This document shows positions 1 to 64,000 of a stretch of DNA of 64,000 nucleotides, one piece after another. Every line of letters starts with the position of its first letter. Position 1 is the first letter of the stretch. Under the pieces are notes generated by a model, which ran no database searches, was not told the DNA's origin, and was given only the letters and a program-made list of their open reading frames with translations. Made by a program: the position numbers and the translations under genes. The stretch comes from Sulfurimonas crateris (GTDB lineage: Bacteria > Campylobacterota > Campylobacteria > Campylobacterales > Sulfurimonadaceae): NCBI RefSeq assembly GCF_005217605.1, contig NZ_SZPX01000002.1, forward strand, positions 186,001-250,000, read 5' to 3'.

Positions 1-1
1 C

Positions 2-3000
2 TACCTAGAACTAATGCGCCACGGCATAGGCGATCAGCTCCATATTGACGAGCAGGTGCTTCGTCTGGGAAAAGAGCTTGACATCAAGGTCGTTGCCACA
101 AACGACACCCACTACACCTTTCCTGGTGATGCACAGTATCACGAGGCGTTTATGTGTATCGGGATGAATAAACTCTACGACGACCCAAATCGTATGCGCC
201 ACTCCGTGCATGAGTTTTACCTAAAATCCCCAGAGCAGATGGCGCGTCTTTTTGCCGACATACCCGAAGCCATCACCCATACACAAGAGATCGTAGACAA
301 GTGTAACTTGGAGCTAAAACTGGGTGATCCGATCCCTCCGAACTTTAAGTTTACAAGAGAGTACGCAAGAGAAGAGGGTCTGGAGATAAACAACCAAGAT
401 GATGAGCCTCTGGGAGATGATGCGACCAAAGAGCAGAAGAGAGCTTGGAAGAGTGCGGCGGATAAAAATGATGCCGAGTATTTTATATACCGCTGTGAAC
501 TCGGACTTATAGAGAGGTTACAGCATGTTCCTCAAGAGAGACATGAGGAGTATAAAAAGAGACTAGAGTTTGAGATGGATGTTATCAACTCAATGAAGTT
601 TCCCGGCTATATGCTTATAGTCTGGGACTTTGTCAAAGTTGCCAAAGAGATGGGTATTGCGGTAGGACCTGGGCGTGGTAGTGCGGCTGGAAGCCTTGTC
701 GCTTATTCGCTTGGTATTACCGACATTGACCCGATGAAGTATGATCTGCTTTTTGAGAGATTTTTGAACCCGGAACGTGTAAGTATGCCCGATATAGATA
801 TGGACTTTATGCAGGCTCGCCGTGGAGAGGTGATAGACTATGTTGTTGAGAAGTATGGGCGAAATCAGGTCGCACAGATAATCACGTTTGGTTCGCTTCT
901 GGCAAAAGGTGTCATCCGCGACGTAGCTCGCGTTCTTGACATGCCGCTCTCTCAAGCCGATGCGATGGCAAAGCTTGTTCCTGACGAGCTTGGAATAACA
1001 CTCAACGGGAAGAAAAAAGGAGATGAGTTTATTGCGGGAGCTTTTCAAAAAGAGCCAAAACTTCAAGAACTCATCCAAAACGATGCAAATGCCGCAAGAG
1101 TTTGGGAGTTTGCTAAAAAACTCGAAGGGCTTAAGCGCAACTCGGGGATACATGCGGCAGGTGTGGTCATCTCAAATGAAGAGCTCTGGAAAAAGACCCC
1201 TATCTATAAACCATCCGGCGAGAATGTTTTTGTAACGCAATACTCTCTTAACTATCTTGAAGATGTTGATCTTATCAAGTTCGACTTCTTGGGGCTTAAA
1301 ACTCTCGACGTGATCGACAACGCCATAAAGCTTATAAAATTTCGTTACAACAAAGAGGTTGTCTGGCACGAGATAGATGAAAACGACCCTAAAGTTTACG
1401 ACGTTATACGCGGCGGAAACACGGTGGGGATGTTCCAGATAGAGAGTTCTGGTATGCAGGATCTAAACAAGCGTCTAAAGCCCGACAGTTTTGAAGACCT
1501 TATCGCGGTCTTGGCACTCTACCGTCCGGGACCGATGGAGTCGGGGATGCTTGACAGTTTTATCGAGAGAAAGCACGGCAGAGAGAAGATAGAGTACACT
1601 TTTGATACGATGGAACCAATTTTAGAGAACACATACGGGGTCATCGTATATCAAGAGCAGGTCATGCAGATAGTTCAGACCATCGGAGGCTTCTCTCTTG
1701 GCTATTCAGATATTATCCGCCGCTCTATGGGTAAGAAAAAGGATATGTCCGTCTACAACGACGAGTTTGCAAGAGGTGCGCAAAGCCAAGGTCTTGATTA
1801 TGCTGAGGCATCCAAGCTATTTGACCTCATTGAGAAATTTGCTGGGTACGGTTTTAACAAATCGCACTCTGCGGCTTATGCGATGATAACCTTTCAGACC
1901 GCATGGCTAAAGACATACTATCCAAACGAGTTTATGGCGGCGCTTCTAACCTCGGACAAAGACAATACCGACAAGGTCGTACGCTACATAGATGAGACCA
2001 AAAGAATGGGCATTGAGCTCTCTCCTCCAGATATTTGTGACTCACAACTAGAGTTCTCGGCGATCACAAAAGATGAGAGAGAGATAGTCCTTTTTGGTCT
2101 TGGTGCTATCAAAGGAGTCGGAGAAGCTGCCGTTTTATCAATTTTAGAGACTAGAAAAGAGGGCGGCGACTTCACTTCGCTTCAAGATTTCGTCAACAGG
2201 ATCGAGCCTTCAAAAGTGAACAAAAGAGTTATAGAGTCCATCATAAAAGCTGGCGGGTTCGATCGGTTCGGCTTTTCAAGAAAGGCTCTGCTTGATCAGA
2301 TCGAGTATATAGTAGATACTGCAAAGGATGCCTCTCAAGCCAGAAAAAATGCCATAGGAAGCCTCTTTGGAGATGACTCCGAGATAACTATGGTCGAGCT
2401 TAAACTTACCAACTCTAGCGAGTATGAGCTAAAAGAGATACTGGAGTTTGAGAAAGAGACTTTGGGCTTTTACGTCTCAGGGCATCCGCTAGATGAGTTT
2501 AGAGAGAAGATAGATGAGCTTGACTACACGCTCTCTTCGGAGATAGAGAGTGCAAAAGACGGTTCTTATGCCATCTTCATAGGCAAGGTCGAGGAGATAA
2601 CCAAAAAGACATCCAAGAAAGGGAACCAGTTCGGCATAGTAAGCCTTATGGATTTTCACGGAAATATAGAGGTGATGCTCTTTGCCGACAAGCTTGAAGA
2701 GCTTCAGGGAATGAACCTGAACGAGCCTATCGCCATCAAGGCAAAAATAACGCATACCGAGATGTTTACAAGGATCGGCGTCAGCAAGCTAATGACACTT
2801 AAAGAGGCGAAAAAAGAGACGCAAAAGACGAAAAAAGAGGTGCGTGAAGTAGAGCCAGAGCCGCTAGAGCCGATAAACCTAGCCATAAGACTCGACAGTG
2901 ACATGAGAGTTTTGGAGGATTTGTACAGAGTTGTACGTCAAAATCCAGGAAAAAGAGAGCTGAAAATCACCATTATCTCAAAACTGCAAAATGTCGTAAT

Positions 3001-3079
3001 CGACTCGGCTATAAGGGTTGATGGCAAACTTATAGCTGCGCTTGAGGGCAATGAGGAAGTGGATATTATTGCTTCATAG
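2..3079 (+). CDS. dnaE: DNA polymerase III subunit alpha (5'-truncated by window edge)
   Basis: Catalytic subunit of the replicative C-family polymerase. The frame is open from base 2, and the first in-frame ATG (14) is internal, so the PHP-domain start lies outside the window. Seen: the end of the PHP domain, the polymerase motif GPGRGSAAGSLVAY near residue 215, the catalytic PDIDMDF near 257, the fingers region with YQEQVMQI and GYGFNKSHSAAYA, then a helix-hairpin-helix region and a C-terminal OB fold (IFIGKVEEITKK). About 1,025 residues remain of a usual 1,150-1,200. No frameshift was seen. The TAG stop sits at the left edge of the accessory island. Family call is certain. Confidence 0.97.
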   Translation, partial: YLELMRHGIGDQLHIDEQVLRLGKELDIKVVATNDTHYTFPGDAQYHEAFMCIGMNKLYDDPNRMRHSVHEFYLKSPEQMARLFADIPEAITHTQEIVDKCNLELKLGDPIPPNFKFTREYAREEGLEINNQDDEPLGDDATKEQKRAWKSAADKNDAEYFIYRCELGLIERLQHVPQERHEEYKKRLEFEMDVINSMKFPGYMLIVWDFVKVAKEMGIAVGPGRGSAAGSLVAYSLGITDIDPMKYDLLFERFLNPERVSMPDIDMDFMQARRGEVIDYVVEKYGRNQVAQIITFGSLLAKGVIRDVARVLDMPLSQADAMAKLVPDELGITLNGKKKGDEFIAGAFQKEPKLQELIQNDANAARVWEFAKKLEGLKRNSGIHAAGVVISNEELWKKTPIYKPSGENVFVTQYSLNYLEDVDLIKFDFLGLKTLDVIDNAIKLIKFRYNKEVVWHEIDENDPKVYDVIRGGNTVGMFQIESSGMQDLNKRLKPDSFEDLIAVLALYRPGPMESGMLDSFIERKHGREKIEYTFDTMEPILENTYGVIVYQEQVMQIVQTIGGFSLGYSDIIRRSMGKKKDMSVYNDEFARGAQSQGLDYAEASKLFDLIEKFAGYGFNKSHSAAYAMITFQTAWLKTYYPNEFMAALLTSDKDNTDKVVRYIDETKRMGIELSPPDICDSQLEFSAITKDEREIVLFGLGAIKGVGEAAVLSILETRKEGGDFTSLQDFVNRIEPSKVNKRVIESIIKAGGFDRFGFSRKALLDQIEYIVDTAKDASQARKNAIGSLFGDDSEITMVELKLTNSSEYELKEILEFEKETLGFYVSGHPLDEFREKIDELDYTLSSEIESAKDGSYAIFIGKVEEITKKTSKKGNQFGIVSLMDFHGNIEVMLFADKLEELQGMNLNEPIAIKAKITHTEMFTRIGVSKLMTLKEAKKETQKTKKEVREVEPEPLEPINLAIRLDSDMRVLEDLYRVVRQNPGKRELKITIISKLQNVVIDSAIRVDGKLIAALEGNEEVDIIAS

Positions 3080-3086
3080 GAAATAG
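3078..3086 (+). repeat. 9-bp direct repeat, left edge of defence island
   Basis: AGGAAATAG overlaps the dnaE stop codon and recurs at 6621-6629, just before the next chromosomal-type gene. The two copies bracket the AT-rich accessory genes, so they may be a target-site duplication or a short recombination scar. Nine bases in AT-rich DNA can also recur by chance. Confidence 0.35.
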
Positions 3087-3161
3087 ATGAAAGCAATAGT
3101 TGAATGCTTTGATGTTTTGTTTAACTGGATATTTACGAAGGGGGAGTCTATATGGAGTTGA
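3087..3161 (+). CDS. possible 24-residue ORF, leader or truncated gene start
   Basis: An ATG eight bases after the dnaE stop, preceded by AGGAAA, opens a 24-codon frame (starts MKAIVECFD, ends ESIWS) that overlaps the start of the ATPase gene in another frame. It may be the start of a native gene cut by the island, a leader peptide, or chance. No homologue is recognised. Confidence 0.25.
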   Translation: MKAIVECFDVLFNWIFTKGESIWS

Positions 3162-4657
3162 TATTTTATAAAAAAGCAAAAGGTTCTTTTTTACCTGAAT
3201 CTGGACAATTATCTGTATATTTAAGGGTGGACAATTGGAATGATTTTAGTTATCGCACACTTTATGAAATAATCCTTTTTGATGAAAATGGAAGTAAGTA
3301 TGACTTAGGATATATAAAGATTGCTAATTTTGGACAAACAATTGAAGAAAGAATTGAACTAGAAGAAAAATTCGATAGATTAGATGATGGATATTTTTCT
3401 TTAGGACAAAGTGCAGAATATTACCAGACCATTCAAAGTTTAAATCCAAGATTAAAAGAATTATTATTAGCTGGTTTGAGAGATATTGTTTTTAATGAAG
3501 AATTACAAGCAAGAGCTTTGGAAGAAGATGTAACAAAAATATCATTACTAAGAGGTACGAGTTTAGTAACAATTCAAGGGCAGTATAAAAGAATATTAAA
3601 TGGTGGTGCAGTTCTTACGCCATATGATTTTTCATATAAAACTATACAAACTGGAAACGAAGCTGGTTATGAGTTATCTTTTAATGTAGTACCAGAATCT
3701 AATCCACCAACAAATATTCATGTATTGATAGGTCGAAATGGTGTAGGGAAAACGCATTTACTTAATAATATGGTTAAAAGTTTTATAGGTGTTGAAGATG
3801 CTAAAGGAGAATTTAAACAAGCAGAGGATGAGTGGGAAGAATCTGGAGATTTTTTTTCACGAGTAGTATCTGTATCATATAGTGCATTTGACCCATTCAA
3901 TCCATATTCTGAAAATCAATATTCACACTATTCATATATTGGATTAAAAAAAGAAGAATTAGAGACAACAAAAAGTCATGATGAATTAGCAAAAGAATTT
4001 TTTGAAAGCATAAGATATTGTTTTGGTGTTGGTAAAAAAGAAAAATGGGTAAATGCTGTAAAAAGCTTAGAATCAGATCCTCTTTTTGCTGAAATTAATA
4101 TTACTCAATTGATTGATATATCATTAGATGAGCAAAGAACTATAAGATTGTTTAAAAGATTAAGTTCTGGTCATTCTATTGTATTACTTACGATTACAAA
4201 ACTAGTTGAAAAAATTGAAGAAAAAACATTGGTGTTGCTGGATGAACCTGAAGCACACTTGCATCCTCCACTTTTATCGGCATTTATTCGAGCATTGTCT
4301 GATTTGTTAATAAATAAAAATGCAGTAGCAATAATAGCTACACATTCTCCAGTAATTGCACAAGAAGTTCCTAAAAGTTGTGTATGGAAATTAAGTAGAT
4401 TTGGATATGAAGCAAAGGCTGAACGATTTGAAACTGAAACCTTTGGTGAAACGATTGGAAAATTGACTCGTGAAGTTTTTGGTTTAGAAGTAAATGAATC
4501 AGGATTTTATAAATTACTCAGTGAAGATGTAAATACAGGAAAAACTTATGAACAAATTATCCGAAAGTATAATGACCAATTAGGATTTGAAGCAAAATTA
4601 TTATTAAGAGCATTATTGAATAACAGCAGTAATGATGATGAAGAGGAATTATTTTAA
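3152..4657 (+). CDS. AAA/ABC-type ATPase, PtuA-like (Septu-type defence)
   Basis: Predicted cytoplasmic ATPase of the AAA_15/AAA_21 (OLD/Septu) group. Seen: Walker A GRNGVGKT at residues 194-201, ABC-signature-like LSSGHS at 337-342, Walker B LVLLDEPEAHLHP with D364/E365, and the H-loop THSP with H398. No membrane segment. The start ATG follows AAGGGGGAG. The stop overlaps the next ATG (TAATG), so translation is coupled to the HNH nuclease, the PtuA-PtuB arrangement known from Septu. Unlike canonical PtuA, as I recall it, where Walker A lies near the N terminus, this protein has about 190 residues ahead of it that I do not recognise. Codon use is clearly more AT-rich than in dnaE, suggesting transfer. 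The defence role is inferred. Confidence 0.8.
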   Translation: MELIFYKKAKGSFLPESGQLSVYLRVDNWNDFSYRTLYEIILFDENGSKYDLGYIKIANFGQTIEERIELEEKFDRLDDGYFSLGQSAEYYQTIQSLNPRLKELLLAGLRDIVFNEELQARALEEDVTKISLLRGTSLVTIQGQYKRILNGGAVLTPYDFSYKTIQTGNEAGYELSFNVVPESNPPTNIHVLIGRNGVGKTHLLNNMVKSFIGVEDAKGEFKQAEDEWEESGDFFSRVVSVSYSAFDPFNPYSENQYSHYSYIGLKKEELETTKSHDELAKEFFESIRYCFGVGKKEKWVNAVKSLESDPLFAEINITQLIDISLDEQRTIRLFKRLSSGHSIVLLTITKLVEKIEEKTLVLLDEPEAHLHPPLLSAFIRALSDLLINKNAVAIIATHSPVIAQEVPKSCVWKLSRFGYEAKAERFETETFGETIGKLTREVFGLEVNESGFYKLLSEDVNTGKTYEQIIRKYNDQLGFEAKLLLRALLNNSSNDDEEELF

Positions 4658-5487
4658 TGAGAATAATTCCTAAACCAAATATCTCTCCTGTTAGAGCTTA
4701 TGTGGCATGTTATTCTAGTTTTGCTAATCCAGTGATACAAAATAATTTTAAATCTATTGCCAGTTTTATTAATACACAATCCATGTTGTATGATACAAAT
4801 GCCAATAATATGAATTTATATACTTTTCAGCCTCACGTAGTAGTACAAGGAACTATTTCAAAAAACGATATGAAAACATTGTATAAAAATAATATGGTTC
4901 AAAATAAAAGAGGGCGAAAAATATACGATAAGCTATTATCTTTAGCACCGCTTAGTAGATGCCCGTATTGTGGAGTTGGTGAAGTTTCAACCTTAGATCA
5001 TTATTTACCCAAAGCAGAATTTCCGATATTTTCTGTATTACCGCATAATTTAGTAGCTAGTTGCAAAGATTGTAATACTGGTAAATTAGCAAGCTATGCA
5101 ACTACGCAAAATACACAAACATTACATCCATATTATGATGATTTCACAACTCAACAATGGCTGTATGCTAGAGTGTTGCAAACTTCTCCAGTATCAATAG
5201 AATTTTATGTGAACCCTCATGCAACTTGGAACCAAGTAGATAAAGATAGAGTTAAAGAACATTTTGTTAATTACAAATTGTATGGAAGATTTGCTATGCA
5301 AGCTGCAAATGTTTTAGCTGATTTAAGGGAAGAATTTATTTTATACAATTCAACTCCTTTGGATATTCAACAAGAACTTCAAAAAAAAGCAAGAAGTTAT
5401 GAGAGTAGATATAAAAACTCTTGGGAAACTGCTATGTATCAAGCATTATATCAAGACCAATGGTATTACAATGGAGGATATCAATAA
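4657..5487 (+). CDS. HNH endonuclease, PtuB-like (Septu-type defence)
   Basis: Predicted HNH-family nuclease acting with the upstream ATPase. A CPYC pair (C102, C105) and a CKDC pair (C136, C139) form the zinc-knuckle frame of an HNH fold. D114-H115 in LDHYLPK supply the metal/catalytic motif, and HNLV follows near 129. The C-terminal 130 residues are rich in aromatic and charged residues and are not recognised. The gene starts inside the ATPase stop codon (TAATG) and its own stop overlaps a further short ATG, so the whole set looks like one transcript. AT-rich like its partner. In known Septu systems, ATPase and HNH proteins together block phage growth; activity here is inferred. Confidence 0.8.
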   Translation: MRIIPKPNISPVRAYVACYSSFANPVIQNNFKSIASFINTQSMLYDTNANNMNLYTFQPHVVVQGTISKNDMKTLYKNNMVQNKRGRKIYDKLLSLAPLSRCPYCGVGEVSTLDHYLPKAEFPIFSVLPHNLVASCKDCNTGKLASYATTQNTQTLHPYYDDFTTQQWLYARVLQTSPVSIEFYVNPHATWNQVDKDRVKEHFVNYKLYGRFAMQAANVLADLREEFILYNSTPLDIQQELQKKARSYESRYKNSWETAMYQALYQDQWYYNGGYQ

Positions 5488-5573
5488 TGACACAAAACTC
5501 AACTAACCAAATTCTCATCTACCAAATCCAAGACGGAAATAACTTTATGTTAAATAGAGAGGGAGTTAAATGA
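5487..5573 (+). pseudogene. 28-codon remnant resembling the start of a RhuM-family protein
   Basis: The ATG overlaps the HNH stop (TAATG), and the TGA overlaps the ATG of the YhcG gene (ATGA). The peptide begins MTQNSTNQILIYQIQDG, which resembles from memory the N terminus of RhuM/virulence-associated proteins that often sit in restriction loci, then runs into unrelated residues and stops. It looks like a gene head left by an internal deletion that now works, if at all, as a coupling leader. The family match is recalled, not computed. Confidence 0.4.
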
Positions 5574-6583
5574 AGCCAGTAAAAAATGATGATTTGTATC
5601 TGAACATAAAAAATATCCTCCAGAGTGCTAGAGACAACGCCTACAGACAAGTGAACTTCATAATGGTTGAGGCTTACTGGAACATCGGTCAGCAAATCGT
5701 AGAGGAAGAACAAAACGGAAAAGATAGAGCCGAGTATGGTTCATATCTCATCAAAGAACTCTCTACTAAACTAACTAAAGATTTTGGGAAGGGGTTTACC
5801 CAGCAAAATCTTAGAAATATGAGACAGTTTTATAACTGTTTTCCAATTCGCTCCACACTGTGTGGCGAATTGAGTTGGAGTCATTATCGACTTATCATGA
5901 GGTTAGATAATCCACAAGCACGACTTTGGTACACAGAGGAATCCGCCAAAGCAAGCTGGAGTGTAAGAGCCTTAGAGAGACAAATCGGCACGCATTACTA
6001 TGAAAGATTGCTCTCAAGCAAAGAAAAACAACCAGTCATAAATGAAGCTAAAGAGAACACAAAAGATTTACAGCTCACTCCAAAAGACATCATCAAAGAC
6101 CCTTATGTTTTAGAATTTTTAGACCTCAAACAAAATAATGCTTTTTATGAAAGCGACTTAGAATCCGCTCTCATCGAAAAGATACAAGAATTTTTACTAG
6201 AACTTGGACGAGGTTTTGCATTTGTAGCCAGACAAAAAAGAATCAAAACAGAGACAAGTGACTTTTACATAGACCTAGTTTTTTATAACTACATGTTGAA
6301 ATGTTTTGTTATCATAGACCTAAAAAAGGGAAAACTAACCCATCAAGATGTAGGGCAGATGGATATGTATGTGCGAATGTATAACGACTTAGAAAAAGCA
6401 GAGAACGACAACCCGACCATCGGTATCATACTCTGTGCAGACAAAGACAATACAGTCGTAAAATACTCCGTCTTAAACGACAATGAAAATCTGTTTGTGT
6501 CGAAGTATCAGCTCTATTTGCCGAGTGAAGAAGAGTTGAAGGCGGAGATAGAGAGGGATGTTTTGGAATTCGGGTTGAAGTAA
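5570..6583 (+). CDS. YhcG/DUF1016 family PDDEXK nuclease
   Basis: A 337-residue protein with the two-part YhcG layout. The N-terminal DUF1016 helical domain (about 10-180) contains AYWNIGQQIVEEEQ, FGKGFTQQNLRNMRQFY and the SWSHYRLIMRL segment. The C-terminal PD-(D/E)XK nuclease-like domain (about 190-330) contains FYIDLVFYN and FVIIDLKKGKL, giving the D...D-x-K signature. Family members are common in defence islands and next to type I restriction genes; their exact function is poorly settled. The start ATG overlaps the stop of the preceding 28-codon frame. Its base composition is less AT-rich than the ATPase/HNH pair, so it may have a separate origin. The C terminus is complete. Confidence 0.85.
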   Translation: MKPVKNDDLYLNIKNILQSARDNAYRQVNFIMVEAYWNIGQQIVEEEQNGKDRAEYGSYLIKELSTKLTKDFGKGFTQQNLRNMRQFYNCFPIRSTLCGELSWSHYRLIMRLDNPQARLWYTEESAKASWSVRALERQIGTHYYERLLSSKEKQPVINEAKENTKDLQLTPKDIIKDPYVLEFLDLKQNNAFYESDLESALIEKIQEFLLELGRGFAFVARQKRIKTETSDFYIDLVFYNYMLKCFVIIDLKKGKLTHQDVGQMDMYVRMYNDLEKAENDNPTIGIILCADKDNTVVKYSVLNDNENLFVSKYQLYLPSEEELKAEIERDVLEFGLK

Positions 6584-6620
6584 AAGACATTTGATAGTTA
6601 AAGGCAATAGTTCTAAAAAA

Positions 6621-6629
6621 AGGAAATAG
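6621..6629 (+). repeat. 9-bp direct repeat, right edge of defence island
   Basis: Second copy of AGGAAATAG (first at 3078-3086), about 30 bp before the start of the next gene. A blunt joining of the two copies would leave dnaE directly followed by the 103-residue membrane protein gene. Confidence 0.35.
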
Positions 6630-6657
6630 CAAAGTTGCTTAAAGAGAGAAAAAATAA

Positions 6658-6969
6658 ATGAAACATAAAATCAAAGAAAAAGCACAAGCAATAGCAAAAA
6701 ATCCAAACACCAAAAAAGCGCTTGAGTCGATGAAGCCTGAGAAAAATTTTTGGGGTATTGGCGGGGTTATTCTCTTTTTTATCGTTCCTGAGTTTATCGC
6801 TTACATCTGGGGAGCGGATATTACAGAGTTTGCAAAAAATCAGCTCTTGGAACCTCAGAACTTTTTCTCTACGCAGTATTACGAACTTTTAGTGATGCTT
6901 TTTGAAGATGGTATGAGCTTCTTAAATCTTGCCATTGGCATAGCACTTCTGCTCTGGCTGTTTTTTTAG
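6658..6969 (+). CDS. small membrane protein, function unknown
   Basis: 103 residues: a basic N-terminal third (residues 1-30, rich in Lys), one hydrophobic segment at about 36-52 (GIGGVILFFIVPEFIAYIW), a polar middle, and a second at about 87-103 ending directly at the C terminus. It therefore looks like a two-segment inner-membrane protein. It directly abuts the YggU gene (stop TAG, then ATG), so the two are co-transcribed. The composition is like the chromosomal genes and not the island upstream. No family recognised. Confidence 0.7.
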   Translation: MKHKIKEKAQAIAKNPNTKKALESMKPEKNFWGIGGVILFFIVPEFIAYIWGADITEFAKNQLLEPQNFFSTQYYELLVMLFEDGMSFLNLAIGIALLLWLFF

Positions 6970-7275
6970 ATGAGAGCGCAAGACCTTGAACACGGTTTTT
7001 ACGAGTGGGACGGCGACGTTTTGGTGCTAAATATACTCGGCACGCCTATGGCAAAAAAAGATGTCATACTTAAACCAAAGGGCAATCAGCTAAAGGTTAG
7101 TGTAAAAGCGCAACCCCAAAACGGACGGGCAACGGACTATATGGTCTCGTTTCTGGCAAAAGAGTTTGGCGTAAGCTCATCCGACATAGAGGTGGTTTAC
7201 GGGCGTGAGAGCATCCACAAACAGCTTCGCATAAAAGCGCCCAAAAAACTCTCAGGCGGCATAGAGTTTGAGTAG
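6970..7275 (+). CDS. DUF167/UPF0235 (YggU-like) protein
   Basis: 101 residues matching the small YggU family: LKVSVKAQPQNGRA (about 45-58) corresponds to the conserved VxPxAxxN region, followed by LAKEFGVSSSDIEVVYG and the C-terminal KQLRIKAP. Members are single alpha/beta domains of unknown function. The ATG is contiguous with the stop of the upstream membrane-protein gene, which fixes the start. Cytoplasmic. Confidence 0.8.
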   Translation: MRAQDLEHGFYEWDGDVLVLNILGTPMAKKDVILKPKGNQLKVSVKAQPQNGRATDYMVSFLAKEFGVSSSDIEVVYGRESIHKQLRIKAPKKLSGGIEFE

Positions 7276-7332
7276 AATTGAAGATATTTTTGTATAATCA
7301 GAAAAAAATTATAAATTTAACTAGGAATTGCA

Positions 7333-8595
7333 ATGATGACAAAAGATGATTTTAACGAGGGTTTACTTGGCTTTTTAGACGCTTCGCCGACGCCGTTTCA
7401 CGCAACGCAGAATATGGCCGGAATGTTTGAGAACGCCGGCTTTGTAAAGCTTAGTGAAGTAGAGAAGTGGTCTCTGAAAAAAGGCGAGAGATATTACGTC
7501 ACCCGCAACGACTCATCTATCATAGCTTTTACATATCCGGGCTCGAAAGAGTACGTTATAGTCGGTGCTCACACGGATTCGCCAAACCTAAAACTAAAGC
7601 CAAATCCTGTTATAAAAGAGCATGGAGTCGTAAAGTTTGGAGTTGAGCCTTACGGCGGAGTTTTGCTAAACACTTGGTTTGACAGAGATCTCTCTTTGGC
7701 GGGGAGAGTGAGCTATCTCGATGCAAAAAATATCATAAAAGACGCACTCATAGATGCCCAAAAGCCCATAGCGATCATCCCCTCTCTTGCTATTCATCTC
7801 GATCGTGAGGTAAATGAGAAAAAAAGCGTAAATGCCCAAACTGACATAACGCCTATCTTATCTACCTCTGAAGAGTTCAGTTTTGAGCTCTTTTTAAAAG
7901 AGCAGTTAAAGTCAAGCGGCGTGGATGACGCAGTGGAGCTTTATGCGAACGAGCTTAGTTTTTATGATACACAAAAAGCCTCGTTTGTGGGTTTAAATAG
8001 TGAGTTTATTGCAAGTGCAAGGATAGACAATCTGCTTAGCTGTTACGTCGGGATGCTCTCCATCTGCAGCATCGGCGAAGATAAACCGATGCTCTTTATT
8101 GCAAGCGATCATGAAGAGGTTGGGAGCGAGAGCACGTCAGGGGCAGGGGGCTCATTCTTGGAGAGCACGCTAAAACGTATGTTCGGTGATTTTGAGGAGT
8201 ATACTCAGATGATACGCTCATCTATGCTTATAAGCGCCGATAACGCTCATGCCATTCATCCGAATTTCCCAAGCAAGCACGACTCAAACCACGCTCCGCT
8301 TATCAACAAAGGAAGCGTTGTAAAGGTAAATGCAAACCAGCGATATGCATCCAACTCAAAGACGATCTCAAGGTTTATGAACGTCGCATCCTCCATTAAC
8401 GAGCCGATTCAAAACTTTGTAACAAGAAGCGATATGGGCTGCGGCTCTACCATCGGTCCCATAACAGCTTCAAGACTCGGCATTGAGACTCTGGATGTCG
8501 GACTTCCGACATTTGCTATGCACTCCATCAGAGAGCTTTGCGGAAGCGATGATGCATACAGCCTTTATAAAATAATCTTGGGGTTTAACGACTGA
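7333..8595 (+). CDS. M18 family aminopeptidase
   Basis: A 420-residue di-zinc M18 aminopeptidase (ApeB/DNPEP type), which removes N-terminal, often acidic, residues from peptides in the cytoplasm. Metal-site motifs are visible: AHTDSPNLKLKP (H near residue 83), LAIHLDREVNEK, IASDHEEVGSEST (D and EE of the metal/catalytic set), SADNAHAIHPN, and the C-terminal PTFAMHSIRE. Length is normal. AGGAA precedes two adjacent ATGs (7333 and 7336); the first is used here. The stop overlaps the FlgS start (TGATG), so the two are translationally coupled. Confidence 0.92.
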   Translation: MMTKDDFNEGLLGFLDASPTPFHATQNMAGMFENAGFVKLSEVEKWSLKKGERYYVTRNDSSIIAFTYPGSKEYVIVGAHTDSPNLKLKPNPVIKEHGVVKFGVEPYGGVLLNTWFDRDLSLAGRVSYLDAKNIIKDALIDAQKPIAIIPSLAIHLDREVNEKKSVNAQTDITPILSTSEEFSFELFLKEQLKSSGVDDAVELYANELSFYDTQKASFVGLNSEFIASARIDNLLSCYVGMLSICSIGEDKPMLFIASDHEEVGSESTSGAGGSFLESTLKRMFGDFEEYTQMIRSSMLISADNAHAIHPNFPSKHDSNHAPLINKGSVVKVNANQRYASNSKTISRFMNVASSINEPIQNFVTRSDMGCGSTIGPITASRLGIETLDVGLPTFAMHSIRELCGSDDAYSLYKIILGFND

Positions 8596-9578
8596 TGTCA
8601 GGCATAACACCCGATGAGCTGAACCTTCTAATAGAACAGACCTACAAGGTTGAGAAGGAGTTTAATGAGCTAAAAGCCTCTTACGCACATTTGCAGGACA
8701 CAGTTGAAGAGGTTGTCGAGTTTTTGCCAAATGCCATCTGGATATTGGAGAAGGACGGCGGCGTTTTTTTGCAAAACTCTCAGGCAAAATCACTGGGCAA
8801 ATTATTTGAGCTTTTGGAGCTTAAAAATGATGACTACGAGGTACAGTTTGACTCAAAATCCTACCTTATAAAAAGCTCTTCATACAAAGAGAAACTGCTT
8901 CTGAGTGCCACCGATATAACCGAGCAGAAGAGAAAAGAGAACCTCGCAACTATGGGACAGATGGCGGCACATCTCTCTCACGAGATAAGAAACCCTATAG
9001 GCTCTATCTCGCTTTTAAGCTCAACTCTTAAAAAGAGGGTTCTTCCCGAAAACGTGGCAATTGTCGAGGAGATCCAAAAGTCGGTATGCAGGATAGAGAG
9101 GATCATAAAAGCCACGCTGATGTTTAGCAAAGGCGTTCATGCGAACAAAGCGCCGTTTATGTGGAGCGAGCTTCAAGATGCTCTGAATATGGCTGTGGGA
9201 TATTATGACTATACAAAAGAGATTACATTTATATTTCCGCAGCAGAAGTTTATACTAAACGCCGACAAAGACCTTCTGGAGATGCTTTTTTCAAACTTTC
9301 TGACAAATGCCATCGATGCGATAGAGCTTGATGATAATGATTATGGAAGTGTTGAGATACTCTATGAGAGTGATGACGAATTTCATAAATTTTACATATA
9401 TGACAGCGGCGTGATGATAGAAAACACAAAAGAGCTTTTTGAAGCGTTTAAGAGCACGAAGGTCAAAGGAAACGGGCTTGGGCTTGTTCTCTCAAGACAG
9501 ATCGCCGAGGCTCACGGGGGAAGTGTTGAGCTGCTTAGCTCAAAAAGAAAAGGATTTGAGATAAAACTTGCGTTATGA
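8595..9578 (+). CDS. flgS: two-component sensor histidine kinase, FlgS-like
   Basis: A soluble NtrB-type kinase of 327 residues with no membrane segment. Order: an N-terminal helix (LNLLIEQTYKVEKEFNELKASY), a PAS-like sensor domain (about 40-105), the H-box HLSHEIRNP with phosphoacceptor H129, and an HATPase domain with the N-box NFLTNAIDAI and the G-box GNGLGLVLSRQIAEAHGG. The sequence closely recalls Campylobacter/Helicobacter FlgS, which phosphorylates FlgR to activate sigma-54 flagellar genes after export-apparatus assembly. FlgR is not in the window. It starts inside the stop codon of the aminopeptidase gene. Orthology is by recall. Confidence 0.82.
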   Translation: MSGITPDELNLLIEQTYKVEKEFNELKASYAHLQDTVEEVVEFLPNAIWILEKDGGVFLQNSQAKSLGKLFELLELKNDDYEVQFDSKSYLIKSSSYKEKLLLSATDITEQKRKENLATMGQMAAHLSHEIRNPIGSISLLSSTLKKRVLPENVAIVEEIQKSVCRIERIIKATLMFSKGVHANKAPFMWSELQDALNMAVGYYDYTKEITFIFPQQKFILNADKDLLEMLFSNFLTNAIDAIELDDNDYGSVEILYESDDEFHKFYIYDSGVMIENTKELFEAFKSTKVKGNGLGLVLSRQIAEAHGGSVELLSSKRKGFEIKLAL

Positions 9579-9630
9579 CAATTTTTTTTGAATTATAAGA
9601 TGTTAGAATAAACGAAAAAAAGGGGTAAAT

Positions 9631-9918
9631 GTGAAAAAAGAGTTGATCGAGGTTCCAAGAACTACGCTGGATTTTTTCAAATATGAAGAGGATGGCTTGA
9701 CATACTATGAGTATGATGCAACAGGTTGTCAGCCGCCTGAGCCTATGGTAAACACAATGGTTGGGCTCTCTCTCTTAAAAAGCAAAAACGACAGACTGGT
9801 CGGAATATTTTTTCACGAACCTTTTCCACTGTATGAGAGAATTCCACTCACAATATCACATGAAGCAGCGCAGCTTGAGAGCGGCGATTTTAGAATAACT
9901 TTCAAATTGGAAGAATAA
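9631..9918 (+). CDS. conserved hypothetical protein, 95 residues
   Basis: A GTG start preceded by AAAAAGGGG; the in-frame peptide begins MKKELIEVPRTTLDFF. It has no signal peptide, membrane segment or cysteine cluster beyond a single Cys in TGCQPPEP. The sequence suggests a small beta-rich cytoplasmic domain, but I recognise no family. It stands alone between flgS and ccsBA, with a separate promoter-like region on its downstream side. The role is unknown. Confidence 0.65.
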   Translation: MKKELIEVPRTTLDFFKYEEDGLTYYEYDATGCQPPEPMVNTMVGLSLLKSKNDRLVGIFFHEPFPLYERIPLTISHEAAQLESGDFRITFKLEE

Positions 9919-9948
9919 GCCTGCATAGTTAAACTTTGTTATCTAAAT

Positions 9949-9985
9949 TTAACTAGAATATCCTTTTTTAAATTAAGGATCTAAT
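9949..9985 (+). promoter_or_regulatory. putative promoter and RBS of ccsBA
   Basis: Inside the 69-bp gap before ccsBA there is a TAGAAT -10-like hexamer at about 9953-9958 and an AAGGA Shine-Dalgarno before the ATG at 9988. No good -35 is evident, which is usual for this phylum, where a periodic AT signal replaces it. Inferred from sequence only. Confidence 0.35.
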
Positions 9986-9987
9986 AT

Positions 9988-12900
9988 ATGAAACAACTTT
10001 TATCGCTGGTTAGTTCTATGAAAACCATGGCTGTTCTGATGCTAATATTTGCAGCAGCCATCGGTTACGCTACATTTATAGAGAATGACTACGGAACTAT
10101 AACGGCAAAAGCCGATATCTACAACGCTCTTTGGTTTGAAGTGTTAATGGCGCTTTTAGCTCTCAATCTAACAATCAATATATTCAAATACAAGATGTTT
10201 AGCGTTAAAAAAGCTCCTATTTTTATCTTCCACTTGTCGTTTCTTATTATACTTCTAGGCGCGGCAATAACCCGTTTTATAGGTTTTGAGGGTACTATGC
10301 ATATTCGTGAGGGCGAGACGGCAAACACGATGATAAGCATGGACACATATTTTCTAGTAAGTGCGAAAGTTGACGATAACAAAGTCGAGACTCAAGAGAG
10401 CGTATATCTCTCTAAAAGAGGCAGCAACTCTCTATCTGCATCTCTAAACATAGATGGAAAAGATGTAAGCGTAAATCTATCAGAGTACATCCCTGACGTT
10501 GTTGAGAGCTATATCGAGGGTGAAGATGGCGGCTTTGAGATGGTGGATATGATGGTAACGGGCGAGCAGGGGAGCGAGCCTATAAAGCTCCGCAGAGGCG
10601 AATATTATGAAAATGAGAGCATAGCAATAGATTTTGATTCAGGCAAAGTCTTTTTAAGACCTACCATTTCACTCTACAGTGAGGGCGGCGAACTCTTTAT
10701 GAAGCACGATTTCGCACTAAAGTTTATGAAGATGGACGGCAGAGAAGAGGGTGAGATAGCTCCTAGCGATAAGAGTGCTCTTGCATTTAGAACACTTTTT
10801 GGCGCTGAGGGGAGCAACTTTGTCGTTAGAAATTTTTACAAACATACAAAGACAAAACTAGTCTCAAATCCAAACGCATCTGCAATGTCACCAGGAATGG
10901 ATGCTTTAATCTTTGATGTGAATGTCGCAGGCGTATCAGAGTCTGTTACAATTTTCGGTCAGGCGGGAAGAAAGGCTAAAGAGAGCCACAATATAATCAA
11001 TGGCGTAGATGTTCATATAGGGTACGGTTCAAAGATACTAGAACTCCCTTTTGGAGTAAAACTTTTGGACTTTCAGTTAGACAGATACCCTGGTTCTATG
11101 TCTCCTGCATCTTATGCGAGTGAAGTAGAGCTGATAGATGAAGAGCAGAACATACATATGCCTTATAGGATCTATATGAACAATATTTTAGAACACCGCG
11201 GGTACAGATTTTTCCAATCTTCATACGATCAAGATGAACAGGGAACAGTTCTATCAGTCAATAACGATCCCGGAACTCTCCCTTCGTATATAGGATACTT
11301 TCTTTTGAGTGTGGGTATGTTTTGGTCACTCTTTTCAAGAAATAACAGGTTTGCTCAGCTCTCGCAGAGGGCTAGAAAAGCAAGTGAGCAGAAAGCTCTT
11401 GGGGTACTGCTCTCTATCGGTATGCTCTTTAGCGTTGCACCGACATACGCAGAAGATGTGGACCCCCTCATAAAAACGGTACTCTCGTTTGACAAAGAGC
11501 ACGCTAAGAAGTTTGGTGAGCTTATCGTGCAGGACAGCGCAGGAAGAATGAAACCTCTTGATACTCTCTCACATGAGATATTGGCAAAGATATATAGAGG
11601 CTCATCTCTAAAAGTGGGAAATGAGACACTAAATGCAAATCAGGTTATTTTGGGAATGATGTCAAAGCCCGATGCCTATAAAGAGCTTAAAATAATCAGA
11701 ACAAAAAATGAAGAGATAAACAGGATCATAGGAGCAAAACTTAATGCTACCCATGCATCTTTTACGCAATTTTTTGCCGATCCGCAAAATTTAAGCACCT
11801 ATAAGCTGGTCGAGTATGTTGATACTGCAGCCAGAAAAGAGCCAAAAACAAGAGACCTGTTTGATAAAGCGGTTCTAGAGGTAGATGAGAGGGTAAATAT
11901 CTCATTTTCCGTCTATACGGGTGACCTTATAAAAATATGGCCAAAGCCCAATGATCTCAACAATAAATGGTTTCCAAGCATAGAGGCTCTTCAAACTTTC
12001 CCGCAAGACCATGCCCTGAAGATCAGAGAGATAGCGTTTGAGTATTTTGTCTCACTTGACAAAGGCGTTGCAACAGGTGATTGGAGTGATGCAAATAGCG
12101 CAATAGAGAAAATATCCAAGTATCAGAAGTTTTACGGGGTATCCGTTATGCCTTCAGAGAACAGGATCAAAGCTGAGATGTTGTACAACTATGCAAATAT
12201 CTTTGAGAGGCTATACCCTCTCTACTTTGTGATCGGTTTCATACTTTTAATAGCAAGTTTTATAAAGATCCTAAAACCTGCACTAAATATCAGAGTGCTT
12301 GAAAAGAGTTCTCTGTGGCTTTTAACTGCCCTGTTTGTCGCTCACACGTTCGGACTTGGTCTTAGATGGTATGTTGCGGGGCATGCACCTTGGTCTGATG
12401 GATATGAGTCTATGATATACATTAGCTGGGCAACTATTTTAGCGGGTCTCTTCTTCTCTAAACGCTCATCAATGACCATGGCTTCAACTGCAGTACTTAC
12501 AGGCTTGATTCTCTTTGTGGCGCATCTAAACTGGATGAATCCGCAGGTGACAAACTTGGTACCGGTTCTTAACTCATACTGGCTTAGCATACATGTTGCG
12601 GTTATCACTGCTAGTTACGGTTTCTTGGGGCTTGGCGCACTTTTGGGCTTTATAGTGATCCTTCTGTTTATATTTAAGACTAAAAGCAATGAGAAGCATA
12701 TCTCGTTATCAATTAAAGAGCTAAACTCCATTAATGAGATGGGTCTTATGATAGGTCTTGTGTTGTTAACGGTTGGAAACTTCATAGGCGGTGTCTGGGC
12801 AAACGAGAGTTGGGGACGCTACTGGGGCTGGGACCCGAAAGAGACATGGGCGCTTGTGACTATTTTGGTCTATGCGGTCGTTGTTCACCTTAGATTTATC

Positions 12901-13113
12901 AAGTCTATCTACAGCGAATTTAACTTTAGCGTTATTTCATTGTTGTCATATACATCGGTCATCATGACATACTTCGGAGTAAACTATTACCTTGCGGGAA
13001 TGCACTCATACGCAAAAGGCGACCCTGTTCCTATTCCTGATTTTGTTCCTGTGACATATACGATCCTCTTTATTGTTATTGCTGTTGCGTTTAGAAACAG
13101 AAAGTTGGCGTAA
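9988..13113 (+). CDS. ccsBA: fused cytochrome c biogenesis protein CcsBA (ResB-CcsA)
   Basis: System II cytochrome c synthase: it exports haem across the inner membrane and attaches it to CXXCH apocytochromes. 1,041 residues, the fused form typical of Campylobacterota. The N-terminal ResB-like part has membrane segments at about 12-30, 45-60 and 76-93, a long periplasmic region (about 100-425), then a segment near 435. A further periplasmic stretch is followed by the CcsA part with several helices from about 750 on. The haem-handling WWD motif is seen as WGRYWGWDPKETWAL near residue 947, with conserved His in LRWYVAGHAPWSDGYES and AGMHSYAKG. It would mature the five-haem cytochrome at 53357. 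Confidence 0.95.
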   Translation: MKQLLSLVSSMKTMAVLMLIFAAAIGYATFIENDYGTITAKADIYNALWFEVLMALLALNLTINIFKYKMFSVKKAPIFIFHLSFLIILLGAAITRFIGFEGTMHIREGETANTMISMDTYFLVSAKVDDNKVETQESVYLSKRGSNSLSASLNIDGKDVSVNLSEYIPDVVESYIEGEDGGFEMVDMMVTGEQGSEPIKLRRGEYYENESIAIDFDSGKVFLRPTISLYSEGGELFMKHDFALKFMKMDGREEGEIAPSDKSALAFRTLFGAEGSNFVVRNFYKHTKTKLVSNPNASAMSPGMDALIFDVNVAGVSESVTIFGQAGRKAKESHNIINGVDVHIGYGSKILELPFGVKLLDFQLDRYPGSMSPASYASEVELIDEEQNIHMPYRIYMNNILEHRGYRFFQSSYDQDEQGTVLSVNNDPGTLPSYIGYFLLSVGMFWSLFSRNNRFAQLSQRARKASEQKALGVLLSIGMLFSVAPTYAEDVDPLIKTVLSFDKEHAKKFGELIVQDSAGRMKPLDTLSHEILAKIYRGSSLKVGNETLNANQVILGMMSKPDAYKELKIIRTKNEEINRIIGAKLNATHASFTQFFADPQNLSTYKLVEYVDTAARKEPKTRDLFDKAVLEVDERVNISFSVYTGDLIKIWPKPNDLNNKWFPSIEALQTFPQDHALKIREIAFEYFVSLDKGVATGDWSDANSAIEKISKYQKFYGVSVMPSENRIKAEMLYNYANIFERLYPLYFVIGFILLIASFIKILKPALNIRVLEKSSLWLLTALFVAHTFGLGLRWYVAGHAPWSDGYESMIYISWATILAGLFFSKRSSMTMASTAVLTGLILFVAHLNWMNPQVTNLVPVLNSYWLSIHVAVITASYGFLGLGALLGFIVILLFIFKTKSNEKHISLSIKELNSINEMGLMIGLVLLTVGNFIGGVWANESWGRYWGWDPKETWALVTILVYAVVVHLRFIKSIYSEFNFSVISLLSYTSVIMTYFGVNYYLAGMHSYAKGDPVPIPDFVPVTYTILFIVIAVAFRNRKLA

Positions 13114-13124
13114 AAGGCTTAGTA

Positions 13125-13823
13125 GTGGAGTTTTCAGGCTTTAGCAAAAAAACGCTTCCTTTTTTGGAAGCTATCCGCAAAAACAACAACAAAGAGTGGT
13201 TTGAGGCGCACAGAAACGAGTATGAGGAGTATATACTAAACCCATCCCGCGCTTTTGTACAGGAGATGGGTGAACATCTCATGGCGTTGGAACCGACAAT
13301 AGATTTTGAGCCAAAGATAAACAAATCACTCTTTAGAATCTACAGAGATACGCGAAGAATGGGCGCGAACAAGGCACCTTTAAAATCAAGGATCGGCATT
13401 ATCTTTACACAAGGCAGCGGAAGCAGGCTGCAGAGATCCTCCTTTTATCTTCACTTCTCTTGCGACGAGCTTTTTGTTTCCGCTGGTGTGAGATGGTTTG
13501 AAAAACCGATGTTGGATGCTTACAGAGAGTACATAAAAGATGAGAGACGAAGAGTCGAGCTCGATAATCTTTTAGATGCTCTTGAGGCAAAGGGATACAA
13601 GACCATCGATAAGGGCTATAAAAAGTATCCGCGCGGCTTTAGCGCTGACATGCCGAGTGCCCACTTGAGCCTTTATAAAGGGATGGCAGTCTATAAGATC
13701 CTTGAGCCAAGCCTTATAGAAGAGGGCGAGAAGCTCATAGATACGCTCTATAAAATATATGAAGATATGCTACCATTACAAAAAACAGTTTATGAGATAA
13801 GCTTAAGAGCTAAAGAGGATTAG
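13125..13823 (+). CDS. DUF2461 (TIGR02453) family protein
   Basis: 232 residues of the DUF2461 family: NNNKEWFEAHRNEYEEYI near the N terminus, the SLFRIYRDTRRMGANKAPLKSRIGI block at about 67-91, and FYLHFSCDELFVSAGVRW. Function unknown; cytoplasmic. GTG start 11 bases after the ccsBA stop, and only 3 bases before hemH, suggesting an operon ccsBA-DUF2461-hemH-HAD. The pairing with haem genes is positional only. Confidence 0.85.
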   Translation: MEFSGFSKKTLPFLEAIRKNNNKEWFEAHRNEYEEYILNPSRAFVQEMGEHLMALEPTIDFEPKINKSLFRIYRDTRRMGANKAPLKSRIGIIFTQGSGSRLQRSSFYLHFSCDELFVSAGVRWFEKPMLDAYREYIKDERRRVELDNLLDALEAKGYKTIDKGYKKYPRGFSADMPSAHLSLYKGMAVYKILEPSLIEEGEKLIDTLYKIYEDMLPLQKTVYEISLRAKED

Positions 13824-13826
13824 GTT

Positions 13827-14777
13827 ATGAAAAAAGAGGCGATAGTTCTGTTAAATATGGGCGGACCGAATAACCTTGAAGAGGTTGAAGTTTTTTTAAC
13901 AAATATGTTTAACGACAAGAACATAATTACCGTAAAGAGCTCACTGCTTAGAGCCTTTATAGCAAAGATGATTACTTTTACAAGAACGGAAAAATCTCAA
14001 GAGATATACAGACAGATAGGTTCAAAATCTCCGATCGTCGGACATACGAAGGAGTTGGTTGAAAAGCTTCAATCACGCTTCGGCGAAGATGTTGTGGTTG
14101 ATTTTGCTATGCGTTATACGCCTCCTTTTGCCTCGGAAGTTATAGAGAGACTAAACAGAGAAGATATTGAGAAGATTTACCTGATCCCGCTCTATCCGCA
14201 GTTCTCTACGACCACCACAAAGTCCTCTCTAGAGGATTTTGAGGAACAGTACCATCTAAAGGGCGGCGATGCCATTTTGGTTGAGATAAAGCACTTTTTT
14301 CAAAATCAAAACTACAACAGAGCAGTGCTTCAAAGAATCACAGAGCGCATAAGTGCGGATGAGTGTCCAAATTTTGATCTTATCTTCTCTGCTCACGGAC
14401 TACCCGTAAAAGTAATCGAGAGAGGCGATGTTTATGAGCGCCATGTAAACAAGCATGTCGCTATTTTGACAAATATGCTTAAAGAGGCGGGGATGAACTT
14501 TAATGCCATCCATCTGGCATACCAGTCAAAAGTTGGACCGATGGAGTGGCTAAAACCATCGCTTGAAGATAAGCTAAAGGAGATAAAGAGCAACGGAGTT
14601 CTTATTTTTCCGATTGCCTTTACCATTGATAACTCGGAGACCGACTTTGAGCTTGAGATCGAGTACAGAGAAGTAGCAGAGGAGCTTGGTTTTAAGGATT
14701 ATAGAGTCTGCGAGTGTCCAAATGATAGTGACTTTTTTGTTGACACTCTCGTTGAGCTATATGAGAAGATGAGATAA
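13827..14777 (+). CDS. hemH: ferrochelatase
   Basis: Inserts ferrous iron into protoporphyrin IX, the last step of haem b synthesis. The 316 residues begin with the family signature LLNMGGPNNLEEVEVFL, with YPQFSTTTTKSS near 130, the catalytic-histidine motif FSAHGLPVK near 190, and the C-terminal PIAFTIDNSETDFELEIEY carrying the conserved acidic face. Length is right for bacterial HemH. It lies just downstream of ccsBA, so haem supply and cytochrome c maturation are grouped. Function is confident. Confidence 0.95.
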   Translation: MKKEAIVLLNMGGPNNLEEVEVFLTNMFNDKNIITVKSSLLRAFIAKMITFTRTEKSQEIYRQIGSKSPIVGHTKELVEKLQSRFGEDVVVDFAMRYTPPFASEVIERLNREDIEKIYLIPLYPQFSTTTTKSSLEDFEEQYHLKGGDAILVEIKHFFQNQNYNRAVLQRITERISADECPNFDLIFSAHGLPVKVIERGDVYERHVNKHVAILTNMLKEAGMNFNAIHLAYQSKVGPMEWLKPSLEDKLKEIKSNGVLIFPIAFTIDNSETDFELEIEYREVAEELGFKDYRVCECPNDSDFFVDTLVELYEKMR

Positions 14778-14786
14778 AATAAAGAG

Positions 14787-15416
14787 ATGAAAATCGTTAT
14801 CTTTGATATGGACGGCACTCTGCTGGATTCAAAAAAAGATATTACGGTCTCGGTAAACTACGTAAGAGAGATGCACCACAAGCTGCCTCCTCTCAGCGAG
14901 GAGTTTATAGTCGAGGCTATAAATATGGAGGTGCGGAATCTCCCTATGCTTTTTTATGAGACAGAGGTCTATCATCCAAAAGATAGAGATCTATTTGAGG
15001 CTCACTACGAGCAGGAGTGCGTAAAAAACGTCTATCTATATGATGGCGTAGAAGAGCTGCTTCAAAAACTCGTAGCAGCAAACGTAAAAATATCGGTCGC
15101 CACAAATGCTCCAACGCAGTTTGCACTAAGGATGCTCGAACATCTGAAAGTAAAACCTCTCTTTGATGTCATCATAGGAGCGGACATGGTCTCCGCTTCA
15201 AAACCGAGCCCTGAGATGCTTCATCATATCTTGAACCACTATGAGTACGATGCAACAAATCATAAGGCGTGGATGGTAGGAGACAACACAAAAGATATTT
15301 TAAGTGCAAATAGCGCAGGCATAGAGTCGATATTTGCGACATGGGGTTTTAGCCCTAAAAGCGACGCTAAACTTATTGTAAAAAAACCTGCCGAGGTATT
15401 AGATATAGTTTTATAA
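14787..15416 (+). CDS. HAD-superfamily hydrolase, Gph/phosphatase-like
   Basis: A 209-residue HAD subfamily IA phosphatase. Motif I FDMDGTLLDS (nucleophile D6, acid D8), motif II SVATNAPTQ near 110, motif III Lys in ASKPSPEM near 132, motif IV MVGDNTKDI near 162. The helical cap between motifs I and II is of the phosphoglycolate-phosphatase type. The substrate cannot be told from sequence; phosphoglycolate or another sugar phosphate is plausible. It follows hemH by 9 bp, so it is probably in the same transcript. Confidence 0.85.
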   Translation: MKIVIFDMDGTLLDSKKDITVSVNYVREMHHKLPPLSEEFIVEAINMEVRNLPMLFYETEVYHPKDRDLFEAHYEQECVKNVYLYDGVEELLQKLVAANVKISVATNAPTQFALRMLEHLKVKPLFDVIIGADMVSASKPSPEMLHHILNHYEYDATNHKAWMVGDNTKDILSANSAGIESIFATWGFSPKSDAKLIVKKPAEVLDIVL

Positions 15417-15460
15417 AACTTTATGCTAGAATAGTTTTAAACTATTTTAAGGACGCAAAA

Positions 15461-16720
15461 GTGTTTGATAGTGACTTACTTATTGCATTTGGGTTGATGG
15501 CACTGCTTTTTCTTAGACAGATATCGATTATAAAAGAGCCAAACAAGATAAACTATGCGCCTCTAATGCTTGGCATCGGTGCTATAAGCGCCGTTGTCCA
15601 CTTTATTTTACACCCTGATAGCATAGATATGTTCATGGCTCTCAAAGAGAGCTTCTTTCCCATCTTAGTCTCCCTTATTTTATACATAATAATGAATATT
15701 TTTCACCAGACACAGCAAAGAGAGCAGGAGAGGACTCAACACAAATTTACAAAAGCGCTAACTCAACAGCTCTCTGAGCTTAAAGAGTTTACGTCTGAGC
15801 TTGAGAAAAAGATGATCTTAAATCAGAACCAAGACAAGCAGATGCAAGAGGAGAACAGAGAGAGATTTAAGCATGATATAAAGGCGCTTGACTCTATACT
15901 GATAAACCAGAACAGATTTGTAGAAAAGTTTGAAGAGATGCGCGGCTGGCATGAAGATGTCAAAAGCTCTTTTGAAAATTTCACAGATGTGCAGATACCT
16001 TCGCTTGATAATATAGTACATAAACACATAGATATACTAAGGGTCGCCGAGCAGGATCACTTCAATAAGGTAAAGACTACTCTGGCAAAAGCGATGGAGA
16101 GCAGAAGCGACATAATAGATGAGATCGAAGAGCTCAAAGAGAATCTTCAGCAGATGAGCAACCTCTCAAAAAGTATTGCCAAATCGATCGTGAAAGAGAC
16201 CATTGGGGAGCTCTCAAGTATCTCAAAATCTTTTGAAAAAGAGGTGCTCTCTTTAAGGTCACATACCGAAGGTGTAAACACATCTCTTTATGAGAGTGAA
16301 AACAGGCTTGGAGGCATAAAAGAGCAAAGCGAGATCATTATGAAGCAGATGATCCTCTCTTCAAACAAGATGCGCGAGCTTAAAGATCAAAACAGCTCTC
16401 TGCATGACATATACTCTACGATGAGAGATCTGATGAAAGATATAGAGGTCATTAAGTCGGAGTATGTAAAATCGCAGTCACAGCTTAGTATGATGATAAA
16501 AGAGTTCAAAGATATAAAAGAGAGCGAGATAAAGAGCGCAAAAGAGCAGATGGAGTCCATTGGCAATGAACTTGGAGCTAAAATAGAGAGCTCTTTGGAA
16601 AAGCTGCACAAAGACTACTCTTTGGCGAATGAAGATATCTCCCAAAGTGTCAAATTTCTCTCTAAGCAGGCTCAGCTAAAAAGCGGCTATACAATGTCAG
16701 AGAGCAAAGAGAATAAGTAG
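15461..16720 (+). CDS. membrane-anchored coiled-coil protein
   Basis: GTG start after AAGGACGC. Two or three hydrophobic segments in the first 90 residues (about 5-18, 33-49, 63-84) are followed by some 320 residues of heptad-rich, Glu/Lys/Ser-rich coiled coil to the C terminus. There is no HAMP or MCP signalling hairpin motif, so it is not a chemoreceptor despite the similar look. It may be a scaffold or envelope-tethered structural protein. It overlaps the convergent small membrane-protein gene by 24 bp at its 3' end. No family recognised. Confidence 0.75.
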   Translation: MFDSDLLIAFGLMALLFLRQISIIKEPNKINYAPLMLGIGAISAVVHFILHPDSIDMFMALKESFFPILVSLILYIIMNIFHQTQQREQERTQHKFTKALTQQLSELKEFTSELEKKMILNQNQDKQMQEENRERFKHDIKALDSILINQNRFVEKFEEMRGWHEDVKSSFENFTDVQIPSLDNIVHKHIDILRVAEQDHFNKVKTTLAKAMESRSDIIDEIEELKENLQQMSNLSKSIAKSIVKETIGELSSISKSFEKEVLSLRSHTEGVNTSLYESENRLGGIKEQSEIIMKQMILSSNKMRELKDQNSSLHDIYSTMRDLMKDIEVIKSEYVKSQSQLSMMIKEFKDIKESEIKSAKEQMESIGNELGAKIESSLEKLHKDYSLANEDISQSVKFLSKQAQLKSGYTMSESKENK

Positions 16721-17086
16721 CGGATATAAAAAAAGCCCGATATATGGTAAAAAGCTGTTTATAGGTGCAAGAAGAATAAGGCTTAACTCTTGTGAGAGCT
16801 CTCTTTTTGTGTATATCTGCTCTATTAGAAGTATCTTGGTAGCAATATCCAGAGTCTTCAAAAAGAGCAGTATCAAGGCGTAGATATTTAGATCGGTAAG
16901 CATCGCAAAGCCGATGCTGAAATAGAATGTCGGATGCATTATCAAAAACAGCAATATGCTCTTTGAGTAGTATCTGTGCATCTTGATTATCATGCCCATA
17001 ATAGTCGGCGCCTTCTGCCAAGTTACTTCAAAAAACTCTAACAAAATAAACAAAAGTAAATAGTTCAAAATCAAATCATCAGTCAT
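16697..17086 (-). CDS. small multi-pass membrane protein, unknown
   Basis: 129 residues, four predicted hydrophobic helices (about 5-20, 45-62, 65-85, 105-129) separated by short charged loops such as EVTWQKAPT and QIYTKRELSQE. This frame was chosen over the overlapping 119-codon frame on the same strand because its hydrophobicity and loop charge pattern look like a real membrane protein. It faces away from the adhesin gene. No family recognised. Confidence 0.6.
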   Translation of the reverse strand: MTDDLILNYLLLFILLEFFEVTWQKAPTIMGMIIKMHRYYSKSILLFLIMHPTFYFSIGFAMLTDLNIYALILLFLKTLDIATKILLIEQIYTKRELSQELSLILLAPINSFLPYIGLFLYPLLILFAL

Positions 17087-17176
17087 CCTTGCATTTTACT
17101 ATATTAATACTAAAGTACTATTTACTTGCAAAAATCTATATGTTAACATTGTGGGATAATAAAACGGAGGTGTGAT

Positions 17177-20100
17177 ATGGCAGCTGGAAAAGTAATAGGT
17201 CAGATAGAAGTAACAAAAGGCAGCATTAAAATAGTAGGTGTTGACGGTATCGTTCGCGAGCCTGGATATGAGGGGTTTTTGTATGAGAATGAACAAGTTA
17301 TAAGTAATGACCCGACTGCTCTGTTTCAGATCAAGTTTTTAGCACTTCCTGAGGCCTCTGCGTATGACGGAGTATTTAGAATCTTGGCAGATGGCTCTGT
17401 AATTCACGGCAGAGATGCTATGGACAGCATAGCAAGCGATGAAGATCTCTCAAATATTTTAGAGACAGCTGCCGGAGATAATTTTGATGATCTAGAGACT
17501 GCGGCAGGTGAAGAGTCGGCTGAGGGCAGCTCTTCGTTCACTCCTACAAACATCGTTGCCGAATCAAGCGTGCTAGGCTTTAACAGAGGTGCGAACGGTG
17601 AGCTTGGATTTGGCATAACTGACTTCGGCGGCGAAAATGTTGTTTATGATCTTGCACAAGAAGAGGGCGAAGCGCCTATAGTCACTCCTCCCGTAATAAC
17701 ATCTCCAAACGTTGTAATATATGATGAAAACGGTACTGAGCCGGTAATTCAGGTTGAAGCAAACGGTGAGAGCAGTGTGAGCTACAGCATAGCAGGGCTT
17801 GACAGCGAGCACTTTACAATCGATCCTCAAAGCGGTGTCGTAACTTTTAACGACTCTCCAGACTTTGAAAATCCAAAAGACTTAAGCGGGGACAATGAAT
17901 ATAATGTTTACGTAACAGCTACAGATGAAGCCGGAAACTATACGACACAACTCCTCTCAGTTTCAATCAATAACCTAAATGACAACATTCCTCTTGCAGA
18001 TGATGGCAGTAATAGTGCAACAGAAGATGTTCCTGTTGATGTTTCTGGTCAAGTTGCAGGAAGCGATGCTGACGGAAACGCAATAGAGTTCGTTTTAGTC
18101 AAAGGATTAAACGAAGGTGAGGGTACTTTAATATTTAACTCTGATGGAAGCTATACTTATAATATAGGCGATGCTTTTCAGAGCCTTGACGAGGGTGAAA
18201 CAAAGGATATTACATTTACGTACAAAACTGTAGAAATAGCAGGCTCTGAGCCATCGGACCAAGGTCCTTTTGAGAGCGCGGAAGCTACAGTTACCATAAC
18301 TATAACCGGTGCAGAAGATGGTCCTGTAGTAAGCGGTATTTTTACCGGTGCGGTTGCTGAGGATGCTGTTTTAACTGTTTCAGGAACACTTGCAATCACC
18401 GACGTAGATACACTTGACAATCCTGTAGACTTTAATAATGTTGCGGCAACTGTAGGAGATAATGGTTTTGGTACCTTTGAACTTACAAACGGCGAATGGA
18501 CATATACGCTTAATAATGATGCGGTACAGTTCCTTGGAGATGGAGAGAGCAGAGAAGATACTCACACATTTACTGCAACGGATGGTTCTACTCAGGATGT
18601 TGTAATAACAATTGCAGGTGCAGAGGATGGACCGACAATTATAGTTACGGCAACGCCAAATGAGATTGTAGAGGATTCTGCTACTCAAGATACTATAGTC
18701 GCAAGTTTTGCGGCAGATGATGTGGATAGTGACAACTCCGCGATGACCTATGAAGTAACAGTAGGAACTGATTTAAACGGCTACTATGTTATAGACGGCT
18801 CGGATGTCAAGCTTACTGCTGCAGGTGTTGCACATGTAAATAGCGGTGGAGAGTTGCCTGATGTAAGTGTAACTGTATATTCATCAGGTTTGAGTGCGAT
18901 CGGTTCAGATGCTGCACCTGAAATAACTCCTGCCGCGGATCCGCTTGTTGTCAGTGATGAACTTGGAACAATAGGCGAGCCGCTGTTTGATTTGGCAGAT
19001 TTTACCTTGGAGGGTGATACAGACTTTATTAATGGAGTATCTACTACCTACAGCTCTAACGGACTTGTGATTACATCCGATACGCCTTTAAATTTTAATC
19101 CAGGACATGGGCTTGGTGTTGACACTCTTAGTGATAACACTCAAAGCGAAGCTATGAATATAGACGGAAGATATGATGAAGGACTAAATATTGAGCTTCC
19201 TAGCTCGGTATTTGCACTAAATATTGACCTAAAACTTACTAGCGGCGATTTGATAGAGATTAAGCTTTATGATGCAAACGGTAATCAGATAACATCCGGC
19301 GTGACATTTGCAAAAGGCAATGAAACTTTATTGAGTGTTGATGCAAATGGCTATATAAACGGCAATGATTTAAAAAATGGTGGTGATACCATCAGGATAA
19401 TGAGCGATACAAAATTTGCTGAAATATTTATAGCAGATGCAAATGCAGATACTCAAGACGGTTTCTCATTGATAAATATTTACGATCCGATGTCTGTTGC
19501 AGGTTATTATACATATGAATATAATATGGATCTTGTTTTACAAGAGATCGATGAGGCTGTTGATAGCGTTACAATTAGTGGGTTTGACGATACGACGACA
19601 AAAATTGTATTTACATACGGTGATAGCACTCAAGTGGAATATACATCAGATGCCGACGGAATGATAACCATAGATGACAGTAATCTGTTATCTGATGTCG
19701 TAGATGGAGATGTTGTAGTTACAATAGCCGCACAAAATGAGATTATTGAAGGTTTTCAGCCTGCTTTTGATGCAATTACAATTGAAAGTGAGAGTGGTCT
19801 ACCTGTTTCACACACAATTTTAGGCGGAACTGCAGATGAGATTTTGGCAGGAGAAGATGGCAACGACTATATTGATGGACGTGATGGAAGCGATACTATT
19901 TATGGTGGTGCAGGCAATGATGATATTGAATACGACGCCTTGGACGCAGAGATAGACGGTGGAGATGGATTTGATACCGTGATAGGCAGCTCCGAAATTA
20001 TAAATCTCTCAAATATATCAAATATTGAGGTGATTGAGCTAAACTCAGGAACAAGTGTTGTAGGCAGCAGCGCTGATCTTGGAATAAATGCAGATGATGT

Positions 20101-20296
20101 CTTAAGTGCCACTGATGGCGGTACCCTTATCATCCAGTCATCTGACGGCAGTGATTTAAATCAAGTCAATGTCGATACAGACTCACTGGCTCTTCAATTG
20201 GATAGCGTAAGCATTGACGGTATTAACTATGCAGAGTATACAGGCGGAGGAGCAACACTTCTTATAGAATTGGATGACTCTATAGACGTTATTTAA
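17177..20296 (+). CDS. LapA-type RTX adhesin with N-terminal retention module
   Basis: A type I-secreted surface protein of 1,039 residues. Residues 1-90 match the retention module that plugs the TolC-like pore (starts MAAGKVIGQIEVTKG). Two TAAG sequences follow (97-100 and 108-111), the motif cut by LapG proteases. Next come a cadherin-like repeat (about 180-270) and VCBS-like repeats (about 270-500, each with an AEDGP-type boundary). One short RTX calcium block lies near 882-915 (GEDGNDYIDG, GGAGNDDI), and the C terminus, rich in Asp/Ser/Gly, is the secretion signal. There is no Sec signal peptide, as expected. The start follows ACGGAGGTG. The secretion genes lie convergently downstream. 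Small for a LapA-type protein. Confidence 0.87.
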   Translation: MAAGKVIGQIEVTKGSIKIVGVDGIVREPGYEGFLYENEQVISNDPTALFQIKFLALPEASAYDGVFRILADGSVIHGRDAMDSIASDEDLSNILETAAGDNFDDLETAAGEESAEGSSSFTPTNIVAESSVLGFNRGANGELGFGITDFGGENVVYDLAQEEGEAPIVTPPVITSPNVVIYDENGTEPVIQVEANGESSVSYSIAGLDSEHFTIDPQSGVVTFNDSPDFENPKDLSGDNEYNVYVTATDEAGNYTTQLLSVSINNLNDNIPLADDGSNSATEDVPVDVSGQVAGSDADGNAIEFVLVKGLNEGEGTLIFNSDGSYTYNIGDAFQSLDEGETKDITFTYKTVEIAGSEPSDQGPFESAEATVTITITGAEDGPVVSGIFTGAVAEDAVLTVSGTLAITDVDTLDNPVDFNNVAATVGDNGFGTFELTNGEWTYTLNNDAVQFLGDGESREDTHTFTATDGSTQDVVITIAGAEDGPTIIVTATPNEIVEDSATQDTIVASFAADDVDSDNSAMTYEVTVGTDLNGYYVIDGSDVKLTAAGVAHVNSGGELPDVSVTVYSSGLSAIGSDAAPEITPAADPLVVSDELGTIGEPLFDLADFTLEGDTDFINGVSTTYSSNGLVITSDTPLNFNPGHGLGVDTLSDNTQSEAMNIDGRYDEGLNIELPSSVFALNIDLKLTSGDLIEIKLYDANGNQITSGVTFAKGNETLLSVDANGYINGNDLKNGGDTIRIMSDTKFAEIFIADANADTQDGFSLINIYDPMSVAGYYTYEYNMDLVLQEIDEAVDSVTISGFDDTTTKIVFTYGDSTQVEYTSDADGMITIDDSNLLSDVVDGDVVVTIAAQNEIIEGFQPAFDAITIESESGLPVSHTILGGTADEILAGEDGNDYIDGRDGSDTIYGGAGNDDIEYDALDAEIDGGDGFDTVIGSSEIINLSNISNIEVIELNSGTSVVGSSADLGINADDVLSATDGGTLIIQSSDGSDLNQVNVDTDSLALQLDSVSIDGINYAEYTGGGATLLIELDDSIDVI

Positions 20297-20318
20297 AAAT
20301 TTTAATATGGATATATCT

Positions 20319-20930
20319 CTACTTAAATTTAAGTGCAAGAGATATTCTGTCGGTCACATTCGCTTTTTCAAATATATGGTGGATGTGACCCTTTACTGTT
20401 GAGAGTGCGATCTTCTCTCTTTGTGCGATCTCTTTATTGCTTAGACCATCTGCTATCATAAGCGCTATATCCTTCTCTTTTTCAGTTAGCAGCGAGATAA
20501 ATTCAGGCTCATCTCTCTTTTTGTTTTGTATGTATTTGTTTATTATGAAGTATGTAAGGTCTGCAAAGAGCCAGTTGTTTCCATCTTCTACACTTAAGAG
20601 CATCTTTAGCAGGTTATCTTTGTTAATATATGAGTTCTCATAACCTTTTATGCCGCTTCCAAGCAGGGTTGATGCGTGATACACTTCAGGGACCGCATTG
20701 AAGATCATAATAATTGCATGCGGATATTTTTTAAACTTAAGCAGGGCTTCTTCAATATTATGGACACTCATCTCATCTAGCATTAGAGCAATTTTCTCGT
20801 CGTGCTTTTTAAGGTACTCAAGCAGCTCCTCAAAGTTCTCTATTGACACTGTTTCATAAGAGCCGACTAAAGCGTTTTGCCAATGCTTTTTAATCGATGA
20901 CATATTTGTAAATAGAATTACTTTTTTCAT
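20319..20930 (-). CDS. LuxR/FixJ-type regulator with atypical receiver domain
   Basis: 203 residues. The C-terminal LuxR HTH is clear: LTEKEKDIALMIADGLSNKEIAQ, then STVKGHIHHIFEKANV (about 140-200). The N-terminal 115 residues follow a receiver fold (MKKVILFTN, ALMLDEMSV, ...YINKDNLLKML), but the acidic pair after strand 1 is missing (FTNMS). Phosphorylation at the lone Asp of LMLDE is therefore doubtful. It is the last gene of the tolC-ABC-HlyD transcript, 2 bp after the HlyD stop, with GAGAGGT before its ATG, so it may control adhesin or secretion expression. This resembles CsgD/VpsT-style regulators by layout only. Confidence 0.82.
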   Translation of the reverse strand: MKKVILFTNMSSIKKHWQNALVGSYETVSIENFEELLEYLKKHDEKIALMLDEMSVHNIEEALLKFKKYPHAIIMIFNAVPEVYHASTLLGSGIKGYENSYINKDNLLKMLLSVEDGNNWLFADLTYFIINKYIQNKKRDEPEFISLLTEKEKDIALMIADGLSNKEIAQREKIALSTVKGHIHHIFEKANVTDRISLALKFK

Positions 20931-20932
20931 AG

Positions 20933-22315
20933 CTACCTCTCACTCAGCACATTGTCCCGCGCTCTTAGGATCGGTTTTAGTATGTAGTCAAGCACCGTTT
21001 TTTTACCGGTTATGATGTCCACATCTGCCGTCATTCCGACTATGATGTTTAATTTTTTATCTTCATTGCCCAAGTAGTTCTTATCAGTTTTTATTCTCAC
21101 CAGATAGTAGTTCTGTCTGCTTACTTCATCATAGATAGTGTCTGCACTTATATGGGTCAGCGTACCTTTTAATGAGCCGTATATTGCAAAATCATATGCA
21201 GAGAACTTCACGATAGCGCGCTGCCCGGGAAATAAAAAAGCGATATCCGCAGGTCTTATTTTTGCCTCGACAAAGAGATTGTCCTGAGTAGGTACAACTT
21301 CAATTATATCCATCCCCGGTCTAACAACGCCGCCGACGGTATTGACTAGTAGCTGTTTTATAGTCCCATCAACGGGAGAGCGCACAAATGTACGTTTTAC
21401 TTTGTCCTCTCTGGCTATATTTGCCTGTTCTATTCTTGACATCTCGGCTCTGACTTCGTTGTATTGCTCTTTTGCCGCATTTTTAAATCTAAGTTCAACT
21501 TCCCTTATGTTGTTTTTTTGCTCCTCTATAATAGAGGCAAGACGAGGAATAGAGAGTTTTGTAGATTTTACCTGCCCCTCAATAGTGCTGGCTTCTCTTT
21601 GAAGTTTTAGGTACTCGACCTCAGATACTATCCCTTTATCTACCAGCGGCTTGTTAAGTTCCAGTTCTCTGGTGATAAGTTTATAGTTTATTGTCAGATT
21701 TTGTAATCTCGCCTCTGCCTCTTTGAGCTCATCTTTTTTTTGCTCAAGGCGGCGCTGATAGATCTTGATGTTGTTTTCTAGCTGCTCTTTATTGCTTTGA
21801 TAGAGAGACTCTTCATGCTTAATTAGCTCCGGAGAGTTTTTTCTTATTAAGTCGCTTGTTTTAAAAGGTATTCCCGTTGATTCAGCCAATAGGCGTACGC
21901 TCTTTGCCTGAAGCTCATTGTATCGCAGTTGACTCTCTATAAAACTGCTTACAAAACCGGTATCGTCGATTTTAATAAGAATATCGCCTTTCTTTACTAC
22001 CTCTCCTGCTTCAACAAGTATCTCACTGACGATACCACCCTCTAGATTTTGAATGATCTGAACCTGAGAAGAGGGGATTACTTTGCCGTGACCGCGGGTT
22101 AGGGCGTCTATCTCTGCGTTATATGCCCAAAATATCAGCCAGATAATAGCAAACGCACTTATCCAGAGCATAAATTTGGTGCCTCTAGAGTGATTCATAA
22201 GCAGAGCCGCACTAACGGAGTTCATATACTCTAAGTCACTCTCATCTTTAATGCTAAGGTTTTTAATATCCTTCTTTTTATAGGAGTACTCTACAAACTT
22301 GTCTTCTAGGCTCAT
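20933..22315 (-). CDS. type I secretion periplasmic adaptor (HlyD/LapC family)
   Basis: 460 residues. A short cytoplasmic head and one membrane helix (about 45-64, KFMLWISAFAIIWLIFWAY) are followed by the family start GHGKVIPSSQVQIIQNLEGG, a long coiled-coil hairpin (about 150-310), then lipoyl and beta-barrel parts (RSPVDGTIKQLLVNTVGGVV). The C-terminal GMTADVDIITGKKTVLDYILKP is the HlyD signature. It bridges the ABC transporter and the TolC-like pore. The start overlaps the ABC gene stop by 4 bases. Confidence 0.93.
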   Translation of the reverse strand: MSLEDKFVEYSYKKKDIKNLSIKDESDLEYMNSVSAALLMNHSRGTKFMLWISAFAIIWLIFWAYNAEIDALTRGHGKVIPSSQVQIIQNLEGGIVSEILVEAGEVVKKGDILIKIDDTGFVSSFIESQLRYNELQAKSVRLLAESTGIPFKTSDLIRKNSPELIKHEESLYQSNKEQLENNIKIYQRRLEQKKDELKEAEARLQNLTINYKLITRELELNKPLVDKGIVSEVEYLKLQREASTIEGQVKSTKLSIPRLASIIEEQKNNIREVELRFKNAAKEQYNEVRAEMSRIEQANIAREDKVKRTFVRSPVDGTIKQLLVNTVGGVVRPGMDIIEVVPTQDNLFVEAKIRPADIAFLFPGQRAIVKFSAYDFAIYGSLKGTLTHISADTIYDEVSRQNYYLVRIKTDKNYLGNEDKKLNIIVGMTADVDIITGKKTVLDYILKPILRARDNVLSER

Positions 22316-24480
22316 TGACTACTCTTTTTAGGGGATCTTAATTGTTTCATAACATCTTCATACGGGCCATCCAGAACAACTTTGCCTCTATCTAAGAGGA
22401 TCAATCTTTTAGTTAGTGTCAGCAGTATGTTTTTGTGAGAGATCAGTATCATAGTACGATCCTTCTCATAACTGCTCATAGCTCTTATAAAGTGGTTTTC
22501 ATGTGTGCTGTCCATTGAGTTTGTAGGTTCGTCAAGAAGTATAATAGGCGCTGGATGTATAAAGGCACGTGCTATTGAAATAGACTGTTTTTGTCCTCCT
22601 GATAGACCATCACCTCTCTCTCCTATGCGCATATCATATCCCATCGGATGAGAGTCTGCAAAGTAGCTTACACCGCTTAGTTTGGCAACTTCTAAGATCT
22701 CATCATCGCTCGCACCTGGAGAGCGTAGTATAATGTTCTCTTTTAGAGTTCCTTGAAACAGAATAACCTCCTGAGGTACATAAGATATATTGCGTCTCAA
22801 ATCAGCAGGGTCTATCTGCTTTATATCTATGCCGTCTATCAGTATGGAGCCTTCCGTTGGTTCGTAAAGCCCGAGAATAAGCTTCTCTATGGTTGTCTTT
22901 CCCGAACCGTTTGTCCCTATAATTCCTACAGACTCCCCGGGGTTAATAACAAAGCTTACATCATCAAGGACTTTGTTGTCGGTGTCAGGATAGATAAAAG
23001 TTACGTTTTTAAACTCTATCTTTCCTTTAAAGAGTGGACGCTGTACAAAGTTTTTTGACTCTTCACGCTCAACAGAGAGCTTCATAATGGAGTTGATAAC
23101 GTCATAAGCGGTTTTTGTCTGCTGAAAATTTGCGATAAGTGCAGCTACTTGACCCAAAGGAGCGAGCATTCTTGAACCAAGCATAACAACTGCGATCAGC
23201 CCTCCCATAGTCAGATTATTGTCCCCTATGGCATAAACACCGCCGATAATTAGTGCAATAGTATTTAGCTGAACGATGAAATTTACAAATGTCGAGATGG
23301 AGTTTGAGAGTATTTTGGATTTAAGCCCTTTTTGAGCAACATCTCCTGTTGCTTCTTCCCATTTCCACTGATACTGTCCGCTTATTCCAAGCGCTTTTAT
23401 GGTCTCTAGAGCAGTAAGTGACTCTATAAGTACAGAGTTTTTGTGAGCAGAAGCTTCATAAGTGCTTTGCACGCTTCTTCTCATGGGTTTCTCTACAAAT
23501 ATGCTGTAGATCACAATTATAAGCGCACTTACTATAGGAATGGCTATCATCCAGCCGCCTATTATGTAGATAATAAAGAGGAATATGATGGTAAAAGGCA
23601 GATCTATTATAGTTGCGATAGAAGATGCCGTAAAAAAGCCTCTTATGGAGTCAAAATCCTTTAAATTGTTTGCAAATGAGCCGACTGATCGCGGCTTTGA
23701 GGCTATTTTTAGATTTAGTACATGCTCGTAAATGATAGAGGACATAATTACGTCGCTTTTTTTTGCGGCATTTTCAAGAAAGTATGAGCGAAGGAACTTC
23801 AGCATTATGTCAAAAATATAGATGACGATTATACCGGTTGCAAATACCCAAAGCGTGTCCATTGCATTGTTTGGTACTACTCTGTCATATACGTTTAGAG
23901 TAAAAATAGGCGTTGCCATAACAAAAAGATTTATAAGCAAAGAGGCGATTATTACATCTACGTATATACCGGAAAAGTACCTCATTGTCCCCCAGAACCA
24001 GTGATGATCATCATGCTTTAAGAGGCGGTTGTGATCACCTTGGTATTGGTGATTATGTTTAAGAAGAAACGCAAAATTTATATATTCCGCTTCTAAAAAC
24101 TCACTCTCAACCCAGTTCTCTCCCTCTCCGGCTTCTGGCAGGATGATTTTTGCATATTTTCTATCTGGACTTATCTCAGTTAAGATGCAGGCTCTCTCAC
24201 CATTCTCATCACCTTTTAAGATCAGGATTACGGGCAGCAGAAGAGGGGATATATCTTTAAATGAGTAGTCTACTAATTTAGAGCTAAATCCGGCACGCCC
24301 AGCCGCACGGTGAAATGCTGATTTTGAGCCTTTTGCGTCAAGTGAAAAAAGTTTAGGAGTGGTTCTTCCCGGTGGGATAGGCAGATCTGCTATAAGAGCA
24401 TCGGCACTGTATGGACGATTGTAGAGCTTGGTGAATATCACCAAACTCTCAAGAAGAGGGTTCTCTAGTTTACTACTCAA
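22312..24480 (-). CDS. type I secretion ABC transporter (LapB-type)
   Basis: 722 residues: an N-terminal C39-like domain (about 1-135), six membrane helices (about 160-450) and an ATPase domain with Walker A GTNGSGKTT near 518, signature LSGGQKQSISIARA near 625, and Walker B IILLDEPTNSMD. The C39-like domain lacks the catalytic cysteine (the Asp/Gln-box region reads LPIPPGR and LFSLDAKG). It is therefore a chaperone-type CLD as in LapB/HlyB and not a leader peptidase, consistent with an RTX substrate. The start overlaps the tolC-like stop by 8 bases. Confidence 0.93.
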   Translation of the reverse strand: MSSKLENPLLESLVIFTKLYNRPYSADALIADLPIPPGRTTPKLFSLDAKGSKSAFHRAAGRAGFSSKLVDYSFKDISPLLLPVILILKGDENGERACILTEISPDRKYAKIILPEAGEGENWVESEFLEAEYINFAFLLKHNHQYQGDHNRLLKHDDHHWFWGTMRYFSGIYVDVIIASLLINLFVMATPIFTLNVYDRVVPNNAMDTLWVFATGIIVIYIFDIMLKFLRSYFLENAAKKSDVIMSSIIYEHVLNLKIASKPRSVGSFANNLKDFDSIRGFFTASSIATIIDLPFTIIFLFIIYIIGGWMIAIPIVSALIIVIYSIFVEKPMRRSVQSTYEASAHKNSVLIESLTALETIKALGISGQYQWKWEEATGDVAQKGLKSKILSNSISTFVNFIVQLNTIALIIGGVYAIGDNNLTMGGLIAVVMLGSRMLAPLGQVAALIANFQQTKTAYDVINSIMKLSVEREESKNFVQRPLFKGKIEFKNVTFIYPDTDNKVLDDVSFVINPGESVGIIGTNGSGKTTIEKLILGLYEPTEGSILIDGIDIKQIDPADLRRNISYVPQEVILFQGTLKENIILRSPGASDDEILEVAKLSGVSYFADSHPMGYDMRIGERGDGLSGGQKQSISIARAFIHPAPIILLDEPTNSMDSTHENHFIRAMSSYEKDRTMILISHKNILLTLTKRLILLDRGKVVLDGPYEDVMKQLRSPKKSSQ

Positions 24481-25777
24481 CTACTACGCTCATCTCTTCT
24501 AATATTTTTCCTGTATATGCAAGGATCTGGTAATAAGCCAGTAGACGCTCATACTCGGCTGTCGCTCTTCTGTTTCTTGCGTTGTTATACTCAAGTTCGA
24601 TATTTAAAAGGTCTATGATGCTTCTTCTGCCAAGCTCATTCTCTTTTTGATAATCGGCAACTGTCTGAGCACTCGCTTCTACAGTGTTGTCAAGATGAAC
24701 AAGCTGCTTTTTTGTGAGCTCAAACGTTTTGTATGCTATCTCTGTATGAGCTTTTATATAGCGTTTTGCATCTGCAAGCGTGCTGTTCTTGTTTAGAACT
24801 CTGTGTCTGTTGGCTTCTATATTCGCTTTGTCGGCAAAACCGTTAAAGATATTGTAGCTAAGAACTAAAAGAGCGTTATAGCCTGAATCCTCTTCGACCG
24901 TACTTTGAGTAGGGGCATCGGTTGCTATACCGTGAACGTTCTTGTTCCAGTACGCCTCCATCTTAATGTCCGCTTTTGGGTAGTAAGGCGCATTTGAGCG
25001 CTTTAGTGCCGCATTTGCAGCTTGGATGTCAGCTTGTGAAACATGGATGGTAGGATTGTTTTGCATTGCGATATCAACCAATGACTCTATGTCGTTGGCA
25101 GGAATCTCACCTGTAGAAGGTTTTTGTAAATCAGCCGCCGTTACAGCACCAGGCAGGATGCGCTCAAAACTGGAGATCGAGTTTATGTAGTTCTGTTCTG
25201 CAAGATACTGTATGCTAAGAGCGTTCTCATAACGAGCAAGCGTCTGTTTGTAGTCCGAGCTGCGTCCGACTCCTGCATTTACCTTCTCCTCTATCTGTGA
25301 TAGATACTTCTTATGAACTTCTACATTCTCTTTTGAGATCTGATAGAGTTCATAGTTCTTTAGAACGTCAAGATAGTAAGTGACAGTTGAGAGAGCAAGT
25401 TCGTTCGCACTCTCTTTAACACCGTCGCTTGCAGATAAGATAAGAGCTTTCTGCTGTTTTACTCCAAGTTCTGTTTCAAAACCTGCAAAAAGGCTCTGTG
25501 TTAAAACTGCAGAGGCATCCTGACGGGTCAGATGCTCTCTTATGCCGTCATTATTAACGGTCTTTGTAGCTTCAGGACCTACTGAGTAAGAGAGATCGAC
25601 TGAGGGAAGATAACCCGCTTTTGCTCTTGTTAAAAGCTTGCTTTGAGTATTTTTGTCCTCTTTTTTCATCTCGATCTGAGGATGAGTCTCAACCGCCTTT
25701 TGTACCGCCTCCGTAATTGTCATCGCACTTACGAGCATAGGCACTAAAACCACTGATAGTAATGTTAACTGCTTCAT
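24473..25777 (-). CDS. TolC-family outer membrane channel of the type I system
   Basis: 434 residues: signal peptide MKQLTLLSVVLVPMLVSA, then two TolC repeats with the usual pattern (AGYLPSVDLSYS near 55; APYYPKADIKMEAYWNK near 260) and long periplasmic helices. The C-terminal NARNRRATAEYERLLAYYQIL is typical. It exports the adhesin and, by analogy with LapE, could hold its retention module. First gene of the four-gene minus-strand operon. The divergent gap to the diguanylate cyclase gene holds promoters for both. Confidence 0.92.
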   Translation of the reverse strand: MKQLTLLSVVLVPMLVSAMTITEAVQKAVETHPQIEMKKEDKNTQSKLLTRAKAGYLPSVDLSYSVGPEATKTVNNDGIREHLTRQDASAVLTQSLFAGFETELGVKQQKALILSASDGVKESANELALSTVTYYLDVLKNYELYQISKENVEVHKKYLSQIEEKVNAGVGRSSDYKQTLARYENALSIQYLAEQNYINSISSFERILPGAVTAADLQKPSTGEIPANDIESLVDIAMQNNPTIHVSQADIQAANAALKRSNAPYYPKADIKMEAYWNKNVHGIATDAPTQSTVEEDSGYNALLVLSYNIFNGFADKANIEANRHRVLNKNSTLADAKRYIKAHTEIAYKTFELTKKQLVHLDNTVEASAQTVADYQKENELGRRSIIDLLNIELEYNNARNRRATAEYERLLAYYQILAYTGKILEEMSVVVE

Positions 25778-25934
25778 CTAAAATCCTTTATTTTACATTA
25801 TTTTAGTATACTCCTTGAAATATTAAGCATCTCTTAACTTAATCATAAGTTTAATTCATTTTTTCAAATAAAATAAAAGCTTTGGTTTTGTAGAATGTCA
25901 AAATTTATTTTTCGGACTCAGAGGAATATTATAA
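25778..25934. promoter_or_regulatory. divergent control region between tolC-like and YfiN-like genes
   Basis: 157 bp, strongly AT-rich, with TATACT- and TAAAAT-like -10 candidates on both strands and AAAGGA-like ribosome sites adjoining each gene. An imperfect inverted repeat, TTAACTT...AAGTTTAA, lies at about 25835-25853; the binding protein, if any, is unknown. Confidence 0.3.
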
Positions 25935-27254
25935 TTGAAACAATTTTTTCAAAATATTTCCATAAAGTCTAAACTCATTTTTCTGCTCAGCCTTAGTGCT
26001 TTTGTGGCTCTCTTTATCTCCTATCTTGTTATGAACGTCTACCATGTCAAAAAAGATATGGAGTGGAGTGTCGCTTCTACTTCAAATCTGGCAAAGGTAA
26101 GCGCTAAAAATATTGCTGCGGCTCTTACATTTTTGGATGAAAAAGCTGTGGAGTCAATATTGATGCCCACGCTTGCAAATGAAGATATAGTCTCTATCAG
26201 AGTGTATGACACACAAGCCAACTGCTTTGTCTCTTTGGGCGAAGATTCTCAAGTTAAAACAAAAAGAACAGTTCAAGAGCTTTTAGAGATCAAAGAGGTA
26301 AGCTCAAATATTGATCTTAAATTTATAGAAGTTGTCTCTGTCATCTCTTTAGGAGATGAGAGAATAGGGTATTTAGAGATTATAAAAATGACTTCGAGCA
26401 TAAAGAAGAAGTTCTATGAACAACTTCTCTTCTCTGTTTTTGTGATCTTTTTAACACTTGTGGTGATCTTTTTTCTATCTGTTTGGTTTGAAAAGATCTT
26501 CTCAAAACCTATTTACCTGCTTCTTGATGCGATGAAAAACATACAGCACAACGCTAACTATAATGCATGTATCGTCTCAGATTCAAAAGATGAGTTCAAT
26601 GCACTCTACAAAGAGTTTAATAAGCTTATGCAAGAGGTTCAAAAAAGAGATGCCGTCTTAAAACAAAACAATCTAAGTCTTGAAAATCTGGTCTACTCTA
26701 CTGCAAATGAGCTTGAAAAAACAAGAGAAGATTTAAAAGAGTTCACAGCCCTAGCAGAGATAGACTCTCTAAGCGGACTTGCAAACAGAAGAGTTGCAAT
26801 GCAGAGATTTGAGCAGATGCTAGAAATTGCAAAACAAAATGCTCATCATATAGGCGTTTTGATGGCAGATATGGATCATTTTAAAAATATAAATGACATA
26901 TATGGTCATCAGGTCGGTGACGAGGTAATAAAAGCGGTTGCTTCTGTATTATTGGAAAACATTAGAAAAACAGACCTCGCCGCAAGAATTGGCGGTGAGG
27001 AGTTTTTAATCCTTTTTGATAATGGAGATGCAAAAGTTGTTTATGAGATCGCGCAAAGAATAAGAGAAAAAATTGAAAAAATGCCGATAAAAGTAATAAA
27101 CTTTGATGTTTTTCATATAACGATCAGTCTAGGCTTTTGCTCCGTTATTCCAAAAGATGAGACTCTTGAAGAACTTTTTAAAGAGGCTGATGACGCGCTT
27201 TATAGAGCAAAAAGAGAGGGAAGAAACAGAGTCGTGGCGGCAGACAGAGCATGA
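25935..27254 (+). CDS. membrane diguanylate cyclase, YfiN/TpbB-like (CHASE8-HAMP-GGDEF)
   Basis: 439 residues from a TTG start after AGAGGA. Two membrane helices (about 13-33 and 153-175) flank a periplasmic CHASE8-like domain with SAKNIAAALTFLDE, typical of YfiN. A HAMP segment (about 176-230) follows, then GGDEF (about 265-437) with LSGLANRR, DHFKNINDIYGHQVGD and the intact active site RIGGEEFLILF. It should make c-di-GMP from GTP. It is followed by a YfiR-like gene with a 4-base overlap, reproducing the YfiR-YfiN repressor pair of Pseudomonas/E. coli, which tunes adhesion. No inhibitory RxxD site was noticed. Confidence 0.9.
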   Translation: MKQFFQNISIKSKLIFLLSLSAFVALFISYLVMNVYHVKKDMEWSVASTSNLAKVSAKNIAAALTFLDEKAVESILMPTLANEDIVSIRVYDTQANCFVSLGEDSQVKTKRTVQELLEIKEVSSNIDLKFIEVVSVISLGDERIGYLEIIKMTSSIKKKFYEQLLFSVFVIFLTLVVIFFLSVWFEKIFSKPIYLLLDAMKNIQHNANYNACIVSDSKDEFNALYKEFNKLMQEVQKRDAVLKQNNLSLENLVYSTANELEKTREDLKEFTALAEIDSLSGLANRRVAMQRFEQMLEIAKQNAHHIGVLMADMDHFKNINDIYGHQVGDEVIKAVASVLLENIRKTDLAARIGGEEFLILFDNGDAKVVYEIAQRIREKIEKMPIKVINFDVFHITISLGFCSVIPKDETLEELFKEADDALYRAKREGRNRVVAADRA

Positions 27255-27772
27255 TAAAAGTTTTTTTCATTTCTATTTTATTTTCCCTTACTCTGTTTGC
27301 TCAGAATTTAAGTGAAGAGAAGAAGTTGCAGGCTGTTTTTTTCTCCAAGTTTGCAAAATTTATAGAGTGGCCGAAAGAGAATAAAGAGAGTTTTGTTATT
27401 ACCATAATCGATGAAAACCCTTTTGAGAATCTGCTTGAGACTCTTTATAAGGGCAAAATGATAAATTCCAAGCCTGTAAAGATACGCTATGCAAAAAATC
27501 TTGAAGAACTCGATGGAAGCGACATTGTTTATATTACGGTAACAAATCCGCTTTTTGCACAAGAGATCATTGCCTATTCACAAGCCAACTCAATTCTTAG
27601 CATAAGCGATCAGAGAGGTTTTGCTCAAAGGGGCGGCATAATCCAGCTTAGTTTTGTTGCAAGAAAGGCACACTTGGTCATTAATCATGAAGCATCTCAG
27701 GCTTCAGGCATTAAGATCAGCTCGTCTCTCTTGGCAATTGCAGCTCAAGTTATCCAAAAGGACAAAAAATGA
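27251..27772 (+). CDS. YfiR-family periplasmic protein (DUF4154)
   Basis: 173 residues with signal peptide MIKVFFISILFSLTLFAQN and the DUF4154/YfiR core: KLQAVFFSKFAKFIEWP (about 26-42), TIIDENPF, VYITVTNP, LSISDQRGFAQRGGIIQL and the C-terminal KISSSLLAIAAQVI. YfiR holds YfiN inactive from the periplasm until envelope or redox stress releases it. The two cysteines important in Pseudomonas YfiR are not seen here, so redox control may be absent. It overlaps both neighbours by 4 bases (ATGA). Confidence 0.85.
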   Translation: MIKVFFISILFSLTLFAQNLSEEKKLQAVFFSKFAKFIEWPKENKESFVITIIDENPFENLLETLYKGKMINSKPVKIRYAKNLEELDGSDIVYITVTNPLFAQEIIAYSQANSILSISDQRGFAQRGGIIQLSFVARKAHLVINHEASQASGIKISSSLLAIAAQVIQKDKK

Positions 27773-30120
27773 TTCGAATTCTACTTTTGCTATTTTCGCT
27801 TCTTTTCTCTCAAATGCAGGCTTTAGCTAATAGTGATTCATTGTTTGACAAGTCACTTGAAGAGCTTTTGGATCTAGAGACTGAAACAAAAGCTGATGTC
27901 GGCTCAAGAAGTGGCAAACGTGATATGACATTTTCAGAAGTCCCTATCGATGTTATTACCTCTGAGCAGATAAGACAAAGCGGAGCGACAGAACTAACAA
28001 GAGTGCTCTCAAGATTTATTCCAGGATTTAATGCGCCAAGAAGTTCTATTACCGATGGAACGGATCATGTAAAAACTTTTACTCTTAGAGGATTAGATCC
28101 AGACCAAGTACTCGTTCTTATTAATGGAAAGCGTATGCATCAAAGCTCGCTTACCCATACAAACGGAACTATTGGCAGAGGGACTTCAAATGTTGATCTT
28201 AATACCATTCCCCTAGTCTCTATCGATAGAATCGAATTTTTAAGAGACAGCGCAGCAGCTCAGTACGGCTCAGATGCGATCGCAGGTGTTATCAATATAA
28301 TACTCAAAGGGTTTGCATACGAGAGTGAGGCAAACTTAAGATACGGTGAAACATCAAAGGGCGACGGAGCGCTAAAGCAGAGTGATTTTTTCTACTCGAT
28401 TCCTCTTGAATACGATGGATTTTTTAATATCTCGGGAGAAATTAGAGACAGAGCTTCAACAAATAGAGCAGGAGCAGATTCAAGAGATAACTATATTGTA
28501 AATACACACTATGGAGACCCTGATACACTTGACAAAATATTGGCTATTAATGGTGAAGTAGTTATGAAAAATGGAAATATAGTTTATATGCATGGACTAT
28601 ACAACAAAAGAGAGAGCGAAGCAGGAGCTTTTTACAGACTTGAAGGGGATGCGGCAAACAATATAAATATATATCCTGATGGTTTTTTACCAATGATCGC
28701 GCCAAAAATAGAGGACTACTCTTTTACGATTGGTTCAAAGGGGGTCATGGGTAGAGATCTTTCATGGGATGCAAGTTACACTAGAGGTTATAACGATTTT
28801 CATTTTTTTGTCTACAACACTCATAACGACTCTTTAGGTGAGAGCTCACCCACCTCTTTTGACAGCGGAGGAACTAAATATACACAAGATATTTTAAACC
28901 TTGATTTCTCAACAAAAGTAAAAGAACTTACTGTTGCTTTTGGGGCGGAGTTTAAAATGGAGAATTATCGCATATATAGCGGAGAGGAAGGCTCATATAT
29001 ATTAGGGAGTGCTAGTACTTTAGCTGGTGCACAAGGTTTTCCGGGCTTTCAACCTCAAAACGAGACGGATAAGAGTCGTAAAAATGGCGCTTTGTATCTA
29101 GATTTAAAATACAACTCGACAAAAGATTTGACTTTTGGAGCAGCTTCAAGATATGAAAAGAATAGTGATTTTGGCGCAACATGGGATCAGAAAATCTCTG
29201 CTACTTATAAGCCTACACAATCAACAATGCTAAGAAGCAGTGCAAGTACAGGTTTTAGAGCCCCATCACTTACCCAATCATATTATACGCACACCGTTAT
29301 GGCAACATCAGGAATAGATATTGTCCAAAAAGGAACCTTTGCAACAGATCATCCTCTCTCGGTCGCTCTTGGTGCGACTCCGCTTGATGCCGAAAAATCA
29401 ACTCACTTCTCTGCCGGACTAGTCTATGCACCGACATCAGATTTTTCACTCTCACTTGATTATTTCTACACTAAAATAGACGATAGAATAATGCTAAGTA
29501 GAAATATAAGTTTTGACGAAGATGCTTCATTGACCCCAATCTTTAATCTTTATGGAGTGCAGCAGGCAAGATACTTTACAAATGCTCTAGATACAGAGAC
29601 AGATGGGTTTGATCTTAGAATGAGCTATAAGCATCAATTTAAAAACAGCTCTAATCTAAAGACAGGTCTAAGTTACCATAGAAACAGCACAAAAGTAGTA
29701 GGGGCAAAAGACTCTTTTTTAACTTCAGGAATCATAGGAGCAACATCACTTGCAGAGGCAAAAGCTGTTATAGAGAAGTCGCAACCAAATGATGATCTCA
29801 AAATCTGGGCACAGTACTTTTTGAAAAACTACGCTTTTGCGCTAAATCTAAATAGATATGGCAGCTACGAACATCTCTTCGCTGGAGAGACTAATAAATT
29901 TGGTGCAAAATGGACAACTGATGCAGAGATCTCTTATGAGATCTCTAAAAAATTAAACTTTGCTATAGGAGCAGAGAACCTTTTTGATGTCTACCCCGAT
30001 AAATGGTCTGATACATATAATCCGCTTATAGGAGAAGATTCAATTATTCAGTACTCTCAATACTCTCCGTTTGGGGTTAACGGAGCATTTTACTATGTAA
30101 GAGTCGGTGTTAAATTTTAG
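27769..30120 (+). CDS. TonB-dependent outer membrane receptor
   Basis: 783 residues: signal peptide MIRILLLLFSLLFSQMQALA, plug domain (about 50-180) with VLVLINGKRMHQSSL and the motif AAAQYGSDAIAGVINIIL, then a 22-strand-type barrel with FRAPSLTQSYYT, and the terminal strand ending in Phe (FYYVRVGVKF), as in outer membrane proteins. It is in one operon with the YfiN/YfiR pair, a context also found for c-di-GMP modules whose receptor serves as signal input. The substrate is unknown; siderophore, vitamin or other ligands are all possible. Confidence 0.9.
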   Translation: MIRILLLLFSLLFSQMQALANSDSLFDKSLEELLDLETETKADVGSRSGKRDMTFSEVPIDVITSEQIRQSGATELTRVLSRFIPGFNAPRSSITDGTDHVKTFTLRGLDPDQVLVLINGKRMHQSSLTHTNGTIGRGTSNVDLNTIPLVSIDRIEFLRDSAAAQYGSDAIAGVINIILKGFAYESEANLRYGETSKGDGALKQSDFFYSIPLEYDGFFNISGEIRDRASTNRAGADSRDNYIVNTHYGDPDTLDKILAINGEVVMKNGNIVYMHGLYNKRESEAGAFYRLEGDAANNINIYPDGFLPMIAPKIEDYSFTIGSKGVMGRDLSWDASYTRGYNDFHFFVYNTHNDSLGESSPTSFDSGGTKYTQDILNLDFSTKVKELTVAFGAEFKMENYRIYSGEEGSYILGSASTLAGAQGFPGFQPQNETDKSRKNGALYLDLKYNSTKDLTFGAASRYEKNSDFGATWDQKISATYKPTQSTMLRSSASTGFRAPSLTQSYYTHTVMATSGIDIVQKGTFATDHPLSVALGATPLDAEKSTHFSAGLVYAPTSDFSLSLDYFYTKIDDRIMLSRNISFDEDASLTPIFNLYGVQQARYFTNALDTETDGFDLRMSYKHQFKNSSNLKTGLSYHRNSTKVVGAKDSFLTSGIIGATSLAEAKAVIEKSQPNDDLKIWAQYFLKNYAFALNLNRYGSYEHLFAGETNKFGAKWTTDAEISYEISKKLNFAIGAENLFDVYPDKWSDTYNPLIGEDSIIQYSQYSPFGVNGAFYYVRVGVKF

Positions 30121-30143
30121 AAAATAGTGCGGGGGTTAAGATA

Positions 30144-30167
30144 GTGAATATTAGAGTCTATTACGAA
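30144..30167 (+). repeat. left junction repeat (attL-like) of the HipA insertion
   Basis: 24-bp copy of the ybgC 5' end, with a perfect 15-bp core AGAGTCTATTACGAA shared with 32106-32120. The similarity extends weakly upstream over the GGGGGT ribosome-site region. Confidence 0.8.
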
Positions 30168-30170
30168 TAG
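30144..30170 (+). pseudogene. 8-codon decapitated copy of the ybgC start
   Basis: GTG followed by seven codons encoding NIRVYYE and then TAG. This is the same peptide as the start of the intact thioesterase gene at 32097; the 24 bases match at 22 positions. A G-rich ribosome site (GGGGG) lies ahead in both copies. It marks the original ybgC start, severed by the HipA insertion. Confidence 0.85.
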
Positions 30171-30260
30171 GCTACTTATATATTTATTACAGAAAAACCC
30201 CATAAATAAAGGCTTTTTATTTTCTACAATTCTTCTTTCATATTTATTTAAGATCTGATT

Positions 30261-30282
30261 TTGGAGCGAAAAAAGAGCGAAT
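30261..30282 (+). repeat. inner repeat near left end of the HipA insertion
   Basis: TTGGAGCGA, then 5 bases, then GAGCGAAT. The same pair in the same orientation occurs at 32030-32052 near the right end. These could be recombinase arm sites or the residue of a lost gene end. Confidence 0.45.
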
Positions 30283-30296
30283 AATTTTGAGTATAC

Positions 30297-30334
30297 CTCG
30301 TGTAGCTCGTGCATATATTTTAGACTATATTAAG
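30297..30334 (+). repeat. 38-bp direct repeat, copy 1, upstream of hipA-like gene
   Basis: The first 28 bases are identical to 30353-30380, and the next 10 differ at two positions from 30381-30390. Copies are spaced 56 bp apart and end about 8 bp before the TTG start of the HipA-like gene. Each contains CTCGTG twice. Candidate operator pair or duplicated promoter. Confidence 0.8.
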
Positions 30335-30352
30335 TTTTATTCAAATATACTT

Positions 30353-30390
30353 CTCGTGTAGCTCGTGCATATATTTTAGATTTTATTAAG
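30353..30390 (+). repeat. 38-bp direct repeat, copy 2, upstream of hipA-like gene
   Basis: Second copy, directly adjoining the AAGGA ribosome site (from 30389) of the HipA-like gene. The repeat includes TATATTTTAGA, a possible -10 region. Confidence 0.8.
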
Positions 30391-30398
30391 GATTAAGC

Positions 30399-31982
30399 TT
30401 GAAACAATTCTCTCTTGATATTTTACAGATTTTAGCTTCAAATGTTGATACTTACATATCTCGTAGCGATATAGAAAATAAATTAGAAAGAGTTTCTAAA
30501 AGGGCTATTTTAAATGAGTTAAAACTTCTTCTTACTCAAAAAAGAGTCAAAATTGTTGGACAAAGTTCACAAATAGCATATAAGATTTCAAATGCTTATT
30601 ATGAAGAGTATCCAGAACTTCTTTATATCTATCAAAATCAAATCTTAGTTGGTTATCTTGGCTTTGATTATCAAACTTACTATTTTACTTACGATACAAA
30701 CTATTTAATTAGTGGTAAATACATCGCAAAATTTCAAATGCTATTTAGTTTGGAAACATTTGTTCAAGAATCATGTTTTGTAGATTTTGAAGAGTGTCTT
30801 CCAGAGGGAATTGATAGAAAAATATTGATTGATAAGATCGGTAATGCTACAGAGTTTTTTTTACTTGCTCACAATGACTATAGTAAAAATGATTTGATAT
30901 TTTCTTCAAAACCTCTAACATTTGCTGAAAAATTAAAACCTCAAAGTTATCTAGTAAATAAAGAGAAAATTCTAGGAAAAAACAAATTCCCAAATATTTT
31001 AAAATATACTGTAGATATCGATGATGTTTCACTTTTTCCTTCACTTCATATGGATGAAACCGAGGAATTAAAGCATGTACGAACAATGAGTTTATCTGGT
31101 TATCAGCACAAACTTCAAGTGGTGGTTGATGGTGATACAATCAGAACTCCAAAAAATGGTGAGGATGCAAACTTTTTTATAAAGCCGTATGATCCTATAA
31201 AGGCTTATGAGAATAGTGAGTATTACTTTCCACACATCGCTATCAATGAACATCTTCATATGAGTTTTGCAAAAAATGAACTTGGGTTTGATGTTCCTAT
31301 GAGTGGCATATTTAAGAGAACGAGTGATAGAGAATACCACTATTTTATAAAGTATTTTGATCGTATTGGAAGTTATAAATTTCAAAGAAAAGAGTTCTCT
31401 ACTTTTATGGGATTAAATAGTGATAACAAATATAAAACAAGTTCAGAAAAGCTTTTTGAAACAGCTGCAAAAGTTTTTCCAAGACAAAGCGACCGCCTAA
31501 GAATGTTAGAGTACTATTTTTACTCTTTTGTTATCAGGCACGAAGATATGCACACAAAAAATATATCTGCAATTTATGACAATGACAAAATTTTTATAGC
31601 ACCTTTGTACGATATAGCAAGTACCGGATTTTATAATGGCATTATAAATTTTGAATCACATCTTACTATCAATGGCAAGCAAACAAATATTAGATACAAT
31701 GACTTTTTGAAGCTGACAAGCAAAGCTAAAGTAGATAAAAACGATTTTAAAATTTCTGCCACAAAGATGCTAAAAGCTTATATACAAAAGATGCCAACTT
31801 ATATTAAAAAAATATCAAAACTTGAAAATATAGATTTTTTTATAAAAGAAAAACCCAATGCGCAAGATAAAAAAATAAAAATCAAATCTCAATCTACTCT
31901 TGATATTGTAATGATGGAACATTATAAAAATAGATGCGAAACTCTAAAACAAAATGGCTGGTTTGAAAAACTTGGTATCTAA
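30399..31982 (+). CDS. HipA-family kinase-like protein with N-terminal winged helix
   Basis: 527 residues from TTG after AAGGA. Residues 1-70 look like a winged helix-turn-helix (YISRSDIENKLERVSKRAILNELKLL). After about 140 unassigned residues comes a HipA-type kinase core: SLSGYQHK (231-238, for SLxGxQxK), ANFFIKPYD with a candidate ATP-binding Lys, the catalytic loop RHEDMHTKN (D383, N388), and PLYDIAS (metal Asp D405). HipA kinases phosphorylate glutamyl-tRNA synthetase or related targets and cause growth arrest. There is no separate HipB antitoxin gene, so the fused winged helix may take that role. It lies on an insertion inside ybgC and is AT-rich. Toxicity is inferred. Confidence 0.8.
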   Translation: MKQFSLDILQILASNVDTYISRSDIENKLERVSKRAILNELKLLLTQKRVKIVGQSSQIAYKISNAYYEEYPELLYIYQNQILVGYLGFDYQTYYFTYDTNYLISGKYIAKFQMLFSLETFVQESCFVDFEECLPEGIDRKILIDKIGNATEFFLLAHNDYSKNDLIFSSKPLTFAEKLKPQSYLVNKEKILGKNKFPNILKYTVDIDDVSLFPSLHMDETEELKHVRTMSLSGYQHKLQVVVDGDTIRTPKNGEDANFFIKPYDPIKAYENSEYYFPHIAINEHLHMSFAKNELGFDVPMSGIFKRTSDREYHYFIKYFDRIGSYKFQRKEFSTFMGLNSDNKYKTSSEKLFETAAKVFPRQSDRLRMLEYYFYSFVIRHEDMHTKNISAIYDNDKIFIAPLYDIASTGFYNGIINFESHLTINGKQTNIRYNDFLKLTSKAKVDKNDFKISATKMLKAYIQKMPTYIKKISKLENIDFFIKEKPNAQDKKIKIKSQSTLDIVMMEHYKNRCETLKQNGWFEKLGI

Positions 31983-32100
31983 AACTTATAAAGAAGATGA
32001 AGAAACTAGGCTTAAGAAAATCTCTTACATTGGAGCGATTTTTGGAGCGAATGTTTTAACAGAGTTGTCAAAATCCGATAAACAGGGGGTAGTTAATTGA
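31963..32100 (+). CDS. possible 45-residue ORF across the right junction
   Basis: A TTG-started frame overlapping the end of the HipA-like gene and ending in a TGA that overlaps the TTG of ybgC (TTGA). The peptide contains IGAIFGANVLTE and ends QGVVN. It could be a translational bridge that feeds ribosomes to ybgC, or the tail of a lost gene (perhaps a recombinase). Unproven. Confidence 0.35.
   Translation: MKNLVSKTYKEDEETRLKKISYIGAIFGANVLTELSKSDKQGVVN
32030..32052 (+). repeat. inner repeat near right end of the HipA insertion
   Basis: TTGGAGCGA, then 6 bases, then GAGCGAAT; partner of 30261-30282, same orientation. Confidence 0.45.
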
Positions 32101-32120
32101 ATATAAGAGTCTATTACGAA
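32097..32120 (+). repeat. right junction repeat (attR-like) of the HipA insertion
   Basis: First 24 bases of the intact ybgC gene, matching 30144-30167 at 22 of 24 positions. The insertion supplies the replacement ribosome site (AGGGGGT) and the TTG start codon. Confidence 0.8.
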
Positions 32121-32477
32121 GATACCGATACAGGTGGAGTTGTTTATCACTCTAACTACCTTAATTTTTGCGAGCGTGCAAGAAGCGAAGCTTTTTTCTC
32201 TAAAGGTCTTACTCCTGTTTTACAAAACGGTCATTTTGTCGCTAGAAGAGTCGAGGCTGATTATATAAAGAGTGCAAAGCTCGGAGATGAACTATGTGTA
32301 ATGACGAGACTCATAGAGATGAGAGCGGCTTCGTTTAAGTTGCTGCAGAGTGTATTTAAAGAGAATGAGAAGATATTTGAGCTAACTATCACTCTGGCAT
32401 ATATAAATTTTGAGGGCAAGCCTCAAAAGATCACAAAAGAGGTAGAGGAGTTAGTCCGCTTGCTTTTCATAGAGTGA
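32097..32477 (+). CDS. ybgC: YbgC/FadM-type acyl-CoA thioesterase (hot-dog fold)
   Basis: 126 residues. The N terminus NIRVYYEDTDTGGVVYHSNY holds the family catalytic Asp (YEDTDTGGVVYHSNYL), followed by FCERARSEAF and LGDELCVMTRLIE; all are hallmarks of 4-hydroxybenzoyl-CoA-type thioesterases. YbgC cleaves short acyl-CoA and interacts with acyl carrier protein near the envelope. The start here is TTG; the severed upstream copy has GTG, so the insertion may have changed translation strength. The last 27 bp overlap the convergent periplasmic gene. No tol-pal genes are nearby. Confidence 0.92.
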   Translation: MNIRVYYEDTDTGGVVYHSNYLNFCERARSEAFFSKGLTPVLQNGHFVARRVEADYIKSAKLGDELCVMTRLIEMRAASFKLLQSVFKENEKIFELTITLAYINFEGKPQKITKEVEELVRLLFIE

Positions 32478-33707
32478 GTAGTATGGTATAAACCTTGAAA
32501 ATGAGGGCTGAAGCAGGTTGATAGGGTAGATCATCTGGTTATCGACATTTTCTATATCATACTCTCTTGCTTCGCCGCTTATTAGATGGGCAAAGTAGTC
32601 TATGCCGACGGTTGTCGTGTAGTTTATCCAGTCATATACGATATCGTTGCCCAAAAGAGAGTTTGTCTCAATGAGGACATCTTTGTTCTGCGTAATGGAG
32701 TTGGCGATTATCATATCTTTTCTGTCTTGATACTGTGTCATAGAGAGAAGCAGCGGGTTGTAGTTTGTCTGTGTTGAGAGTATATTCGTAGCGTTTGTGT
32801 CATAGAGCGTAAGCTGAGATATTATCATTCCGCTTTTTATGATCGGAGTGTTTACGAAAAAAGAGGCTGCGTTTATCTTTTCGTTCTCTTTAAGCTGTTT
32901 TTCGAGGTTTGTAGTCTGCTGTGGAATAGAGAACTTTATAATAGTCGGTTTTTCTGTAGCCTGCATAGAGTTTGAAACAGTATCAGCAAATTTAGCGCTA
33001 AATGCATACTCCTGATACTCTGAGAGCTGTTCTCCTATAGCGGATTGATCAAAAAATATGACAAGAGGAGAGATCGCCTCTTTTAAGAGAAGATCGCTCT
33101 GCGCTCTGTAGTCTATTCCTCCGTAGTAGAGATAGCTTGAAGCATTTTTAGCATCTTTTTTGTTAATGGTCGGAAAAAATATGTTTATGTCAGGGTCTAT
33201 TCTTGAGACGATCTCCTCACCCTCTTGTGTCATCGGCGCTATCACGTAAGAGAAGCCGTCTTTTTGAATTTTTTGAAGAGCTTCTTTTATATCGTCATAA
33301 CTCTCATCCTCTATTTTGTAGCTTTTTAGCTCAAACGGACGGTTTTTTGACATAAGATAGGCAAAAGATGCGTTTGTGGTAGAGGCTGCATATCTTGCAA
33401 TTTTTTTGTATGGCAGAAGCAGGGCAATACGAAGTTTGCTCCCTGTAAAGACCTTTTTAACATTAAAGATCGCCATATATTCTTGCCTTCTGGCTTCTAA
33501 AACATCATCTTCAAGCTTTTTTCTTGCATGTGCCAAAAATGAGAATATATGACCATTTTCAAGATGCTCCTGCAAGCACTCTTCATTACAAGGGTATGGA
33601 TCGAGATTTTGTACATCTGTTTTTGGAATAGTTATATCGGAGACTATAAAGCTTTTTGAAAACAGCAGTGCGGGAAAAAGCAAAGCGATAATATATAGTT
33701 TTTTCAT
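32451..33707 (-). CDS. periplasmic protein with type 1 binding-protein-like fold
   Basis: About 418 residues. The ATG at 33707 overlaps the glycosylase stop (ATGA) and begins MKKLYIIALLFPALLFSKS, a Sec signal peptide without a lipobox; a TTG two codons earlier is possible. The mature part has LRIALLLPYKKIARYA (about 95), YVIAPMTQEGEEIVSRID, and alternating alpha/beta segments like periplasmic binding proteins of the LpoA/branched-chain group. Ligand and role unknown. A Cys pair (CNEEC, about 42-46) may form a disulfide. Confidence 0.7.
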   Translation of the reverse strand: MKKLYIIALLFPALLFSKSFIVSDITIPKTDVQNLDPYPCNEECLQEHLENGHIFSFLAHARKKLEDDVLEARRQEYMAIFNVKKVFTGSKLRIALLLPYKKIARYAASTTNASFAYLMSKNRPFELKSYKIEDESYDDIKEALQKIQKDGFSYVIAPMTQEGEEIVSRIDPDINIFFPTINKKDAKNASSYLYYGGIDYRAQSDLLLKEAISPLVIFFDQSAIGEQLSEYQEYAFSAKFADTVSNSMQATEKPTIIKFSIPQQTTNLEKQLKENEKINAASFFVNTPIIKSGMIISQLTLYDTNATNILSTQTNYNPLLLSMTQYQDRKDMIIANSITQNKDVLIETNSLLGNDIVYDWINYTTTVGIDYFAHLISGEAREYDIENVDNQMIYPINLLQPSFSRFIPYYSLYEKQAD

Positions 33708-34360
33708 AGACAACTCTTTATAGTTTTTAGATCGTTAAAAGCGATTTTTTTATCATCAGGATTTCTAAGAAGATGATTCGGATGAAGTATAGGAACAAGT
33801 TTGTAATCTTTAAAGTCTACAACATGGCCTCTTACACTTCCAAAATTTTCTTCTTCAGATGTAACTTTAGCATAAGCATCCTTACCTAAAGTTACAACTA
33901 CTTTTGGTTTTACAAATTCTATCTGTGAAAAAAGATAGCTTTTACATGAGTCCCACTCTGAGTCTGAGGGTATATTGGAGTTTAGAGGTTTGCATTTTAC
34001 GGCGTGTGTAAAGTATACATCTTCAACTTTTAGTTTTAATACATTCTCTATCATATCTTTGAGCATCTCACCGCTTCTGCCGCTGTAGTAGGAGTTTGCA
34101 TTGTCTTCGCTGTAAGATACGCTATAGTCAATAATCATGAGATCTGCATTTTGGTTGCCATACCCGCTCATACTCTGTTTCCTTGATTTGCTAAGATCGC
34201 ACAGATGGCAGGTAGATATATTTTTTGTAAGTTCATTTAAGTTTTTAGGTTTTTCATTTGGGCTTACCCGGTTTATGGAAAAAGAGTCGCTGTATTCAAA
34301 CCCTAGAGCTTTGAGCCGATATAAGTTTTGTAAAAATAGTAGATTTTGAAAAGAGTTCAA
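33704..34360 (-). CDS. family 4-like uracil-DNA glycosylase
   Basis: 218 residues from a TTG start. CHLCDLSKSRKQSMSGYG gives the CxxC...R...G head of family 4/5 glycosylases, with the iron-sulphur ligands partly visible (C50, C53). YFTHAVKCKP is the conserved NxxKC-like segment, and LHPNHLLRNP is motif B (HPxxLLR). Motif A, normally GEAPGxxE, is degenerate here (IDYSVSYSEDNANSYYSGRSG), so activity may be altered or specialised. Role: removing uracil from DNA in base-excision repair. It overlaps the downstream gene by 4 bases. Confidence 0.82.
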   Translation of the reverse strand: MNSFQNLLFLQNLYRLKALGFEYSDSFSINRVSPNEKPKNLNELTKNISTCHLCDLSKSRKQSMSGYGNQNADLMIIDYSVSYSEDNANSYYSGRSGEMLKDMIENVLKLKVEDVYFTHAVKCKPLNSNIPSDSEWDSCKSYLFSQIEFVKPKVVVTLGKDAYAKVTSEEENFGSVRGHVVDFKDYKLVPILHPNHLLRNPDDKKIAFNDLKTIKSCL

Positions 34361-34405
34361 TGATAACCTTTTTAAATATAACAGTTATGGGAGTATATTT
34401 AAAGT

Positions 34406-36049
34406 GTGGTTAAAATCTACTTTATAAATTTTCAGATAGAATGTGAGAAAGTATTTTTGGAGAACATTTTGACCTTAGAGAGTGAAATATTAGATGTTAA
34501 CAGTTTTAAACTTGAATCTTCAAGGGAGATCCAGAGCGTCATCAGAGATCTTGAGAAATTAAATAAAGATAATGTTCTTATTCATATTATCTCTTTTATC
34601 CACAATACGGTTCTTGTTCAGAGCCTCAAAAACGAGCTTGCTAAGATACTTCCAAATGCCAAGATAGTTCTCCTAAAACATGAGGATAAGGCAAAAACAC
34701 AACTCACTATCTATTCGCTAAAAAAAGAGATAGATCCGCAAAATCTGAGTGATGAAATAGCCAAAGAGCTCTATACTAGAGCAGTAGAAGAGTCGAGCAG
34801 CGTAAAAGAGTACAGAAACAAACTCTTTAGCAGATACTTTACAGACCATCTCACAAATCTTCCAAATACATACAAATTAAGAAACGATCTTGATGAGTTC
34901 AAGGAGTTTTCTCTAGTCGTTTTTAACATAGACAACTTTCAGATGATAAACAATTTTTACGGATATATAGTAGGTGACTACGTCATTGAGAAGGTCGGAA
35001 AATTTCTTAAGGAGAATATTCCGCAGCATCATATATATAAGCTCTCCGGAGATGAGTTTGCTTTTATTATTGATAGAGAGATAGGATTTTACGAGCTTAA
35101 AGATTATCTCGAAGAGCTTTATGAGAAGATGAAAAATATCATCATAGAGTATCAAGATATTAATATTTACGTTGATTTCACTCTTGCATCTTCGGCGAAC
35201 AGAGATAGCAAAAATATATTTTCTAAGGTATCTATGGCGCTTAAATATGCAAAAGAGATAGGCGCAAAATATTGGATATATGAAGATAGAATGAATTTTG
35301 AAAATGAGTATGAGAGAAACCTAAAGCTCTCTGGAATCGTAAGAGATGCTGTTGAAAATCTTAGAGTTCTTCCATATTTTCAAGCCATCGTAGATACGAA
35401 AACGTTGGAGATCAAGAAGTATGAGTGTCTGGCAAGACTTATTGACAAAAATGGAAAAATTCTCTCACCCGCTCTTTTTATTCCCGTTGCAAAAAAGATA
35501 AAAGTTTACAACATCGTAACAAAAGCGATAATTGACAAATCGTTTGAAACGTTCGAGAACAGCGAATTTGAGTTTAGCATCAACCTCTCCATTGAGGATA
35601 TTATGAGCAGTGAAATATTCAATTTCATTATCCAAAAATTAAAAAATTCAAAAGCGTCCAGAAGGGTGATATTCGAGCTTCTTGAGTCAGATGCCGTTGA
35701 AGACTTTAAAAAAGTAGACCGCTTTATAAGCGAAGTTAAAAGATATGGAGCTAGAATAGCAATAGACGATTTCGGAAGCGGATATTCAAATTTCGGATAT
35801 TTGACAAGAATGAACGCCGATTTTATTAAGATCGACGGCTCTTTGGTACAAGATATAGATGTGGATAGAAACGCTCTTTTTATTGTCGAGACTATCGTAG
35901 AATTTGCGAAAAAACTCGGGATCCAAACTATTGCTGAGTATGTACACTCAAGTGTAATAATGGACATAGTGAAAAAACTCGGAGTAGATTACTCTCAGGG
36001 TTATTATATTGATGAACCTTCCATAGGATTGCTAAAGAAGGATAACTAA
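34406..36049 (+). CDS. GGDEF-EAL dual-domain protein, likely c-di-GMP phosphodiesterase
   Basis: 547 residues from GTG. An N-terminal region of about 145 residues without membrane segments is followed by GGDEF (about 146-300) with FTDHLTNLPN and the active site altered to KLSGDEFAF, and EAL (about 315-545). In the EAL part the signature is ECLARL for EALxR. FSINLSIEDIM, FELLESDA, AIDDFGSGYSNFGYL (DDFGSGYS complete), FIKIDGSLV and AEYVHSS retain the metal and catalytic acids. The EAL domain therefore looks active, while the SGDEF site may bind GTP as a regulator. Cytoplasmic. It is close to the chemoreceptor gene downstream. Confidence 0.88.
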   Translation: MVKIYFINFQIECEKVFLENILTLESEILDVNSFKLESSREIQSVIRDLEKLNKDNVLIHIISFIHNTVLVQSLKNELAKILPNAKIVLLKHEDKAKTQLTIYSLKKEIDPQNLSDEIAKELYTRAVEESSSVKEYRNKLFSRYFTDHLTNLPNTYKLRNDLDEFKEFSLVVFNIDNFQMINNFYGYIVGDYVIEKVGKFLKENIPQHHIYKLSGDEFAFIIDREIGFYELKDYLEELYEKMKNIIIEYQDINIYVDFTLASSANRDSKNIFSKVSMALKYAKEIGAKYWIYEDRMNFENEYERNLKLSGIVRDAVENLRVLPYFQAIVDTKTLEIKKYECLARLIDKNGKILSPALFIPVAKKIKVYNIVTKAIIDKSFETFENSEFEFSINLSIEDIMSSEIFNFIIQKLKNSKASRRVIFELLESDAVEDFKKVDRFISEVKRYGARIAIDDFGSGYSNFGYLTRMNADFIKIDGSLVQDIDVDRNALFIVETIVEFAKKLGIQTIAEYVHSSVIMDIVKKLGVDYSQGYYIDEPSIGLLKKDN

Positions 36050-36105
36050 GCCTATACTAAATAGTAGGCTCTACAAAAAAATAAGATTACACACAAAGGA
36101 TTAGA

Positions 36106-38268
36106 ATGTTAAACAACATCTCGATTAAATTAAAGATGGCACTTATGATTGTGGTGCCGGTGTTAGTGATACTTTTGTGGCTTACAACAGAGAGTTATAA
36201 TAGTTATAAAGAGGTAAAAGCTTTAGAGAAGATCAGCGAGATGGTTCTCTTTAGTCAAAAAAGCAGCTCTCTTGTTCACAATCTTCAAAAGGAGAGAGGC
36301 GCATCTGCCGGGTTTATAAGCTCAGAGGGTGCAAAGTTTTCATCTGAGCTCATTTCCATTAGAAAAGATACGGATGCGACTCTTTTGGAGTTGAAAAGGT
36401 TCTACTCTCTAATCCCCTTGGATGAGTACTCTGCTAGTATGCGCTCAAAGATGCAAAAAGCGGTCGATGCACTCTCAAAGATCGGCGAGATCAGAAAAAG
36501 TGTTGACACACTTAGCGTTGCGGTTGCTGTTCCTGTAAGTTATTACACTTCACTAAACTCAGCGTTTATATCCTCAATAGAGGAGATCATTAAGATGAGC
36601 GACAACGCTCAGACAAACAATGAGATAAATGCTTTTGTAAACTTTCTCTCGGCAAAAGAGAGAGCCGGCATAGAGAGAGCGGTTCTTTCATCAACTTTTA
36701 GTCGGGACAGCTTTGCTCCCGGATTTCACGATAAATTTATAGCACTTTTGAGTGAGCAGAACAGTTTTACTCAGAAGTTTCTCTTTTTTGCATCGCCTAA
36801 GCTTAAAGAGTTTTATGATAAAAAAATGAGTGCAGATGCGGTAAATAAAGTACAAGAGATGAGAGAAATCGCTCTAGCAAATCCAAGCGGAGGCTTTAAT
36901 ATAGATGCCACATACTGGTTTGCAACAATAACTTCAAAGATAAACCTGCTCAAAGAGGTCGAAGACGAGATCTCAAAGGATATAAGCCAAAACGTTTTAA
37001 AACTTCATGACGAGGCTTTTAGCTCTATGATAATCGGTCTTGTAGTAAATATGATAGTTGTATTCTTTATAATAGGTCTAGGCTCTTTTATCTCGAGAAA
37101 TCTTATAAAAAAAGTAGATATGTTAAAAAATGAGATAGATGAGATCATAACTTCAAAAGATTTTTCAAAAACTATCACAAAAAGCGGACGTGATGAGATT
37201 GGCTTTATCCAAGAGTATGTAAACCAGCTGGTTAAAGCCGCTGATAGATCAATGCATGAGGCAAAAGAGAGTCTTGAGGAGTCTGCAAGATATGCAAAGG
37301 AGGTAGAGCAGAGGATAGAAGCGAACAAATTGACCCTCTCTCTAACCGAGCTCTTAAATAATGGTGCCGTATCAGGAGTGGGAAGTGTTCAAGAGGGATT
37401 GACACATAATATGGGCTCACTTAAAGATATAAACGATAAAAATGCTCAAACAGGTGTGATTGTTGATGAAGTAAAGCACTCTACCGAGGAGATGGTTCAC
37501 TCTCTAAACAATATATCTCAGAAGATGCAGGGCAGCCAAGAGAGTTCCGAGCAGTTAAACAACAGTGTAAATGAGATCACAAACGTCATAGCGCTTATTA
37601 AAGACATCAGCGATCAGACAAATCTTCTGGCACTGAATGCTGCCATAGAAGCTGCGCGTGCGGGTGAGCATGGGCGTGGATTTGCAGTTGTTGCCGATGA
37701 AGTAAGAAAGCTTGCAGAGAGAACACAAAAAGCGACAAACGAGGTTGAAGTAAACATAAACCTGCTTAAGCAAAACAGCTCTATGATGCAGGAGTTCTCA
37801 GATCTTATGAATGAAGAGGTCTCTTCATCTCTGGAGAAATTAGAAGAGTTTAACACCAGCCTTTATTCTCTGGTAGATGGTGCAAAAGATATTCAGCTCT
37901 CAAATAAAAAGATATCAAACGAGCTATTTATCACTCTTGCAAAACTAGACCATATAGCATTTAAACTAAGCGGGTACAGCGCGGTATTTAAAGATGACCA
38001 AGAGTTTAAATTCTCAGACCACACAAGCTGCAGATTTGGAAAATGGTATGTCGGTGATGCAAAAGAGTCATTCTCTTATACTACTTCTTATGCAAAGATT
38101 GATCCTATCCATAAGACTGTTCATGACAGAGTTAGAGCAATTCCTGATTATATTAAAGGCGGCTCAGTTAACAATTCAGATAAGATCATTTTGGCATTTA
38201 GTGAAGCGGAAAAAGCATCAAAAGAGCTATTTGTCACACTTAATGATATGATGAACGAGGTAAAGTAG
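36106..38268 (+). CDS. methyl-accepting chemotaxis protein, NIT sensor and CZB domain
   Basis: 720 residues. Membrane helix at about 11-27, then a periplasmic NIT-type (nitrate/nitrite-sensing) domain at about 50-300 with [18 protein letters not shown] and the second repeat [13 protein letters not shown], then a helix at about 308-330, HAMP, and the signalling domain with hairpin tip [37 protein letters not shown]. The C terminus is a CZB zinc-binding domain (LDHIAFK and [10 protein letters not shown]), linked elsewhere to zinc or oxidant sensing. It is thus likely a dual nitrate/redox receptor feeding CheA. AAAGGA precedes the ATG. Confidence 0.92.
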
Positions 38269-38284
38269 TTTTTTAAAAGAGAGG

Positions 38285-38314
38285 TTTTATCAAGAGATGA
38301 GTCTCTTGATAAAA
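38285..38314. terminator. bidirectional intrinsic terminator
   Basis: Perfect 13-bp inverted repeat, TTTTATCAAGAGA / TCTCTTGATAAAA, with a 4-base loop, between the stops of the chemoreceptor (+) and superoxide reductase (-) genes. The stem ends in T/A runs, giving a U tract in both directions. Confidence 0.9.
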
Positions 38315-38319
38315 ATAAA

Positions 38320-38706
38320 TTATTCGCTAACTTCTACAACTTTTTCAGTTGATTCCCAAACACCGTGTTTTGTACAGTATGCTTGAGCAGTAAGTTTAAG
38401 TTTGCTTCCTGTTGGAATGATGTTAAAGGTTACTGTAGCGTGTGCTTTTATATTTCCCAAAGTACCTGGAGTGAAATCAGCACGTGCTAAAAGAGTCTCA
38501 CCGTTAAAAAGTGACATATTTGCTATGTAGTGATCAAAATCATCAGGGTGAGAGTACTCATTACCCATTTTAACTGTTACACTGAACATCTCTCCGGCTT
38601 TAGCACTATCTTCACAGTGGATAAACGGCGAGTGGCGGTCAATATAATCTTTTTTACTTTCTCTCTCAACTGTATCTATATCAACATAACGATTGATTTT
38701 TGGCAT
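38320..38706 (-). CDS. superoxide reductase (neelaredoxin/desulfoferrodoxin type)
   Basis: 128 residues, a single SOR domain without an N-terminal desulforedoxin domain. The iron ligands are seen: HSPFIHC (His), EYSHPDDFDHYI (two His), and the C-terminal AYCTKHGVW (Cys and His), matching the His4-Cys centre. A lysine in the ERESKKDYIDRH region may be the catalytic one. It reduces superoxide to peroxide without making oxygen, fitting a microaerophile or anaerobe. AAAGGA precedes the ATG. A perfect 20-bp palindrome lies about 30 bp upstream. Confidence 0.88.
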   Translation of the reverse strand: MPKINRYVDIDTVERESKKDYIDRHSPFIHCEDSAKAGEMFSVTVKMGNEYSHPDDFDHYIANMSLFNGETLLARADFTPGTLGNIKAHATVTFNIIPTGSKLKLTAQAYCTKHGVWESTEKVVEVSE

Positions 38707-38735
38707 TTTTAAATCCTTTTATTTTAAGTTTAGGC

Positions 38736-38755
38736 GATATTGTAACTACAATATC
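38736..38755. promoter_or_regulatory. perfect 20-bp palindrome, operator candidate for superoxide reductase
   Basis: GATATTGTA-AC-TACAATATC: two exact 9-base arms around a 2-base centre, between the superoxide reductase and glyS genes. TACAAT within it could be the -10 hexamer of the reductase promoter on the minus strand, so a dimeric repressor is expected. The protein is unknown. Confidence 0.65.
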
Positions 38756-38875
38756 ATTTACAAAAAACCTCTCTCGCTCTTTATCTGCATTGATTAAGAC
38801 TTCTTTAATTTATAAGCATTTAACAAAAATATAGATAAAATCGCGGCATTAATACCCACAAAAAGAGTCTATATT

Positions 38876-40897
38876 ATGATTAAATCTCTATTGATCGAAA
38901 TTGGCGTTGAAGAGCTTCCGGCGATCCCGCTTTTAAAAGAGTTAAAAAATATTGAAAAAAAGTATGCTGATATTTTAGAGAAATATTCACTGCTGTTCGA
39001 GTTTGAATTCTACTACACTCCACGTCGTCTTGTTTTGTGGCACAGAGAGTTTAAAACACAGCAGGATGACAGCGTAGAGGAGTTTTTTGGAGCACCTCTT
39101 GAAGTCGCTTACAAAGAGGGCAAGCCTACACCTGCAGCTCTGGGCTTTGCGAAGAAGTGCGGCGTGGAGATAGAAGAGATCGGATCCGCTAAAAAGGGTG
39201 CGAAAGATGTGCTTTACTATAAAAAAGAGTTAAAAGGGGAGCCATCCGTACTTCTTCTTGAAAAGATCGTAAATGAGTGGATAAAATCTCTTGAGTTTGG
39301 AAAATCTATGAGATGGGGAAGCCTGAACGAGAGTTTTATCCGCCCGATTCGCTGGCTGAACGTGCTTTTTGGCGATGAGCTTGTAGATGTGGAGCTTTTT
39401 GGAGTCAGATCGAAAAAAGAGACTTTTGTACACCGCATAAGCAATTTTGACTCAGTAGCACTAAGCGGTGCAAAAGATTACTTTGAGAAACTGCAAGAGG
39501 GCGGGGTGACTCTTTTTCCACAGGTAAGACGCGAGGCTATTTTAGAGAATTTTTCAACTCTTGAGAAAGAGAACAATATCAAGATAGAGATAGATGGGGA
39601 TCTGCTTGATGAAGTAGTAGCAATAACAGAACATCCTACGGCAGTCCTAGGCTCGTTTGATGAGGCGTTCTTGGAACTTCCGCCTGAGGTCATTATCACT
39701 TCCATGAAAGAGCACCAGAGATATTTTCCTGTTTTCAAAGATGCTAAACTCTTAAACAAGTTCGTTGTGGTCACAAATGCCCTAACTAATGATTTTTCAA
39801 AAGTTATTGAGGGTAACGAGAAAGTTCTGCGTCCTCGTTTGGCAGATGCGCTCTTCTTCTATAACAATGACCTGAGAAATGGACTAAGCACTGAGGGGCT
39901 TGAAAAAGTAGTCTTTATGAAAGGACTTGGGAGCGTAGCTGATAAGATAGAGCGTGAGAGAAAAATAGCCAATATCCTGTTTGATATCTATAAACCAAAA
40001 GATTCAAGCAAAGAGATGCTTGATCGTGCAATAAGCTTGGCAAAAGCTGACCTGATGAGCGAGATGGTATATGAGTTTACGGAGCTTCAAGGGCTTATGG
40101 GCTACTACTACGCTAAAAAATCAGGCCAGAGCGATGAAGTGGCAATTGCCATAAAAGAGCAGTATCTGCCTGACGGTGAAGATAGCGCGCTCCCTACAAC
40201 TGTTATGAGCGCAATAGTCGCTATGAGCTTGAAGCTAGATACTCTTTTGGGTCTCTTTAGCGTAAATCAGATCCCGACAGGCTCACGTGACCCTTTTGCT
40301 CTGCGCCGCGCCGTGAACGGTCTTATAAGAATCACAAAAGAGCATAACTTGGAGTTTGACATAGTTGGTACTGTAAAGCTTTTAAGCAGGGAGTATGCAG
40401 AGTTTGACCTCTCTAAACTTGAAGCATTTTTCCTGGAGAGAGTAAGACAGTACTTCAAGGTAAATCCTTCTATTGTCGAGGCAGTGCTTGCAAGCGGCGA
40501 GAGAGAGCTTCTAAAAATAGGCAAAAAAATAGAGGCACTTGAGAGTATGGTCTCAAGTGAAGGATTTAGCGACTCCTTCTCAACCTTTAAAAGAGTTGCA
40601 AACATAACTAAAGATATTGAGATGTCGGGTGAGTTTAGAGTTGATGCAACGCTCTTTGAAGAGAGTGCGGAAGAGGCTCTTTTTACAAGGTACAGTGAGG
40701 TTAGTTCAGCTAAATATGCCTCTTACGAAGAGGAGCTTGATGCTCTTTTGGGACTTAAACCTGAACTGGATAAATTCTTTGACGATGTTATGGTAAATGC
40801 AGAAGATAAGAGAGTCAGAAACAACAGAAAAGCTCTTGTTGCATCTATATACAAGAGTATTTTAAATATTGCGGATATTAAAGAGGTGAGCGTTTAA
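38876..40897 (+). CDS. glyS: glycine-tRNA ligase beta subunit
   Basis: 673 residues, full length. It starts LLIEIGVEELPA, the family signature, with YYTPRRLVL, MRWGSLNESFIRPIRWL, and VIITSMKEHQRYFPV in the core. The C-terminal region includes LFSVNQIPTGSRDPFALRRA and the anticodon-binding-like end (FFDDVMVNAEDKRVRNNR). It works with the alpha subunit (GlyQ, not in the window) to charge tRNA-Gly. Its last 4 bases overlap the convergent unknown gene. Confidence 0.96.
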   Translation: MIKSLLIEIGVEELPAIPLLKELKNIEKKYADILEKYSLLFEFEFYYTPRRLVLWHREFKTQQDDSVEEFFGAPLEVAYKEGKPTPAALGFAKKCGVEIEEIGSAKKGAKDVLYYKKELKGEPSVLLLEKIVNEWIKSLEFGKSMRWGSLNESFIRPIRWLNVLFGDELVDVELFGVRSKKETFVHRISNFDSVALSGAKDYFEKLQEGGVTLFPQVRREAILENFSTLEKENNIKIEIDGDLLDEVVAITEHPTAVLGSFDEAFLELPPEVIITSMKEHQRYFPVFKDAKLLNKFVVVTNALTNDFSKVIEGNEKVLRPRLADALFFYNNDLRNGLSTEGLEKVVFMKGLGSVADKIERERKIANILFDIYKPKDSSKEMLDRAISLAKADLMSEMVYEFTELQGLMGYYYAKKSGQSDEVAIAIKEQYLPDGEDSALPTTVMSAIVAMSLKLDTLLGLFSVNQIPTGSRDPFALRRAVNGLIRITKEHNLEFDIVGTVKLLSREYAEFDLSKLEAFFLERVRQYFKVNPSIVEAVLASGERELLKIGKKIEALESMVSSEGFSDSFSTFKRVANITKDIEMSGEFRVDATLFEESAEEALFTRYSEVSSAKYASYEEELDALLGLKPELDKFFDDVMVNAEDKRVRNNRKALVASIYKSILNIADIKEVSV

Positions 40898-42411
40898 GCT
40901 ATCTCCTCAATAAGTGTCTTCTTTGAAGTAAGAGCTTTGAGAAGAGAGTTTCTTATGGAGAGGTAGGCACTTTTGTTTTGTGCTAGAATCTTCTCATCTC
41001 TTCTCTCTTGCCTCTTAAGCGCATCTAACTCTTTTTTGATGTTGTTGTACTTAAGTATCTGAGACTTACTCGCCATATTTAATGTGAGTCTGTTCTTCTC
41101 ATCTTTTTTCATCTGTATCTCATTTTGGATATCTCTGACTTCACTTTTAAGACCTTGTGCTTCATTAGGATCTTTTGATGAATCAAGAGAGTCGGTGTAG
41201 ATATTGAGCCTTTTTATCGCATAGATTATGTTTTGAGAAACTTTTTCTATCTCTTTTGCGATCTTGGCATTGTGCTCGATAGGTGAGAGAGAGTTTATAT
41301 AATACTCCGAAATAGCCTCTTCAAGCTCCTCTTTTTGCTCTTTTATAGTCTCAAGCGATATTTCTGTCTTTACGTATATTTTGACTATGGACATCATAGA
41401 TGCAACGTTCCACTTAAGCCCGTTAGATGCTTCGATCTCAGGAACTCTGTATTTTTGTCCGTCTAGTACAACTATGTTTAAAGAGTAGTACTTTAAAAAA
41501 TCTATAATATATCTGTTTGATGCACTGAGTTCGGAGAGTATAAGATTTGCGATATGGTTAAATACCTCTTTGAAGTGTATTCTAAATACGTAGCCTGAAA
41601 ACCCTTTAAAAAAGTCATCATTTCTGTCAAACGTGTTTATAAGATGTTCTGTAACGATAGATTGTATAAGAGAAAAAGCGTATTTCTCATATGTCATGTT
41701 GTCTATTTTTTTATCCAGCATATAAGTGTCTACAAACTGCTCTGCGACCAGATAGAAGAAGTTTTTGTTCTCCTCTTTTAGAAAAAAGTTGTTGTAAAAT
41801 GAGCTTAACTCATCTTCATCAAGCCCGTTGTATCTGTTTGCAATAGTGTTTTTCTCTTCATCTGAGACTTTTTTTACACTCTTGTCATCAAATAGTTTTA
41901 TAAATATCTGTGAGTTTTTTATGATGATAATGTCACTGTCGTTAAGCTCAAACGCTTCTCTAATAGCATACTTTAAAAGCTCTTTTTTGTTTATCTCTTC
42001 ATTGTTGATCTTGTTTACAAAGTGTGTCAGTTGAAGTGTGAGCTCTTTTTTTAGGCAAATTAGGTCATCTTTGCCGTTATAATTGTACTCTATTAGATCT
42101 TCGTTTTTATCGATTATCTCAATTATTGCGTCTAAGTTTATACTATCTTTTGGCTCTGTTTTATAAGGTATCAGCTTTACTTTGAGCTCTTTTTCGCTCA
42201 CTTTGAACATCGTACACCCTATAGGCTCAAAATGCTCTCTTATTGCGACTTTTACCTCTTGTTGTATCTCTTTGTCAAGTAGTGTATATGATTCAAAATT
42301 TTTATCCAAAAAAGAGAGGAGTTTTTCATTGTGCTCGTCACTCCATTTGAAATCTACCGTGGGAGTACCAAGAGATGTTTTTACATGCGTTTTTAGTTTT
42401 TGCATCAGCAT
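40894..42411 (-). CDS. unrecognised 505-residue protein under c-di-GMP riboswitch control
   Basis: A cytoplasmic protein: no signal peptide or membrane segment. Residues 1-330 are a mixed alpha-rich region with no motif I recognise; about 335-490 form a coiled coil rich in Lys/Glu/Leu (KEQKEELEEAI, QNEIQMKKDEKNRLTL). The ATG at 42411 lies 1 base after the stop of a 16-codon leader frame and has only a weak GGCGG ahead of it; ATG 42405 is an alternative. A GEMM-type aptamer sits about 135 bases upstream, so expression should follow c-di-GMP. A structural or motility-related effector is possible, but nothing in the sequence fixes it. Confidence 0.8.
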   Translation of the reverse strand: MLMQKLKTHVKTSLGTPTVDFKWSDEHNEKLLSFLDKNFESYTLLDKEIQQEVKVAIREHFEPIGCTMFKVSEKELKVKLIPYKTEPKDSINLDAIIEIIDKNEDLIEYNYNGKDDLICLKKELTLQLTHFVNKINNEEINKKELLKYAIREAFELNDSDIIIIKNSQIFIKLFDDKSVKKVSDEEKNTIANRYNGLDEDELSSFYNNFFLKEENKNFFYLVAEQFVDTYMLDKKIDNMTYEKYAFSLIQSIVTEHLINTFDRNDDFFKGFSGYVFRIHFKEVFNHIANLILSELSASNRYIIDFLKYYSLNIVVLDGQKYRVPEIEASNGLKWNVASMMSIVKIYVKTEISLETIKEQKEELEEAISEYYINSLSPIEHNAKIAKEIEKVSQNIIYAIKRLNIYTDSLDSSKDPNEAQGLKSEVRDIQNEIQMKKDEKNRLTLNMASKSQILKYNNIKKELDALKRQERRDEKILAQNKSAYLSIRNSLLKALTSKKTLIEEIA

Positions 42412-42412
42412 T

Positions 42413-42463
42413 TTATAAAACCGCCATATTTGAGAAGAGACTTAGAACAAAAAAACAAGACAT
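42413..42463 (-). CDS. 16-residue leader ORF between riboswitch and unknown gene
   Basis: ATG five bases after TTGGAG; encodes MSCFFVLSLFSNMAVL and stops 1 base before the ATG of the 505-residue gene. It has a better ribosome site than that gene, so the two are probably translationally coupled and the leader may relay riboswitch control. Confidence 0.45.
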   Translation of the reverse strand: MSCFFVLSLFSNMAVL

Positions 42464-42546
42464 AACACTCCAAGAAAAATATATAAATGACTTATTGAAA
42501 AACAGACTCAGATGCGGTAAACAAAACATATGCAGAATATGATAAG

Positions 42547-42629
42547 TAAGTTGCAATCCGACCATCTTGTTCTACACAAGACTCGTGACTTTCCGTCCCT
42601 ATTTCACAATAAGTTTGGCTTTAGACTTA
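42547..42629 (-). ncRNA. c-di-GMP-I (GEMM) riboswitch aptamer
   Basis: On the minus strand, P1 pairs UAAGU (42629-42625) with ACUUA (42551-42547). AAAGCCAAAC is followed by P2, CUUAUU-GUGA-AAUAGG, closed by a GNRA tetraloop. Then come GGACGGAAAGUC and P3 arms GUCUUGU and ACAAGAU around a GUAGA loop, ending GGUCGGAUUGC. This order and the key words (CAAAC, GNRA, GGACG-AAAG, GGAUUGC) match the GEMM-I consensus as I know it. It lies just after a promoter-like TATAGT and 84 bases before the leader ORF. No clear terminator was seen, so translational control is more likely. Confidence 0.85.
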
Positions 42630-42643
42630 GTAAATTTTATTTT

Positions 42644-42649
42644 ACTATA
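42644..42649 (-). promoter_or_regulatory. -10 element ahead of the riboswitch
   Basis: TATAGT on the minus strand, which would start transcription about 8 bases before the aptamer. This is consistent with the aptamer lying at the very 5' end of its own transcript. Confidence 0.4.
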
Positions 42650-42692
42650 TGATATTTAAAAGCAGCTAAAAATAGACCTTTAGAGCTATATA

Positions 42693-43478
42693 TTAATCTT
42701 CTTTGCTTGCCTTGCTCAGTATCGCTGCTATATTTGAGTGTCCATTCTCTTGTGCATGCATAAGCGGAGTTTTGCCATCGGCATCTTTTGTCTCTATATC
42801 GGCACCGCTGTTGATTAGGAGTTCTACGATCTCTTCAAAGCCGTATTTTGCAGCCAGATGGATCGCACAGTTGCCTGTAGAGCTTTTAAAATTGACATCA
42901 CTTCCATGTTCGATGAGTGATTTTACAAGTTTGTAGTCTCCGCAACATGAGCTTGGAAGCAGCAGGGTGTACCTATCTTCAAAAATCTCATCTGGATTTT
43001 GGCTGTTTTTTAGATAGTGTAAAATTGCATTATACTGCTGTGTATTTGTTTTTCTGCATGATTTTGACTCTCTGTTTGAGAGTTTTTTGCAAATCCTTAA
43101 AATTGTCTCACGTCTGTCGCTCTCATCCAGCTCTGCTCTTTGGTGCTCTATCTGCTCTTCATCTTTTTTATTTATAAACAGAAATGGAAGATAAATAAGA
43201 GAGGGTATAAAAAATGGGATAAACCACTGCTCTTTGATAGTTTGGCTCATAAGTGTGTAAACTACTAAGGGGGTTAGTAGGAGAATCAAAACTCCAAAAA
43301 TTGCATTTTTAAAAGTTTTTCTTAATTTAAAAGGAACTCTTGGAAGGTGCTCTTTGGAACTCTCATCTTCAGATCTTACAAAATGGATGTTTTTAAAAGC
43401 CTCAAAGATTGAGGATGCCCAAAACCATCCTAGAAAAAAGAGTAGAATAAGAACTGCTATATTTTGAAGATCATTCAA
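42693..43478 (-). CDS. membrane-anchored ankyrin-repeat protein
   Basis: 261 residues: an N-terminal membrane helix (about 7-24), two more at about 52-71 and 82-100, a charged linker, and three C-terminal ankyrin repeats (about 165-255) with SCCGDYKLVKSLIEHGSDVNFK, GNCAIHLAAKYGFEEIVELL and DGKTPLMHAQENGHSNIAAIL. The repeats would face the cytoplasm and bind a partner protein. AAAGGAG precedes the ATG. Target unknown. Confidence 0.82.
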   Translation of the reverse strand: MNDLQNIAVLILLFFLGWFWASSIFEAFKNIHFVRSEDESSKEHLPRVPFKLRKTFKNAIFGVLILLLTPLVVYTLMSQTIKEQWFIPFFIPSLIYLPFLFINKKDEEQIEHQRAELDESDRRETILRICKKLSNRESKSCRKTNTQQYNAILHYLKNSQNPDEIFEDRYTLLLPSSCCGDYKLVKSLIEHGSDVNFKSSTGNCAIHLAAKYGFEEIVELLINSGADIETKDADGKTPLMHAQENGHSNIAAILSKASKED

Positions 43479-43513
43479 GCTGCTCCTTTCTCTAATGATA
43501 CCTTACTTTTGAT

Positions 43514-44248
43514 CTAGGATGTTTTAATTATCTGCGGAGGAAATTTTGAGAACGCTTTTTTAAAAGCATTTGCTCTTACGTCTTTGAACTTTCCAGTTGC
43601 GATAGGAGGCAGAAAGTATGCTCCCTCTTCGCTCTCTTGGGCATCATGATTGTTGTCATACATAAATGCTATCTCTTTGCCGAGTTTCTTTGCCTGAGCC
43701 GAGAGATTTCTGGCATAAGCGATGATATTTTTGTGATGTCTGTCAAACTTGTTACCTGAGCCAAAAAAGACAAATTTACCGCTTAGACGGATATTTAGAT
43801 AGTCATGGTAGTTAAGCTCTCTGTCGTATCTCGTGAGCTGATTGCTCGTATATTTGTCCAAATCCGCATCGAACTCCTCTAAAATAGGCGTTGGCTCTAT
43901 ATTTGGCTTGTTGATGTTAAAGAGATATTTTATCTCTATAAGTTTGCCTCTGTATCCATCTTTTATGGCAGAAGCAAATAGATTACAGTTGTTGTCGAAG
44001 TTTAATTCACAAAATTTGCCGTCAAACTCATAACCCTGAACGGCAAGCTTTGTGTTGGTGTTGTAGCCGATAGGAGCAATAGTTGGGTTGTATAAAAATA
44101 TAGTTCCAATTACAGATTTGCGCTTTTTGCTTAGCAATTCCTCTAGTTTTTCTATATCTATTACTTCGTTATCCTCTGGTATATAGATATACTGCTCTAC
44201 TAGATACTCTATATCAAAACTTGTTAAAAATTTTCCAAATGCTTGCAA
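43514..44248 (-). CDS. hypothetical protein, 244 residues
   Basis: TTG start after GAGGGT. No signal peptide or membrane helix. It has mixed alpha/beta character with FVFFGSGNKFDRHHKNIIAYARNLSAQAKKLGKEIAFMYDNN near the C-terminal third, suggesting a nucleotide- or nuclease-like fold with conserved-looking Asp/His residues. I do not recognise the family. It stands 35 bp upstream of the ankyrin gene on the same strand and may be co-transcribed with it. Confidence 0.65.
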   Translation of the reverse strand: MQAFGKFLTSFDIEYLVEQYIYIPEDNEVIDIEKLEELLSKKRKSVIGTIFLYNPTIAPIGYNTNTKLAVQGYEFDGKFCELNFDNNCNLFASAIKDGYRGKLIEIKYLFNINKPNIEPTPILEEFDADLDKYTSNQLTRYDRELNYHDYLNIRLSGKFVFFGSGNKFDRHHKNIIAYARNLSAQAKKLGKEIAFMYDNNHDAQESEEGAYFLPPIATGKFKDVRANAFKKAFSKFPPQIIKTS

Positions 44249-44315
44249 ATTAAACCCTCTTTATCTTTATGCGAATTATACTACAATTTCAAATTATTAA
44301 CGAGGGAAGAGCTTT

Positions 44316-45062
44316 ATGGAGTTTGGATTTTATCTAAAGAAGTTTGTTACGTTTTTTATTGAACCGCTTGGTTTTGTACTGGCGCTTTTTACCATTGGGC
44401 TCTACTTTTTGCTCGCAGATAAGAGAGGTTTTGCAAAACTATTTTTATCCCTCTCTTTTGCATTTTTGCTTCTATTCTCTTATGAGCCGTTCTCAAATTT
44501 TTTAGTAAAAAATCTTGAAGAGAGCTACCCCAAATATGACTACAATAGAGACATAAGATATATCCATGTTCTTGGAAGCGGACACAATACGGATGAGTCG
44601 CAGCCGCTCTCATCAAATATAGGCTCATCAGGCATTAAAAGAGTTTTAGAGGGTGTCATTATTCATCTGCAGACTCCAGACTCAAAGCTTGTGTTTACTG
44701 GTTATGAGGGAAATACAGATATTGCAAATGCAGTTATGAATGCGAGACTGGCGGCATCTCTAGGCGTTGAAGAGAAAAATATGATCATAAATCCTGAGCC
44801 AAAGGATACTAAAGAGGAGGCCCTCTTTTTAAGAAGCATAGTTGCAGATGAGAAGTTCGTGCTTGTAACATCCGCAACGCATATGCCAAGGTCTATGAAG
44901 CTCTTTGAATCCCTCGGTTTAAACCCTGTCGCGGCACCTACCGATTTTCGTAAAAAAAAGCATACAGGCTACTTTAAAGCGCCAGATATTGACTCACTAC
45001 AAAATTCACAAATTGCAATTCACGAATATTTTGGAATTTTGTGGAGTATCATAAAAAAGTAG
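44316..45062 (+). CDS. YdcF/ElyC-type DUF218 membrane protein
   Basis: 248 residues: two membrane helices at the N terminus (about 8-30 and 38-58), then a periplasmic DUF218 domain with YIHVLGSGHN (about 88-97), SKLVFTGYEG, EPKDTKEEALF, and FVLVTSATHMPRSMKLFESLGL. ElyC-like members affect peptidoglycan precursor (undecaprenyl) use. GAGGGAAGAG is upstream of the ATG. The exact role is unproven. Confidence 0.85.
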   Translation: MEFGFYLKKFVTFFIEPLGFVLALFTIGLYFLLADKRGFAKLFLSLSFAFLLLFSYEPFSNFLVKNLEESYPKYDYNRDIRYIHVLGSGHNTDESQPLSSNIGSSGIKRVLEGVIIHLQTPDSKLVFTGYEGNTDIANAVMNARLAASLGVEEKNMIINPEPKDTKEEALFLRSIVADEKFVLVTSATHMPRSMKLFESLGLNPVAAPTDFRKKKHTGYFKAPDIDSLQNSQIAIHEYFGILWSIIKK

Positions 45063-45137
45063 GGTATAAAAAGCAAACTTTTTGTTATATTTGTATAAGA
45101 TAACATATCAATCAACAGAGTTTAAGGAAGTTCGTTT

Positions 45138-46955
45138 ATGCATAGAGGCTTAAAAAATTTATATCTTATTTTTATCTTTTTTGCACTGTTTGCCCAGAGC
45201 AGTTTTTCAGATATTATAAAGGTGGATGGAAAGACACAAAAGGTAGGAGTTACTAAATTCTCTGAGCTTTTTATAGATGATCAAAGCCACTTCTCATACG
45301 AAGATGTCTCAGAAAATACATTTGGAGACAACTTTAAATCCTCAAACTCTACTGCAGTCTCATCAAAGACCCCAAGAGAGACAATATGGCTTAGATTTAA
45401 CATTGTAAACTCAAGCAACACTACTTTTTCGGGCAAGCTTGAGATACCTATAGTTTGGCTAAATAAAGTCGAAGTATATTTAAGAACTCCAAGCAAAGAT
45501 GCAAACAGAACTTTTGATACGCTAAAACTCTCTGATATAAAAGAGGTTAACGCAAGGTCTTTTTTTATTCCTCTTGAGATGAGCGCACTTCAAAGCTCCA
45601 CTATTTATATCAAGGCTCAGGGCGTAAACAAAATGGCATTTGCACCTAAGCTCTACTCGCTTGAGAAGGCGGAGTCACGCACTATATATATCGCTATGCT
45701 AAACGGTGCTTTGATCGGCATACTACTTGTTATATTTTTGTATAATCTAAGCAACTATTTGACTCTCAAAGATAAAAACTATCTCTTTTATCTCTACTAT
45801 CTAGTCGGTCTGCTCTTCTTGGTGGGCACATACTACGGATATAACATTCAGCTTCTGTGGGACAGTAGCTATGAGTTTAACGAGAATATTTACTACCCGA
45901 TAGTCGCATTTAACTTTTTAACTGCCCTGCTTCTTAGTAGAAACTTTTTAAAAGTCGAGAGTCAATCTGCAAAAATTGACAAATATCTGTTAATTCTGGC
46001 AGGGTTGTCTGTTCTTCTTGGTATATTTGGACTTATCTTTGGCAGCTGCAACAGTTCTGCTTATGCAACTCTTATCTTCACGCTTGTAAACTTTATATTT
46101 TTGGTATCAATCTCTGCTATTTCTATAAAGCAAAATATCTCTGGGAGTGGCTACTTCTTGCTGGCATGGCTCTTCCTGTCGGTTGGAAATCTGGTTCTTA
46201 TCGGTTTGGTCTTGGGCTTTATTAAGTATAGCGATTTGGTATATGACATATATGCTGTTTTGGTCGTGTTAAATATTCTGATGATCTCGTTTGCAATGGT
46301 TGAACGCATCAGGGATGAGGAGTCCCAGTGTGAATTTAAGGTGCAAAAAGAGCATGAAGTAGCAAGTAAGCTCAATATCTCAAAAAAAGAACTTAGAGAG
46401 TTAAATGAAAAACTTCAGCGTAAACTTGCAAGACAGGAGAAGGAGCTTGAGACAAAAAGCAAAGAGTCTCAGATGTTATCAAATAAAGATGAAGTTACTA
46501 AGCTCTACAATAAAAGTAAGCTTGAAGAGATCCTCACAAACGAGCTTCACAGAGCAAAAAGATATGACTACGAATTTAGTGTAATTGTTGCTAACATTGA
46601 CGGAATGAAAGAGATAAACGATACGCACGGTTATGAAGTTGGAAACTCTGTAATGAAAGAGATGGGTGAACTCTTTATTCGCCATATCCGCTACTTAGAT
46701 ACGGTGGGTAGATGGAGTGATAACGAGTATCTTATAATATGTCCACAAACAGGCGGAAAACACGCATTTACGGCGGCGGAGCACCTTCAAAGCTATGTAG
46801 AGAGAAATAAGTTCTTTTTTATAGGTAAAGCAACTGCCAGTTTTGGAGTTACGGATTGTCAGCCTGACGACACTCTTCAAGAGCTTCTAAAAAGAGCCTA
46901 TGAGGCTCTTGCAAAAGCGAAAGAGGGTGGAAAGAACAGAGTCGAAATACTATAA
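45138..46955 (+). CDS. 7TMR-DISM receptor with degenerate GGDEF domain
   Basis: 605 residues: signal segment, periplasmic 7TMR-DISMED2-type sensor (about 30-180, with TIWLRFNIVNSS), seven membrane helices (about 188-395), a coiled coil (about 405-455), then a GGDEF fold (about 455-605). The GGDEF active site is replaced by RWSDNEYLII, and the metal Asp region reads VANIDGMKEIND. Synthesis of c-di-GMP is therefore unlikely, and the domain may bind nucleotide or partners. It probably senses carbohydrates or other envelope ligands. AAGGAAG precedes the ATG. Confidence 0.87.
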   Translation: MHRGLKNLYLIFIFFALFAQSSFSDIIKVDGKTQKVGVTKFSELFIDDQSHFSYEDVSENTFGDNFKSSNSTAVSSKTPRETIWLRFNIVNSSNTTFSGKLEIPIVWLNKVEVYLRTPSKDANRTFDTLKLSDIKEVNARSFFIPLEMSALQSSTIYIKAQGVNKMAFAPKLYSLEKAESRTIYIAMLNGALIGILLVIFLYNLSNYLTLKDKNYLFYLYYLVGLLFLVGTYYGYNIQLLWDSSYEFNENIYYPIVAFNFLTALLLSRNFLKVESQSAKIDKYLLILAGLSVLLGIFGLIFGSCNSSAYATLIFTLVNFIFLVSISAISIKQNISGSGYFLLAWLFLSVGNLVLIGLVLGFIKYSDLVYDIYAVLVVLNILMISFAMVERIRDEESQCEFKVQKEHEVASKLNISKKELRELNEKLQRKLARQEKELETKSKESQMLSNKDEVTKLYNKSKLEEILTNELHRAKRYDYEFSVIVANIDGMKEINDTHGYEVGNSVMKEMGELFIRHIRYLDTVGRWSDNEYLIICPQTGGKHAFTAAEHLQSYVERNKFFFIGKATASFGVTDCQPDDTLQELLKRAYEALAKAKEGGKNRVEIL

Positions 46956-46965
46956 TTCGACCCTT

Positions 46966-47427
46966 TTAAACGTAAGCAGACTCTTTTAGGTATCTGTTTA
47001 CGGTAAGTTTTGAAAACTTATCAAGATACTGCCAGAAGTCATCTTTGATATTCTGGTCAATATCAAGCTCCATTAACACCTCTCTAAACGTTCCGAGCCA
47101 CTCATCTCTTGACTTTTCGTAGATAGAGAAGTTTTTGTGAATATCTATCATATACTGATCAAGATCCTTGCCCTTCATCTCCTCATCATAGATTGATGGA
47201 CCGCCGCATATCTGAATAAAGAACTTTGTGTTCTTTTTCTTCACCTCTTCAAACTCTTCGGGATCTTGAGGAAAAAAATGTGCTATGTTGCTCTCATAGA
47301 TACGGTCGTAGAACTTATACATAAGCTCCTGCATACCGTCATAACCCAGCGCTTCATAAAAAGCAGGATCAGGGTTTTTAAACTTTACATCTTCGCCTTG
47401 GATCGCTTTTGTTATTTCGTAGCTCAT
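46966..47427 (-). CDS. truncated haemoglobin, group II-like
   Basis: 153 residues from the ATG at 47427 (GGAA 7 bases upstream); an upstream TTG would add 4 residues. Globin features are YKFYDRIYESNIAHFFP, FIQICGGPSIY (the GGPxxY of group II), IDIHKNFSI with the proximal His, and SRDEWLGTF. Such globins bind oxygen or NO and protect against nitrosative stress; C. jejuni has two globins with that link. It follows truA by 46 bp and is likely the last gene of the coaBC-truA operon. Confidence 0.87.
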   Translation of the reverse strand: MSYEITKAIQGEDVKFKNPDPAFYEALGYDGMQELMYKFYDRIYESNIAHFFPQDPEEFEEVKKKNTKFFIQICGGPSIYDEEMKGKDLDQYMIDIHKNFSIYEKSRDEWLGTFREVLMELDIDQNIKDDFWQYLDKFSKLTVNRYLKESAYV

Positions 47428-47473
47428 CTTTTTTTCCAATACTTAAAATTGTCAAAATATTAGCAAAAGTTGG

Positions 47474-48184
47474 TTAATATTTTATCTTTGCCAGATAGAG
47501 TCCGTTGCTTTTTGCGGGTCTAATTTTTTGGTTTTTCTTGCATAAAAGCTGTTCTTTGATCTCGGCTTCATCAAGAGCAAGAAGAGCGCCAACCATCATT
47601 CTGATCTGGCTTCTTAAAAATCCGTTTGCCTCGAAATTAAGTATGATGTAACCTTTGTATCTATAGGCGAAAGCTTTATAGATACTTCTTCTAGTGCTTT
47701 TTACATCGCTGCCGCTTTTCATAAAAAACTTAAAATCGTGTTCGCCGATAAAGAGTTTTATATTTTGCTTTAACTTTGAAAAATCAACACTTTTAAAGAG
47801 GGTTACAAAATTATCTTCAAAAGGATTTTTTGATGACTCTTTTATTATGTAGCGATATACCCTTTTTTTAGCACTGTATCTCGCATGAAAATTATCATCG
47901 ACGGCTTTGGCTGATTTGACTAAAATTGAAGCGCTAAGCATCTTGTTTAGAACTTTTTTTAGCTTATCTAAGTCACTCCAAAAGAGAGGCAGGTCAATAT
48001 GGCAGACCTGTCCGGTCGCATGTACGCCTCTGTCAGTTCTTCCGCTGGCGACTACTTTCGAGTCTATATTTATTTGGCTCAGAACGTGTTCCAGCTCTCC
48101 TAAAATAGTATTTTTTGAGCTTTTTTGTGTTTGCGAACCCAAAAAATCCGTACCGTTATAGGCAATAACTAGAGCACATCTCAT
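47474..48184 (-). CDS. truA: tRNA pseudouridine synthase A
   Basis: 236 residues. The catalytic motif SGRTDRGVHATGQV carries the nucleophilic Asp near residue 50, with FHARYSAKKRVYRYII and the C-terminal FLRSQIRMMVGALL. It isomerises U38-U40 in tRNA anticodon arms. The ATG is contiguous with the lptF stop. The gene order matches Campylobacter jejuni as I recall it. Confidence 0.95.
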   Translation of the reverse strand: MRCALVIAYNGTDFLGSQTQKSSKNTILGELEHVLSQINIDSKVVASGRTDRGVHATGQVCHIDLPLFWSDLDKLKKVLNKMLSASILVKSAKAVDDNFHARYSAKKRVYRYIIKESSKNPFEDNFVTLFKSVDFSKLKQNIKLFIGEHDFKFFMKSGSDVKSTRRSIYKAFAYRYKGYIILNFEANGFLRSQIRMMVGALLALDEAEIKEQLLCKKNQKIRPAKSNGLYLAKIKY

Positions 48185-49204
48185 CTAAAACTTGGATACT
48201 ATCATTTTTTTGTAGATCAAGTATGTGGCTATAAGCCATCCTACGATCATTACGGGGATCGCATAAACTGATATTACTAGCTGAAGAGCGACTGCAAGGG
48301 CATCATATATGATTATTGAGAGGAACAAGAAGAGGTACACTTTCCCCTTTTGATGTCTTACATGAACTATCCCTATACTTGCAATGAGAAAGAGGCTTAG
48401 AATTGGAAAGAGAGAGAAGAGGGTGTTGGTAATAAGTCTCTTTTGCGTCTTTATAGATGGCTCTTTTGGAAGCCAGTACTCCATCGGTGTCTGATACTCA
48501 TCTAGTTCTGTTTTCATCGTATCGTTTATAAACATAGTCTCAAAATCTATCTGCGTAAACTTCTCCTCTGAGTAGCTGTAACCCTCTCCGTCGGTAAGCT
48601 TTAGACGCAATATGCCAGAGTCGTTTATGATCTCGGCTTTTTTAGCACCTATTATCACCTCTTCGTTCTGTTTTTTGTTAAATAGTATTACGTCCGAGTA
48701 GGTCTCGTTTTGGTTATCTTTTCCTATATAGAGAAGCCACTCTCCAAACTTATGTCCAAACTCCGATGCGGAGAGATTGAACTTTGCTTCGCTTTTTTTA
48801 TAGGAGATAAAGTTGTTCGAGAGAACTTTTGCATGCGGAAAAAGGACAAAGAAGTTAAAGAGCATAACAATTGACAAAAACAGAGCAGGGAACAGCAGTG
48901 TTTTTAGGATTACTTTAGGGCGGATACCGAGTGCAAAAAGCACTACTATCTCATTATCGTTTGAGAGCTTGAAGAGTGCTAGGGTTGCCGCTATAAAAAA
49001 TGAGATAGGCAGAGTATAAAAAAGAAGCTCCGGAAGCATAAAGAAAAAAAGCTTACCCATCTCAAACAAAGAGAGCTGTATAACAGCCGTATAGGTAGCC
49101 ATCTTAATCAAAAATACGACCGATGCAATTGAAAAAAGCGGTAAAAATATAGATAAAAATAGGATCGAGAGAGACTGCTTTATATAGTTTTGTAATATTA
49201 TCAT
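48185..49204 (-). CDS. lptF: LptF/LptG-family lipopolysaccharide export permease
   Basis: 339 residues of the YjgP/YjgQ family: three helices at the N terminus (about 10-33, 48-72, 98-120), a periplasmic beta-jellyroll-like region (about 130-245) and three C-terminal helices. It extracts LPS from the inner membrane with LptB2. LptF is preferred over LptG by its place between prepilin peptidase and truA; a second paralogue is not in this window, so the letter is provisional. Its start overlaps the prepilin peptidase stop by one base. Confidence 0.85.
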   Translation of the reverse strand: MIILQNYIKQSLSILFLSIFLPLFSIASVVFLIKMATYTAVIQLSLFEMGKLFFFMLPELLFYTLPISFFIAATLALFKLSNDNEIVVLFALGIRPKVILKTLLFPALFLSIVMLFNFFVLFPHAKVLSNNFISYKKSEAKFNLSASEFGHKFGEWLLYIGKDNQNETYSDVILFNKKQNEEVIIGAKKAEIINDSGILRLKLTDGEGYSYSEEKFTQIDFETMFINDTMKTELDEYQTPMEYWLPKEPSIKTQKRLITNTLFSLFPILSLFLIASIGIVHVRHQKGKVYLFLFLSIIIYDALAVALQLVISVYAIPVMIVGWLIATYLIYKKMIVSKF

Positions 49205-50019
49205 TAGTAAGTGGCCTCTATGTATCTTAAAATCGGGGTATCAAACATGTAGACTATAAATGTCGCCATTGCCAAGAACGGAACAAAAGGAACCTTCTGC
49301 TCCTCCTTTGACATCTTTAAAACAAATAGCATAACGGGGAGTGCCAAAAGTGCTGAGAGAAAAATTGCCGCGAGTGTTAACTTGACTCCAAGTAGCGCTC
49401 CCATAGTAGCTGCGACCATTATATCGCCTTCCCCCATAGCCTCTATAAAAGGGTATGTATGATAGTTTTTGCTCCACGATGTCACTCTTTTTTTTGCTTC
49501 TCTATGAGCAGATGATGTCAAAATATATGAGAGAGCAAATCTAAGCAGGGTAAATCCGCCCGCAAAGAGCAGGGCATTTTGGAAATTCAGGGCAATGCCT
49601 CCTATGCTCCAAGCGCCAAATATTGCAAAAAGCAGAGCTAAAAGATTTAAAGAATCAGGAACCATCTTATACTTAAAGTCTATCATGGAGAGTGCTAAAA
49701 GCGTTAAAAAACTAAAACCTATCAGCAGAGCAGGAAAACTAAGTCCCAGTTTTAAAGCCAGAGCCAAAAATATAACTCCCGATATTATTTCGATAAACGG
49801 ATACTGCAGTGATATTTTTGAGTCGCAATACGCGCACTTGCCTCTTAAGAATATCCATGAAAAGATAGGTATGTTATGCCAAGGCTTGAGGGTGTTTCTA
49901 CACGCAGGGCAGTGTGAAAAACCATCCATAACGCTCTCATCTTGAGGGATTCTAAGGATAACAACGTTTAAGAACGAACCAAGCAGGACGCCCAGTATAA
50001 AAGCGGTTGTGAGTTCCAC
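49204..50019 (-). CDS. prepilin leader peptidase/N-methyltransferase (A24)
   Basis: 271 residues. The N-terminal methylase region has two zinc CxxC pairs (CPAC and CAYC, about 38-66) and LGSFLNVVILRIP. The peptidase Asp pair is in LSMIDFKYKMVPD and the GEGDIMVAATMGALLG motif. Eight hydrophobic segments. It cleaves and methylates type IV pilin or type II secretion pseudopilins; no such substrates are in this window. The start overlaps the uppS stop by one base. Confidence 0.92.
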   Translation of the reverse strand: MELTTAFILGVLLGSFLNVVILRIPQDESVMDGFSHCPACRNTLKPWHNIPIFSWIFLRGKCAYCDSKISLQYPFIEIISGVIFLALALKLGLSFPALLIGFSFLTLLALSMIDFKYKMVPDSLNLLALLFAIFGAWSIGGIALNFQNALLFAGGFTLLRFALSYILTSSAHREAKKRVTSWSKNYHTYPFIEAMGEGDIMVAATMGALLGVKLTLAAIFLSALLALPVMLFVLKMSKEEQKVPFVPFLAMATFIVYMFDTPILRYIEATY

Positions 50020-50696
50020 TATTTCAATCCTCCAAATCTTCTCTCAATTTTTGTAAAATCTTTTATAATTCTCTCAAGTTCATCCGTCGTAAAGTCAGGC
50101 CAGAGCGTATCGGTGAAGAAAAGCTCTGCATAAGCTGCCTGCCAAAGCAGAAAGTTAGAGAGTCTGTGGTCTCCGCCCGTACGGATAAGAAGATCAACAT
50201 TGTGTTTGCAGTCAAGCGCATTGGAGAGCATCGCCTCTGTGATATCCTCTTGTGAGTTTTTGATCCCATTTACGGCTCTTAGTATCTCGTCATGAGCGCC
50301 GTAGTTAAGTGCTAGTGATTGAACAAGACCGTCACAGTGTGCAGTTTTCTCCTGAACGCCTTTAACAGTCTGCTGAAGAGATTTTGAAAATGCTCTCATA
50401 TCTCCTATGGGCTCAAACCTGATGTTGTTTTGAAGATAGTTCTCAAGCTCGCTCTCCAGATATTTCTGCAACAGTTTCATCAAAAACTCTACCTCAAGGC
50501 GAGGTCTTTTCCAGTTTTCGGTCGAAAAAGCGTAGAGTGTGAGTCTCTCTATATCTTCATCTTTTGCACAAAACTCAGTGATCGCTCTGACAACTTTTGC
50601 ACCTGCTTCATGCCCATTGACTCTCTTTTGCTCTCTTAGCTCCGCCCATCTGCCGTTTCCATCCATGATTATGGCTATATGTCTTGCTCTGTTCAT
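50019..50696 (-). CDS. uppS: undecaprenyl diphosphate synthase
   Basis: 225 residues: IAIIMDGNGRWAELR with the catalytic Asp (about residue 12), then GHEAGAKVVRAI, LTLYAFSTENWKRP, and the C-terminal LLIRTGGDHRLSNFLLWQAAYAELFFTDTLWPDF. It makes the C55 lipid carrier for peptidoglycan and LPS. Overlaps coaBC by 4 bases. Confidence 0.96.
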   Translation of the reverse strand: MNRARHIAIIMDGNGRWAELREQKRVNGHEAGAKVVRAITEFCAKDEDIERLTLYAFSTENWKRPRLEVEFLMKLLQKYLESELENYLQNNIRFEPIGDMRAFSKSLQQTVKGVQEKTAHCDGLVQSLALNYGAHDEILRAVNGIKNSQEDITEAMLSNALDCKHNVDLLIRTGGDHRLSNFLLWQAAYAELFFTDTLWPDFTTDELERIIKDFTKIERRFGGLK

Positions 50697-51961
50697 ATCT
50701 TTTTTGCATGCTCTAGTATTTGAAATGATACGCTTAGTTTATCAGAGCTTGGGATCAGCTCTTTTTTATTTGCTAATATAAACTCTATCTCGTTTGTATC
50801 ACTTCCAAAGCTTGATGAGTCTTTTAAAACATTGAGGCAGACCGCATCTACGCCTTTTGAGTCTATCATTTTTAGAGCGTTGGTTATTGCGTGCTCTTTG
50901 TCCATCTCGGCTTTAAAGCCTATTGTGGTTATCTCATTTTTATCAATAGAGCTTAAAATATCGATATTTTTTTTGAGCTTCAGTTCCCACTCATCTCCAA
51001 GCTGCTCTTTTTTGAGCTTTGAGCTTTGCGGATACTCTGCCACATAGTCGCTAACTGCTGCCGCCATAAAGAGGTATGGCTTTTTTTGTATAAGATGTAT
51101 CTGCTCCTCTCTCATAAGCGTTGCTTTAGAGAGCTTGCCTTTTTTAGCTATACGCACCGAGTCTCTTAGGTACTCCATCATCTCAGCGGAACTCTCAACA
51201 TCTATGGTGTATAGGTCTTGCGGGAGATCTTTGTCAAATTTTGTAGCTATAAGATTTACATCCGCACCTCTACAGTAAAGAGCAGTTGCAAGGGCAGAAG
51301 CCATCTTTCCGCTTGAGAAGTTTGAGAGGTAACGCACTTCATCTATCTTCTCAACAGTTCCGCCTCCCGTTACTATAACGCGTCTGTCCGTCCAAAACTC
51401 ATCTTTAAGAACTGTTTTTGCACAGTGCCAGAATATCTCCAGCGGCTCAGCCATTGCGCCATCACCCACTGTTTTACATGCAAGCTCTTTTGTCTGCGTC
51501 TCTATTATTTCATAGTTAGCGATTGCCAGCATCTTGAGATTTCCCTTTGTTATGGGATTGTTTATCATATTTGTATTTGCTGAGGGCGCTATCACTTTTA
51601 GATGCGGATAGGCTAGGGCGCACTGCAGAAGCATATTGTCGGCTATCGCGTTTGCAAGTTTTGCTATGGTGTTTGCCGTTGCGGGAGCGATAACAAAAAG
51701 ATCCGCCCATTCACCAGCTTTTATGTGGTTGTGAGAGTCTGTCCAAGATTCGTTCATATCATCCAGAACTCTGTTTGAGGTAAGAGCTTCAAAACTAAGC
51801 GGAGTTACGAACTTTTTAGCCGCTTCACTCATAACTACTTTTACCTCTGCGCCGGCTTTGGTAAGAAGTCTTACAAGCTCAAGCGACTTATAAGCCGCGA
51901 TCGAGCCTGTAACACCCAGTAGTATTTTTTTGTTTTTTAGCAAGTTTGATGGGATGAGCAT
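50693..51961 (-). CDS. coaBC: bifunctional phosphopantothenoylcysteine decarboxylase/ligase
   Basis: 422 residues: the CoaC flavoprotein half (GVTGSIAAYKSLELVRLLTKAG; APATANTIAKLANAIADN, with PSANTNMINNPIT) and the CoaB half (VTGGGTVEKIDEVRYLSNFSSGKMASALA; FMAAAVSDYV; TIGFKAEM). It makes 4'-phosphopantetheine for coenzyme A. First gene of the operon coaBC-uppS-A24-lptF-truA, preceded by GAGGT. Confidence 0.96.
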   Translation of the reverse strand: MLIPSNLLKNKKILLGVTGSIAAYKSLELVRLLTKAGAEVKVVMSEAAKKFVTPLSFEALTSNRVLDDMNESWTDSHNHIKAGEWADLFVIAPATANTIAKLANAIADNMLLQCALAYPHLKVIAPSANTNMINNPITKGNLKMLAIANYEIIETQTKELACKTVGDGAMAEPLEIFWHCAKTVLKDEFWTDRRVIVTGGGTVEKIDEVRYLSNFSSGKMASALATALYCRGADVNLIATKFDKDLPQDLYTIDVESSAEMMEYLRDSVRIAKKGKLSKATLMREEQIHLIQKKPYLFMAAAVSDYVAEYPQSSKLKKEQLGDEWELKLKKNIDILSSIDKNEITTIGFKAEMDKEHAITNALKMIDSKGVDAVCLNVLKDSSSFGSDTNEIEFILANKKELIPSSDKLSVSFQILEHAKKI

Positions 51962-52010
51962 TTTTTACCTCATAAGTATTAATGGCGGCATTTTAACATA
52001 AAAGAGCTGA

Positions 52011-53228
52011 TTAGAGCTTACTTTTGTCAACCTCTACTCCACCATACTCAAGTGTGTAAATGAGGTCGGTAGTGTGGAGCTTGTCAAAGTTCTCAAGCAT
52101 GATCTGACGCAGGTACTCCTTCTCTTCCTTTTCAGCTTTAATCAGACTAGGGGCAAATATCCCTTTTCTCTCAAGAACCAATGATGTAATATCTTTGTCC
52201 ATCTGAATATGGTTCATAAGCTCTTTTATATCGGTCTCAAAAATAGAGCTAAGCATAGAGAACATTCCAGCAAGATAGGCTTTGTCTTTGTTTACACGGT
52301 CAGCTTCAGCTTCCATCTTTTCGGCTCTTCTAAGAGCTAGTGCCAAAATAGTCTTGGATGCAGGATTTTTTGAGACCTCCGAGTAGAGATACAGAAGCAG
52401 CCATCTTAGCAGTTTGTCTCTTCCCATAAGCGTGATAACCTGCATCAAAGACTCTATTTTGACATTGAATTTTTTTGAGTTGTTGAAAAACTGAACAAGC
52501 TTGTATGAGAGATCTGGCTGTTTTTTTATGAAAAACTCAAGCTGTTCTGTGCTGTTGTTGTCCTTTATGATCTTTATAAGCTGCAGAATTATAAACTGTG
52601 CAGGCTCTTTTGAACCTATGATCTCTATGACTTCTGGCTTGTCAAGATAGTACCCCTGATAGTAATCAAACCCCATCTTTGAGTACTTCTGATAATCCTC
52701 TTTTGTCTCTATGTTCTGCGCCAAAAGCTTGATTCTGCTGCCTTTGAACTTCTCCATCACCTTCTCAAGGTTCTCATGCAGGGATAGAACTACGTCCATT
52801 TTAATGATGTCTATGTAGTTAAATAGTCTGTTGAACTTTTTTATCATCTCGGCACTTGAGTCAAAGTGTTCAAGTGAGAATCTGAAGCCTCTTTTTTTGT
52901 ACTGTATGATCTTTGCGATCACTTTTTCATTCAGATCAATATCTTCTAAAATATTAAGAACAAACCTGTCTTTGTCCAAAACGTCCAATATCCCTTTTTG
53001 AAGCGACTCCTCATCCACGTTTACAAATGCCAAGACCTTAGAGCCCAAAAGCTTGTCTAGTTCGTTGCTGGTTATTGAGCTGATGATTAGCTGTGAGGTT
53101 GCTCTGATCTTTGTCGAGAAGCCCGTAGGCTCCAGTGAGCTGTCCTTAAATACTAGCTCGTAGGCGAAAAGCTGGTTTTTGTTGTCAAAAATCTTCTGTT
53201 TGGAAATGTTAATTATGTTCACGTGCAA
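52011..53228 (-). CDS. HDOD protein with vestigial EAL domain
   Basis: 405 residues: an N-terminal EAL-like region (about 1-195) lacking the catalytic signatures (start NIINISKQKIFDNKNQLFAYELVFKD, with YELVFK in place of EALxR, and YYQGYYLDKPE near the end), then a HDOD domain (about 205-400) with DLSYKLVQFFNN and ITLMGRDKLLRWLLL. This matches the YuxH/CdgJ class, in which the EAL is usually inactive and HDOD mediates signalling contacts, often affecting motility. The ATG faces the cytochrome gene across a divergent gap. Confidence 0.9.
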   Translation of the reverse strand: MHVNIINISKQKIFDNKNQLFAYELVFKDSSLEPTGFSTKIRATSQLIISSITSNELDKLLGSKVLAFVNVDEESLQKGILDVLDKDRFVLNILEDIDLNEKVIAKIIQYKKRGFRFSLEHFDSSAEMIKKFNRLFNYIDIIKMDVVLSLHENLEKVMEKFKGSRIKLLAQNIETKEDYQKYSKMGFDYYQGYYLDKPEVIEIIGSKEPAQFIILQLIKIIKDNNSTEQLEFFIKKQPDLSYKLVQFFNNSKKFNVKIESLMQVITLMGRDKLLRWLLLYLYSEVSKNPASKTILALALRRAEKMEAEADRVNKDKAYLAGMFSMLSSIFETDIKELMNHIQMDKDITSLVLERKGIFAPSLIKAEKEEKEYLRQIMLENFDKLHTTDLIYTLEYGGVEVDKSKL

Positions 53229-53283
53229 CTTCCTCGGTTTTCTCTGTTTTACATTCTAGCACGAAAAAAATTAACGTGGGATT

Positions 53284-53297
53284 TTGATATACATCAA
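53284..53297 (+). promoter_or_regulatory. FNR/CRP-type site upstream of the multihaem cytochrome
   Basis: TTGAT-ATAC-ATCAA, a perfect match to the TTGAT-N4-ATCAA consensus. It is centred about 41 bp before the start point implied by the TAGAAT -10 at 53319-53324, the usual class II activator position. Confidence 0.65.
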
Positions 53298-53356
53298 GCA
53301 GAAATATTTATAGAGTGATAGAATTTCAACTTATAATAATTAAAAGGATAGTTTAT

Positions 53357-54463
53357 ATGAAGAAGATGTTATTACTTGCCTTCGCATTATCGTCACTGAT
53401 TTTTGCCGAATCGCAAACACAGACATGTAAAAAGTGTCATCCGGCGATAGTTGATGAGTTTGAAAACTCAATGCACAGACAGTCATCAATTTACGATGAT
53501 ACGATACACAAAGCTGTATGGGATATGCACCCTGCAAAAGAAAAAGGTGATTATGCGTGTGCCGAGTGCCATACTCCAAATGCAAAAGATGAGGATGATG
53601 CCAAAAAAGGCATAACATGCGCTAGTTGTCACACAATAAAAGACGTAGAGGAGCATGCAAGTGCTAATAAGAATGTTTATAGTAAAGATAAAAAGACGTT
53701 TTACTCGGCAGAAGCCGGCAGAGAGGGAGAGAAAGTAGTCTATAAAAAAGAGAGCTCATGGTTTGGGCTTAACAAAAGTACAGTAGGTTCGCCGTATCAC
53801 GATATAGACTATACAAATGAGAAGTATTACAGCGCACAGGCTTGCATGGGCTGTCACTCTCACAGACAAAACTCTGCTGAGTTTATGATATGTGAAACAT
53901 CAAAAGATGGTGCGCAAAATAAAGATGAGAACTGTATAACGTGCCATATGCCAAAGGTAGATGGAACAGCCACAACTCTCACTGAGACTAAACAACACGC
54001 TTTTCACGGTTTTGCGGGAGCTAGAAAAAATCCCGAAATGCTCTCAAAATATGTTGGAGTTGATTTTATAAAGAGCGCAAACGGTTTTGAGGTGATTATT
54101 GAGAACAAAGCACCTCATGACCTTATGCTTCATCCGCTAAGAGTGGTAGAGCTTAGAGTAAATCTTGTAAAAGATGTTAAATCAGTATCTTTAAAGACGC
54201 ATACTTTTGCAAAAATAATAGGTAATGAAGATGGAGCTTCTATGCCGTGGCTGGCAGATAGAGTTGTATCTGACACAATGCTTAAAGCAAATGAGAAAAA
54301 AAGCATAAGCTATAATGATAAAGTTCACAAGGGAGATAAAATAGAAGTGATACTTGGATACTATATTGTTAATCCAAAAGCTCTAAAAAAGTTAAATCTG
54401 CAAAAAGATGAAGATGCTAAAAAGTTTACGGTTCTTAAAGTACAAAGTTTTATAGCAGAGTAG
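53357..54463 (+). CDS. five-haem c-type cytochrome
   Basis: 368 residues from the ATG at 53357 (AAAGGA upstream), with signal peptide MKKMLLLAFALSSLIFA. Five CXXCH haem sites: CKKCH, CAECH, CASCH, CMGCH and CITCH. The first four lie in the N-terminal 175 residues, the fifth near 199, and the last 160 residues form a haem-free domain. The layout recalls cytochrome c554-like electron-transfer proteins; partner and substrate are unknown. Haem attachment would need CcsBA. An FNR-type box upstream predicts induction under low oxygen. Confidence 0.88.
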   Translation: MKKMLLLAFALSSLIFAESQTQTCKKCHPAIVDEFENSMHRQSSIYDDTIHKAVWDMHPAKEKGDYACAECHTPNAKDEDDAKKGITCASCHTIKDVEEHASANKNVYSKDKKTFYSAEAGREGEKVVYKKESSWFGLNKSTVGSPYHDIDYTNEKYYSAQACMGCHSHRQNSAEFMICETSKDGAQNKDENCITCHMPKVDGTATTLTETKQHAFHGFAGARKNPEMLSKYVGVDFIKSANGFEVIIENKAPHDLMLHPLRVVELRVNLVKDVKSVSLKTHTFAKIIGNEDGASMPWLADRVVSDTMLKANEKKSISYNDKVHKGDKIEVILGYYIVNPKALKKLNLQKDEDAKKFTVLKVQSFIAE

Positions 54464-54478
54464 CCAAAAGGCTGCTCT
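54457..54478. terminator. hairpin between convergent cytochrome and CDGSH genes
   Basis: Nine-pair stem, AGAGTAGCC / GGCTGCTCT (one G-U pair), loop AAAA, spanning the cytochrome stop codon. There is no strong T run, so it is a weaker terminator candidate than the one at 38285. Confidence 0.5.
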
Positions 54479-54480
54479 AC

Positions 54481-54756
54481 TCAAATCTTGACTGCTTTGC
54501 CGACCTCATCATCGTTGTAAATACTGTGAGTTCCGTCACAAAAAGGGAAGTTGTTGCTTGTCTTGCACATACAGATATGGTACTGTTTTGTCTTTTCAAC
54601 AGTTACCTCTTTTGGCAGGCACTCTGTTACTTCATGGCTTCCGTCGCAAAAAATACCCTCTTTGCTTCTTCCGCACGCGCAGATCATATATGTGACCCCC
54701 GCTTCAAGAGTCACACCTTTGGGTTTGTTGTGAAATACGATCGCATCTTTACACAT
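54481..54756 (-). CDS. double CDGSH-type iron-sulphur protein
   Basis: 91 residues with two CDGSH motifs: CACGRSKEGIFCDGSHE (about 27-43) and CMCKTSNNFPFCDGTHS (about 62-78), each a C-x-C...C-x3-H ligand set for a 2Fe-2S cluster. Small redox or cluster-transfer protein of unknown pathway, soluble. It has its own promoter region and GGAG ahead of the ATG. Confidence 0.9.
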   Translation of the reverse strand: MCKDAIVFHNKPKGVTLEAGVTYMICACGRSKEGIFCDGSHEVTECLPKEVTVEKTKQYHICMCKTSNNFPFCDGTHSIYNDDEVGKAVKI

Positions 54757-54823
54757 GACATCTCCTTTGATAGATACGCACTATTATAGTGGCGATTTTA
54801 TCTAAATGTCAAGGTAAAAACAG

Positions 54824-55036
54824 CTATATGGAAGAAGATACCGTAAGCTGCAGTTTCTCTTTCTGGTTTAGTTCTTCTACGGCTATGCCGTATAAAGAGC
54901 AAAGCTCTCTTTTTGCCTCTTCGCCAAGGTTGTTTAGATCTACGACATAATCAACGTAGTCATCTTCCTCTGCTATCTTCATCTTAAATGTAGAAATCTG
55001 CTCTTTTGTCGGGTGTGTTTTAATTATTTTGTACAC
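54824..55036 (-). CDS. hypothetical 70-residue protein
   Basis: A short acidic protein (MYKIIKTHPTKEQ..., with EEDDYVDYVVDLNNLGEEAKRELC), preceded by AGAGGT before its ATG. Strand-helix pattern, no cysteine cluster or membrane segment. No family recognised. The good ribosome site and coding-like codon use support it as real. Confidence 0.6.
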   Translation of the reverse strand: MYKIIKTHPTKEQISTFKMKIAEEDDYVDYVVDLNNLGEEAKRELCSLYGIAVEELNQKEKLQLTVSSSI

Positions 55037-55195
55037 GGTTGACCTCTTGTTTTTAAATGGTAATATTGGAGTGGAATTGTATTATTTTTTTTGATTTTTG
55101 CGGTAATAAAATTAAGTGGTTTATAAAGTTGTGTAAATAGGGGTGTTTTGGGGGTTTATGATAGTTATGAGCGGAGAGATCCGCTCAAAGAAAGA

Positions 55196-55414
55196 TTACA
55201 GACCTGTAACGTTTTCTGCTTGTGGACCTTTTTCGCCCTGACCAATTTCAAAAGTTACCTTTTGACCTTCGTCTAGTGAAACACGACCGTAGCCTGTGCT
55301 GTTGATTTGACGAAAGTGTACGAATACATCTTTACCGCCATTTTCTTGTTCGATAAATCCGAAACCTTTTTCACCATTGAACCATTTAACTGTACCGTTT
55401 ACTAATGCTGCCAT
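55196..55414 (-). CDS. cold-shock domain protein
   Basis: 72 residues with RNP1 KGFGFIEQ and RNP2 VFVHF: an OB-fold nucleic-acid chaperone. AAAGGTATTACA precedes the ATG. The long AT-rich upstream region on the minus strand could be the folded 5' leader usual in csp genes. Confidence 0.95.
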
Positions 55415-55712
55415 TGTAATACCTTTGTGTTTGAATACACCTCATTGCTGAAGTGGTCTAAAATCTAATATGAAGCTTTTCTTTTAGTAGCGGATTATAC
55501 TGTTAACTAGGTCATCAATGTAAAGCAGACTAAAGATGTAACTCGAATCATCTTTTATTGAGGGAAGTATAACTGAATAAAATGTAAATGTATATAGATT
55601 AGGCAAATTCTTTTTAAAGTTGTTGTTTTTTATTGTGTTAAAAAGAAAAACGAGCAATTCGGATGCAATTGTAAAGTATAGTTTTCCAATTAAGTAAAAT
55701 AGGGAAATAAAG
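55415..55712. promoter_or_regulatory. divergent control region between csp and first TpsA gene
   Basis: 298 bp, AT-rich, without a credible gene. The csp side holds its probable long 5' leader; the other side carries the conserved TpsA leader at 55651-55707. No tRNA or terminator seen. Confidence 0.6.
55651..55707 (+). promoter_or_regulatory. conserved TpsA leader, copy A
   Basis: 57 bases matching 59767-59823 at about 52 positions. It contains direct GCAATT repeats (55654-55659 and 55665-55670, 11 bp apart, one helical turn), a TATAGT -10 at 55677-55682, and TTTCC...GGAAA that could pair and cover the GGGAAA ribosome site. Confidence 0.7.
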
Positions 55713-58700
55713 ATGAAAATAAACCCAGACTATAAATCAAGGTTTCGCATACTAAAAGGCGGGAAGATAGCTTTAGTCATAACTGCACTTATAGGGAGTA
55801 TAACCATGTTGAGTGCAGCACCGAGCGATGGTGTCGTGACAACTGGAACAGCAACCATCTCCCAGACGCCCAATACCACGACCATAACCCAAAGCACTCA
55901 AAAAGCCAGTATAAACTGGCAAAGCTTCTCTATTGCAAGTAATGAGACGGTAAACTTTGTACAACCATCTTCCTCTTCTGTTACCCTAAACAGAGTCATC
56001 GGCAATAGCGCTTCTACCATTGCAGGTAATATGAATGCAAACGGTCAGGTGTTCTTGCTAAACCCTAACGGTGTTATCTTTACAAAAGGTTCTCAAGTCA
56101 ATGTAGGAGCACTTGTAGCTTCTACACTGAATATGTCAGATACAGACTTCAATAACGGTAACTATGTACTCTCAGGTTCAAGCAGTGTCTCTGTCTTAAA
56201 CCAAGGTGACATCACTACTGCAAACGGCGGGTATGTCGTCTTTGCTGCAAAGAGCGTAACCAATGAAGGAACCATAACTTCACAAGAGGGAAATGTTCAG
56301 TTGGCTTCGGGTGAGCAGATCTCTTTAAACATCAACGGTAACTCTCTGCTCTCTCTTACAATAGATAAAGGTACTTATGATTCTCTTGTATCTAACAAAG
56401 GAATTATTCAAGCAGACGGAGGAAGTGTCTATCTGACATCCCAGGCGATGGATTCTGTCTTAAGCGGTGTTGTGAACAACTCAGGTGTCATTGAAGCTCA
56501 AAGTATCGGTACTAAAGACGGAAAGATCGTTCTGTTCGCTCACGGAGGTAGTATTCATGCAGGAGGTACTTTAGATACAGGTGCAGGTACGGGTTTCATT
56601 GAGACTTCAGGAGAAGTGTTCAGCTCTGATGATACTTTACATGTAACGACAGGTGAGTGGCTTATTGACCCTGTAGATTTGATAATTGATTCTACTCTGG
56701 CAAGTACCATATCAACTACGCTAAACGGTGGTGCGGATGTTACCCAGTCAGCTACAAATGACATTACCGTTTCTGCTCCTATTAGTTGGAGCAGTAATAT
56801 ATTAACTCTTGATGCAGGCAATAACATCAACATAAATACTCAGCTTGACCTCACTTCCACGGCAGGACTATTTTTAAAATATGCACAGACTACATCAAGT
56901 GGTACTTACAATGTTTACGCTCCTGTCAATATAGCATCAACAGGTAGTTTCTCTACTCAGCATGCCAGTGATACCGTTGTTAACTATACCATTATCTCCG
57001 ATGCAACTGCGCTTCAAAATATCAACAGCGGACTCTCTGGTAAGTATGCACTAGGAAGCAATATCGACGCTTCAAGTATTGCCAACTTTGTGCCGCTTGG
57101 AAAGATTTCAACGCCATTTACAGGAAAATTTGACGGGCTAGGGCATGCTATTGACAAGCTAACTGTAAATTCATCTGATTTATTAACAGATGTTGGATTG
57201 TTCGGTGATATAAGCGGTGCAACAATCGAAAATCTTGGCCTTACCAATATCGATATAACATCAACAAATAATTATTCTGTTGGTGGGTTAGTCGGGTTTA
57301 TGAATAATGCTTCAACAATAAAAAAGAGTTATGTAGATGGTGGAATAATAAGAAATACAAATGCCAATAACGGTACAGGAGGATTTGTTGGACAGATTTA
57401 TGATGCGGCGAGTAACATCTCAGAAAGTTTTGCAAATGTTGCAATAGTTAATACAAATACAATACAAAATGTAGGTGGATTTGTAGGAGAAAATGGTGGG
57501 GTTATTAAAGATAGTTATGCTTTAGGAAGTATAGATAATGCTGATTATACAGGGGGATTTGTTGGCTGGAATAGTAATGAGAATCAAACTTCAACAGGTT
57601 CTATAATCAATAGCTATGCAAATGTAACAATAACAAATAGTACGCATACCGGAGGATTTGATGAAAATTCGGATACTAAAGCAAACTTTACAAACTGTTA
57701 TTTTAATACCGCCACCGGATTGACGGATAATAACCCAGGTGTTTCAGGATTAAGTAGTGCCCAGATGCAGCAACACTCGAACTTTGCCGGATTTGATTTT
57801 ACAAACACATGGATCGGTTATGATGGGCATACCGCTCCTTTACTTCGTGCTTTTATGGTACCTTTAACAGTAACGGCGAATGATGTCACCACAACCTATA
57901 ATGGAACTGCCCAAAGTGCAACTGGAGTAAGCTACTCTATCGCTTCACCAAACTCTCTACTTTTAGGTTCAGTTGGATATACATTTGGGACAAATAGTGT
58001 TACAAATACAGCGGGAGATCATACCAATGCAGGGAATGTTGCCATTACTCCTTCTGGATATTACTCCACACAACAGGTCGGCGGATATGCTGTTTCATTT
58101 GTAGATGGAACGATGACCATAAATAAAAAAGCCATAAGTATTTCAGGTCTAAGTGCGGATAATAAAGTGTATGACGGTACGACGAATGTAAATATTTCAA
58201 ATTGGGGAAATGTAAGTACGGGAGTGGGAACTGAGACACTCACACTCAATCATGGCACTGCAAGTTTTAGCGATCAAAATGTAGCAACTGCAAAAATAGT
58301 CACGGCAACGGGTTACTCTTTAGCCGATGGAACAAATGGAGGAGTTGCTTCAAATTACACTCTTTCAAGTTCAAGTACGACTGCTACTGCTGATATTACG
58401 GCTAAGGTATTAACAATCAATGGACTAACAGCGGATAATAAAGTGTATGACGGTACGACGAATGTAAATATTTCAAATTGGGGGAATGTAAGTACGGGAG
58501 TGGGAACTGAGACACTCACACTCAATCATGGCACTGCAAGTTTTAGCGATCAAAATGTAGCAACTGCTAAAACTGTTACTGCAATCGATTACTCTTTAGC
58601 CGATGGAACAAATGGAGGCGTTGCTTCAAATTACACTCTTTCAAGTTCAAGTACGACTGCTACTGCTGATATTACGGCAGCTGCAAGTCCAGTAACTAAC

Positions 58701-58958
58701 CCAGTAACTACTCCAACGGCTAATTTATCAATGCAGAATTTGTTAGCAAATATATACAATATAAAAGAACCAGATGATATGAACAAGCAAAATAAAAATA
58801 TCTATCGGCTAAATAATTATCAATATCTCTCATCTGGCTTGGAGAAGATTTTTTATATCGGTGACATCCTAATAATAAATAGGATGCCGGATATCATAAA
58901 TAATTTAAGATTAGAAGGAAAAGAGAATCAATTTTCAATTAAAGGAGCAAGTTTATGA
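55713..58958 (+). CDS. TpsA-type filamentous haemagglutinin-like exoprotein 1
   Basis: 1,081 residues. An extended signal peptide with the conserved head SRFRILKGGKIALV (shared with the second TpsA) ends near AAPSDG. The TPS domain (about 35-260) has TITQSTQKASINWQSF, VTLNRVIGNSAS and NANGQVFLLNPNGVIF. A beta-helix with GLUG repeats (GGLVGFMNN, GGFVGENGG) lies at about 430-680. Then come an MBG-like domain and two nearly identical YDG repeats (about 815-985). It is exported by a TpsB pore. The gene is followed not by tpsB but by a 9-codon stub, so it probably uses the TpsB at 63240. Likely an adhesin; the target is unknown. Confidence 0.88.
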   Translation: MKINPDYKSRFRILKGGKIALVITALIGSITMLSAAPSDGVVTTGTATISQTPNTTTITQSTQKASINWQSFSIASNETVNFVQPSSSSVTLNRVIGNSASTIAGNMNANGQVFLLNPNGVIFTKGSQVNVGALVASTLNMSDTDFNNGNYVLSGSSSVSVLNQGDITTANGGYVVFAAKSVTNEGTITSQEGNVQLASGEQISLNINGNSLLSLTIDKGTYDSLVSNKGIIQADGGSVYLTSQAMDSVLSGVVNNSGVIEAQSIGTKDGKIVLFAHGGSIHAGGTLDTGAGTGFIETSGEVFSSDDTLHVTTGEWLIDPVDLIIDSTLASTISTTLNGGADVTQSATNDITVSAPISWSSNILTLDAGNNININTQLDLTSTAGLFLKYAQTTSSGTYNVYAPVNIASTGSFSTQHASDTVVNYTIISDATALQNINSGLSGKYALGSNIDASSIANFVPLGKISTPFTGKFDGLGHAIDKLTVNSSDLLTDVGLFGDISGATIENLGLTNIDITSTNNYSVGGLVGFMNNASTIKKSYVDGGIIRNTNANNGTGGFVGQIYDAASNISESFANVAIVNTNTIQNVGGFVGENGGVIKDSYALGSIDNADYTGGFVGWNSNENQTSTGSIINSYANVTITNSTHTGGFDENSDTKANFTNCYFNTATGLTDNNPGVSGLSSAQMQQHSNFAGFDFTNTWIGYDGHTAPLLRAFMVPLTVTANDVTTTYNGTAQSATGVSYSIASPNSLLLGSVGYTFGTNSVTNTAGDHTNAGNVAITPSGYYSTQQVGGYAVSFVDGTMTINKKAISISGLSADNKVYDGTTNVNISNWGNVSTGVGTETLTLNHGTASFSDQNVATAKIVTATGYSLADGTNGGVASNYTLSSSSTTATADITAKVLTINGLTADNKVYDGTTNVNISNWGNVSTGVGTETLTLNHGTASFSDQNVATAKTVTAIDYSLADGTNGGVASNYTLSSSSTTATADITAAASPVTNPVTTPTANLSMQNLLANIYNIKEPDDMNKQNKNIYRLNNYQYLSSGLEKIFYIGDILIINRMPDIINNLRLEGKENQFSIKGASL
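58155..58402 (+). repeat. YDG-domain DNA repeat, copy 1
   Basis: 248 bp nearly identical to 58431-58678 (period 276 bp), encoding NKVYDGTTNVNISNWGNV onwards. Recent in-frame duplication in the exoprotein stalk. Confidence 0.9.
58431..58678 (+). repeat. YDG-domain DNA repeat, copy 2
   Basis: Second copy; differences are confined to a few bases (for example ATAGTCACGGCAACG against CTGTTACTGCAATCG). The low divergence allows recombination-driven length change. Confidence 0.9.
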
Positions 58959-58984
58959 ATAAAAATAACATAGAGACAACTTGA
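58955..58984 (+). pseudogene. 9-codon stub coupled to the first TpsA stop
   Basis: ATG overlaps the TpsA stop (ATGA) with AAAGGAG upstream, but the frame (MNKNNIETT) ends at once. A coupled start with no gene behind it suggests the remains of a partner gene, perhaps tpsB, removed by deletion. Confidence 0.4.
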
Positions 58985-59105
58985 AGAGAAACACTTAAAG
59001 TTATGTGTTTGTAGCAATCTGTTTGACATAAGCTATGTTGTTTATAGTCGTTATGATAGTAAGGCTTGACCTTATTGAAATAGTAATTTAAAAAGGAAAT
59101 ATGTT

Positions 59106-59702
59106 ATGGAAGGTTATATAGGAGAAATAAGATTGTGGCCAGTAGTTTGGGCTCCAAAAAATTGGGCATTCTGTGCAGGGCAAACGATGCACATAACGGA
59201 AAATCAGGCTTTATTTTCTTTGATAGGAACAACTTACGGTGGAGACGGAAGAGTCACTTTTAAGCTTCCTGATCTTACGGGAAGAGTTCCTGTCGGCGTA
59301 TCAAGTTTTCCTCATCTGGGTGAACAATTTGGTGATAAAACGGTAACTTTAACTCAAAATAATTTACCTGCACATAATCATGGGATCAAAGATTCCGCTC
59401 CATCAAATGCTACAGCAAATCTAAAAGTTTATGATGGAACTGCGAATACAAGCAAACTAGCTGAAGCACAAGCTTTATCTAGTGCGGGCAGTTATGACAA
59501 TGGACATGGTGTGACTCCAGTTCCTATGTTATCCACATCGGTACCAAATGCGCTACTTAACAATGTTGTAACGGGTATTACATTAACGCTTCCTTCTGCC
59601 ACGGAAAATACAGGGAAGGGCGAAGCTTTTTATAATTATCAGCCAAGTATGGGACTTCATTATATTATCTGTATAGTCGGTATATTTCCTGATCGTCCAT
59701 AA
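59106..59702 (+). CDS. phage tail-collar domain protein (Mdp-like)
   Basis: 198 residues: GEIRLWPVVWAPKNWAFCAGQ (start of the Tail_Collar fold), LFSLIGTTYGGDGRVTFKLPDLTGRVPVG (about 37-65, the signature), TVTLTQNNLPAHNHG (about 78-92), and the end YYNYQPSMGLHYIICIVGIFP-like strand. There is no signal peptide. Bacterial members outside phages (microcystin-dependent protein family) are short receptor-binding or contractile-injection-like tips of unclear role. It lies alone between two TpsA genes with AAAAAGGA before its ATG. No other phage gene is near. Confidence 0.88.
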   Translation: MEGYIGEIRLWPVVWAPKNWAFCAGQTMHITENQALFSLIGTTYGGDGRVTFKLPDLTGRVPVGVSSFPHLGEQFGDKTVTLTQNNLPAHNHGIKDSAPSNATANLKVYDGTANTSKLAEAQALSSAGSYDNGHGVTPVPMLSTSVPNALLNNVVTGITLTLPSATENTGKGEAFYNYQPSMGLHYIICIVGIFPDRP

Positions 59703-59713
59703 AGTTGAAAAAA

Positions 59714-59735
59714 ACCGGATAAAAACTTATCCGGT
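59714..59735. terminator. hairpin after the tail-collar gene
   Basis: Perfect 9-bp stem, ACCGGATAA / TTATCCGGT, loop AAAC. On the plus strand no T run follows; the T run is on the minus strand (seven T), so it resembles an intrinsic terminator for transcription coming from the second TpsA side. Confidence 0.6.
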
Positions 59736-59766
59736 GACTAGGAGAAAATATAAGACTTTCTTCTAG

Positions 59767-59823
59767 CGAGCAATTGGAATGCAATTGTAAAGTATAGTTT
59801 TCCTAATAAATAAAATAGGGAAA
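59767..59823 (+). promoter_or_regulatory. conserved TpsA leader, copy B
   Basis: Copy of 55651-55707, with GCAATT repeats at 59770-59775 and 59781-59786 and TATAGT at 59793-59798. The spacer and TTTCC/GGAAA arms are kept while the loop between them varies. Confidence 0.7.
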
Positions 59824-59830
59824 GTATAAG

Positions 59831-62800
59831 ATGAAAACAAATCATGAATATAAATCAAGGTTTCGTATACTAAAAGGCGGGAAGATTGCCTTAGTTGTAA
59901 GTACACTCTTTGGAACGATGACCTTATTAAGCGCAGCACCGAGTGGCGGAGTGGTGACAACAGGAACAGCAACTATCTTCCAAACTCCAAATACTACCAC
60001 CATAACCCAAACTACCAATAAAGCTAGCATAAATTGGCAAAGCTTTAGTGTAGCTCCTACGGAAACAGTGAACTTCGTACAACCCAATAGTGCTTCTGTC
60101 ACTTTAAATAGAGTAGTAGGAGTAACAAACTCACTTATAGAAGGAACCATAAACGCAAACGGTCAAGTATTTTTACTAAACCCAAACGGAATAGTATTTT
60201 CCAAAGGCTCAAGCATAAATGTAGGAGGCTTAGTTGCTTCAACATTAAACCTAAGTGATGAAGATTTCCAAGTAGGGAATTATACTTTAAGTGGTAATAG
60301 TACAAACGCTATCCTAAATCTTGGAACTATAAATATTAAAGATAATGGCTATGCTGTTCTAGCAGGTAATAGTGTTTCCAATGAAGGCTTTATAAAAGCA
60401 ACACTTGGTGATATTCATTTAGTGGGAGCAAGTAAAGTGAGCCTCAATATCAATGGAAACTCCCTAATAAACCTCACCATTGATAAAGGAATACTTGATG
60501 CCTTAGTTGAGAATAAAGGGGCTATACAAGCAAATGGCGGAGAGATATATCTAACTTCTCAAGCCTTAAACACAGTACTCAATGGAGTAGTCAATAATAG
60601 AGGAATAATAGAAGCAGACTCAATAGATTCTCATAATGGAAAAATCATACTCTTTGCTCATGGAGGGACAACTAACATAGATGGAACTTTAAGTGCAAAA
60701 GATGGCTTTATTGAAACTTCCGGAACAAATTTATCTGTAGCTTCCTCGACAGATATTCAAACTAAAAAATGGCTTTTAGACCCAGTTAACTTAACCATAG
60801 ACTCAAGTGGACTAGCAGATACAGTTAGTGCAATTGCTGTACAAAATTCACTCTCAACTGCAGATGTAGAACTCCAAGCAGACCAAGATATAACAGTAGA
60901 TGAAGATATTATATGGGGAGAAGCAACTAAGCTTACTTTAACAGCAGGTGATGAGATATTTGTAAATGCTACCATCAACAATACAAACGCAACAACAGGC
61001 GGAGTTTACTTTAATGCAGCAAATAGAAACAATAAAGTTGCATTTGACCCGACAACGGGGAAAGTAATAGTAAACAATGTTTTTCAACTCCAATGGATAA
61101 ACCAAGCGTTAAACGGAAAGTATGAATTGGGTTCAAATATAGACGCAAGTGCAACTTCTTCTTGGAACTCTAATGCTGGGTTTGTTCCTATTGGAACTAG
61201 CTCAAACAAATTCACAGGAAGCTTTGATGGGCTTGGGCATACTATTTCTAATCTTTTTATAAATAGACCGACCGAAAATTATGTGGGACTTTTTGGAGAT
61301 ACAAATACAGGTTCAATTATCCAAAATCTTGGGCTTACTAATGTTAATATAAAAGGGAGGAGTGATGTTGGTGGACTTGCTGGATATAATCTTGGTTCAA
61401 TCACAAACTCCTATGTATCAGGAAGAGTAGATGGGATTTATAGTGTTGTTGGTGGTCTTGTTGGGCAAAATGATGGTACTCTTACTAAGAGTTATTCTAC
61501 TGCTCAGGTAAGTGGAAATTTTAAAGTTGGTGGGCTTGTCGGACATAATATTGGTTCTATCACAAATACTTACGCAACAGGCAAAGTTAGTGGTGGTACT
61601 AGTGGAGCTCTTGTTGGTTGGAATGCAGGTGGAAGCACACTTACCGATTCCTATTGGGATATAGACATTACAGCTAATAGAGTTGGAGCAAATTTTGGAA
61701 CAATCACAAACCTCACAGGAGTTCATAGCTCAACAAGCACAATAGATGCTTTCACACAAGCAACTTACTCAAATTTAGATTTTACAAATACTTGGTATAT
61801 GATAGATGGTGAAACACGACCATTTTTAAGAAGTGAATATTCCACTACCATTTCCAATGACCATCAACTTCAACTTATGGCTATGGATTTAAGTGCAAAC
61901 TATACTTTAGCAAACGATATTACATATAGTGGAGATATGTGGAGCAGTCGTGGATTTAATCCTATTGGGAATCAATCAAGTCAATTTACCGGAGGCTTTG
62001 ATGGACTAGGACATACGATATCAGATCTTTTTATAGATAGAGGAACAACTGATTTTATAGGATTATTTGGTTTTATCAATTCTAATTTAACGATACAAAA
62101 TATTGGACTTGAAAATGTAGATATTACGGGTCAAAATTATACGGGTGGTTTAGTTGGCTGGAATACTCTAACTATAAATAATAGTTTTACAACAGGGAAA
62201 GTATCTGGAGCTACTTCTGTAGGCGGTTTAGTAGGTTTAAGTGAAAATACGATTAAAAATTCTTATTCCACCTCAAATGTAGAAGGAAATAGTAATAATA
62301 CTGGTGGTTTAGTTGGATACAACTCGAGAAAGATTGAAAATAGTTATGCAACTGGAAACGTAAGTGGCCGTGATTATGTGGGTGGTTTAGTTGGAGAAAA
62401 CGGTAGTGCTAGCAGTGAAATCATAAATAGTTATGCAACAGGAAGTGTCACAACTACTAATGATTATGCAGGTGGTTTGGTTGGGCACTCTTATGGTTCA
62501 ATTACAGATAGTTATGCAACAGGTCATATTACTAGTGGTCGTTACTATATTGGTGGTTTGGTCGCAGGCAATACAAATGGAGTAATTAATAATAGTTACT
62601 GGGATATAGATACAACTGGTACCTCAGTTGGATTTAGTTCTAATTCTGGAACAATCACAAATCTCACAGGAATTCACAGCACAACAGGCACAATAGATGC
62701 CTTCTCCCAAGCAACCTACACAGGCTTTGACTTCACAAATGACTGGATAATCTACGAAGGAGATACAAGACCGCTTCTGAGAACTTTTATGACTCCTATA

Positions 62801-63238
62801 ACCGTAACAGCAAATGATGCCACAAAAACTTATGATGGAAATGTTTACTCAGGTGCTAATGGAGTAACATACTCTACGACTCCAAATAGCAATTTATTGG
62901 GAACGCTAAATTACGGAACAGATATTGATGCTGGGACATATACTTTAACACCATCAGGACTTTACTCAAATCAACAAGGGTATATTGTCTCTTATGGATC
63001 AGGAACATTAATTATTAACCCAGTGCCAATTATAACTCCAACAACATCTAATACTCAGGTTATAGATACAAGTGAAATCAAACAGATAAAAACACCTGTC
63101 AAAAACGGTATAGCATTTAGAACAGACAATATTATCACCCCAAATAATCTTCTAAATGCCACAATATTTAGCCAAACAAAAATAACCAACAACGGCGTAA
63201 AACTACCGGTCGGTTTAATAAATAATGAGGAATTATAA
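59831..63238 (+). CDS. TpsA-type filamentous haemagglutinin-like exoprotein 2
   Basis: 1,135 residues, paralogue of exoprotein 1: same extended signal head (SRFRILKGGKIALV), TPS domain (TITQTTNKASINWQSF; NANGQVFLLNPNGIVF). Two beta-helix blocks with many GLUG repeats (GGLAGYNLG, GGLVGQNDG, GGLVGLSEN, GGLVGYNSR) lie at about 400-640 and 680-930. One MBG-like domain (about 985-1070, with TVTANDATKTYDGN) and a short C-terminal tail follow. It lacks the YDG repeats of exoprotein 1. The tpsB gene follows after 1 base, so the two form an operon. Confidence 0.9.
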   Translation: MKTNHEYKSRFRILKGGKIALVVSTLFGTMTLLSAAPSGGVVTTGTATIFQTPNTTTITQTTNKASINWQSFSVAPTETVNFVQPNSASVTLNRVVGVTNSLIEGTINANGQVFLLNPNGIVFSKGSSINVGGLVASTLNLSDEDFQVGNYTLSGNSTNAILNLGTINIKDNGYAVLAGNSVSNEGFIKATLGDIHLVGASKVSLNINGNSLINLTIDKGILDALVENKGAIQANGGEIYLTSQALNTVLNGVVNNRGIIEADSIDSHNGKIILFAHGGTTNIDGTLSAKDGFIETSGTNLSVASSTDIQTKKWLLDPVNLTIDSSGLADTVSAIAVQNSLSTADVELQADQDITVDEDIIWGEATKLTLTAGDEIFVNATINNTNATTGGVYFNAANRNNKVAFDPTTGKVIVNNVFQLQWINQALNGKYELGSNIDASATSSWNSNAGFVPIGTSSNKFTGSFDGLGHTISNLFINRPTENYVGLFGDTNTGSIIQNLGLTNVNIKGRSDVGGLAGYNLGSITNSYVSGRVDGIYSVVGGLVGQNDGTLTKSYSTAQVSGNFKVGGLVGHNIGSITNTYATGKVSGGTSGALVGWNAGGSTLTDSYWDIDITANRVGANFGTITNLTGVHSSTSTIDAFTQATYSNLDFTNTWYMIDGETRPFLRSEYSTTISNDHQLQLMAMDLSANYTLANDITYSGDMWSSRGFNPIGNQSSQFTGGFDGLGHTISDLFIDRGTTDFIGLFGFINSNLTIQNIGLENVDITGQNYTGGLVGWNTLTINNSFTTGKVSGATSVGGLVGLSENTIKNSYSTSNVEGNSNNTGGLVGYNSRKIENSYATGNVSGRDYVGGLVGENGSASSEIINSYATGSVTTTNDYAGGLVGHSYGSITDSYATGHITSGRYYIGGLVAGNTNGVINNSYWDIDTTGTSVGFSSNSGTITNLTGIHSTTGTIDAFSQATYTGFDFTNDWIIYEGDTRPLLRTFMTPITVTANDATKTYDGNVYSGANGVTYSTTPNSNLLGTLNYGTDIDAGTYTLTPSGLYSNQQGYIVSYGSGTLIINPVPIITPTTSNTQVIDTSEIKQIKTPVKNGIAFRTDNIITPNNLLNATIFSQTKITNNGVKLPVGLINNEEL

Positions 63239-63239
63239 A

Positions 63240-64000
63240 ATGTTACAAAAATTAAAACAAAGTTTTCTAACTTTACTGTTGCTGGCAAGTACACTATTCG
63301 CAGCTGATATACCGGATTCAGGAAGTATCTTAAATGAGATAAAACCTTCTTTAAAACAACTAGAAAAGAAAGCACCGCCGGTTATTCCTATGCAAGAGTA
63401 CAAAGCTCCCATCACTGGAGATGACACGCTTAAAGTGCTGGTAAAAAAGTTTGAGATACAAAACAATACGGTATTTTCTACTGAAGTTTTGCATGACCTC
63501 ATTAAAGAGTATGAAGGTAAAAACTTAACTATTTTAGAGATTAAAAAAGTAGCAGATATTATTACAAAATATTACAGAGCAAATGGTTATTTTGTGGCTC
63601 GTGCTTATATTCCTGTGCAAGACTTAAGCGATAATATTGTGAGAATCACTGTTATTGAAGGTGTATACGGCAAATTTAATATAAATAACTCATCAAAAGT
63701 AAAAGAGAGTACTATAAAAAGGTATCTGTCTGAATTTGACAATGAAGAAGTTATATCTATGGATAAACTTGAAAGACAGATATTTCTTATAAACTCATTA
63801 TCTGGACTTCAAATAGTAAACGCAGAAATTGCTCCGGGAGAAACTGTAGGAAGCAGTGATTTTACTATTACCGCTGAAGAGTCTAAAAGAGTTGAGGGTC
63901 ATATCTCAATGGATAACTATGGAAATAAATATACAGGTGATGAACGAGCCAATATTGGAGCAACACTCAACTCTCCTTTTGGATATGGCGATGCTCTAAG
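63240..64000 (+). CDS. TpsB-type outer membrane transporter (ShlB/FhaC family), 3'-truncated by window edge
   Basis: Open from ATG 63240 (1 base after the TpsA stop; TGAGGAAT is the ribosome site) to the window end, about 253 codons. Signal peptide MLQKLKQSFLTLLLLASTLFA, an N-terminal linker, POTRA domain 1 (about 70-145, with RANGYFVARAYIPVQ and the end VIEGVYGKF), POTRA 2 (about 150-220), and the start of the 16-strand barrel (GHISMDNYGNKYTGDERANIGATL). It secretes TpsA 2 and, by lack of another pore, probably TpsA 1. Confidence 0.92.
   Translation, partial: MLQKLKQSFLTLLLLASTLFAADIPDSGSILNEIKPSLKQLEKKAPPVIPMQEYKAPITGDDTLKVLVKKFEIQNNTVFSTEVLHDLIKEYEGKNLTILEIKKVADIITKYYRANGYFVARAYIPVQDLSDNIVRITVIEGVYGKFNINNSSKVKESTIKRYLSEFDNEEVISMDKLERQIFLINSLSGLQIVNAEIAPGETVGSSDFTITAEESKRVEGHISMDNYGNKYTGDERANIGATLNSPFGYGDAL

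Follow-up and report, generated by a model that had tools for sequence, protein, structure and literature searches.

The minus strand of a 64,000-nt stretch of Sulfurimonas crateris DNA (the window) carries a c-di-GMP-I riboswitch aptamer, and it is probable that this riboswitch has a promoter of its own and, by means of a coupled leader ORF, controls a coiled-coil protein tied to the c-di-GMP network. Our computational analysis established the presence and conservation of the aptamer, its association with the gene, and where the leader lies and in which relatives it recurs. The riboswitch class to which the aptamer belongs is already known. What is new is the target family, the leader arrangement behind the aptamer and the fact that the family is tied to c-di-GMP in two ways. 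The features of the locus are as follows (positions in the window).

42639..42649, minus strand: inferred promoter -10-like element TATAGTAAAAT; relatives have a TATNGTANAAT or TATAAT box directly upstream of the aptamer
42549..42629, minus strand: c-di-GMP-I (GEMM-I) riboswitch aptamer, RF01051 covariance match
42619, minus strand: G predicted to contact the ligand, corresponding to G20 of Vc2 (model position 11) and unchanged across 14 homologues
42592, minus strand: predicted A47 equivalent, invariant alignment column 38
42553, minus strand: predicted C92 equivalent, invariant alignment column 77
42490..42505, minus strand: anti-P2 element CTGTTTTTCAATAAGT, tentative expression platform, complementary to the P2 region of the aptamer
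42468..42471, minus strand: Shine-Dalgarno (SD) sequence GGAG preceding the leader ORF, duplex energy with the anti-SD -5.9 kcal/mol
42413..42463, minus strand: leader ORF of 16 codons, MSCFFVLSLFSNMAVL and stop, the stop lying 1 nt ahead of the gene's ATG at 42411
42421..42425, minus strand: weak SD-like GGCGG of the gene, within the leader ORF, predicted to pair with an upstream ACCGC
40894..42411, minus strand: ORF of the 505-aa uncharacterised protein, helical N-terminal region 1-335 and coiled coil 336-495

The aptamer and its link to the gene

The sequence-only reading had proposed a GEMM-I aptamer on the minus strand, and covariance search confirmed it. RF01051 matched 42629-42549 with 58.3 bits against a gathering cut-off of 35 (E 8.3e-9), the match covered the entire model (1-87 of 87), and both P3 and P2 with its GUGA loop were found. 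A genome-wide search showed that it is the sole GEMM-I element of this Sulfurimonas genome. The c-di-GMP-I-GGC model (RF03167) reached 54.8 bits at the aptamer, which is under its own gathering cut-off of 59. When 14 aptamer homologues were aligned, 98.4% of the helix cells were paired and 7 of the 22 helix pairs showed two-sided changes; sliding the structure by 1-3 columns as a control left only 0-2 two-sided pairs.

Geobacter GEMM-I variants for cAMP-GMP (3',3'-cGAMP) have A at position 20. They share the aptamer architecture with the window set, which however has G at this position in all 14 homologues; this argues for c-di-GMP, and cAMP-GMP was rejected as the ligand. In Vc2, the bases G20, A47 and C92 contact c-di-GMP (PMC4744006). 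The Vc2 numbering was carried onto the aptamer by alignment, and the equivalents of all three bases were unchanged in 14 of 14 homologues. From these positions we infer that the ligand of the window aptamer is c-di-GMP.

The link to the gene was examined in 200 genomes of the same family as the window genome. GEMM-I elements are present in 62 of them, and 75 encode a homologue of the 505-aa protein. An aptamer stands 67-137 nt ahead of an orthologue on the same strand in 13 genomes, whereas random placement would give 0.003, so the link is real. A fourteenth case (L069) was found by covariance search and a fifteenth (L122) was spotted by eye. Both the riboswitch identity proposed earlier and the link of the riboswitch to this gene are thus strongly supported by the sequence comparison. 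L062, with 81% full-length identity the closest relative, has lost both riboswitch and leader, and another relative (L066) has a broken leader with an intact gene, so neither element is indispensable.

Other aptamers and neighbours were noted on the way. The family's other c-di-GMP-I aptamers (L002-L030) mostly stand ahead of secreted-looking or lipoprotein-like ORFs, unlike the cytosolic 505-aa protein. Two close-set aptamer pairs, possible tandem riboswitches, occur in a related genus (G025, contig C1, 1936859-1939620, partly L004). Directly upstream of the window riboswitch, 42696-43478 (minus strand) encodes an ankyrin-repeat protein that looks membrane-anchored and has relatives in L063, L066, L067 and L069. 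At 43517-44248 (minus strand) there is a 244-aa protein for which Pfam and NCBIfam gave no match and which is conserved beside the riboswitch gene in 11 of the 32 loci compared.

The 505-aa protein

The protein had been described as unrecognised, and our searches agreed. No match was found in Pfam, NCBIfam, PHROG or PDB sequences; the sole trace was a sub-threshold DUF3870 (E 0.043), and Pfam and NCBIfam gave no GGDEF, EAL, PilZ or HD domain. The AlphaFold model (pLDDT 87.9) has helical and mixed N-terminal parts followed by the coiled coil of residues 336-495. Foldseek returned no match with E < 0.001 for either the full model or residues 1-347. With VIA-align, the full model was matched in its coiled coil (Z up to 10.9 over 75 residues) and the N-terminal part yielded weak matches (best Z 5.5), while a profile search of PDB sequences gave only designed or generic coiled coils. 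Since the structure matches were weak or limited to the coiled coil, no known fold was assigned.

Short homologues start near residue 90, so the first 85 residues form an optional module. Among 249 genomes drawn across the phylum, 3 weak matches were found outside the family to which the window genome belongs. The 505-aa protein is a cytosolic protein of an unnamed, mostly Sulfurimonadaceae family.

Likely promoter and candidate expression platforms

The aptamer had been proposed to start at its own promoter. A TATNGTANAAT or TATAAT box stands directly upstream of the aptamer in the relatives that were read, and its recurrence makes a promoter at this place likely. A sigma-70 consensus scan gave no promoter on the minus strand, so this part of the earlier proposal is supported by the relatives and not by the scan.

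Between the aptamer and the leader, the anti-P2 element is a candidate platform. The duplex of P2 with the spacer reached -13.3 kcal/mol in the window, and none of 300 shuffles was as strong. This pairing appears in the free minimum-energy fold of the window RNA, where the fold that pairs the P2 region with 42505-42490 is predicted to be favoured by 7.3 kcal/mol. Of the relatives, G141 also exceeded all 300 shuffles and G139 and G131 had strong pairing, but most did not. By general logic alone, the ligand would dissolve this alternative fold, for which reason we lean slightly, and on a weak basis, to c-di-GMP turning the gene ON.

Two other platforms were considered. In the first, RNA further downstream would hide the SD before the first start codon, depending on whether ligand is bound. 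Pairing of SD and spacer did exceed shuffles in G105 (P 0.03) and G131 (P 0.04), but neither the window (P 0.34) nor most relatives showed a significant excess, and thermodynamic folding left the leader SD about equally accessible with and without the aptamer enforced. SD sequestration was rejected as a general signal from folding and shuffles in the window and relatives, and we consider such a translational platform unlikely.

In the second, the platform would be a transcription terminator and c-di-GMP would switch the gene on. Without ligand, the 3' strand of the aptamer (GGAUUGC) would pair with a downstream GCAUCUG ahead of a U-run. The pairing is present in the window fold, and a similar one, GCAUCC and then AAAUUUUUU, can be read in L065. 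It was however not seen in other relatives and, as strand:spacer pairing, is not above shuffles (P 0.13 in the window and 0.26 in L065), and the scan found no terminator-like site. The negative scan and the shuffle result led us to reject an intrinsic terminator, and this platform is quite unlikely. The expression platform is unrecognised in the window, as has likewise been reported for Vc1 (PMC4744006).

Leader ORF and probable translational coupling

The 16-codon ORF that had been read as ending 1 base before the gene is indeed there (leader 42463-42413, gene ATG 42411), and the coordinates and layout given in the earlier reading are correct. Its ribosome site had also been called strong and that of the gene weak, which was only partly borne out: the SD duplex energies in the window are similar (-5.9 kcal/mol for the leader and -6.0 kcal/mol for the gene), but the gene's GGCGG contains a mismatch when aligned with the anti-SD, and folding predicts it to be partly occupied in a helix. 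The helix with the pre-leader RNA that would mask GGCGG had a P of 0.03 in the window and of 0.11-0.72 in relatives.

The leader arrangement was found in four genomes, with 16 codons in the window and 15 codons in L063, L064 and L067. The latter three have an SD and a 1-nt gap to the gene, like the window. A coupled ORF with an SD arose in 0.7% of dinucleotide shuffles of the window spacer, and the shuffled spacers of the four genomes yielded the arrangement in 0.3-0.7% each. The leader peptides differ among the four genomes, and that of the window is not recognisably homologous to those of the other clade. Between L063 and L067, the leader is ungapped with 80% identity, although the preceding spacer has 56% identity and 21 gapped positions.

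Leaderless relatives have the gene's own SD and start at the position of the leader start, 59-79 nt from the aptamer; the leader start itself lies 41-85 nt from the aptamer and so spans this range. In the tree, the leader-bearing genes fall into two neighbouring clades with non-bearers interspersed, which is compatible with one gain and later losses of the leader. We also considered the leader as a duplicate of the gene's start, which was not convincing (P 0.04-0.49).

One of the two nearest relatives (L065, 1735-3005) has a deletion after which the leader's ATG-TCT runs in frame into the protein at about residue 81. Everything else of the leader is gone, as are the gene's first 80 codons, and the product is a riboswitch-controlled short form resembling short homologues elsewhere. 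Provided that the metagenome assembly is correct, this fusion speaks for the leader start being functional.

An SD, an ORF, a stop a few nucleotides before the next start and retention in relatives, by which a coupled leader is recognised, were all found. With the recurrent geometry, the ungapped leader of L063 and L067 and the start fusion of L065, translational coupling from leader to gene is the best reading of these sequences, and we hold it with moderate confidence. The earlier suggestion that translation is passed from leader to gene is therefore supported by comparative genomics, short of proof.

The riboswitch could also be real and control the gene while the leader is incidental, the gene being translated from its own weak site or by independent loading. 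The comparable duplex energy of the gene's SD-like site in the window, the broken leader beside the intact gene in L066, and the peptide sequence, which is not conserved between the two sub-clades, fit this alternative. It does not explain so readily the identical geometry (SD, 15-16 codons, 1-nt gap) in four genomes, the leader that stays ungapped in a gapped flank, or the use of the leader start as the gene's start in L065. We regard an incidental leader as rather unlikely.

Under the preferred reading of a coupled leader, a c-di-GMP-I riboswitch with its own promoter would govern the expression of the cytosolic coiled-coil protein. In the window clade, a short leader ORF would have taken the start position and SD that the gene uses in relatives. 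Because the leader occupies this former start and SD, ribosomes would load at the leader, and they would reach the gene by termination and re-start across the 1-nt gap (TAAAATG). Ligand on the aptamer would then alter how often leader mRNA is completed or loaded. Several observations weigh against this explanation: the state of L062 and L066, the unrelated leader peptides of the two clades, and folding that yields no clear ligand-dependent change in leader-SD accessibility.

Gene neighbourhood and c-di-GMP signalling

Homologues of the 505-aa protein were found in operons with siaB, siaC, an HD gene, and GGDEF or SpoIIE genes (L104, L102, L108, L109, L105, L106, L096 and L093). In 8 loci a SiaC gene precedes a homologue by no more than 5 kb, where chance would give 0.06. 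Other homologues stand beside GGDEF-EAL genes (L077, L085 and L087), and in L073 an aptamer, a homologue, a response regulator and a histidine kinase follow one another, the kinase pair having been identified in L068. The occurrence in SiaABC-type operons and beside GGDEF/EAL genes suggests that the 505-aa protein is probably an undescribed component of the c-di-GMP network.

SiaC activates SiaD via binding to the helical stalk of SiaD, and the authors proposed that DUF1987 proteins modulate adjacent proteins (PMC8457831). An RSDKxQ-like stalk motif is common to the HD and GGDEF neighbours and is missing from the 505-aa protein, so it does not just add one more SiaC target of this kind. Most of the homologues linked to Sia genes are distant paralogues (28-38% identity). 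No SiaC was found in the window genome, which has 37 GGDEF domains, and the window gene lies outside any Sia-type operon. The distance of these paralogues and the missing SiaC also count against the explanation preferred above. Separately, the SiaABC-type operons of L104, L102, L108 and L109 contain an added HD-domain protein with RSDKxQ, a possible further SiaC target.

The protein had been nominated as a new c-di-GMP effector. Genes under riboswitches usually encode outputs, not receptors. For the protein itself to be a new direct c-di-GMP receptor, a novel binding mode would be needed, for which the lack of any known domain leaves room, and the family is tied to c-di-GMP by riboswitch and operon neighbours. 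No c-di-GMP-binding domain was recognised, however, and together with the usual role of riboswitch-governed genes this makes a receptor very unlikely. What stands of the nomination is a network output, as indicated by the SiaABC-type operons and GGDEF/EAL neighbours, and the 505-aa protein is better termed a c-di-GMP-controlled network component than an effector.

Taken more broadly, the family might be a new one that occurs in SiaABC operons and also stand-alone under a c-di-GMP riboswitch, with the window clade relaying control by a coupled leader; this is a tentative proposal, somewhat more doubtful than probable.

Comparison with known systems

The window aptamer resembles Vc2 and Vc1 of Vibrio cholerae (RF01051) in its full-length match, P2 and P3, the G20, A47 and C92 equivalents and its position in a 5' UTR. 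It differs in its target, an unnamed cytosolic coiled-coil protein, and in the leader ORF between aptamer and gene. Leader-peptide translational coupling as known in general (e.g. overlapping uORFs) likewise has a short ORF, an SD and a stop 1 nt before the next start, but the window leader sits behind a c-di-GMP riboswitch.

As in the SiaABCD module of Pseudomonas aeruginosa, which combines a partner switch with a diguanylate cyclase, genes coding for SiaB, SiaC, SpoIIE, HD and GGDEF proteins adjoin homologues of the 505-aa protein, and a long helical stalk is common to SiaD and, in the AlphaFold model, the 505-aa protein. The differences are that the window gene is outside such an operon, in a genome without SiaC, and that its protein has neither GGDEF nor RSDKxQ. 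In the literature open without subscription, we found no paper that brings Sulfurimonas, c-di-GMP and riboswitch together, none that connects a c-di-GMP riboswitch with Epsilonproteobacteria, and none combining riboswitch, leader peptide, translational coupling and c-di-GMP.

One unnamed Sulfurimonas protein family joins a c-di-GMP riboswitch with SiaABC partner-switch operons, and it offers a concrete target for what c-di-GMP controls in Sulfurimonas. Natural variants in which the riboswitch or the leader has been lost or the leader start is fused to the gene, together with leaderless relatives, form a series in which a leader relay of the riboswitch decision can be tested. Near the riboswitch locus, the window also encodes a 7TMR-DISM-GGDEF diguanylate cyclase (45138-46952, plus strand), which is found near it in L064, L066, L067 and L079 as well.
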